From positions 1-30,803 of IMG/VR virus record IMGVR_UViG_3300017917_003628: a stretch of DNA of 30,803 nucleotides; one strand, 5' to 3'. The notes beneath the pieces are model-generated. The model did not search any database. It was not told the origin of the DNA and saw nothing but the letters and a program-made list of their open reading frames with translations. The translations under genes were made by a program, and so were the position numbers. Positions 1 through 30,803 of the stretch are shown piece after piece (the stretch's first letter is position 1; every line of letters starts with the position of its first letter). Origin of the DNA: a virus.

Positions 1-310
1 ACTACCCCGGTTCCGCAGTTTCTTAGGCTGCTAAAGCAAACTTGCTGTCATTGACAGCTACGTCTACTTCGTAGAACTTAAATGCTGATTTTGCATTTAG
101 ATTATTTGCTTGATTTACGGTCATCGCCTACCGTGTTGCCGTCTCTACTATCTAACCCTGTCGAAACCATGACTGGCCCATTATAAAGCACACTACCCAC
201 GTAACCTGATCAATGGCGAAGGAGTTGAACCTTCTTTGACAATGTGCTTTATGGTGGACCAGGCGGGAGTCGAACCCGCGTCCAGAATTCCTTCGCTTTG
301 AAGGGATTAC
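1..310 (-). ncRNA. ssrA: Circularly permuted two-piece tmRNA
   Basis: Ribosome-rescue RNA. On the minus strand the acceptor piece comes first (about 310 to 252): a T-arm with GCGGG/CCCGC stem and TTCGACT loop at 279-263, then CTGGTCC, discriminator A and an encoded CCA at 254-252. An intervening segment follows (251-180), then the coding piece starting GGGCCAG at 179 with the canonical GGTTTCGACAGGG nearby. GGGCCAG and CTGGTCC form a 7-bp acceptor stem with a G3-U wobble, the alanyl-tRNA synthetase identity element. The tag reads VAVNDSKFALAA then TAA (61-23) if the resume codon is GTA; the exact resume codon is uncertain. Acceptor before coding piece is the permuted arrangement known from alphaproteobacteria. 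The 3' end of the coding piece lies at or beyond the window edge, and I could not trace all helices or pseudoknots. Confidence 0.9.
180..251 (-). other. tmRNA intervening segment with T-arm-like hairpin
   Basis: This is the spacer expected to be removed when a permuted tmRNA precursor matures into two pieces. Its flanks contain a 10-bp inverted repeat, ATAAAGCACA at 183-192 against TGTGCTTTAT at 243-252, which would pair the spacer ends and bring the two mature termini together. Inside, on the minus strand, 234-218 reads GAAGG-TTCAACT-CCTTC, a perfect 5-bp stem with a 7-nt loop of the TPsiC type. No other tRNA arms are visible, so this is not a complete tRNA. It may be a processing-enzyme recognition mimic. 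Confidence 0.6.
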
Positions 311-318
311 AACAATTC

Positions 319-396
319 TTATTTGCCCTTGCGTTTGCGTTGAGCAGTTCTAACTGCTCTCATAGCACGAGCTCTAACACTTTTAATCTTAGGCAT
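319..396 (-). CDS. 25-aa highly basic microprotein (fourth of four)
   Basis: Begins MPKIKSVRARAMRAVRTAQR and ends KRKGK. Eleven of 25 residues are Lys or Arg and none is acidic. Its start shares one base with the stop of the gene before it (TAATG) and no Shine-Dalgarno is visible, so translation is probably coupled. The Ala/Arg-rich amphipathic middle and KRK-type tail resemble the three preceding microproteins, suggesting a paralogous family. Function is unknown; nucleic-acid or ribosome binding is only a guess from charge. It ends about 9 bases before the tmRNA acceptor piece, so the tmRNA may share this transcript. Confidence 0.55.
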   Translation of the reverse strand: MPKIKSVRARAMRAVRTAQRKRKGK

Positions 397-500
397 TATT
401 TTTTTCTACGAACTACTCGTTTAGCCATTGCGCTAACTGTCTTAGCACGTGGCGGTTTTTTGCCTTTAAGAATTTGGCTAACTCTACGTGGACTAGGCAT
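396..500 (-). CDS. 34-aa highly basic microprotein (third of four)
   Basis: Begins MPSPRRVSQILKGKKPPRAK and ends RVVRRKK. Thirteen of 34 residues are Lys or Arg, none acidic. A good ribosome-binding site (AAAGGA, 7 bases before ATG) supports translation, and that site overlaps the end of the preceding gene. The stop overlaps the next start as TAATG. The last 14 residues (AMAKRVVRRKK region) match the pattern of the sister microproteins: Ala/Met, then paired basic residues, then a basic tail. No family is recognised. Confidence 0.6.
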   Translation of the reverse strand: MPSPRRVSQILKGKKPPRAKTVSAMAKRVVRRKK

Positions 501-502
501 AA

Positions 503-577
503 TTATTTCCTTTTCTTTAAAACTCTACGTGCTGTTGCACGAATTGAGCGGGGGTGGTGGGCTTTAAATTTAGCCAT
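503..577 (-). CDS. 24-aa highly basic microprotein (second of four)
   Basis: Begins MAKFKAHHPRSIRATARRVL and ends KKRK. Ten of 24 residues are Lys or Arg, plus two His, none acidic. It starts two bases after the stop of the previous gene in a TAATTATG junction, the same junction that separates it from the next gene. No separate Shine-Dalgarno is visible, so coupling is likely. The IRATARRVLKKRK part closely resembles the IRQAAMRATKKRS end of its upstream neighbour. Function unknown. Confidence 0.55.
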   Translation of the reverse strand: MAKFKAHHPRSIRATARRVLKKRK

Positions 578-579
578 AA

Positions 580-648
580 TTAACTACGCTTTTTGGTTGC
601 TCGCATTGCTGCTTGACGAATACGTTGTTTTGCGATTTTACGTGCCAT
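580..648 (-). CDS. 22-aa highly basic microprotein (first of four)
   Basis: Begins MARKIAKQRIRQAAMRATKK and ends RS. Nine of 22 residues are Lys or Arg, none acidic. A GGAG ribosome-binding site lies 6 bases before ATG, inside the end of the upstream membrane microprotein gene. This is the first of four tandem basic microproteins that look related by composition and by a shared Ala-Arg-rich helix plus basic tail. It is too short for a database domain call; function unknown. Confidence 0.55.
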   Translation of the reverse strand: MARKIAKQRIRQAAMRATKKRS

Positions 649-649
649 T

Positions 650-745
650 TTATTCTCCATCTGGAAAGTTGTCGTGATAATCTATGAGCCAATATATGGC
701 GATACAACCTATTAAAGCAATAATGATCCAAAATAAGTAGCTCAT
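650..745 (-). CDS. 31-aa single-pass membrane microprotein
   Basis: Begins MSYLFWIIIALIGCIAIYWL and continues with an acidic, polar tail (IDYHDNFPDGE). One hydrophobic segment covers about residues 3-20, with the tail containing five acidic residues, in contrast to the basic proteins downstream. It is the first gene after a sigma70-type promoter (751-779) and its stop (TAA) abuts the next start (TAAAATG). No strong Shine-Dalgarno is seen. It could be a holin-like, antiholin-like or superinfection-exclusion peptide, but nothing in the sequence decides this. Confidence 0.6.
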   Translation of the reverse strand: MSYLFWIIIALIGCIAIYWLIDYHDNFPDGE

Positions 746-750
746 AGTTT

Positions 751-779
751 ATTGTATTATATTTACCCATTAAAGTCAA
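751..779 (-). promoter_or_regulatory. Sigma70-type promoter for the microprotein cluster
   Basis: On the minus strand TTGACT (779-774) is followed after 17 bases by TACAAT (756-751). Transcription would start a few bases before the membrane microprotein ATG at 745, leaving almost no leader. A 14-base string GTAAATATAATACA within it recurs upstream of csgF (13162-13176), so a phage-specific promoter overlapping the same bases is also possible. Confidence 0.55.
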
Positions 780-784
780 TTCGT

Positions 785-834
785 TTGGCAAAAACTAAAT
801 ACTATGTATTTTACAGATCCGGGAGCGAATCAAA
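785..834 (+). promoter_or_regulatory. Promoter-like region and leader of small-gene operon
   Basis: A possible sigma70 pair TTGGCA (785-790) and TATTTT (807-812) has a 16-base spacer; alternatively CTAAATACTA (795-804) resembles the late-type motif seen elsewhere in the window. The leader then carries ACAGATCCGGGAGCGAATCAAAATG. The stretch CCGGGAGCGAA is also found in the leader of csgF at 13143-13156, where GGGAG serves as ribosome-binding site in both cases. Confidence 0.4.
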
Positions 835-1116
835 ATGAATGAAATATTCAAAATCATAGGGGACCTCGGGTTCCCTGTAGCTGTAGCGTTTGCAGGCGGC
901 TATTTCGTATATCTTACCATCAAACTACTATTAGGCGGTGTGCTAGGCGCTATTAAGGGCATGGCGGGCATTATTGTTGCCCTTGATAACCGTGTTAAAA
1001 CAATGAACCACGACGTTGTGCGTATTGATACTATTGTTTCAAACGCATTAGGTTTAAAACCAGATGTTGATCGTATTGCTAGAGCGGACGGTAAGAATGA
1101 TGCGAGACGAGACTAA
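835..1116 (+). CDS. Small membrane protein, paralogue A
   Basis: 93 aa. The N-terminal third holds a hydrophobic segment (roughly residues 12-45, GFPVAVAFAGGYFVYLTIK onward), followed by an amphipathic region (VALDNRVKTMNHDVVRIDTI) and a charged tail. It aligns by eye with the last gene of this operon (1805-2152): both begin MxEI, contain GFP at about residue 12, then membrane segment, then a (V/L)IAL-D-R-(V/I)-(K/R)-M-x-(H/N)-D core and a NxxLxL motif. Single N-terminal membrane segment plus charged helix is an architecture seen in small phage holin-like proteins, but no family is recognised. A strong GGGAG ribosome-binding site precedes it. Confidence 0.7.
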   Translation: MNEIFKIIGDLGFPVAVAFAGGYFVYLTIKLLLGGVLGAIKGMAGIIVALDNRVKTMNHDVVRIDTIVSNALGLKPDVDRIARADGKNDARRD

Positions 1117-1273
1117 AATATCAGAAATTGAACTAGCTGTGCTAGATGAAGAAGTTATAAAGCTTCATCAAGTAGCACGTACTTTGGAGCGAGCTTTTAA
1201 TGGGAGGGGGCAGTTAAGCGATGATATTCGAAACTGTGCTGATCGATTAAGCGAACTTTTAAAAAGGTACTAA
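1097..1273 (+). CDS. Small helical protein, unknown
   Basis: 58 aa from the ATG at 1097 (a second ATG follows immediately at 1100). It overlaps the end of the preceding gene by 20 bases in another frame, typical of coupled phage genes; a longer reading from 1064 is possible but has no ribosome-binding site. The sequence is soluble and predicted helical, with heptad-like leucines (IELAVLDEEVIKLHQVARTL) that could form a short coiled coil. No family recognised. Confidence 0.6.
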   Translation: MMRDETKISEIELAVLDEEVIKLHQVARTLERAFNGRGQLSDDIRNCADRLSELLKRY

Positions 1274-1274
1274 A

Positions 1275-1472
1275 ATGTTATACTTAGATTATAATTGGGA
1301 TTTGAATCCACGTGGGATTTTACTAGACGGGGAACTTAATACAGATAAGTTGGGTTGGAAACACGGTGATTTGTTTAAGTTCATTAATATAAACGGGCGT
1401 CAACAATTAGTTAAAATTGACCCTGTAGAAGCATTTGTTAAAGGACACCCTGTAAATGTTCAAGCAAAATAA
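1275..1472 (+). CDS. Conserved-type small phage protein, unknown
   Basis: 65 aa, no membrane segment. The sequence MLYLDYNWDLNPRGILLDGE, then LGWKHGDLFKFININGRQQL, looks like a small beta-rich fold. An AAGG ribosome-binding site lies 7 bases before the ATG, which is 1 base after the previous stop. Its 3' end overlaps the next small gene by 17 bases. Function unknown. Confidence 0.65.
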   Translation: MLYLDYNWDLNPRGILLDGELNTDKLGWKHGDLFKFININGRQQLVKIDPVEAFVKGHPVNVQAK

Positions 1473-1614
1473 ATGGGACGCATGGTACGATGCACAGCCA
1501 GCCCACATTAAACGCTGGCTAGATCAAGACCACGCTATATGGTACGATAGTGATATGTGGAAGGCTGGATTTGTAGGAGTTTTTGTAGGAATAATTATAG
1601 GACTTTGTTTCTAA
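1456..1614 (+). CDS. 52-aa protein with C-terminal membrane anchor
   Basis: This ORF is very short but well placed: it starts inside the end of its neighbour and its stop overlaps the next start (TAATG). The protein begins MFKQNKWDAWYDAQPAHIKR, is rich in Trp and aromatic residues, and ends with a hydrophobic segment (AGFVGVFVGIIIGLCF, about residues 37-52). This is a tail-anchor-like topology with an N-terminal cytoplasmic part. AAAGGA lies 10 bases before the ATG. Function unknown. Confidence 0.6.
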   Translation: MFKQNKWDAWYDAQPAHIKRWLDQDHAIWYDSDMWKAGFVGVFVGIIIGLCF

Positions 1615-1802
1615 TGTATGTAGATGGTTGGGTTCTTCTTTTAATATATGTAATGGCATCTGTGTCATTAATATTATCTCTTTATAATTTTTTAGATTAT
1701 AAAGATATTTTAAGAAGATTAACAACAAGGCCTACAACTAAAAAAACATTTCAACCAAAGTCAACTATAGTTAATAAACGACCCAAGGGTCACTGGGATT
1801 AA
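1614..1802 (+). CDS. 62-aa small membrane protein
   Basis: The chosen start is the ATG at 1614, overlapping the upstream stop as TAATG; an upstream in-frame start at 1557 would lie inside the previous gene and has no support. One membrane segment (VLLLIYVMASVSLILSLY, about residues 7-24) is followed by a basic, Thr/Lys-rich cytoplasmic tail ending in KRPKGHWD. No family recognised. It sits among other membrane microproteins, so a role at the host membrane is plausible but unproven. Confidence 0.6.
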   Translation: MYVDGWVLLLIYVMASVSLILSLYNFLDYKDILRRLTTRPTTKKTFQPKSTIVNKRPKGHWD

Positions 1803-1804
1803 TT

Positions 1805-2152
1805 ATGACAGAAATTGTAGATTTAGTTAATAAGTATGGTTTTCCAATTGTCATGGCAGTTGGAATGGGCTACATCATTAAATATGTGTGGGAATGGTCA
1901 ACAAAAGAAGTTAAGCCAGTTATTAGTGAAGCAAACACAGTTTTAATTGCACTAATAGATCGCATTCGTATGTTGGACAATGACTTGATTCGTTTGAATC
2001 AAAAAGTTAATACTGTTCTACATCTTCGTGGTAAGATTATTGAATCAGATCGTGTTATGGAACAAATGAAAGTGGAAAAAGAAGCTAATGCAAAATTTGA
2101 AGATGCAGCACATTTAGATGATAAAAAGTCTGCAGCTAGTGGAGAATCATAA
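1805..2152 (+). CDS. Small membrane protein, paralogue B
   Basis: 115 aa, starting two bases after the previous stop in a TAATTATG junction. It resembles the first gene of the operon (835-1116): MTEIVDLVNKYGFPIVMAVG begins a membrane segment to about residue 30, followed by an amphipathic stretch (IALIDRIRMLDNDLIRLNQK) and a longer charged tail rich in Lys, Glu and Ala. The pair probably arose by duplication and diverged. A holin, holin partner or membrane scaffold is possible; no catalytic motif is seen. Confidence 0.7.
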   Translation: MTEIVDLVNKYGFPIVMAVGMGYIIKYVWEWSTKEVKPVISEANTVLIALIDRIRMLDNDLIRLNQKVNTVLHLRGKIIESDRVMEQMKVEKEANAKFEDAAHLDDKKSAASGES

Positions 2153-2158
2153 AGAATT

Positions 2159-2246
2159 CACCTTAGGACCTTTGTAGTTAGGTGATAGGCGGCCACTGCC
2201 TGGAGTTCCACGATTCGCTACCGTACACTCCGAAAGTGGCATTTTT
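2159..2246 (+). terminator. Structured intergenic element, terminator-like
   Basis: The gap between the small-gene operon and aceA holds two hairpins. The first pairs CACCT (2159-2163) with AGGTG (2180-2184). The second has an outer stem GCCACT/AGTGGC (2192-2197 with 2235-2240) and an inner stem GGAGT/ACTCC (2202-2206 with 2227-2231), followed at once by five T (2242-2246). This fits a rho-independent terminator for the upstream operon, but the 20-base loop and extra hairpin are more elaborate than needed, so a cis-regulatory RNA is an alternative. I do not match it to a known riboswitch. Confidence 0.5.
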
Positions 2247-2267
2247 ATTGGATCCTTGTTTAGAGCC

Positions 2268-2274
2268 ATAAATA
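2268..2274 (+). promoter_or_regulatory. Late-type promoter motif upstream of aceA
   Basis: CATAAATACTAGG contains ATAAATA, the core of the T4-type late promoter (TATAAATA). The same ATAAATA(T/C)T(A/T) context occurs at 7170, 15079, 22851 and 27163 on the minus strand. It lies 22 bases before the aceA start with AAGGAG between, a normal leader. Late timing for aceA is inferred from this motif only. Confidence 0.5.
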
Positions 2275-2295
2275 CTAGGCTTACAAGGAGACACT

Positions 2296-3504
2296 ATGAA
2301 AAAGCGCAATTACACACAAGACACAGTCCGCAAGTTACAGGGCTCATTACAAATTGAGCATACTTTAGCCAAACGTGGTGCTATCAAACTACGCGAACTA
2401 CTAGCAAATGAACCATACGTTAATACGCTAGGAGCATACAGCGGTCAACAAGCCGTTCAACATGCCAAAGCAGGACTCAAAGCAATTTATCTATCAGGCT
2501 GGCAAGTAGCCGCAGCCGCGAACACAGCAGGACAAACATATCCAGATCAAAGTTTGTATCCTGTAAATTCAGTACCAACAATCGTTAAGCAAATTAACAA
2601 TGCTTTCCGTCGTGCTGATCAAATTGAACACTCAGAAGGTAATCTAACTACAGATTATTTCCTACCAATCGTTGCCGATGCCGAAGCAGGATTTGGCGGT
2701 GCTTTAAATGCATACGAACTAATGATGGCGATGATCGAGGCAGGTGCAGGCGGCGTTCACTTTGAAGACCAGTTAAGTAGTGAAAAGAAATGTGGACACT
2801 TAGGTGGTAAGGTTTTAATTCCTACTAGCCAAGCTATCCGTAATTTACAAGCCGCACGACTAGCTGCAGATGTAGCAGGTGTTGACACAGTTATTCTAGC
2901 ACGTACAGACGCAGAATCAGCAACACTTATTACTAGCGATCATGACCCACTAGACAAGGATTTTATTATCAATGAAAGAACTGAAGAAGGTTTCTTCAAA
3001 TTTAAAAATGGACTCGATGCTTGTATCGCAAGGGGACTTGCGTATGCACCATATGCAGACTTATTATGGTTTGAAACCAGCACACCAGATATACAACAAG
3101 CCAAAAAATTTGCAGACGCTATCCACGCCGAGTTTCCTGATCAGATGCTTGCTTATAATTGCAGTCCTAGTTTTAATTGGCGTAAGTTTTTAAGCGAAGA
3201 AGAATGCGAAACGTTCCAACGTGAACTAGGTGAACTAGGATATAAGTTCCAGTTCATTACACTAGCAGGTTTCCATAGTGTAAACTTAGCAACCTTTGAA
3301 CTTGCTGAAGCGTACAAAGCACGTGGCATGGCCGGCTACAGTGAAATGCAACAACGTGAGTTTGCTGCACAAGAACGTGGCTTTACAACAGTCAAACATC
3401 AACGTGAAGTAGGTGTTGGTTACTTTGACTTAATCAGCGAGGCAGTTGGTGCAAGTAGTACAGTAGCAAACAAAACTTCAACGGAGGCGGATCAATTCCA
3501 CTAA
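2296..3504 (+). CDS. aceA: Isocitrate lyase
   Basis: Cleaves isocitrate to glyoxylate and succinate, the first step of the glyoxylate bypass. At 402 aa it is slightly shorter than typical bacterial enzymes (about 430). The catalytic loop KKCGH is intact at residues 164-168 (Cys166), preceded by the metal-binding region ADAEAGFGG (about 127-135) and an [20 protein letters not shown] segment near residues 67-86; NCSPSFNW is present in the C-terminal half. An AAGGAG ribosome-binding site precedes the ATG. The desaturase gene follows after one base, so the two are cotranscribed. Isocitrate lyase is a rare phage cargo gene; SAR11-type hosts are known to use the glyoxylate bypass, which makes an auxiliary metabolic role plausible. 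Function call is confident, role inferred. Confidence 0.95.
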
Positions 3505-3505
3505 T

Positions 3506-4207
3506 ATGATTATTTTAATCTACACCTTAGTGATAGTACAAATCACTATTGCTTGTGTTACTTTGTATCTACATCGTAGTCAAGCACACAGAGCTGTAAC
3601 ATTCCATCCTGCGGTTAGTCATTTTATGCGTTTCTGGTTATGGCTAACAACAGGTATGAATACTAAGGAGTGGGTTGCTGTACATCGCAAACATCACCAA
3701 GCAAGCGACACACCTTTAGATCCTCACAGTCCACAAATTTACGGAATATGGACTGTATTGTTTAAAGGTGCTTTCTTATATATTAAAGCAAAGCAAGATC
3801 CAGAAGTTATAAAGTTAGGGGCAGGAACTCCTAACGATTGGATAGAAAATAAAGTTTATACTCCCCACCCCTTTGCAGGAATTCTATTGATGTTGGTTAT
3901 TGACCTTGTTCTTTTTGGTCCTGTTGGGTTAATAGTGTGGGGAGTTCAAATGATATGGATTCCATTCTGGGCCGCAGGTGTTATTAACGGTCTAGCACAT
4001 TGGATAGGTTATAGAAACTACAGTACAAAAGATACTAGTCGTAACTTATTACCTTGGGCGATTTGGATTGGAGGCGAAGAACTCCACAACAATCATCACG
4101 GTGACGGAGCAAGTGCTAATTTTCGTCATAATTGGTACGAAATAGATGTTGGCTGGATCTACATCAAGGTATTAGAAAAATTAAAACTAGCTAGTGTTAG
4201 AAATTAG
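3506..4207 (+). CDS. Fatty acid desaturase (delta-9 type)
   Basis: 233 aa integral membrane di-iron enzyme that introduces a double bond into fatty acyl chains. Three histidine boxes are intact: H-x4-H at residues 23-28 (HRSQAH), HxxHH at 60-64 (HRKHH) and HxxHH at 194-198 (HNNHH), plus NGLAH at 161-165. Hydrophobic segments lie near residues 1-20, 38-50 and 122-160. It is shorter than many family members (about 260-380 aa) and lacks any fused cytochrome b5, so it would need an external electron donor. It is one base after aceA and overlaps the convergent peptidase gene by 11 bases at the 3' end. It could remodel host or membrane lipids during infection (inference). Confidence 0.9.
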   Translation: MIILIYTLVIVQITIACVTLYLHRSQAHRAVTFHPAVSHFMRFWLWLTTGMNTKEWVAVHRKHHQASDTPLDPHSPQIYGIWTVLFKGAFLYIKAKQDPEVIKLGAGTPNDWIENKVYTPHPFAGILLMLVIDLVLFGPVGLIVWGVQMIWIPFWAAGVINGLAHWIGYRNYSTKDTSRNLLPWAIWIGGEELHNNHHGDGASANFRHNWYEIDVGWIYIKVLEKLKLASVRN

Positions 4208-4955
4208 TAGCAAGTTGTTTTGCTTCGGGAATACGTGTACGAGTATTTCTACTATTTAATAGGACGACAATGCGTCGTCCTATTTTTGTATCTAGCATCA
4301 TAACAATACATCCGCCTGATGCACTTATGTATCCTGTTTTACTTACAATAAAATCATGTGTAGCAACTAAAGGATTAGTATTATTAAAAGTAAAATAGTG
4401 TTTCTTCTTTTTATTTACTTTTTCTATTTTTCCTTGTGCAATATTTGACGCTTTAACAATTTCACTATACTGACTAGATGCCATTACAATTTTAACTAAT
4501 TCATGTGCGGTGCTGACGTTCATTATATTCAGTCCGCTTGGGTCTGCATAGTGGGTATTTGATAAACCTAAATTCCAAGCCTTCCAATTCATAGTTGCAA
4601 TACAACCAGAACGGCCAGTTGGATAGTTATCACATAAGATGTCAGCGGCATGATTGTCAGATTTTACTAACATTAATTGTAATAGTTCTAAACGAGTAGT
4701 ACCATTAATCAATTCGTTCAAATCTTGTCTAGCATCTAACACAACCATTGCAGTCATTAATTTAGTAATACTAGCAATACTACGTTGCTGATCTGCGTTT
4801 TTACTTTCGAGTATGTTTCCGTCGCCGTCGGCAACTAGCCACGACGATGCGGTGATAGGCACAAGTTTGGGAGAGGCGGCGTTTGCTTGCCCGCTATATA
4901 AAACGGCAAGTAATACCAATAAAGATAAAATTCTACCCATTTGTCTATTGTACAC
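4197..4955 (-). CDS. D-alanyl-D-alanine carboxypeptidase/endopeptidase (PBP7-like)
   Basis: Serine peptidase of the penicillin-binding fold (S11/PbpG type) acting on peptidoglycan peptides in the periplasm. All three catalytic motifs are present: SxxK at residues 62-65 (SITK), SxN at 99-101 (SDN) and KTG at 206-208. A signal peptide (GRILSLLVLLAVLYSGQANA) precedes mature ASPKLV. At 252 aa it is compact and lacks the C-terminal membrane-anchor helix of classic DD-carboxypeptidases. Start may be the GTG at 4955 or the ATG at 4940, five codons later; the latter gives a more typical signal peptide. It is the last gene of the curli/sensor operon, where it may loosen the cell wall for surface-fibre assembly or serve lysis. 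Confidence 0.88.
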   Translation of the reverse strand: MYNRQMGRILSLLVLLAVLYSGQANAASPKLVPITASSWLVADGDGNILESKNADQQRSIASITKLMTAMVVLDARQDLNELINGTTRLELLQLMLVKSDNHAADILCDNYPTGRSGCIATMNWKAWNLGLSNTHYADPSGLNIMNVSTAHELVKIVMASSQYSEIVKASNIAQGKIEKVNKKKKHYFTFNNTNPLVATHDFIVSKTGYISASGGCIVMMLDTKIGRRIVVLLNSRNTRTRIPEAKQLATNF

Positions 4956-4976
4956 TCTATTAATAAATTTGTAAAA

Positions 4977-7028
4977 TTATTTTTCATGGGCAATAAATTC
5001 GCCGTTCCAGTTGTCTGGTAAATCTTGTTGCTTCATAAATTCACAACGCTCAATCCAGATCTTATAGTACTTGTCCATTTGTCCACCAAATGTACCTTTT
5101 AACTCTCCACAAAGTATAGCAGCCGCATCAAACTGTTTAGCTCTATACAACTCTTGCATTTTGTTATATCGTACTAAGTCTTTAGACCAGTCAGCACCAT
5201 TAGGACGTAATGCTGTATAAATTAAGTCTGCTACTGACTTGCCCTTAGGTTGTAAGTTGTCAATACACAAGTAGAAGAAATCGTCTTTGGTTCTGTTGTA
5301 GGTCTCGGCACCAATAATACATAACACACCGTATGCTTTACAACGTGCTTCTAAACGTGCGGCTGTTGAAACCATGTCGCCTAGGATGTCGTAGCTGTGT
5401 CTATCAGTGCTACCCATCTCACCAATAAAGCCAATACCTGTATTACAACCCCAACCCATTGCGGCTGGTGGTAAGCCTTGTGCTTCCATTTCTTTTGTGT
5501 AAGCATCAACAGCGTCTAACATCTGTAAGCCAACAGCAACAATGGTTCTAGCGTGGTTAGGATCTTCAATAGGAGCACCGTGAATGTGCATACTTGCGTC
5601 ACCCACATACTTGATAACCATACCCTTGTTGTCCATGATAGGACGACTAATAGCATCCATATATCCGTTCATGTACTTGCCAAGTCCAGCAACGTCATCA
5701 CCATAGTGTTCACCAATTGGTGTAAACCCACGTAAGTCAGAGAACATAACGCTTACGTCTTTACGTACACCACGCTTGATTAAGTCTGGATCTTTTTGTA
5801 GCATCTCTACTACTTCTTTAGAGCAGTAACCAGCAAACTGTTTCTTGATTGCTTGCTTCTGTAAGAACTCGCTTACAAACTTAACCCCATAGGCGTGTAA
5901 CGCAACAAGTAAAATGCCAGCAGTAAGAGCAGTAGCGTCCAAGAGAAACAAATAATTCGTAAAGCCCCATCTACTACCCAACACAGCAAGAACAGCAAGA
6001 ACAACGGTGCTAGCCAATCCAACATATACATACCTCGTTAAAAATAATAGTAATAAGCCTGATACTACCAAGGCAAGTATTTCTGCGCCGTCTGCCCAGT
6101 CGGGACGTTGAATTGTTACACCGTTAACCATTGTACCAACTACTGCGGCTTGTGCTTCGTGTGGCCACACAGCACCTTTAGATGTTGGCAACGGATTGCC
6201 TACACCCGCTAGTGTTGGACCTACAATAACAATAGCACCTTCTAAATTTTTAGGTAACTGTGTTAAATTAAAACTACGTGACTGTTGTGACCAATCAATC
6301 CAAACACGACCTAAACTATCCGTACTGATCGGACCAAATTTAGGAATACGCATTTTTTCCACACCACCTTCAAAGAGTTTAACTTGAACAGTGGAATCGC
6401 CAGCAGCAACTCTGAGTGTCTCTATAGCCATGCTAGGATATAGTTTACCATCAACTGTTACAATTAACGGTATACGTCGATTCACACCATCCACCTCTGG
6501 TAGTGTGTTTGTTATACCAACGCCAGCGGCGTTATTTTCTAACACAGGAACGTTAGCAATAAGTCCAGGATACTGAACTATCTGATCTGCAAACTCAGAA
6601 TTAATAACTGCTGATCCAGGATTGCGAGGAGTGTTTTTAGTTTTTTGTGCTGGAGCACTAGATAATACTACAGGAAATTCTTTTAGAGTTTGACCCAGCG
6701 CACCGTCTCCACCTGTACGATCCGGTTCTGGCATGAGTACATTAAGTACAACAAGGCCTGCTCCTCTCTGATATAAATCTCGTACAATTTCAGCATACTT
6801 TGCTCTTGGTAAAGGCCATTGGCCATATTTTGATAAACTATCCTCATCAATATTTACTGTTACAATATTGTTGAAGGTAGGTTCTTTGGCTATAATTAAT
6901 GTGTCAAAATAGCGCAATCTTATACTCTCAACGAACGGCGCATCAGCAACACGTATGCCTACTATAAGTGCTAATGTAAGTAATGCTGTCCACGGGCTAA
7001 CTAGAATTTTTTTGATGTTAAACTTCAT
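4977..7028 (-). CDS. CHASE2-domain class III adenylate cyclase
   Basis: 683 aa from the ATG at 7028, which overlaps the lipoprotein stop as ATGA; a longer reading from 7073 would sit inside that gene. Layout: N-terminal membrane segment (about 12-27), periplasmic CHASE2 sensor (about 30-300), three membrane segments (about 315-385), cytoplasmic cyclase (about 420-600). Both metal aspartates are present (FSDLRGFT Asp431; YVGD Asp477), as are the adenine-type specificity residues Lys473 and Asp547 and the catalytic Arg558. The usual transition-state Asn is replaced by Ser554 (GDMVSTAAR where families have VNxAAR), so activity may be lowered or altered. CHASE2 cyclases and FecR-domain proteins are often neighbours in bacteria; one lies two genes upstream here. 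Confidence 0.9.
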   Translation of the reverse strand: MKFNIKKILVSPWTALLTLALIVGIRVADAPFVESIRLRYFDTLIIAKEPTFNNIVTVNIDEDSLSKYGQWPLPRAKYAEIVRDLYQRGAGLVVLNVLMPEPDRTGGDGALGQTLKEFPVVLSSAPAQKTKNTPRNPGSAVINSEFADQIVQYPGLIANVPVLENNAAGVGITNTLPEVDGVNRRIPLIVTVDGKLYPSMAIETLRVAAGDSTVQVKLFEGGVEKMRIPKFGPISTDSLGRVWIDWSQQSRSFNLTQLPKNLEGAIVIVGPTLAGVGNPLPTSKGAVWPHEAQAAVVGTMVNGVTIQRPDWADGAEILALVVSGLLLLFLTRYVYVGLASTVVLAVLAVLGSRWGFTNYLFLLDATALTAGILLVALHAYGVKFVSEFLQKQAIKKQFAGYCSKEVVEMLQKDPDLIKRGVRKDVSVMFSDLRGFTPIGEHYGDDVAGLGKYMNGYMDAISRPIMDNKGMVIKYVGDASMHIHGAPIEDPNHARTIVAVGLQMLDAVDAYTKEMEAQGLPPAAMGWGCNTGIGFIGEMGSTDRHSYDILGDMVSTAARLEARCKAYGVLCIIGAETYNRTKDDFFYLCIDNLQPKGKSVADLIYTALRPNGADWSKDLVRYNKMQELYRAKQFDAAAILCGELKGTFGGQMDKYYKIWIERCEFMKQQDLPDNWNGEFIAHEK

Positions 7029-7165
7029 CTGCTTGCGGCTCCTGATGTGGTTGCAGGATCCCACTTGTGGCACCCTTTTGGTTGTCCGTTTTTGTCACAG
7101 AATGCTAGTCCGGCACACCCTGACAATAATGTAATTATACATAGAGTTAATGATTTTTTTAACAT
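7025..7165 (-). CDS. 46-aa lipoprotein
   Basis: Begins MLKKSLTLCIITLLSGCAGL: a basic n-region, hydrophobic core and lipobox LSGC with Cys17 as the lipidation site. The mature part is only about 30 residues and contains two further Cys (23 and 32) that could form a disulphide. It sits between the fibre/adhesin gene and the cyclase, overlapping the cyclase start by ATGA. Its ATG is only 5 bases from an ATAAATA motif and no ribosome-binding site is visible, so the start context is unusual. It could be a small accessory factor for surface assembly or for the cyclase sensor (inference). Confidence 0.65.
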   Translation of the reverse strand: MLKKSLTLCIITLLSGCAGLAFCDKNGQPKGCHKWDPATTSGAASR

Positions 7166-7169
7166 CTAA

Positions 7170-7176
7170 TATTTAT
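7170..7176 (-). promoter_or_regulatory. Late-type promoter motif, possible internal promoter
   Basis: Minus-strand GATAAATATTAGATG contains ATAAATA and matches the 22851 site over GATAAATATTAGAT. It would allow separate late expression of the lipoprotein, cyclase and peptidase genes. The lipoprotein ATG is so close that its mRNA would be leaderless or nearly so, which weakens the case. Confidence 0.35.
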
Positions 7177-7194
7177 CTAAGATTTTAGATGTAA

Positions 7195-9606
7195 TTATTG
7201 ACGAACTACAGTAGTACAACCCGCTGGATTTGTACAACTCTGTATAAGATTAAATGATTTTCCGCCTGTTTGTTGTAAATCAACGTTAGATGCTCCGCCA
7301 GAGTTTGTTAAATCTAGATTTGCATTATTTGAACTGCCGCCTGTTTGATTTGAGGTTACTGTGTGCCCGTTGCCGGTTAAGTTAACATTGAGGTAATGTT
7401 GCGCTGTTCCTGATTGCATTGATGTTACGGTATTACTAGAGCCACTAATGTTAGAAAACAGCAGTTGATTAGCATTGCCGCTTTGTGTATGATTGATAGT
7501 ATTTGAACTTCCTAAAATTGTAGTTTCTACATAGTGACTGCCGCCGGTGTTTGACTGGTTAGTAGTTAAACTATTATTCTGTCCATTTATTGAAGTATTC
7601 AAATAATTAGATCCTGATTGTGTTAAGTTAACAGTATTTGAACCAGTTCCACTCAGTGTCATTTCAATTTTATTTGGGCCGCCAGATTGGGTAACAGTTA
7701 TGTTATTGTAGTTACCAGATACTTGATCTATATACAAAGCGTTGTTATAAGTTTTTGTACTGTTATGCCATGTGTCAACTTTAGTTTGTTGTCCAGTGCT
7801 AATGTTTATACTACCGGATCCACTGCCAATTACTTCTTGACCAGTGCTGTTAGTCATTGTGATTGTTCCGCCTTCAACAGTTGGTCCTAAATTAACTGTT
7901 GATCCAGTAATGTTGACCACACTAGAATTTGAATATACAAATCCGCTAGTATCTACTGTATAATCAGTTAATGTTCCTGTTGTGTATGCATTATTAGAAA
8001 TAGTCTTTAGACCGGCACCGTAATCCCAATAAAACGTATTTCCAAAACCTCCAGTTGTGTTCCAGTACCATGCTTCTATGTTATAAGTTTGGCCTGCTAC
8101 AACATCCATCCAACCACTGCTAGTAGTTCCTACTATTGCTTGATATCTTATAGTATCGTTTTGGTTGATAATAGTATTTCCGTTAATACGTAGTACAAAT
8201 CCGTCATCTGTATTATTGTAAAAGTATAGTCTATACACACTACCAGCAGGATGTGCGGTAGTTATAGGAGCAGTAATGGTTCCATAATATCGCATAACTG
8301 TTCCATCGTTGGCCCCTATTAGGCTGTTGTCATTATTTGGCAAGTCAGAATTAGTAGCAATAAAAATACCGTTCAATGTAACTCCGCTGTTTACTGGATT
8401 ACCGTAATTGTTACGATTAGTTGATGGAGTATGGTAGGTAAAGTTCCAAGCACAGATACCTAATACACAACTATAATTTTTAGGATCATATCTCCATACT
8501 TGGAAATTAAGTCCACGTTGGATAGTTTGTGACGTGGATGTTGCTGTACCATTTGATTCTACAAAAGTAGCACTACCGTCTGCAGGTGTAACTGTGTTAA
8601 TGGGGGTGTTAATTGTTGTTAGTGTTGTTCCTGATATTGTGTTAGTGGTGACTGTGCTGGCAACTTTAGTTTGATACAATGTTTCTGTACCATTAGTTAA
8701 CGTGCTAGTTCCATCGCTATAAGTTGTTGTAGTAACAGGTGTTCGATATACTGATGTAACACCGGGACTGGTTACTACTGATCTATATGTATATGTTGTA
8801 GTAGTTCCTGTTACAGTTACAGTTGGTGTAGTAGATGCACCACCGCCAGTTCCAGCGTTAGCATCAGCAATAGTTAAGGTGCTAGTATATCCACCTGCTG
8901 TTCCGCTAGTAGTACCACCAGTAGCACTATAACCACCACCGCTGATGTTAGCAGTAACACCTGTTGCTTGTGTAGTACACATTACCGAACCACTAGTTGT
9001 TCCGCAAGCACCCCATCCAGTTGTACTGTTCCAACCTTGTGCCATTGTTCCTCCATAACTACCAAACTCTGGGTTATAGACTCTGTTAGTGCTGTCCCCG
9101 GAGATAGTCAATGTTGGTAATCTCCATTGTGCTCCGTAATCGCCTGCCCACCAAGACCCGTCAGTGCCAATCATTTCTACTTTCATATATGCAACAGAAC
9201 TACAATCTCCCCCACAACTGTTTACAGTCATACTAATTGTTACCCAAGGAGCAGAGTTATCACCTGGAGCAGTACTCCAAGCATTCATCTGGGTTAAATT
9301 TTGACTGTAGTTAGTTTGTTGTGTATAAAGTTGTGTACCAGAAGAATTATAAAATGTTAATCGTATATTACCCGTATCGTGTTCAAGTGGACGTCCGCCG
9401 CCACCGTGAGCATCAACTGTAAAAGTAATTGACGAAGCACTACGCATAGTGTTGTCTAACACAACATATTGGCTAATAGTACTACCAGCCGCATAGCTCA
9501 TGTTGGCGCTGTTATAATTTGTTCCTACATCAAACGCAAATGCCTTAGTGCATGAAACTAAGATAGACATTAAAACAAAAAATAGTATTGTAGGTAGTCG
9601 CATCAT
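7195..9606 (-). CDS. Secreted adhesin with PA14-like domain and curlin repeats
   Basis: 803 aa, start overlapping the FecR gene stop (ATGATG). Signal peptide about residues 1-24. Residues 25-175 form a beta-rich domain with a Cys pair (131, 135). A Ser/Thr/Gly-rich low-complexity linker spans about 200-365. Residues 435-530 resemble a PA14-type carbohydrate-binding domain, with the typical NNTDDGFVLRINGNTII core and aromatic-rich ends. From about residue 600 to 790 the sequence is a run of imperfect 20-25 residue repeats of the SxNxxxxxQxG type, as in curlin subunits. It is likely exported through CsgG and built into or onto the fibre as a tip or binding subunit. The domain mix is unusual; receptor is unknown. 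Confidence 0.65.
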   Translation of the reverse strand: MMRLPTILFFVLMSILVSCTKAFAFDVGTNYNSANMSYAAGSTISQYVVLDNTMRSASSITFTVDAHGGGGRPLEHDTGNIRLTFYNSSGTQLYTQQTNYSQNLTQMNAWSTAPGDNSAPWVTISMTVNSCGGDCSSVAYMKVEMIGTDGSWWAGDYGAQWRLPTLTISGDSTNRVYNPEFGSYGGTMAQGWNSTTGWGACGTTSGSVMCTTQATGVTANISGGGYSATGGTTSGTAGGYTSTLTIADANAGTGGGASTTPTVTVTGTTTTYTYRSVVTSPGVTSVYRTPVTTTTYSDGTSTLTNGTETLYQTKVASTVTTNTISGTTLTTINTPINTVTPADGSATFVESNGTATSTSQTIQRGLNFQVWRYDPKNYSCVLGICAWNFTYHTPSTNRNNYGNPVNSGVTLNGIFIATNSDLPNNDNSLIGANDGTVMRYYGTITAPITTAHPAGSVYRLYFYNNTDDGFVLRINGNTIINQNDTIRYQAIVGTTSSGWMDVVAGQTYNIEAWYWNTTGGFGNTFYWDYGAGLKTISNNAYTTGTLTDYTVDTSGFVYSNSSVVNITGSTVNLGPTVEGGTITMTNSTGQEVIGSGSGSINISTGQQTKVDTWHNSTKTYNNALYIDQVSGNYNNITVTQSGGPNKIEMTLSGTGSNTVNLTQSGSNYLNTSINGQNNSLTTNQSNTGGSHYVETTILGSSNTINHTQSGNANQLLFSNISGSSNTVTSMQSGTAQHYLNVNLTGNGHTVTSNQTGGSSNNANLDLTNSGGASNVDLQQTGGKSFNLIQSCTNPAGCTTVVRQ

Positions 9607-10712
9607 TTTTGAATTAAAGTAATAATAGTATTACCGCCTTGATTAACACGATTTTTAAATTCTATTGTACCTTGTGTTTGATATATTGTACTGTTTTGTG
9701 TTAGAGGAGTTCGAACGCATTGTATATCAGCACCGTTATCTCGACAAAGTTCAACTGCGGTGTCGTCTTTATAAGCAACGATTCCACTAGATTTTCTATA
9801 GTCAGGAAGTACTGGATCAACTGGTTCTAAAAACTTTTCGTCCAACGCATTGCCTACAAGATCAAACAAACTAGCTAAGAATCCATTATCTAAAAAATTC
9901 TTACTTAGTTTATCTTCGTATATCATGCTAGCTTGTACATCAAGCCAATTCTCAAGTCCTTTCTCTTTTAAAAAGTCAAAATCTAATGGGTTGAAAGATC
10001 TTTTCTGCTCTTCCTGAGCTTGTTTAATTTCTCTTGGAGGACTGACTATCAGCATATTACTAATAGCCATTTCGCTTAAATTTAAAACTTTAGGAGGAGT
10101 AGGAGGTACTGTTCTACTTTGTACTTTAGTAACTTGGAAGGGTTGATTTAAAATAACAGTACCAACATCGTTACTAACCTCAATCTGTCCTGTTTTGCAG
10201 TTTGATTCAATATCTTTTACGCTGCGGGTTGGTCTATCATTAGGACAACTTGGTAATAAAATAATAGTGCTTTCGCCTAATTCGTCTACTGTAGCAGCAA
10301 AGTCAGTACCCCGAACAGCGACGGTTGCGCTAGGGGTGTTAAGTGCTACATTTTGTGGAGAATTTTTAGCAATTTGTCCAGACGCATAGCGTACTGTGCC
10401 TAGAGCAATTTTAGCACCTAATTTTCCAGACTTAGACTTTGGATCATACACAAAGTCGTCTATTACAAGTTTAGAATTTTCATTTACTTGGACTTTAGTG
10501 TCATCCTCAAATGTTATACCTACTTTTCCTTGTTGGGTCCTGATAGCATCATTCATTTCTACTCCTGTACCTTTTGCTGCGGTTAGAGTTGAATTCTGCC
10601 TAGTAATAGTTGGAGGTGTATTTAATTGTTCCGTTACTTTTCCAATCGCCGCAATTGATTTTGACGATATGCTTAGTAACGGAACGCATAATATTGCCAG
10701 CCATAATTTCAT
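9603..10712 (-). CDS. FecR-domain periplasmic protein
   Basis: 369 aa. Signal peptide about 1-22 (ends SIAA). A FecR domain covers about residues 25-170: beta-rich segments with FEDDTKVQVNENSKLVIDDF and the hallmark NTPSATVAVRGTDFAATVDE. The C-terminal 200 residues are unassigned. It has no N-terminal anti-sigma region, so it is not a classical FecR regulator; stand-alone FecR-domain proteins commonly accompany CHASE2 cyclases and may bind or present a surface ligand. It lies between the curlin gene and the adhesin, with both junctions very tight (9 bases and overlapping), so all are one transcript. Confidence 0.85.
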   Translation of the reverse strand: MKLWLAILCVPLLSISSKSIAAIGKVTEQLNTPPTITRQNSTLTAAKGTGVEMNDAIRTQQGKVGITFEDDTKVQVNENSKLVIDDFVYDPKSKSGKLGAKIALGTVRYASGQIAKNSPQNVALNTPSATVAVRGTDFAATVDELGESTIILLPSCPNDRPTRSVKDIESNCKTGQIEVSNDVGTVILNQPFQVTKVQSRTVPPTPPKVLNLSEMAISNMLIVSPPREIKQAQEEQKRSFNPLDFDFLKEKGLENWLDVQASMIYEDKLSKNFLDNGFLASLFDLVGNALDEKFLEPVDPVLPDYRKSSGIVAYKDDTAVELCRDNGADIQCVRTPLTQNSTIYQTQGTIEFKNRVNQGGNTIITLIQK

Positions 10713-10721
10713 GGGGCCCTC

Positions 10722-11705
10722 TTAGTTTTTCTGTAATATTGTTAGCGTATTATGACCGCCACTCAATCTAATATTAGACAAGTTAGAAACTGATCCCTGT
10801 TGTGTGATACCAATAGTATTGTTAGAACTTCCTGCTAATAATTCTAAATTTGTACTATGTCCGGTACCCGCGCCACCGCTTTGGGCTAATGTGATAGTGT
10901 TATCATTACTGCCGCTGTTTAACTTAATGTTGGCATAATGATCAAACCCACCGCTTTGTGTTACGCTAGTTGTGTTGCCAGAACCAGTAATATCGATCAA
11001 CACTTGTGCGCCAGTAGAACCGTACGCACTTTGAGTCACACTAGTGATATTAGAAGCGCCAAAACTTGTTACACTAACTTGTCCCTTATTTCCAGTCATA
11101 TTAAGTGTTGTTTCGTTTCCTCCACCACCTGTTTGATTAATAACAGTTGTTGTTTGGTCAGCGTTAATAGTACCTGTGAATATGTTTCCGCTTCCGCCAG
11201 CAGTATTTACATTAAGCTGATTAGATGTACCAGTCATGTTTAATGTAGTAGTTGCGCCACCGTCTTGAGTGATGCCAATGACATTTCCACTTGCTGTCCC
11301 TTGTCCATTATTATTAATGTTAATATAACCAGTGTTTCCGCCGCCAGTGACTTGATAATTTAAGTTTACGCCAATGTTAGAATAATTTGTTACAGATCCA
11401 CCTTGTGTAGAATTAATACCTAATGCTAAAATGTTATTTGCACCAGTCTGTTCAATATTAATAGTTTGTGCGTTACCTGTTAATTTAGATGGATCGGTGG
11501 TGCCACCAGCAGTACCATTTAATAGAATACCTTTTACTCTATTTCCAGAACCATCTTGCGTCATAGTGATAGTTGAATTATCACCCGACTGATCTATATA
11601 GATGCTGTTGTCAGCCGCCATACCCAATGTTGTCATTGCAGACAACACCAGAATTGTAAGTAATTTTCTCGACAACTTACCAGCGCCTGTGCTACTTTTT
11701 TTCAT
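10722..11705 (-). CDS. csgA: Curlin-repeat (CsgA/CsgB-like) fibre subunit
   Basis: 327 aa from the ATG at 11705, chosen because AAGGAG lies 8 bases upstream; a longer reading from 11819 overlaps csgG and lacks that support. Signal peptide about residues 1-31 (ends GMA). The mature protein is an array of imperfect repeats with SxNxxxxxQxG spacing, such as SIYIDQSGDNSTITMTQDG and NTIGITQQGS, the pattern of amyloid-forming curlin subunits. It is about twice the usual CsgA length (about 150 aa), with at least ten repeat-like units, and ends ILQKN. It is very poor in Cys and charged residues. Expected to be exported by the CsgG pore and to polymerise outside the cell. Whether it is nucleator or major subunit cannot be decided. 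Confidence 0.8.
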   Translation of the reverse strand: MKKSSTGAGKLSRKLLTILVLSAMTTLGMAADNSIYIDQSGDNSTITMTQDGSGNRVKGILLNGTAGGTTDPSKLTGNAQTINIEQTGANNILALGINSTQGGSVTNYSNIGVNLNYQVTGGGNTGYININNNGQGTASGNVIGITQDGGATTTLNMTGTSNQLNVNTAGGSGNIFTGTINADQTTTVINQTGGGGNETTLNMTGNKGQVSVTSFGASNITSVTQSAYGSTGAQVLIDITGSGNTTSVTQSGGFDHYANIKLNSGSNDNTITLAQSGGAGTGHSTNLELLAGSSNNTIGITQQGSVSNLSNIRLSGGHNTLTILQKN

Positions 11706-11757
11706 TTTTCTGCTCCTTGGTGTTTTATTATTATTGTAGTACACCAGATATTTGTTT

Positions 11758-12594
11758 TTACTTCTGTTCTTCCCTGCCTTTCTCTGGCTTAACGTCGGAC
11801 TCTGTATAATCCCAAACACCCTTACGTTTGCCTTCCTTAATTAATTCAACAACAGCCATTTCAATAGTTGCTTTAGTTGCATATGTTCCTGGCTCATTTA
11901 TTGTTAATCCCGCTTCTGCTTCAAATGCTTGTGTTCCTTTATCAAAAAACTTCAATGCTGATACACTATCAGCACTACTCATGATAGTTTTTTGAACTGT
12001 TACACTTGCTAATACCTTACCAGTGTTTACGCTAACTGCTCGTAAACTTACGGTAACTGTGTCTGTACTCCATTGTGTATTTTTACCTATTCCAAAAATA
12101 CGCTGACCAATTCCGCCGCTTGTTGTTATTTGATCATAGCCTATGATTCCGCCTTCAAAAATAATGCCTGCAAATTGCATTGGCAGTAATGGTTTTGCGT
12201 CTTTTCCTTCATATGCTTCGCGCATTTGACGGATAATTAGTCGTTCTTTAGTTAAGTTATCAATACCTACACGCTCAACAACATCAAACCACTTACCTTG
12301 CCCAACATTTTGTAATGCTTGAATTAAAAATGTTTCGCCACCTTGTGTAACCGCTGTTGATAAACTAGCGATATTTGCTTGAGGTCTACGCTGTCCCGTT
12401 TTATCCATAAAACTGTAAACTGCTACACTTAATGGTTTTCCAACACTTGGTGGAGGTATCATTTCAAATTCTTTTTTAACCCCCTTCATTTGTGTTGTAA
12501 CTTCTGGATCTTTATCAAGGATACCAGTAGTTTGAACTACAGCGCACCCTGATAATAAACTTATAATTGCTAAGGAAATAATAGTTTTTTTCAT
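11758..12594 (-). CDS. csgG: CsgG curli secretion channel
   Basis: 278 aa outer-membrane lipoprotein that forms the nonameric curli export pore (type VIII secretion). Lipoprotein signal with lipobox LLSGC (Cys16). Core CsgG features follow: PPPSVGKPLSVAVYSFMDKT, FDVVERVGIDNLTKERLIIR, GGIIGYD and VSVNTGKVLASVTVQKTIMS. Length is close to E. coli CsgG (277). It starts 4 bases after csgF and precedes the curlin gene. CsgE and CsgD are not seen in the window. Phage-borne csgF/csgG genes are known in pelagimyophages (established), so the pair supports such an affiliation. Confidence 0.95.
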   Translation of the reverse strand: MKKTIISLAIISLLSGCAVVQTTGILDKDPEVTTQMKGVKKEFEMIPPPSVGKPLSVAVYSFMDKTGQRRPQANIASLSTAVTQGGETFLIQALQNVGQGKWFDVVERVGIDNLTKERLIIRQMREAYEGKDAKPLLPMQFAGIIFEGGIIGYDQITTSGGIGQRIFGIGKNTQWSTDTVTVSLRAVSVNTGKVLASVTVQKTIMSSADSVSALKFFDKGTQAFEAEAGLTINEPGTYATKATIEMAVVELIKEGKRKGVWDYTESDVKPEKGREEQK

Positions 12595-12597
12595 AAC

Positions 12598-13143
12598 TTA
12601 GTTCCCCGGCATTTGGAATGAGCTTAATGGAACGTAAACACAACTCATTCCATTATCTTGACAACTAGCTGTACTTGGATTAGTAGCAGTAGGATCTGCT
12701 ATTTTTAGCATAATGCAAGCACCATATGCTGTAGAACAGTTAGCATCGGTTGTGCTTAATACTTTAGACCAACTAATATAGTTGCCTTGAAAATCTATTG
12801 CACCTTGACAATTTGTGTTTGTGCTTGCAGTACAGTTATTGTTAGCAAACATAGCAGTTGCTACGTTTTGTGATATTTGTGCGTAGATACGTGATTCTAA
12901 GTTACTAACAAACTTAGCAAGGTTGGTATTTTTCTTATCAGATGCTTCTTTGTCAATAGCCGCTTGAATCTTATCGGCATTTGCTTTTTGAGCTGTTTGT
13001 TCTAAGTTATATATTGTTAATGTATGTGAACTATAACCTATGCCGTTAAAACTAGGACTTTTAAATTGAAAGTCGCCAATAGGCGCTGCCAAAACAACTG
13101 AAGGCAATAGTGTTAATAGTAAAAATTGCTTTATCTTGGACAT
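12598..13143 (-). CDS. csgF: CsgF curli assembly factor
   Basis: 181 aa; signal peptide about 1-19 (ends VLAA). The mature N-terminus PIGDFQFKSPSFNGIGYSSH matches the CsgF pattern of an (F)xFxxPxF segment, which in E. coli inserts into the CsgG constriction and positions the nucleator. This is followed by a helical region and a Cys-containing C-terminal half with probable disulphides. It is longer than E. coli CsgF (138 aa). First gene of the minus-strand surface operon, preceded by a GGGAG ribosome-binding site. Confidence 0.88.
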   Translation of the reverse strand: MSKIKQFLLLTLLPSVVLAAPIGDFQFKSPSFNGIGYSSHTLTIYNLEQTAQKANADKIQAAIDKEASDKKNTNLAKFVSNLESRIYAQISQNVATAMFANNNCTASTNTNCQGAIDFQGNYISWSKVLSTTDANCSTAYGACIMLKIADPTATNPSTASCQDNGMSCVYVPLSSFQMPGN

Positions 13144-13176
13144 TGGTTCGCTCCCGGTATCCTGTATTATATTTAC
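13143..13176 (-). promoter_or_regulatory. csgF leader with repeated promoter/leader motif
   Basis: Minus strand reads CTGTAAATATAATACAGG, then ATACCGGGAGCGAACCAATG. It contains a TATAAT box (13171-13166) but no good -35 at 17 bases; a late-type TAAATAT core overlaps it. CTGTA/TACAG can form a small hairpin. The 14-base GTAAATATAATACA is shared with the promoter at 751-779, and CCGGGAGCGAA is shared with the leader at 820-830. Confidence 0.45.
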
Positions 13177-13203
13177 AGCAACTGAGGAGGAAATAAAGCT
13201 ACT

Positions 13204-13223
13204 AGTTTAATCTAGATTAAACT
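13204..13223. repeat. Perfect 20-bp palindrome after the 615-aa gene
   Basis: AGTTTAATCTAGATTAAACT is its own reverse complement and begins directly after the stop codon of the 13224-15071 gene. As RNA it gives an 8-bp stem with a CTAG loop but no T-run follows on either strand, so it is a weak terminator at best. An operator or protein-binding site is an alternative. Confidence 0.5.
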
Positions 13224-15071
13224 TTATACTGTAACTATGCCAGCGTTTTTACGAACACGGTCTAATTCGTCTGGTTGTGGAATATCTGCTTCGTCTGGTT
13301 GTTGCGTTAATGTAGACGTTGCAGGACTAATGTTAGTCATACCGCTTGGTTGTCCATATGTTGGTGGCTCATTAGCAGTATCTTTAGGAAGTTGTGGTTC
13401 TTTGTTATTAGTTGTTGGAACACTTGTAGGTGTTGTTTTATTTTGTTGTACTGGTACGTTATCTTCAACACCATTATCACTAGCAACATCAGATATCTTT
13501 TGAACTTCTGTTAATGTTTTTAGTAATGGGCCCATTTCAACAGGATTACGCATATTACCACTTTCTTGTTGATAAGAGCGTAATTGTAAAAGTAATTCTG
13601 GATCTACCTTTTCTCGAACTTTGCCTGTGTCTGCTAATTTCTTAGCCTTTTTAGCCTTTACTTCAGTATCTATGTTAGTAGTTGCAGCAATAGTAGCTTC
13701 AGGAGTAATTGGTCTTCCAAAAATTCTTAATCTATGGTTTCCAATACCTCGACCAGGTGCAACATCTACTTTAACCTCTAATCTAAAATTAGCCAATGCA
13801 TCTTCTAAACTTGGTCCAAATTCTAATTCTTTCCAAGCTGTTTTAGCGTCAGGATTTAATATAACTAAAGTTTGATACTGTGCTCCGCCTTGAGCATGGT
13901 GAACAATACCGTTATAAATGTTAGTTACTGCTCGACTTGCGCCTTCTGGTGTTGAAATTTGATCAGTTAGAAAGTCGCCTGCTTTTTGATATGCTTGTCC
14001 AGTTAACTTGTATACTTGGTCTAATGCGGCATCCCATAAATTATCTTTTTTAAGTTGGGCTGTTACCTTTCTATTATCCATATCTGGCCAACCAGTGCCT
14101 TGTTCTGGATTCCAAGGTAATGGCTCACCATCAGACATGTATAAGTCAGATAAATTTAAGTCTGGTATAAAGCGTCCAAAAAATGTGCTAATAATAGCAC
14201 CGCTTGAACCACTGTCTTGTCCAAACTGTTTAACATCGTTTACCTTTAAACTTAGTAGCTGTTCCCATTCACCAATACGAATTTCTAAGTCTGCTTTAGT
14301 ACCTCGTTGGTCACCAACTCCATCTGTTTTAATTATAATAGGAGCACCTGGATTAGCATCTGCTTTTTCTAAGGCTTGTTGTACTTTTACCGATTCATTA
14401 ACATACGCAGCACATGCTTCTAATTTATCGTCTAAGGCCTTTACTCCATTTGGATATAATTTTTCTAAAGAGGCTCTATCGTTAATATATTGATCAATAG
14501 TTTGATTGTTTAAAGGCTTGTTGAAAGCCTTCATATCAATCGGACTTTTTTTGTTGCGTTTAACATTAGCGATTGCAAACCCACCCGGTGTAACATTTTT
14601 AACAAATGCTGATAATGCGTTATGAACATCTTTAGATTTGATATCAGTTTTGCTAGTAAAACGTGCAAACAATGCTGCGCCTAATATAGTTTCAGCAACT
14701 TCACCTTCGTTCCAAGGTTTTTTCTCTGCGCCTGTAAGTGTAGAAGCTCCGCCTTTTATTTCAGCACTTTTGTGAATCCACTTTACTGGAACTTTTAATT
14801 TATTTGGAAGTAGTGTAACTTCAGTTTCTTCAAGTTCCGCCGCAAGCCTTTTAAGCTCTCGCACATCATCCTTTGAAGCTCTAAACTGTTTTATGAAGGA
14901 TTTAATAACTTCTTTAGAAGCAGGAGACAGCTTTTGCCCGTGAGCTTTTTCGCCGTTTGGGCCAACTCCAACGTTTTCAGATTTTACTAATTTTTCTAAA
15001 TAGCCTTCCCAGCTACTCGTAGATGTACGTTGAAGTGTTGCTTCTGATAATTTAATCTCAATAAATCGCAT
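13224..15071 (-). CDS. Large phage protein with possible PD-(D/E)XK nuclease motif
   Basis: 615 aa; no signal peptide or membrane segment. An N-terminal helical region (1-100) is followed by GEVAETILGAALFARF at about 123-138, resembling the leading helix of restriction-endonuclease folds. Further on, GTKADLEIRIGEWEQLLSLK at 257-276 gives D261...S274-L-K276, compatible with a variant PD-(D/E)XK active site. About residues 480-600 are low-complexity, rich in Pro, Thr, Gln and Asn, like a linker in a structural protein. The last 15 residues are again charged. ATAAATA lies just upstream, suggesting late expression. It could be a virion-associated protein or a nuclease; I do not recognise the family. 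Confidence 0.4.
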   Translation of the reverse strand: MRFIEIKLSEATLQRTSTSSWEGYLEKLVKSENVGVGPNGEKAHGQKLSPASKEVIKSFIKQFRASKDDVRELKRLAAELEETEVTLLPNKLKVPVKWIHKSAEIKGGASTLTGAEKKPWNEGEVAETILGAALFARFTSKTDIKSKDVHNALSAFVKNVTPGGFAIANVKRNKKSPIDMKAFNKPLNNQTIDQYINDRASLEKLYPNGVKALDDKLEACAAYVNESVKVQQALEKADANPGAPIIIKTDGVGDQRGTKADLEIRIGEWEQLLSLKVNDVKQFGQDSGSSGAIISTFFGRFIPDLNLSDLYMSDGEPLPWNPEQGTGWPDMDNRKVTAQLKKDNLWDAALDQVYKLTGQAYQKAGDFLTDQISTPEGASRAVTNIYNGIVHHAQGGAQYQTLVILNPDAKTAWKELEFGPSLEDALANFRLEVKVDVAPGRGIGNHRLRIFGRPITPEATIAATTNIDTEVKAKKAKKLADTGKVREKVDPELLLQLRSYQQESGNMRNPVEMGPLLKTLTEVQKISDVASDNGVEDNVPVQQNKTTPTSVPTTNNKEPQLPKDTANEPPTYGQPSGMTNISPATSTLTQQPDEADIPQPDELDRVRKNAGIVTV

Positions 15072-15078
15072 AGTATAA

Positions 15079-15086
15079 TATTTATA
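15079..15086 (-). promoter_or_regulatory. Full TATAAATA late-type promoter
   Basis: The minus strand reads GTATAAATATTATACTATG, a full match to the T4 late consensus TATAAATA, ending 7 bases before the ATG of the 615-aa gene. GTATAA...TTATAC is also an inverted repeat. No ribosome-binding site fits between the motif and ATG, so the mRNA would have little leader; a transcript from upstream is also possible. Confidence 0.5.
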
Positions 15087-15771
15087 CTATATCTGGGAAC
15101 AAGCAATCCTGTATGAAAACACGTACATCTTCTTCGTCTAGCCCTAAACTAGCCATAACACGCGGTGTATGTGGGTTTTGTTTTTGATTAAATGCATAGT
15201 AATTCTGTGCATCTTTAGTATTTTCTGCTGTGTTATTTGTTTCTGCTACAGAATCTAAGTAATGTGCTAAAGTATCTTTAGCCATTAGGATAATTTGTTC
15301 TAGTTCTTCTTCTGCTTGTACATTTGCAGCCGCTACCATGCTAGGACTAAAAATATTAGTTGCCCACTCTGGTAGTTCGCGAACTTTACGCCACTCTAAA
15401 TTACTAACATAATCTGCAAACCATTCCATCATAGGATGGTTAGGATCTCCTGCTTTGCTGTAATCGTGGAAGCAACCGGTAATTTTGTTCTTACCTGCTA
15501 CAACGTCAAATCCGTATATTGGTGCTGGGTTATGTAAGTGCGGGAAGATGCAACAATGCATCATCCAAAGTCCTTTTGTATCTCGTGCATCAACTACATC
15601 AACGTGAGCACGACGATAAGCATTGCTGGTCCAAACACGATTGACCCAACCAGGCTGATTAAACCGATCCATTCCAGGTTCAAAAATTTCATTCCCAGTC
15701 CTGCTAAATTCACTCTCCAGGAGATGCTGAACTTCGATTAGGGTATCCCATACTTTACTCTGACTGGGCAT
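15082..15771 (-). CDS. pcyX: Ferredoxin-dependent bilin reductase (PcyX/PebS-like)
   Basis: 229 aa enzyme of the HY2/PcyA family, reducing biliverdin IX-alpha to a phycobilin with electrons from ferredoxin. The core MMHCCIFPHLHNPAPIYGFD keeps both PcyA active-site positions: His in MMHC (PcyA His88) and Asp in YGFD (PcyA Asp105), with the same 17-residue spacing; PebS enzymes differ at the His. That, and the apparent non-cyanobacterial host, favour PcyX, a phage-encoded reductase reported from marine phages of presumed alphaproteobacteria and shown to make phycoerythrobilin. The product is inferred, not shown. Its start lies 17 bases inside the heme oxygenase gene with AGAGG upstream, so the two are coupled. 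No ferredoxin gene is in the window. Confidence 0.85.
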   Translation of the reverse strand: MPSQSKVWDTLIEVQHLLESEFSRTGNEIFEPGMDRFNQPGWVNRVWTSNAYRRAHVDVVDARDTKGLWMMHCCIFPHLHNPAPIYGFDVVAGKNKITGCFHDYSKAGDPNHPMMEWFADYVSNLEWRKVRELPEWATNIFSPSMVAAANVQAEEELEQIILMAKDTLAHYLDSVAETNNTAENTKDAQNYYAFNQKQNPHTPRVMASLGLDEEDVRVFIQDCLFPDIV

Positions 15772-16336
15772 CGGGTGCCTCTTCTGCTTGATCGCCGACG
15801 ATAGTCATCATTTCTTCAAATAACCTTGCGGCAAATTCAAAAGCAATTTTTGCTTCTTCTGCCATATCGTCATTTAGTCTTGTGCGAATGACATCTTTAA
15901 TTGTTTCAGGATCATCACCGAACTGATAGTATTTCCCAGATCCGGGTACACGTTTAGCAATCATTTGTCCGCCTGACAAATCTCCCATGTGTCTAACATA
16001 CACATGAGCCATAATCTTATTCGGGTCTTGGTATATTGCTTTAAGATAATTTATATAATCGTTTACTACTGGTAGGATTGTTGGCTTTCCGTACTTTTCT
16101 TCATCCCACAATTCAACATAATCTGCAAGTATTGCCGGTGCTCTACGTATATCTGGAATTCCGTCAAATAGTCGATGCATCATAGCAAATGCTTCAAGTA
16201 CATCATACATCGGATGTTGATTAATTAAGTACGTTGCGTAGATTTTAGGATCTACATGACCTGAAAATAAAACTTTTACAAATGGCCTTGTTTCTGCTCT
16301 TCTGTGCTGCTCGTGTGTAAGTTCTTTAAGACTCAT
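15755..16336 (-). CDS. ho1: Heme oxygenase
   Basis: 193 aa, cleaving heme to biliverdin, CO and Fe2+ with ferredoxin as reductant. The proximal heme ligand is His11 in EQHRRAE (family pattern HxxAE), and the distal helix signature YVRHMGDLSGGQ is intact at about residues 108-125. The C-terminal 15 residues are acidic. Its ATG overlaps the ClpS stop (ATGA) and its end overlaps the bilin reductase start, so heme to bilin conversion is encoded as a coupled pair. In a non-photosynthetic host the purpose is unclear: iron release, CO or bilin signalling, or removal of heme are possible. Confidence 0.93.
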   Translation of the reverse strand: MSLKELTHEQHRRAETRPFVKVLFSGHVDPKIYATYLINQHPMYDVLEAFAMMHRLFDGIPDIRRAPAILADYVELWDEEKYGKPTILPVVNDYINYLKAIYQDPNKIMAHVYVRHMGDLSGGQMIAKRVPGSGKYYQFGDDPETIKDVIRTRLNDDMAEEAKIAFEFAARLFEEMMTIVGDQAEEAPDAQSE

Positions 16337-16635
16337 TCTTCTTCCAATTTAATTTGTAATGGGTAACCATTTGATCTAGCCTGAGATGTTGCCTCTACTG
16401 CTTTTGCTTCAGCTATTTCAAAACTATAAACGCCAGCAATACCACTACCTGTTTCGTGGACTTGTAACATAATGTCTCTAGCAGTATCTACAGTATGCTT
16501 GAATATTTCAACTAAGACAGAAATAACAAATTCCATAGGAGTAGAATCGTCGTTAAGTAAAATAACTTTCCAACGCTTTGGTTCGGAAATCTTTACTTTA
16601 ATTTTTTCATCTAGTTGGATGTCTGTACTTGGCAT
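16333..16635 (-). CDS. clpS: ClpS adaptor
   Basis: 100 aa. ClpS binds the ClpA N-domain, delivers N-degron substrates to ClpAP and disfavours degradation of ssrA-tagged proteins. The family signatures are intact: WKVILLNDDSTPMEFVISVL (residues about 22-41, with the NDD and Met-Glu-Phe-Val of the N-degron pocket) and VHETGSGIAGVYSFEIAEAK. The first 15 residues are the usual acidic flexible arm. Phages of marine bacteria sometimes carry clpS; here it stands beside hsp20 and dnaK and in a genome region that also encodes a tmRNA. Confidence 0.95.
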   Translation of the reverse strand: MPSTDIQLDEKIKVKISEPKRWKVILLNDDSTPMEFVISVLVEIFKHTVDTARDIMLQVHETGSGIAGVYSFEIAEAKAVEATSQARSNGYPLQIKLEEE

Positions 16636-16654
16636 TTTACTCTCTTTTAGTAGT

Positions 16655-16672
16655 GGGGGAGTTTCCTCCCCC
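16655..16672 (-). promoter_or_regulatory. GAAA-tetraloop hairpin in the clpS leader
   Basis: GGGGGAG-GAAA-CTCCCCC is a 7-bp GC-rich stem with a stable GAAA loop, about 20 bases before the clpS ATG. It is followed by ACTACTAAAAGAGAG, not by a T-run, so it is more likely an mRNA processing or stability element than a terminator. Similar strong hairpins precede hsp20 and dnaK. Confidence 0.55.
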
Positions 16673-16684
16673 GGGTTTCAAAAC

Positions 16685-17116
16685 TTATTTAATCTCAATT
16701 GTACGAGGCTTTAGTGCTTCTGGAACAATACGCTCAATTTGAATCTTAAGCATACCGTCCTTATGCTCTGCACCTTTAACTTCCATATACTCTGCAAGAG
16801 TAAATGTCTGTTCAAAGTCACGTGCGGCTAAACCACGATGCAAATATTCTTTAGTGTCATTTACATCTATTGATTTAGTTCCAATAATTGTTAGTTGGTC
16901 TTGATCAACTTCTACTGTAATTTCTTCTTTAGTAAATCCAGCAACGGCTACTTCAATACCATATTGGTTTTCACTATACTTTACAATATTGTGAGGAGGA
17001 TAGTTTCCATTTTGGTTTCCTTGGAAGAAACGATCGTTAAAAACTCGATCAAATCCTACTAGTGCTCTATTTAAATGTGCAAGAGCTTGTGCATCAATAG
17101 TTCTTAATTGTGTCAT
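16685..17116 (-). CDS. hsp20: Small heat-shock protein Hsp20 (IbpA-like)
   Basis: 143 aa ATP-independent holdase. Alpha-crystallin domain about residues 37-130: YGIEVAVAGFTKEEITVEVD, then LTIIGTKS, then the FEQTFTLAEYMEVKGAEHKD GMLKIQIER region with the A-x-x-x-G-M-L signature. The N-terminal arm (LNRALVGFDRVFNDRF) resembles IbpA. The C-terminal extension has no clear IxI motif, although TIEIK may serve. It sits between dnaK and clpS on the same strand with its own GGAG ribosome-binding site. Small Hsps are known in T4-like marine phages. Confidence 0.95.
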   Translation of the reverse strand: MTQLRTIDAQALAHLNRALVGFDRVFNDRFFQGNQNGNYPPHNIVKYSENQYGIEVAVAGFTKEEITVEVDQDQLTIIGTKSIDVNDTKEYLHRGLAARDFEQTFTLAEYMEVKGAEHKDGMLKIQIERIVPEALKPRTIEIK

Positions 17117-17145
17117 TTTATATCTCCTTAATTAAGCAAGATTGT

Positions 17146-17173
17146 TGTAGGGCCCGACCATCGGCACCCTACA
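17146..17173 (-). promoter_or_regulatory. Hairpin in the hsp20 leader
   Basis: Minus-strand TGTAGGG and CCCTACA form a 7-bp outer stem around an inner CCGA/TCGG stem. It is followed by ATCTTGCTTAATTAAGGAG and the hsp20 start. The dnaK leader (19118-19138) has the same design: a TGTAGG hairpin, then TTCTTGCTTAATTTAAGGAG. No T-run follows either, so these look like paired regulatory or processing elements rather than terminators. Confidence 0.5.
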
Positions 17174-17184
17174 TTTTTATTATA

Positions 17185-19086
17185 TTACTTCTTTTCTTCT
17201 GCATCAACCTCTTTGAACTCCGCGTTAACGGTTTGTTCCCCTGGGTTGCTAGGGTTTGATTCGGCTTGTGCCTTAGCTTGTTTTTTGGTAAGCACAGGAC
17301 TTGCCGCTTCAAATAATGTTTGAACTGCTTTATTGATAGCTTCAACATCTTCGCCGTTACGAGATGTTTCAACTTCTTTAATAGCATCTTCAAATTTTGT
17401 TTTTTCCTCATCAGTAAGTTGATCTTTGAATTCTTCAAAGTCTTTCTTTAGAGAATGAGTTGCACTTTCAGATTGGTTTTTAGCATCGATAAGTTCACGT
17501 GCTTTCTTATCAGCTTCAGCATTTGCTTCGGCTTCACGAATCATACGATCAATATCGTCTTTGCTTAAACCAGAATCTGATTTAATTGTAATTTTATTTT
17601 CTTTGCCAGTGCCCTTGTCTTTAGCAGAGATATTCATAATACCGTTTGCGTCGATATCAAAGGTAACTTCAATTTGTGGCATACCGCGTGGAGCTGGATT
17701 AATGCCGTCTAGTTTAAATTCACCAAGTAGTTTGTTGTACTTGAATAATTCACGTTCACCTTGAGCCACTTTAATATCAACTGCTGGTTGATTGTCTTCT
17801 GCGGTTGAGAATGTTTGGCTAGCCTTAGTTGGGATAGTTGTGTTCTTTTGGATTAGCTTGGTAAACACTCCGCCCATTGTTTCAATACCTAATGACAATG
17901 GTGTAACGTCTAGCAATAGCACGTCTGTCTTGTCGCCTGCTAGAACAGCACCTTGAATTGCAGCACCTGCGGCAACTGCTTCGTCTGGGTTAACATCTTT
18001 GCGTGGTGCCTTGCCAAAAAGTTTTTCAACTGCTTCTTGAACTTTAGGCATGCGTGTTTGACCACCAACTAAGATAACTTCGTCAATATCTGCGGCTGTA
18101 ACATTTGCGTCCTTCATAGCAACTTTACATGGTTCAATTGAACGCTTGATTAGATCCTCTACCATTGCTTCAAACTTAGCACGAGTGATAGTTACATTCA
18201 TGTGCTTAGGACCGCTTGCATCAGCTGTAATGTATGGCAAGTTAACACTTGTACTTGCTGTGCTAGATAATTCAATCTTAGCCTTTTCAGCAGATTCTTT
18301 TAGACGTTGCAAGGCAAGCATGTCGGTTTTAAGATCAATACCGTTTTCTTTCTTGAACTCTGCAACTAGATAATCCATAATTGCTTGGTCGAAGTCTTCA
18401 CCACCAAGGAATGTGTCACCGTTAGTGCTTAAAACTTCAATTTGTTTATCGCCGTCGATATTTGCAATTTCAATGATCGAGATGTCGAAAGTACCGCCAC
18501 CAAGGTCGTAAACAGCCACTTTGCGATCACGCTTATCAGCTTTATCAACACCATAAGCAAGAGCTGCCGCAGTAGGCTCGTTAATAATACGGAGTACTTC
18601 CAAGCCGGCGATTTTACCAGCGTCCTTTGTAGCTTGTCTTTGACTGTCGTTAAAGTATGCGGGAACCGTGATAACCGCTTTAGAAACTGTTTCACCTAAA
18701 TAGTCCTCTGCTGTTTTTTTCATCTTACGCAAAACTTCTGCGCTGATTTGTGGAGGAGCAAGTTTTTCACCATTTGCCTCTACCCATGCATCTCCGTTGT
18801 CTGCTTTAACAATAGAGTATGGCATCAAGTCGATGTCTTTTTGTACAGCCTGTTCATCAAACTTACGTCCGATTAAACGCTTGGCTGCATATATTGTGTT
18901 TTTTGGATTTGTTACTGCTTGTCGCTTTGCTGTCGCACCAACTAAGATTTCGTTGTTAGCATAAGCAACAATTGATGGTGTTGTTCTAGCACCCTCGCTG
19001 TTTTCAATTACTTTAGCAACTCCGTTTTCTAGGATTGCTACACAGCTATTTGTTGTACCTAAGTCGATACCGATGATTTTGCTCAT
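17185..19086 (-). CDS. dnaK: DnaK (Hsp70) chaperone
   Basis: 633 aa, full length. N-terminal ATPase domain with [15 protein letters not shown] phosphate-binding loop, the [17 protein letters not shown] segment and [11 protein letters not shown]; interdomain linker region [19 protein letters not shown]; substrate-binding beta domain; helical lid; C-terminus [12 protein letters not shown] instead of the exact EEVD-type end. No residue loss is apparent. No dnaJ or grpE is in the window, so it would rely on host cochaperones or on copies elsewhere. A complete Hsp70 is unusual cargo for a phage. Preceded by AAGGAG and a hairpin leader like that of hsp20; an ATAAATA motif lies at 19142-19148 over the mazG stop. 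Confidence 0.98.
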
Positions 19087-19117
19087 ATTGTTTTCTCCTT
19101 AAATTAAGCAAGAATAA

Positions 19118-19138
19118 TGTAAGCCCGAAGCGCCTACA
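19118..19138 (-). promoter_or_regulatory. UUCG-type hairpin in the dnaK leader
   Basis: TGTAGGC(G)C-TTCG-GGCTTACA folds as an 8-bp stem with one bulged G and one G-U pair, closed by a C(UUCG)G tetraloop, a very stable loop frequent in T4-like phage mRNAs. It is followed by TTATTCTTGCTTAATTTAAGGAG and the dnaK ATG. The AATTTAAGGAG part mirrors the hsp20 leader. It may protect mRNA 5' ends or limit readthrough. Confidence 0.5.
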
Positions 19139-19145
19139 ATTTTAT

Positions 19146-19436
19146 TTATGCCTGTTCTTTCTGATCTTTGAAAATATTTGACCAGATTTTTAACTTTTCA
19201 CGTTTAGCTTCTGCGGCTTTTTCAATATTGCTAAAACTAACAATATCGAGCTCTTGTAGAATATCTACCATTGCTTGTAAATCGCCTAATTCTTCTTCTA
19301 AATGTTCTCTATTAGTTTTAGGTTTTCCAGGCTTTAAATTATCTAACCCAAATCGACTAATTTTACTAACTGCTTGAATTACTTCAGCACATTCTTCTTG
19401 TAGAATGTCCATTACTTCTTTTGTTTGATTGTCCAT
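19146..19436 (-). CDS. mazG: MazG-like nucleotide pyrophosphohydrolase
   Basis: 96 aa from the ATG at 19436, chosen because AAAGG lies 8 bases upstream. An all-alpha NTP pyrophosphatase with the metal motif ExxE near residues 9-13 (LQEECAEVIQAVSKISRFG) and ExxD downstream (LEEELGDLQAMVDIL). The small single-domain form is common in marine phages, where it may hydrolyse (d)NTPs or influence stringent-response nucleotides. It starts 5 bases after the exonuclease stop, so they are cotranscribed. Confidence 0.88.
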   Translation of the reverse strand: MDNQTKEVMDILQEECAEVIQAVSKISRFGLDNLKPGKPKTNREHLEEELGDLQAMVDILQELDIVSFSNIEKAAEAKREKLKIWSNIFKDQKEQA

Positions 19437-19440
19437 TATA

Positions 19441-20022
19441 TTACCTTTGATTTGCAAATGGGGCTATGTAGTTGCCATCTTTTGTAGTGCTAGTTCGCAA
19501 TGTATTATAAACATTTTGAATGCCTACTGCTTGATTCCATGCATCTTCTAGCGCATGGTGAGCTGTAACTGGCGGACGCTTAGGGTCAATACCTAAATCA
19601 AATGCTGTTCTTACATCTCTTACTTCCCAGAATTTCCAAGGAATAGCTCTGCCTACTTTACGGAATACATGCTCGCAGATTACTATGTCAAAACAAGCAC
19701 CGTTAGACCAAACACGTTTAGCACCCCAGCAGAATTTATATAACTGTCGAAATGCTTCTTCTATATCCATACGGCCTTCTGGATCAAATGCGGCGGCTTG
19801 TGCCTCTTTACTTTGATTTGCCCACCAGGCAATAGTATCGTCGTTTGTAACTAACCCAATCCTATCACAACTGTCTAAGTCAACTTTGACATAAAAACTT
19901 TCCATTTCGGGCTCTTGAAGTTCTTTTCCAAACGGATCAAATTTAACAGCGCCTATGGTAAGAATGGCGGCATCCGGAGATGTCGCCAATGTTTCTAAGT
20001 CAATCATTATATCTGTTAGCAT
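19441..20022 (-). CDS. dexA: DEDDh 3'-5' exonuclease (DexA-like)
   Basis: 193 aa exonuclease of the RNase T/DnaQ superfamily. Catalytic set: IDLET (Asp8, Glu10), a middle Asp in NGACFDIVICEH, and the ExoIII motif AHHALEDA, with the His and Asp five residues apart. Residues such as TIAWWANQSKEAQAAAF and the RVWSNGACFD segment are typical of the phage DexA/Rv2179c-type group, active on RNA or single-stranded DNA ends. Expressed from a sigma70-type promoter just upstream; first gene of a possible mazG-dnaK transcript. Confidence 0.88.
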   Translation of the reverse strand: MLTDIMIDLETLATSPDAAILTIGAVKFDPFGKELQEPEMESFYVKVDLDSCDRIGLVTNDDTIAWWANQSKEAQAAAFDPEGRMDIEEAFRQLYKFCWGAKRVWSNGACFDIVICEHVFRKVGRAIPWKFWEVRDVRTAFDLGIDPKRPPVTAHHALEDAWNQAVGIQNVYNTLRTSTTKDGNYIAPFANQR

Positions 20023-20050
20023 GTAAACTCTTTCTTTATTATGAGTTTAT

Positions 20051-20079
20051 ATTTTAGCAGAAATACACGATTATGTCAA
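20051..20079 (-). promoter_or_regulatory. Sigma70-type promoter, exonuclease-mazG-dnaK unit
   Basis: TTGACA (20079-20074) is followed after exactly 17 bases by TAAAAT (20056-20051), a near-consensus host promoter. Transcription would begin about 20 bases before the exonuclease ATG at 20022. This suggests early expression of the exonuclease and the genes behind it. Confidence 0.7.
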
Positions 20080-20306
20080 TATAGTTTTGGTGGTAATTGC
20101 TCTTTTTGGAGCTTTTTCTTCCAACGAGCTTTAGCTGCGCCTTTTTTGCGTTTGCGCTCAGTTGTTGGTTTTTCGTAAAATTCTTTTTTGCGTAATGTAT
20201 CTAATGTTCCCGCATCTTCTACTTTACGTTTGAATCTACGTAATGCTTGGTTGATGTTTTCGTTATCTCTAACGGTAACACCGGTACCTTTACTCTTGTG
20301 GTTCAT
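20076..20306 (-). CDS. rpsU: Ribosomal protein bS21
   Basis: 76 aa. bS21 sits on the 30S platform near the anti-Shine-Dalgarno and affects initiation. The family core is clear: [20 protein letters not shown], then [20 protein letters not shown] and a basic tail. Phage-encoded bS21 is well known in pelagiphages and large phages and may bias ribosomes to phage mRNA. It carries about ten extra N-terminal residues (MNHKSKGTG). Start lies inside the end of the upstream gene (overlap 17 bases). Confidence 0.93.
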
Positions 20307-20700
20307 CGTCTTCCTCTTCTGGGTTTGTTAATGATTCGATTATCCAATCCAAATTATAAATCCTATTTTTACTGATAAGATTATACGGAGTAGTTTCGTC
20401 ACTAGTTATATAGTGAGAATTAGGATTGGCCAACATAAATGTGACAAACTTTTTGGTTATATCATCACAATTATCAATGTCAATTATAACTACATCAACT
20501 TGCTGTGCAATACTAAGCAACCAACTAGTGTCGGTTTCTTCTTGATCATAGATAAACACATTAAGGTCATCAATGCTTTTGCTTAATATTGTTTGAAATT
20601 GTTGTTTTACGTAGACTGAAGGTTTAACTAACAGATAACTAATATTCAGATTGAATAATTTATCCGGTGGTGTTATTAGTGTTATTTTTCCTAAGTTCAT
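20290..20700 (-). CDS. Phage protein of unknown function
   Basis: 136 aa, soluble, with an acidic C-terminus ([11 protein letters not shown]). Alternating hydrophobic and polar stretches ([31 protein letters not shown]) suggest a small alpha/beta, Rossmann-like or receiver-like fold, but no catalytic motif is clear. It overlaps bS21 at its end and the frameshift extension of the preceding gene at its start, so it is in a tight translational chain. Confidence 0.6.
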
Positions 20701-20998
20701 AAATTCCGTTTACAAAGTGTTCTATCTTGTCGGGCGAGTAATTAGCAAACTTTGGTCCTTTTGTTTTAGTCTCATTAATAAATGCTACTAATGCAGGATC
20801 CGTTGTCTCATCTAAAATAAGATCATTAAAGTTTGCTATGCCGTAAAGTCTATACAGTTCGTCTTTGGCTTTAATACCTCTACGCTCTAAAATTCTAGAC
20901 CAAATAGTTCCAGAACCTTGTTCTGCATTTTGTACGTAGCCCTCTACTCCCTGTTCTTGATCTGGATTTTCCCCTGATCGTCCTTCGTCATGTAAGTC
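20660..20998 (-). CDS. -1 frame extension of the 20944-22182 protein
   Basis: From the G after the A9 run (20998) to a TAA at 20660 there are 112 sense codons in the -1 frame, giving a well-formed protein (for example GSGTIWSRILERRGIKAKDE, then a helical part with ALVAFINETKTKGPKF and [14 protein letters not shown]). The stretch contains no ATG, GTG or TTG codon in this frame, so it cannot start on its own; it is reached by a -1 slip at A_AAA_AAG (21004-20998), the same heptamer as E. coli dnaX. The product would be about 507 aa (395 + 112). It overlaps the next gene start by 41 bases. An assembly or sequencing indel in the A9 run is the alternative. Confidence 0.65.
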   Translation of the reverse strand, partial: DLHDEGRSGENPDQEQGVEGYVQNAEQGSGTIWSRILERRGIKAKDELYRLYGIANFNDLILDETTDPALVAFINETKTKGPKFANYSPDKIEHFVNGIYELRKNNTNNTTG

Positions 20999-22182
20999 TT
21001 TTTTTTTGAGCCTTCTGGTTCGATTACTTCGGTAAGGTCAGGTTTAATTCTATCGCCTGTAACTTCAGAATATCGTTTTGCCTCTGTTTCTAATAGTTCT
21101 TTCTTTTCTTGTTCGATAGCTTTTTCTGCTTCTGCTATCATAGCATTCCATTGTTCAATAGGCATTAACATTTCTGCTTCTTGTTCTTCCTGTGCTGTTT
21201 TTTCACCCCCTTGGTCAGTCACGGGCTCGGTTGATGGAATTTCAGTTGGTGTTGGTGTGTCTTTATAGGTTGGGAATGGCCAAACTAAATTAGGTGTTGT
21301 GACAGTGGGTTGCTCAGTTTCCTGAATCCTTACTGGGCTGTCACCCTCCGCTAATTCTTCCTGTGTTGGTTTCTCACCAACATCTGCAATCCACGCATCT
21401 GGTTTATCACTTTCTTCGTACGTTCTACGGTACCACCCAAACGTCATTTGTGCGCCTAACAACATAATAACTGCAAGTGGATCAAACACAACAACAATTA
21501 AAATGATAATCCAGGTAACTGCCTTCTCCAACATATTTTCGTTGGCGCCTTCGTCACCGTAGATAAATTTAGCGATATACTTTATTGGACCAACTTCTGC
21601 TTCCACCTTACGCACTTCTGCAGCGATGGGTGCCCGTTCTTCATTAAGTTTGGCAATAGTTTTCTGTTCGGTGGTAATTTCTTGAAGTAGTCTAGCACGT
21701 TCTTTGGCCTGCCCTCTACGGATTGCAACAGCCTTGTCGGCACCTTTTTCATCCTGGCTTCGACCCATAACTTGGTCCACAGCCTCATCAAGCTGTTTGA
21801 GTGCTTTGCGATTAGCATCGATATTTTCCTTTGCTATCTTAATCTTTTCATCATAGATGGCAATCTTACTTTGTACATCACCACTTACTAAGTTTTGGTC
21901 ATTGTGTGCTTTAGATAGGAATCCAAAGATACCCATCGATGTAATTAACATAAGCACAACGACAGCCGTGCTCATGTACAATTTCATAAAACGTGGCACT
22001 CTTTCCCAATTAGCTTTTAACCAAGAGGCACAAACAAGTTTAGCAACTTCTAGGGCCGAACCCATTACAATAATAGGAATCACAGCCGCAGAAAATATTG
22101 CGGTCAAACCTACTACTGAGTAGTAGATTGCAACCGCAGATATTGTTAAACCAGTTAGTAGTAGTAACCAGGCCAGTATCAT
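20944..22182 (-). CDS. Multi-pass membrane coiled-coil phage protein (zero-frame product)
   Basis: 412 aa if terminated in the zero frame. Hydrophobic segments near residues 1-20, 25-45 and 70-90, then a long charged coiled coil (about 100-205), a further membrane segment (about 222-250, AVTWIIILIVVVFDPLAVIM), and a Pro/Thr/Glu-rich cytoplasmic or virion-interior tail. It resembles coil-containing membrane proteins of T4-like marine phages without known function. Near its end SKKK is encoded by TCA AAA AAA AAG, a slippery run; an AGAAGG about 8 bases earlier could act as a stimulatory Shine-Dalgarno. The zero frame ends 17 residues later; the -1 frame adds a 112-residue domain. Confidence 0.7.
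   Translation of the reverse strand: MILAWLLLLTGLTISAVAIYYSVVGLTAIFSAAVIPIIVMGSALEVAKLVCASWLKANWERVPRFMKLYMSTAVVVLMLITSMGIFGFLSKAHNDQNLVSGDVQSKIAIYDEKIKIAKENIDANRKALKQLDEAVDQVMGRSQDEKGADKAVAIRRGQAKERARLLQEITTEQKTIAKLNEERAPIAAEVRKVEAEVGPIKYIAKFIYGDEGANENMLEKAVTWIIILIVVVFDPLAVIMLLGAQMTFGWYRRTYEESDKPDAWIADVGEKPTQEELAEGDSPVRIQETEQPTVTTPNLVWPFPTYKDTPTPTEIPSTEPVTDQGGEKTAQEEQEAEMLMPIEQWNAMIAEAEKAIEQEKKELLETEAKRYSEVTGDRIKPDLTEVIEPEGSKKKTYMTKDDQGKIQIKNRE
20998..21007 (-). promoter_or_regulatory. Putative -1 ribosomal frameshift site (A9G)
   Basis: Nine A then G on the minus strand. In the zero frame the codons AAA AAA AAG contain A_AAA_AAG, the classic -1 slippery heptamer. AGAAGG lies upstream at Shine-Dalgarno-like distance. 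I see no clear downstream hairpin in the next 40 bases. Confidence 0.65.
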
Positions 22183-22190
22183 TAATTACC

Positions 22191-22826
22191 TTATTCTGCT
22201 GCGCCTGCTGAATCGGTAGTAGTAACTTCAGTACCGTCGATGCGTGTAACAGTAGTGTCTGTCCAAATATCAGCTGCATCATCTGGTGCAGCTACTGTGA
22301 TCGACAACATATTATCTGTTCCTGCTGTACCGTTGTAAACACGAACAGTAGCAGTTGTAGCATCTGTAAATCCGCGAACAAATTGATCTTTAATTGCTAG
22401 AACTGTAGTAGTAACAGTAGTAGATCCGTCTGCGCCGGTATATGGTGATCCAATTTGAGATTTTACTGCATCAAGGATGCCTGCATCTCTATCGTACTTT
22501 ACAGTAAAGGCTAAGCTAGTAATAACGCTGTCACCGTTTACTTCTGGGCCGCCGCCGCTAACACCTGTTTCAATATCAAGTATTTGGCAATCTGCTAGTC
22601 CAGATAAACGATTAACTACGTTGCGGAAACGCATATTTCCACGAGCACGTTGTTTACCTTTAGCCAGTGTAGTTGGCAAAGTAGAAAAACTATCTGCGCT
22701 GTTTGGTGTAATTGCACCGTTTGTATTACCGTCAGCGGTTGGGTATGTACCTGTGTTTGCAACCCAAACAACTCGATAAAAGTTTGGGCTTAATTGGTTT
22801 GAATCTTGTTGGAATCCTGATGGCAT
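22191..22826 (-). CDS. Probable virion structural protein
   Basis: 211 aa, beta-rich, no Cys pairs or membrane segment, rich in Thr, Val, Asp and Gly. Begins MPSGFQQDSNQLSPNFYRVV, a start style I associate with structural proteins of T4-like marine phages, though this is from general familiarity and not a proven match. It is preceded by AAGGAG and, further up, by the late-type motif at 22851, consistent with late structural expression. It starts the transcript that continues into the membrane coiled-coil gene 8 bases later. The exact role (tail, neck, decoration) is unknown. Confidence 0.5.
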   Translation of the reverse strand: MPSGFQQDSNQLSPNFYRVVWVANTGTYPTADGNTNGAITPNSADSFSTLPTTLAKGKQRARGNMRFRNVVNRLSGLADCQILDIETGVSGGGPEVNGDSVITSLAFTVKYDRDAGILDAVKSQIGSPYTGADGSTTVTTTVLAIKDQFVRGFTDATTATVRVYNGTAGTDNMLSITVAAPDDAADIWTDTTVTRIDGTEVTTTDSAGAAE

Positions 22827-22850
22827 TATTATGCTCCTTAAGTTATCTAA

Positions 22851-22857
22851 TATTTAT
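22851..22857 (-). promoter_or_regulatory. Late-type promoter motif before the structural gene
   Basis: Minus strand CGATAAATATTAGATAAC contains ATAAATA. It lies 25 bases before the ATG of the 22191-22826 gene with an AAGGAG ribosome-binding site between, the best-spaced late-type site in the window. Confidence 0.55.
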
Positions 22858-22864
22858 CGTAATT

Positions 22865-23209
22865 TTACTTGAAAACAATTAATGCCAGCAAGCCTGCTTG
22901 GACAAAAAATCCAAGACCAATTGTTACAATATTAAGCAAATCCTTTTGGATTGTTGCTTTAATAAAAAATAAGAACAGCCCAAGCCAGCTAAAAAGCACC
23001 ATATCTACAGGTGGCATTTTTTCAGTTAAGCCTGTGAGGATAGCAACCATAGTTGGAATAGTTGCTAAGTGCAATAATACTACTGCTACCCAACCTGCAG
23101 TTTCTGCACTAATGTGCGGAGCATGTTCTTTAATATTTTTAACCCATACATCTAAATCAAATATATCATGGGCAAATTTTTTAACTTTTTCTGTGTTCAT
23201 AATAATCAC
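22865..23209 (-). CDS. Three-segment membrane protein, possible holin
   Basis: 114 aa from GTG at 23209 (overlapping the hydrolase stop as GTGA) or 111 aa from ATG at 23200. After a charged N-terminal 35 residues there are three hydrophobic segments (about 38-60, 68-85 and 93-113) ending with a short LALIVFK tail. Small size, three membrane spans and its position directly downstream of a cell-wall hydrolase fit a holin-type partner, but the sequence matches no holin class I can name. Confidence 0.45.
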   Translation of the reverse strand: MIIMNTEKVKKFAHDIFDLDVWVKNIKEHAPHISAETAGWVAVVLLHLATIPTMVAILTGLTEKMPPVDMVLFSWLGLFLFFIKATIQKDLLNIVTIGLGFFVQAGLLALIVFK

Positions 23210-23736
23210 TTATAAAAAATGTGGCGCCCAACTTTAGCAATTGGTTTCTTGCCCCACTTAGGGTTAACATAGTCAGCATGATAATACAATGCTTCTTTTA
23301 CTCCGTCAAGACGGAATCCTTCCAGTAGTACTTTCTTTGCTACTTCCATTGACTCTGTATATACAGGACCGTTCATTGGCTTTTTCAATGAAGCACTATC
23401 GCAATACCAGCTAAACTGACAAAGTACTTTTTCATATACAACATTTTTTTGGTAAACAACCTGACAGATGTCACTAGGGAATTGTCCAGACTCTGTGCGA
23501 TTGATTGTAACTTGTGCTACGGCTACCTTGCCTTCAAAAGGCTCGTATCCGGCTTCATGGTAAATGTTACGAGCTAGACAATCTAATTGTTTTTGTCTCA
23601 TTTGAGCTGTAACATTGCTCACTTCTATGCGAGCTGTCTTTAGGGTATCTAGTTTATAATTTACTGCCTTGTACCCTGCAAATGTAACTGCCGCTATTGC
23701 TAACAGGAACACTATTGTTTTTATGATGCGTATCAT
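23206..23736 (-). CDS. SleB-type cell-wall hydrolase
   Basis: 176 aa. N-terminal membrane anchor or signal (about 5-25, IIKTIVFLLAIAAVTFAGYK). The Hydrolase_2/SleB domain covers about 50-176: LARNIYHEAGYEPFEGKVAV with the catalytic Glu, QVTINR, CQFSWYCDS, and YYHADYVNPKW near the end. The family cleaves peptidoglycan as a lytic transglycosylase-like enzyme. In phages it can act as endolysin or as a virion-borne wall hydrolase; the anchor suggests a signal-anchor-release endolysin or membrane-tethered role. Overlaps the downstream membrane protein (GTGA). Confidence 0.92.
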   Translation of the reverse strand: MIRIIKTIVFLLAIAAVTFAGYKAVNYKLDTLKTARIEVSNVTAQMRQKQLDCLARNIYHEAGYEPFEGKVAVAQVTINRTESGQFPSDICQVVYQKNVVYEKVLCQFSWYCDSASLKKPMNGPVYTESMEVAKKVLLEGFRLDGVKEALYYHADYVNPKWGKKPIAKVGRHIFYK

Positions 23737-23776
23737 TTTTTTCTCCTTTACGCTGGATGAGGCCTCGCTAGGGCCG

Positions 23777-23884
23777 TCAAATTAAAAATATGGCTCGATA
23801 CATCTCCTCGTGCGTTAAAGCCTTACTGCTTGTTGCACCCCAAACCTTTGAGGTACAATATATAGTTATGCCTAGAACGACCAA
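23777..23884 (-). CDS. Possible 35-aa hydrophobic peptide, start uncertain
   Basis: The 169-base gap between the hydrolase and the 129-aa gene contains an open frame in phase with, and directly after, the stop of the latter. From a TTG at 23884 it reads LVVLGITIYCTSKVWGATSS then KALTHEEMYRAIFLI and stops. It looks like a short membrane or secreted peptide. There is no ATG at the N-terminal side and no clear ribosome-binding site; the only internal ATG (with GAGGAG before it) would give 8 residues. This may be a real microgene with rare start, a remnant, or noise. Confidence 0.25.
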   Translation of the reverse strand: MVVLGITIYCTSKVWGATSSKALTHEEMYRAIFLI

Positions 23885-23905
23885 GTAAAAATATACTTTT
23901 ATCCG

Positions 23906-24295
23906 TTATCTACGCATTTTACTAATGTCTTCTGCATCTTTTGCACTAAAAACCGGCACAGCGTTGCTTTTATGCATGGTTGCAATGCCTACAATATTAG
24001 TGCCGGTATACACTTTTTCGGGCGATTTAGTCGCTACACCGCAACAATCTGGACTATTCAAACTGGCAATGTGCGGCGTTTCTCTGCGATATGGCGCAGA
24101 TGCTTTATATACTTCTGCGGTTAACGCTCGACTGCGTTTACGCTTTTCTTGCTCAATACCATGACGTTTGAGCAACTCTTGCCAATCTTCATCCAATTGT
24201 CTAGCCTTTCTTGCTTGTTCAGCATTTCGAAACTTACGTTTGCTTTTCTTTTTGCCAGTGGTACTAAGCCACGGACCTTCCAAATGCATACTCAA
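23906..24295 (-). CDS. Conserved T4-like marine phage protein, unknown
   Basis: 129 aa, basic N-terminal half (KKKSKRKFRNAEQARKARQL) and a C-terminal block YTGTNIVGIATMHKSNAVPV followed by FSAKDAEDISKMRR. That C-terminal motif is, as I recall it, typical of a conserved hypothetical protein of cyanophage-type myoviruses. Two adjacent Cys (CCGV) are present. It is expressed from a perfect consensus promoter just upstream, suggesting strong early transcription. Function unknown. Confidence 0.65.
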   Translation of the reverse strand: MSMHLEGPWLSTTGKKKSKRKFRNAEQARKARQLDEDWQELLKRHGIEQEKRKRSRALTAEVYKASAPYRRETPHIASLNSPDCCGVATKSPEKVYTGTNIVGIATMHKSNAVPVFSAKDAEDISKMRR

Positions 24296-24326
24296 AGTTA
24301 ATCTCCAAAATGTTTACTATCTTGTT

Positions 24327-24355
24327 ATTATACAATAATTTTTGAACAATGTCAA
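24327..24355 (-). promoter_or_regulatory. Perfect consensus sigma70 promoter
   Basis: TTGACA (24355-24350), 17 bases, TATAAT (24332-24327): an exact match to the sigma70 consensus at both boxes and spacing. It drives the 129-aa gene at 24295 and ends the transcript unit to its right (glycosyltransferase). Confidence 0.85.
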
Positions 24356-25023
24356 CTTTTATTTTGGTAAAATGTAGTTAAGAATAATTCAGTGTGCCAG
24401 TGTTCGGACATTGGAGAATTTTTGGATTCAGCAAAGCAAGGAGCACCAAGTGTATAGTGTATTAATTTTGCATTTTGATTAGCACCGTATTCATCAGGTA
24501 ACCAATTCCATTCCATTGGCAATTCTCCAATTTTATCATCAGTAAGCCAGCTAAATTGATGTAACTGGGAACCAGTTGATGATGCTATAGTTGTTGGACT
24601 TAATGCTAAATTTGAAGGGTGTCCGCAATTCCAAAGGACAACACTACTCCAGTTTTTACGAGGATAATCTTCGTTTTTTGCACCTAGATACTTTTGTTTT
24701 GATTTGGTTTTGTAGTTATGTTTAACGACCATTACTGCTTTGCTATCGTCACGTAAATTCCATAATTTTGTTATGTCTTCTCTAAACACAATATCACTGT
24801 CAACGTACAAAGCCCAGCCATTATAGTTCATAAGACTTGGAACTAAGAATCTAGTATAAACAAACTGATTACTGCCGTCTAGATGTGTGTCGGTATAATT
24901 TAGATTATTAAGTGCTAACGGAGTTATACTAACAGTACTAGTTGATTGTCTAATGATGCTATTAGAACATACATGGTATGTAATTGTTTCTCTAGTGTCG
25001 TATCCTATAAAAACTGGTATCAT
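24352..25023 (-). CDS. GT8-like glycosyltransferase
   Basis: 223 aa, soluble. N-terminal nucleotide-sugar fold with IPVFIGYDTRETITYHVCSN and the DxD metal motif in WALYVDSDIVF (about residues 71-81). A further SSVVLWNCGH and IGELPMEWNWLPDEYG pattern is typical of glycogenin/GT8-like and related phage sugar transferases. The acceptor is unknown: host surface glycan, phage DNA or virion protein are all possible. It overlaps the upstream 278-aa gene start-stop (ATGA), so they likely act together. Confidence 0.8.
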   Translation of the reverse strand: MIPVFIGYDTRETITYHVCSNSIIRQSTSTVSITPLALNNLNYTDTHLDGSNQFVYTRFLVPSLMNYNGWALYVDSDIVFREDITKLWNLRDDSKAVMVVKHNYKTKSKQKYLGAKNEDYPRKNWSSVVLWNCGHPSNLALSPTTIASSTGSQLHQFSWLTDDKIGELPMEWNWLPDEYGANQNAKLIHYTLGAPCFAESKNSPMSEHWHTELFLTTFYQNKS

Positions 25024-25856
25024 TTAAATTTCACAATTAAGTCTTCTGACTCGTATTCTCTGCCAATAATTGAAAGTATCACGGATTTACAAATAACATC
25101 GTAATAGTATTCTCCGGATAGTTTGCTAACATCTTTAACAATAATTTCTATTCTAGCATTGTCTTTGGATGTAGCCCACGGGTGTAGTACTTCTAATGGA
25201 GCATTAGAAAAGATACTAAAGTTTTGCTCTGTTAATCTTTTTCGAATTAAGCCGTGCCAGTCTTTTACGTTTGGCACTACTGATTTTGAATCTAGATTAA
25301 TGTGCGGAATTATAGAGCCGTGGTCTGCTACTAATTCTAATTCTAAAGTTTCTTTGTTTAGCAAAATGTCTCCCTTACTAAAAACTCTAAGGGAATCCAT
25401 AAATCCAAATTTCACACCACCAGTATTAAAATATAAACAGTTAACCAACTGTTGCTTATAAAATAAAGATATTACATGACTTCGGATAGACCCTGGATGA
25501 ATAACATTTGCTTTTATCCTGGGGTTGTAATGTACTGTAATTGGATGTGTAAATCCTTTTTTAAAATAAGAATCTACTAACCAACACATTTTAGGAAACA
25601 ACCTTTTACGCACATCATCTGCTACCTTGTCATCCTCATACTGTGTTTTGAGAAAGTACTCTTTAATTGATAAAAATAAAGGTTTTGATGACTTTAATAA
25701 AAGGTTTGATTTATCGATGTTTCCTATGTATAGTTTTTCGTTATCTCGTTTATATTTGTAGAAGAAGTCTATCTTTTCATCTAACCCAAATAAAGGAATT
25801 GCTTCAAGGTGAAACGGCTCATCTGGTTGGAGATAATAAGGATAAACTTGATCCAT
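25020..25856 (-). CDS. Unknown protein paired with the glycosyltransferase
   Basis: 278 aa, no signal or membrane segment. Mixed alpha/beta composition with many aromatic residues; contains a striking NPRIKANVIHPGSIRSHVIS segment (about residues 110-129) whose basic and His residues could bind phosphate. Its end overlaps the glycosyltransferase start by four bases, so a role in the same glycan or nucleotide-sugar pathway is a fair inference. No family recognised. Confidence 0.5.
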   Translation of the reverse strand: MDQVYPYYLQPDEPFHLEAIPLFGLDEKIDFFYKYKRDNEKLYIGNIDKSNLLLKSSKPLFLSIKEYFLKTQYEDDKVADDVRKRLFPKMCWLVDSYFKKGFTHPITVHYNPRIKANVIHPGSIRSHVISLFYKQQLVNCLYFNTGGVKFGFMDSLRVFSKGDILLNKETLELELVADHGSIIPHINLDSKSVVPNVKDWHGLIRKRLTEQNFSIFSNAPLEVLHPWATSKDNARIEIIVKDVSKLSGEYYYDVICKSVILSIIGREYESEDLIVKFK

Positions 25857-25859
25857 TCA

Positions 25860-26054
25860 TTACTTAGTTTCTTTTCGAGCGTTCTTAACTGCTGTTACGT
25901 CGTTTCGAACTTCTTTGCAAAGTTTTGCTAATTCTTGTAAGTGTTTACGAACACGGGTACCTGCCGCACCTACTTCTTTGTCGTAAAACTTTTCAAAATC
26001 GCCTTCCATTGCCTCTACGATTGCTGTAAATTCTTGATGTCTGTTTTGTGCCAT
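25860..26054 (-). CDS. Histone H1-like protein (Hc1 family)
   Basis: 64 aa. The segment AMEGDFEKFYDKEVGAAGTR, then VRKHLQELAKLCKEVR, matches the Hc1-type N-terminal helical region (acidic start, KFY, A-A-G-T-R-x-R-K, then a helix ending with R). The Lys/Ala-rich tail typical of longer Hc1 proteins is missing. In Chlamydia Hc1 condenses DNA; in a phage it could help genome packaging or host nucleoid takeover. A strong AAGGAG and a sigma70-type promoter precede it. Confidence 0.7.
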   Translation of the reverse strand: MAQNRHQEFTAIVEAMEGDFEKFYDKEVGAAGTRVRKHLQELAKLCKEVRNDVTAVKNARKETK

Positions 26055-26092
26055 AATAATTCTCCTTGTCTAATAATTATGTAGACTGCCTA

Positions 26093-26121
26093 ATGTTATA
26101 GTTATTTGTGATTACGGTCAA
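26093..26121 (-). promoter_or_regulatory. Sigma70-like promoter for the Hc1-like gene
   Basis: TTGACC (26121-26116), 17 bases, TAACAT (26098-26093). Weaker than the 24327 site but correctly spaced, in the only intergenic gap of this area. Confidence 0.55.
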
Positions 26122-26135
26122 TTTAATTGGTTAAA

Positions 26136-26387
26136 TTAACCAACAAAAATGTTTGTGCTTGATGAAGTAATGAGCTGTCCTGCAGAACTAGTATCAGTAT
26201 ATCGAGCAGCCATTTTATCGTTTATGAATACTGTTTTAGATCCGTTGCTAATTACTTGACCTTTGGCTGTTGATGAACCAACAAATGCTGCTTTGGCATC
26301 ATTGCCAAAAACTGTAGTAGATCCTGAGGTGATTATTGCACCACCTACATTATCTTTATCTGCTCTTGCTAAACCGAGTTCTGCCAT
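26136..26387 (-). CDS. PAAR-like tail-tip protein
   Basis: 83 aa from the ATG at 26387, one base after the upstream stop; an earlier start at 26444 overlaps that gene. Beta-strand repeats with Gly and Val turns: GGAIITSGSTTVFGNDAKAA, then GQVISNGSKTVFINDKMAAR, then GQLITSSSTNIFVG. This is the tandem pattern of PAAR-type spike-tip proteins (as T4 gp5.4). The canonical Pro-Ala-Ala-Arg appears as MAAR. It would cap the baseplate spike and is among the few virion hints in the window. Confidence 0.8.
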   Translation of the reverse strand: MAELGLARADKDNVGGAIITSGSTTVFGNDAKAAFVGSSTAKGQVISNGSKTVFINDKMAARYTDTSSAGQLITSSSTNIFVG

Positions 26388-26388
26388 A

Positions 26389-27138
26389 TTAAGGTGTTGA
26401 TGGTGGAGGAACGTATAATAAAGACGCTCCGCGTTTTGTTGCATTCGCTTCTAATGTTTTTTTCTTTGTTTCAGTTTCTGTTTCAGTTGTTTTAATAAAT
26501 CCCTTGAAGAAATTCTTAACATTATTACCCCAAGCGCCAACAAATGTATCTTTTAAATATTGAGTTGCAAGGGTTTGTCCGTATGCAAAGGATTCTGTTA
26601 TACCAGTTTGTACTAAATTAGCGCCTGCAATTTGTCCTTTGAATGTTAAAGTATCTTTAGTAGTTTGTTGGAAAGTTTCTAAAACTGTGCTAGACGGAAC
26701 TTCTGTTTCCGGAAGGTCAGATCGTTTTAATGCGGCATTAGTAGTTACTTGTTGGAATTTGTTGTTTTTAATTTGATCGGCAACAGCAACTTGTTGTGTA
26801 GTTACTGCCGCAGCCAAGTGGCCGGATATTCCAGTTAATACAGATGCAAGCGTTGTAAGATTAGTAGCAATTGCCTGATGAGCCGTTAGCATATCCGACT
26901 GCATAGTAGCCATATCATTTATTGCCTGGGCCTGACATCGTAGAACAGTCATAAAACTACCAACGTCTACTTCTGTTCCGCTTTGTGCAGATAAACTCCA
27001 TGCAATTCTCTGGAGAGATATATCCATAGATGTTGCGTTTGCAATATAATTATATACAGGAATTACTCCGCCGCCGGCTTGAGCACCGAGGTTTCCTATC
27101 TCACGTAATCCTGTAATAGTTGCTGGTACAAATGGCAT
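26389..27138 (-). CDS. Probable virion or baseplate-associated protein
   Basis: 249 aa. Begins MPFVPATITGLREIGNLGAQ; rich in Ala, Thr and Gln, with long helical stretches (QAINDMATMQSDMLTAHQAI) and a basic C-terminus rich in Lys and Thr ending PPPSTP. It directly precedes the PAAR-like gene (1 base apart) and follows a late-type promoter (27163), so a structural role near the tail tip is likely. Exact function is unknown. Confidence 0.5.
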   Translation of the reverse strand: MPFVPATITGLREIGNLGAQAGGGVIPVYNYIANATSMDISLQRIAWSLSAQSGTEVDVGSFMTVLRCQAQAINDMATMQSDMLTAHQAIATNLTTLASVLTGISGHLAAAVTTQQVAVADQIKNNKFQQVTTNAALKRSDLPETEVPSSTVLETFQQTTKDTLTFKGQIAGANLVQTGITESFAYGQTLATQYLKDTFVGAWGNNVKNFFKGFIKTTETETETKKKTLEANATKRGASLLYVPPPSTP

Positions 27139-27162
27139 CTTATATCTCCCTAATGGCTAAGA

Positions 27163-27169
27163 TATTTAT
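27163..27169 (-). promoter_or_regulatory. Late-type promoter motif for the tail-tip pair
   Basis: Minus strand GCATAAATATCTTAGCC contains ATAAATA, 25 bases before the 27138 ATG with AGGGAG between. It overlaps the end of the preceding 96-aa gene. Confidence 0.55.
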
Positions 27170-27456
27170 GCTAGTTTAATTCCGCTAACAGTTTCAATGA
27201 ATTGGTCAGCAAATTTCTTATCAGTTGCTTCGGCCATTGTTATTGTACCTTTTGCCAGTTTTACTTCTTTTTCTGGTGCTACTGTAAAAAGATACGGCAT
27301 TAGTCCAGGGCCGCTTGGACCCATACCAATAACCATTGGTCTTGCTAGTTTATAATGTGTCGGAGTATCTTCAACTAATTTTGCAACTAATTCTTCTCCA
27401 CTTGTTAGTTTGAAAGTTACTACTTCCCCTACTGTTACGCCTCTGTCAATTAACAT
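27166..27456 (-). CDS. Small conserved protein, possibly Sm-like fold
   Basis: 96 aa. The central GEVVTFKLTSGEELVAKLVE followed by YKLARPMVIG is a beta-barrel-like pattern similar to Sm/LSm or SH3-like folds, a guess from pattern only. It begins 2 bases after glutaredoxin ends, so it is part of the nucleotide-metabolism transcript. No functional motif seen. Confidence 0.5.
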   Translation of the reverse strand: MLIDRGVTVGEVVTFKLTSGEELVAKLVEDTPTHYKLARPMVIGMGPSGPGLMPYLFTVAPEKEVKLAKGTITMAEATDKKFADQFIETVSGIKLA

Positions 27457-27457
27457 A

Positions 27458-27700
27458 TTATCCTCTTAGTGTGTTAAAAAATTCTTCGTTTTTACCTGCT
27501 AGGCCTTGATAGCCGCCAGGAAGGAGAACGCCATCCTTAAAAATTTGTGGAACCGATCTTAAACCCTGGTCCATTAAAAACTCTCGGGCATCTGGGTCTT
27601 CTTCTAATTTAACTACTTTAAATTCAATCCCTTTATTTTCTAATAGTGCAATGGCTCTATCGCAAAACGGGCAACTATTTTTTGAATATACTGTTATCAT
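27458..27700 (-). CDS. grx: Glutaredoxin
   Basis: 80 aa thiol redox protein. Active site CPFC at residues 9-12, cis-Pro motif SVPQIF at about 49-54, and the GG pair after GVLLPGGYQGL for glutathione binding. Position 9 bases after nrdB suggests it serves as electron donor for the ribonucleotide reductase, as phage NrdC-type proteins do. Confidence 0.93.
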   Translation of the reverse strand: MITVYSKNSCPFCDRAIALLENKGIEFKVVKLEEDPDAREFLMDQGLRSVPQIFKDGVLLPGGYQGLAGKNEEFFNTLRG

Positions 27701-27708
27701 TTTAATCC

Positions 27709-28809
27709 TTATAAACTTGGTAATTCGTTGTAATCAATCACATCAGACATTACACCAATAACATAACTTGTTGATTCTGTTTCTTGTAGTGCTGATTGTT
27801 TTTTGCTTGTGTCACTATGCTTGTTGAACCAAGGAATTGGAGTAGTTTTAGGAGCAGGATCCCAGTACTTAATTCCAATATCCTTTAATGCTCCAACAGC
27901 AGTATAGTCAACAAAATCTTTTAGGATGTTGGCATTGAGACCAATAACTGGGCCTAACTTAAACAGATAAGTGGACCATTCTTTTTCTTCACGAATAACA
28001 TCTTTATATATCTGTATAACTTCTGCTTCACATTCTTTTGCGATTTTAGCAAAACGTGGATCTTCTTTAACTACTTGATTAATTAAAAATGCCGTCCAAC
28101 CTTTGTGTAGTAACTCATCTTGTAGGATAAGACTAATGATGTTGCCGTTGCCAATAAAGATCTTGTTTTCTACCATAGCTAGGCTTGTAGCAAATGATAC
28201 CATAAAACGGAATGCTTCTAACGCATAACTAGCATGTAGTGCCAGATAGATAGCTTTAATATGCACTTCTTCATCAATTTTTTCGCCAGCTTCAACTAGA
28301 CAATTAATCATGTGTAATTTATCATAATACGCACCTACACTACTTGCCATGTCGACTATCTCTTTAGTATCATGAATAGTGTTAAACACGTCTTTAGGTA
28401 CGTTATAGATATTGCGAATAATATGACTGTAACTGCGTGAATGAATATTTGTTTCAAAAAATGTCCAGTTATAAACTAGTGCTTCTAGTTCTGGTAGGCT
28501 TATGACTGGAGTAAAGATTTGACTTGGGCCGCGGCCTTGCAAACTGTCAAGAGCAGTTTGCCTAAGCAAGTTACTAGTGAAGATATGTTTAACTGCATCT
28601 GATGCATCCTTAAAGTCTTGTGCATCTTTGGTTAAGCTAACTTCTTCAGGTACCCAAAAGAACCCTCGTGCAGTTGTTTCAAAGTCTGCAATTTTTTTGT
28701 ATTTTACTTCTTCAAATCTTTGGATAGTAACCGGACCTGCAGGGTCCAAGAACATCTTACGATGAAGATAATCTGTCTTTGTGTTTAAGTTGTATTGTTG
28801 TCTTGACAT
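27709..28809 (-). CDS. nrdB: Class Ia ribonucleotide reductase beta subunit
   Basis: 366 aa; generates the tyrosyl radical for dNTP synthesis. It follows E. coli NrdB closely: Asp in LDSLQGRGP (E. coli Asp84), Glu in SYALEAFRF (Glu204), ELLH (Glu238, His241) and the radical Tyr in HSRSY (Tyr122). The helix with the second ligand pair reads FFETNIHSRSY, that is E-x-x-x-H where E. coli has E-x-x-H (SETIHSRSY), one extra residue between ligand Glu and His. The C-terminal end (YNELPSL) is the NrdA-docking tail. Order nrdA, iscU, iscA, nrdB, grx on one strand indicates joint expression. Confidence 0.96.
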   Translation of the reverse strand: MSRQQYNLNTKTDYLHRKMFLDPAGPVTIQRFEEVKYKKIADFETTARGFFWVPEEVSLTKDAQDFKDASDAVKHIFTSNLLRQTALDSLQGRGPSQIFTPVISLPELEALVYNWTFFETNIHSRSYSHIIRNIYNVPKDVFNTIHDTKEIVDMASSVGAYYDKLHMINCLVEAGEKIDEEVHIKAIYLALHASYALEAFRFMVSFATSLAMVENKIFIGNGNIISLILQDELLHKGWTAFLINQVVKEDPRFAKIAKECEAEVIQIYKDVIREEKEWSTYLFKLGPVIGLNANILKDFVDYTAVGALKDIGIKYWDPAPKTTPIPWFNKHSDTSKKQSALQETESTSYVIGVMSDVIDYNELPSL

Positions 28810-28820
28810 AATATATTATT

Positions 28821-29147
28821 TTATACTCTAAAACTTTCTCCGCAACCACAACGATCCTTTTCGTTGGGGTTTATAAAATCAAATCCTTCGTTTAATCCAT
28901 TTCTAACCCAATCTATAGTAAGTCCATTCATATAGACTAAACTTTTTGCATCTACTAAAACAGCAAACTCCGGTTGAGCAAAATTAGTCACTCCGGGTTC
29001 GGCAATATATTCATCTACATACTCTAAGGTGTAAGCTAAGCCGCTACATCCGGTAGTTTTAACTCCTATCCGAATTCCAATACCTTTACCTCGTTTCTCA
29101 AGCATTTGCTTGATTTTCTTTTTAGCTGTTTCGCTTACGGTAATCAT
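28821..29147 (-). CDS. iscA: A-type iron-sulfur carrier (IscA/ErpA-like)
   Basis: 108 aa. Conserved Cys set: KTTGCSGLAYTLEYVD (first Cys) and DRCGCGESFRV (C-G-C near the C-terminus), the family pattern for binding iron or Fe-S clusters and passing them to targets. Its start overlaps the end of iscU by 26 bases. It lies between nrdA and nrdB, an unusual place for Fe-S genes. Confidence 0.92.
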   Translation of the reverse strand: MITVSETAKKKIKQMLEKRGKGIGIRIGVKTTGCSGLAYTLEYVDEYIAEPGVTNFAQPEFAVLVDAKSLVYMNGLTIDWVRNGLNEGFDFINPNEKDRCGCGESFRV

Positions 29148-29499
29148 CTATTGCGGCTTTGATAGCATCTTCTGCAAGTATGCTACAATGTATTTTAACC
29201 GGTGGAAGGGCAAGTTCTTCAGCAATTGAGCTATTAGTAATTTCTCGTGCTTGGTCAAGCGTTTTTCCTTTAACCCACTCTGTGACAAGGCTTGAGCTTG
29301 CGATTGCACTTCCACATCCGTACGTTTTGAATTTGGCATCTGTAATTACTCCATCTTCTACTTTGATTTGCAGCTTCATTACATCGCCGCAAGCAGGTGC
29401 TCCTACCATACCTGTGCCAATACCTTCCTCGTCCTTATTAAAGCTACCTACGTTACGAGGATTCTCATAGTGATCAATAACTTTATCGGAATAACTCAT
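29122..29499 (-). CDS. iscU: Fe-S scaffold protein IscU
   Basis: 125 aa from the ATG at 29499, overlapping the nrdA stop (ATGA); this matches the family start (MxYSDKVIDHYENPRNVGSF). The three cluster ligands are present in GAPACGD, YGCGSAIA and KIHCSIL, with the partner-binding LPPVK (family LPPVK motif recognised by HscA/DnaK-type chaperones) intact. No cysteine desulfurase (iscS) is in the window, so sulfur would come from the host. The intact LPPVK motif is interesting beside a phage dnaK, but host HscA is the usual partner. Confidence 0.96.
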   Translation of the reverse strand: MSYSDKVIDHYENPRNVGSFNKDEEGIGTGMVGAPACGDVMKLQIKVEDGVITDAKFKTYGCGSAIASSSLVTEWVKGKTLDQAREITNSSIAEELALPPVKIHCSILAEDAIKAAIDDYRKRNS

Positions 29500-30803
29500 A
29501 GTTTGCATGCCTCACAGTCTTCTTCTACTTCTTCGTAGTGGAAGCCATTGACTTGAACACCATTTATCTGAGTTTGCTCAGGAGTTGGTTCGTCAACTGC
29601 CTTACTACCTTTCTTGTTGATTAAACTGTAATAAAATGTTTTAAGTCCCCACAACTGTGCTTGCATTAAGTTTTTAGCAATCAGTGTAGTTGGAACTTTT
29701 CGATCCGCAAAGTGTGCTGGATTGTAGAATGTATTAGTTGAAATACTTTGATCTACATAAGCAGCAATAATAGCAGATGTCTTTAAGTAGCCGACACAAT
29801 CTTTTTGTTCCCACATTAATTGATACTTGTTCTTGAGTTTATGATACTCAGGGACAACTTGTGTAAAGGAACCTGCTTTGCTTTCCTTAGTTGAAATAAG
29901 CGACATAGGCATTTCAATGCCATTAGTGCTGTTGATAACAACACTAGAACTTTCAACAGGGGCAACAGCCATTTGAGTAGCATTACGAACGCCATACTGC
30001 TTCATATCCTTACGTAGTGTTTCCCAGTCAAGTTCGGGTGTAAAGTCTGTTAACTCATTTACACCCTTACCACGTAGTTCCCAAGGGAATGTGCCTTGTC
30101 CATAACGTGTCTTATCGCTATGTAAACAAGCACCGCGTTCCTTAGCTAGTTCAACCGATGCCTCTGTTAGATAGTATGCTTGATGCTCCATCCAACTCTT
30201 TACATCAGCAAGAGCATCTTTCTCTCCATATTTTAAACCTCGCTTGGCATGCCAATATGCTAGGTTTGTAATACCGATACCTAGTGGTCTAATTTCATCA
30301 TTGCTTAATTTCGATTGGACAGATAAGAAGTCTTGATAATCCAGTATATTGTTAAGGGAGCGGTGAAGAATACGACAAGCCCTGCGCATATCTTCTGGAT
30401 TGCGGAATGCTCCCCAGTTGATAGATCCAAGAGTACACAAAGCGATACGACCAGCATCGTCATCAAGACGCTTGAAAGGCTTAGTTGGTAAAAGAATTTC
30501 ACAGCATAAGTTTGACTGATAAATCGTGTGGTACTCAGGATCAAATGGACCTTGGTTCATTACGTTATCAATAAACACAAGATATATGCGTCCTGTATCA
30601 GTTCTCTCCTTTAAAATACCACCTTTGAACACATCTTCTGCGTTCATTGTTTTCTTACGTAGGTCTTTACGTTTTTCGTATTTTACATACAGCTCTTCAA
30701 ATAGTTCTGTATTCTTATAGAAGGCTTCGTAAAGATCAGGTACTTCGTTAGGATCAAAGAAAGTAATATTTTCTTTGTTTTTAAAACGACGCCAAAAGAA
30801 CGC
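29496..30803 (-). CDS. nrdA: Class Ia ribonucleotide reductase alpha subunit, 3' part
   Basis: The reading frame is open from the right edge (30803) to a TGA at 29496, 435 residues, and is in frame with FFWRRFKNKENITFFDPNEV at the edge, so the gene continues beyond the window; the ATG at 30647 is internal. Catalytic features are intact: SNLCCEI (E. coli Asn437, Cys439, Glu441), the radical-transfer tyrosine pair in LKTFYYS, and the C-terminal CxxC tail (EDCEACKL) that reduces the active site. Converts ribonucleotides to deoxyribonucleotides with NrdB and glutaredoxin. Followed directly by iscU. Confidence 0.97.
   Translation of the reverse strand, partial: AFFWRRFKNKENITFFDPNEVPDLYEAFYKNTELFEELYVKYEKRKDLRKKTMNAEDVFKGGILKERTDTGRIYLVFIDNVMNQGPFDPEYHTIYQSNLCCEILLPTKPFKRLDDDAGRIALCTLGSINWGAFRNPEDMRRACRILHRSLNNILDYQDFLSVQSKLSNDEIRPLGIGITNLAYWHAKRGLKYGEKDALADVKSWMEHQAYYLTEASVELAKERGACLHSDKTRYGQGTFPWELRGKGVNELTDFTPELDWETLRKDMKQYGVRNATQMAVAPVESSSVVINSTNGIEMPMSLISTKESKAGSFTQVVPEYHKLKNKYQLMWEQKDCVGYLKTSAIIAAYVDQSISTNTFYNPAHFADRKVPTTLIAKNLMQAQLWGLKTFYYSLINKKGSKAVDEPTPEQTQINGVQVNGFHYEEVEEDCEACKL

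Follow-up and report, generated by a model that had tools for sequence, protein, structure and literature searches.

Four very short, strongly basic open reading frames (ORFs) lying head to tail in front of a permuted, two-piece tmRNA in a T4-like myovirus are almost certainly real and conserved protein genes. They belong to microprotein families that are unannotated in PHROGs and NCBIfam and have an informative genomic neighbour. The DNA is an IMG/VR virus fragment of 30.8 kb, the whole of which was analysed and is henceforth referred to as the window. The first-pass annotation had described four tandem ORFs of 22–34 aa at positions 319–648, devoid of acidic residues and with 38–44% Lys plus Arg. 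All four are present at exactly these positions on the minus strand (uP1 to uP4, Table 1), both statements on composition were borne out, and the net charges range from +9 to +14. The two good ribosome-binding sites were likewise recovered, in front of uP1 and uP3. As to the junctions, TAATTATG does connect uP1 to uP2 and uP2 to uP3, and TAATG connects uP3 to uP4, whereas TAAAATG, also listed as a link between microproteins, joins the upstream membrane ORF to uP1. The start of uP1 at 648 was favoured over one at 660 because relatives such as MTRPIAKKRLREAAKRATKKRQG begin at the same place. No terminator-like site was detected between uP4 and the next gene, and the evidence for the promoter is weak, as the region contains five sigma-70-like sites where shuffles contain 2.8. 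A longer protein with an end similar to the membrane peptide of the window (IYWLMDWKKHHPDGE) precedes a pair of family F and family B genes in another record (L233).

Table 1. Features of the window discussed in the text (positions are those of the window; sequences in one-letter code).
Feature	Position	Strand	Details
uP1 (family F)	580..648	-	22 aa, MARKIAKQRIRQAAMRATKKRS; ribosome-binding site GGAG
uP2 (family B)	503..577	-	24 aa, MAKFKAHHPRSIRATARRVLKKRK
uP3 (family A)	396..500	-	34 aa, MPSPRRVSQILKGKKPPRAKTVSAMAKRVVRRKK; ribosome-binding site AAGGA
uP4 (family E)	319..396	-	25 aa, MPKIKSVRARAMRAVRTAQRKRKGK; start overlaps uP3 stop
Membrane peptide, first ORF of the run	650..745	-	31 aa, MSYLFWIIIALIGCIAIYWLIDYHDNFPDGE; phrog_12128 (function unknown), E 1.2e-4
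Sigma-70-like promoter	751..779	-	TTGACT-17-TACAAT, upstream of the run; 10/12 matches
Permuted two-piece tmRNA	23..314	-	RF04321, 133.5 bits, E 2.9e-26; beta_tmRNA, 119.4 bits
tmRNA, acceptor piece	about 314-252	-	ends in CCA
tmRNA, intervening segment	251-180	-	
tmRNA, coding piece	from 179	-	
tmRNA, putative tag frame	23..94	-	AKSAFKFYEVDVAVNDSKFALAA plus stop; from ORF 124-23 and comparison with other phage tags
Two small paralogous proteins	835-1116 and 1805-2152	+	phrog_18771
Isocitrate lyase-like gene	2296-3504		
Fatty acid desaturase	3506-4207		PF00487
csgF/csgG cluster	7195-13143	-	with FecR-like gene and curlin-repeat protein
Heme oxygenase	15755-16336		PF01126
ClpS adaptor	16333-16635	-	PF02617, E 1.4e-29

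Given their short length, and the existence of a 107-aa frame on the opposite strand (244–567, +), the four ORFs might be thought chance frames or the shadow of this antisense ORF. This is hardly credible. ORFs of 20–40 aa with at least 35% Lys/Arg and no Asp or Glu number four in the window, against a mean of 0.14 and a maximum of 2 in 200 order-1 Markov shuffles of the window, and a tandem pair of such ORFs was found in none of the 200. The low pN/pS values given below speak against chance as well, and the antisense frame is interrupted by stop codons in most relatives, for which reason it was also rejected as a gene in its own right.

Homologues were searched for with degenerate DNA patterns over viral stretches. 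The family A (uP3) pattern was found in 36 stretches, that of family B (uP2) in 52 and that of family F (uP1) in five, with homologues of the last in records L222, L233, L237 and L283; a further family, C (MAYRAK...AAVRRQLRKRK), which is not in the window, was detected in 66. Homologues of uP4 (family E) occur in L171/L172, L193 and L398; they turned up beside family A and also in tmRNA stretches that were fetched without reference to the microproteins. Over all compared columns pN/pS was 0.11 for A, 0.28 for B and 0.23 for C; since the search patterns fixed some of the residues, the fair values are those of the pattern-free columns, 0.17, 0.27 and 0.24–0.58 (the last depending on length class). 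Pooled values for F (0.25) and E (0.41) derive from few sequences. By these ratios (0.11–0.41), the four families of the window are under purifying selection. In family A, residues Q9, P16, P17, M25, A26 and R28 are invariant in 29 distinct genes while their codons vary, and these six are columns that the search pattern had left free, out of 18 invariant columns in a protein of 34 aa. The first-pass annotation had suspected a conserved family that gene callers would miss and had proposed examining relatives for conservation and purifying selection; homologues of all four frames do occur in independent contigs, neither broken nor unconserved. The families seem to have gone unseen because proteins of 20–38 aa fall mostly below the limits of gene callers.

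At least seven short families (A to G, genes of about 20–38 aa) could be distinguished. The families recombine into clusters that hold one to four microprotein genes in varied order, and the genes are mostly joined by overlaps of 4 or 1 nt or separated by gaps of 1–3 nt (-4, -1, +1, +2, +3). Each of the six genomes read nearly in full carries a single cluster. Families A to F have the tail A-x-A-[KR]-R-x-x-[KR]-K in common, mostly beyond what composition explains, and a Lys/Arg run ends nearly every member. The idea that the four proteins are paralogous held in part: against composition-matched shuffles, pair alignments gave z values of 6.1 (A-E), 5.7 (A-B), 5.3 (B-C) and 4.5 (D-E), whereas family F, to which uP1 belongs, was weaker (best z 3.4) and G did not join. 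On 20–35 residues, such similarity could reflect common descent or convergence, and the two cannot be separated. One record (G014) also has, at 16555–16641, a separate 28-aa ORF rich in Lys, Ala and Pro (MAPAKKKPAAKKAPAVKKPRAPRKPKAV) that resembles histone H1-like tails.

Comparison with known proteins returned next to nothing. The microproteins matched no profile in PHROGs (E up to 10) or NCBIfam (E up to 1) and none in Pfam above its cut-off, and profile searches revealed no resemblance in sequence to known RNA-binding families beyond charge. Plasmids yielded a single match at chance level (31% identity). In the PDB, a sequence search found nothing for family A, and the A2 profile retrieved only designed repeat proteins and chance-level matches. 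The patterns of families A and C had no occurrence in a collection of 84,980 prokaryotic species. Searches of phages by tblastn with single and concatenated microproteins gave no match; this is a weak test owing to low-complexity filtering, and nine reference phages were therefore searched with profiles. The profiles found no member in T4, HTVC008M, Melnitz, S-PM2, P-SSM2, Syn9, Xanthomonas phage X1, Stenotrophomonas phage Marzo or phage C48C1; they did recover known copies in control records, although the A2 profile is not fully sensitive, the family E copy of G014 having escaped it.

The tmRNA begins 4 nt past the uP4 stop on the same strand. It was missed by ARAGORN; the RF04321 match covers the full model (1–213) and far exceeds the gathering cut-off of 47 bits. 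Its acceptor stem, read from the sequence, has 7 bp (GGGCCAG / CTGGTCC-ACCA) and includes a G3-U70 pair, the pair recognised by alanyl-tRNA synthetase. The tag frame ends in NDSKFALAA, a hydrophobic LAA-type terminus, and would encode 23 aa provided that translation resumes at the GCA at position 94. This is long, the usual tmRNA tag being 10 aa; in related phages, tag lengths between 10 and about 28 aa occur, and an insert of the type KFYEVDVA or EYFQVDFDVTA recurs among them. A search of 25 larger records for an SmpB gene came up empty, and the SmpB of the host presumably serves the phage tmRNA. The closest described locus is that of Methylophilales phage Melnitz (PMC9004378), which likewise combines a two-piece phage tmRNA with a T4-like genome and csgF/csgG. 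Permuted tmRNAs are in fact present in four of the nine reference phages (Melnitz, HTVC008M, X1 and Marzo), which differ from the window in that neither these families nor microprotein-type ORFs were found upstream.

Both this neighbour and a second recurrent position had escaped the first-pass annotation. Among 37 records chosen by family A or in a first comparison, a permuted tmRNA is present in 22, and each of these has the cluster upstream of it, within about 1 kb and often at 5–12 nt. Records chosen by family B showed a tmRNA match in 23 of 42 cases (two of them below cut-off, at contig ends), with the cluster at most 1.5 kb upstream in 16 of the 23. Taken together, a cluster is found upstream of the tmRNA, within 1.5 kb, in 38 of the 45 tmRNA-bearing records with these families; several of the records are near-duplicates, so these counts are not independent events. 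The final microprotein stop precedes the tmRNA by 4–12 nt in many records. The second position, taken by many other clusters, is directly upstream of iscU (L053, L178, L192, L221, L223, L235 and others), and in one record (G073) the microproteins, near 36.6 kb, do not adjoin the tmRNA at 44.3 kb. In L162, L163, L176, L222 and others a cold-shock gene (MVTGKVKWFND...) stands just before or after a tmRNA-linked cluster.

The reverse comparison, starting from tmRNAs, gave a different picture. Stretches fetched by the acceptor sequence of the window, mostly permuted-looking, had the families upstream in none of 78 cases, and those fetched by another acceptor sequence had microproteins in about 16 of 70. 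With these counts, the candidate role of constant partner of the permuted tmRNA was rejected. Five solitary microproteins, belonging to families C, D, E and G, do stand immediately in front of tmRNAs that had been retrieved by no criterion other than tmRNA sequence. As most phage permuted tmRNAs lack them, the microproteins are not obligate tmRNA cofactors: they favour the tmRNA site, yet the phage tmRNA does not need them.

Apart from this run, the window carries nrdA/nrdB, iscU-like, iscA-like and dnaK-like genes along with the others in Table 1. CsgG shares 47% identity with the Melnitz protein and 49% with that of Pelagibacter phage HTVC008M, for NrdB no phage in the reference collection exceeds 61% identity, and many close relatives are in IMG/VR. 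Going by those relatives, the carriers would be uncultivated, mostly freshwater-type phages. The isocitrate lyase-like, desaturase and heme oxygenase genes are probable auxiliary metabolic genes. One of the two phrog_18771 proteins (1805–2152) also weakly matches a holin PHROG at its N-terminus. The phage encodes a ClpS adaptor in addition to the tmRNA; as ClpS is known to divert ClpAP from SsrA-tagged proteins, an interaction between the two is possible. The csgF/csgG region further codes for an 803-aa protein with repeats similar by eye, and its curlin-repeat protein scores just under the cut-off (Curlin_rpt, E 8e-4). Phage curlin genes were dropped as a novelty, since the Melnitz record already annotates curlin-repeat proteins, contrary to the report that csgA and csgB are absent from that phage (PMC9004378).

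What the microproteins do can be approached only indirectly; the first-pass annotation had offered binding to RNA, DNA or ribosomes as a guess from charge. We tentatively favour, at somewhat less than even chances, a role as small proteins of host takeover that act by binding nucleic acid, with structured RNA of the translation machinery as the most probable target. The four ORFs would then be a modular operon of cationic, helix-forming microproteins whose run may continue into the permuted tmRNA as one transcript. Binding would take place through the Ala-Arg helix and the terminal Lys/Arg tail, the RNA target could be the ribosome, rRNA or tmRNA, and uP3 would contribute a two-helix head resembling the recognition-helix half of HTH_3. 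We infer that the frames are translated, that they share a transcript with the tmRNA and that their products bind nucleic acid, and likewise that the target is RNA and not DNA, and the time of expression: binding from charge and helix propensity, and translation-machinery RNA from the position at the tmRNA together with the early phage proteins that have been placed on host ribosomes (PMC10914614). Phage-encoded small ribosomal proteins, e.g. bS21 in Melnitz, are similarly small and basic; the microproteins are much shorter and match none of the ribosomal-protein profiles of Pfam at E up to 10. The recurrent iscU site weakens any role specific to tmRNA.

The main rival, less probable but a serious possibility, is that the peptides bind or compact DNA, in the manner of protamines, nucleoid proteins or small regulators, the tmRNA being a mere insertion site. 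DNA binding would fit the charge and the head of uP3 equally well, and clusters are also found upstream of iscU, where there is no RNA gene. In uP3, residues 3–27 align to positions 22–46 of the 55 of HTH_3 (PF01381), the recognition-helix half, and 13 of 14 family A members match this domain (best E 0.001). An AlphaFold model of uP3 (pLDDT 91.7) has helices at 4–11 and 22–33, where HTH_3 helices 3 and 4 would be, and on the DNA-binding reading this recognition helix would read DNA. Every score, however, is under the gathering threshold of 23 bits (uP3 scores 17, a family member 19.3); the resemblance extends over just half of the domain, with the first helices missing relative to HTH_3/XRE proteins and a strongly basic tail added. 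Neither Foldseek (PDB, BFVD) nor VIA matched the two-helix model to any solved or viral structure. Moreover, compaction driven by charge does not call for six invariant residues at pattern-free positions.

A narrower proposal is that the free basic helices fill the mRNA entry channel like the C-terminal tail of SmpB, tuning or blocking host tmRNA while the same run yields the phage tmRNA. The tails of SmpB, ArfA and ArfB are, like the microproteins, short and positively charged; they bind the ribosomal mRNA channel by their positive residues, those of SmpB and ArfB turn helical on the ribosome, and trans-translation is inhibited by a synthetic peptide of the SmpB tail (PMC8012679). The synteny of clusters and permuted tmRNA, and the failure to find a phage SmpB in 25 larger records, would agree with such a role. 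Against it, the microproteins do not match the SmpB profile (PF01668) at E up to 10 or the tails in sequence, have no DKR motif and almost no acidic residues, and are free peptides with no folded domain attached; clusters away from tmRNA, such as that of G073, also speak against it. Nothing in the sequences singles out an SmpB-tail mimic, and a role wider than tail mimicry is suggested by the clusters at iscU and by the many tmRNAs that have no microproteins. We consider this proposal unlikely. Equally improbable is its extension, in which the phage module would combine a permuted tmRNA of its own with a variable repertoire of free peptides resembling the SmpB tail and so redirect ribosome rescue from host to phage during infection.

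The peptides might also matter little, if translating short basic frames regulates tmRNA processing or iscU translation. The last stop is just before the tmRNA or iscU, as leader ORFs would have it, and the Lys/Arg runs at the ends may slow ribosomes. Leaders would not need one to four different genes, though, and the low pN/pS, the invariant residues far from the 3' end and the freedom of synonymous change indicate that the peptide itself is selected, which leaves this explanation quite unlikely. Cationic peptides acting on membranes, as an aid to lysis or to exclude other phages, would suit the charge and the membrane peptide upstream; helical hydrophobic moments are mostly no higher than in composition-matched shuffles and hydrophobic content is low, and we regard such an activity as very improbable.

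That 18 columns are invariant in a phage protein of 34 aa points to a partner under constraint, probably a component of the host. The synteny offers an entry point to two questions, for what reason two-piece tmRNAs are found in aquatic phages and whether these phages manipulate ribosome rescue.
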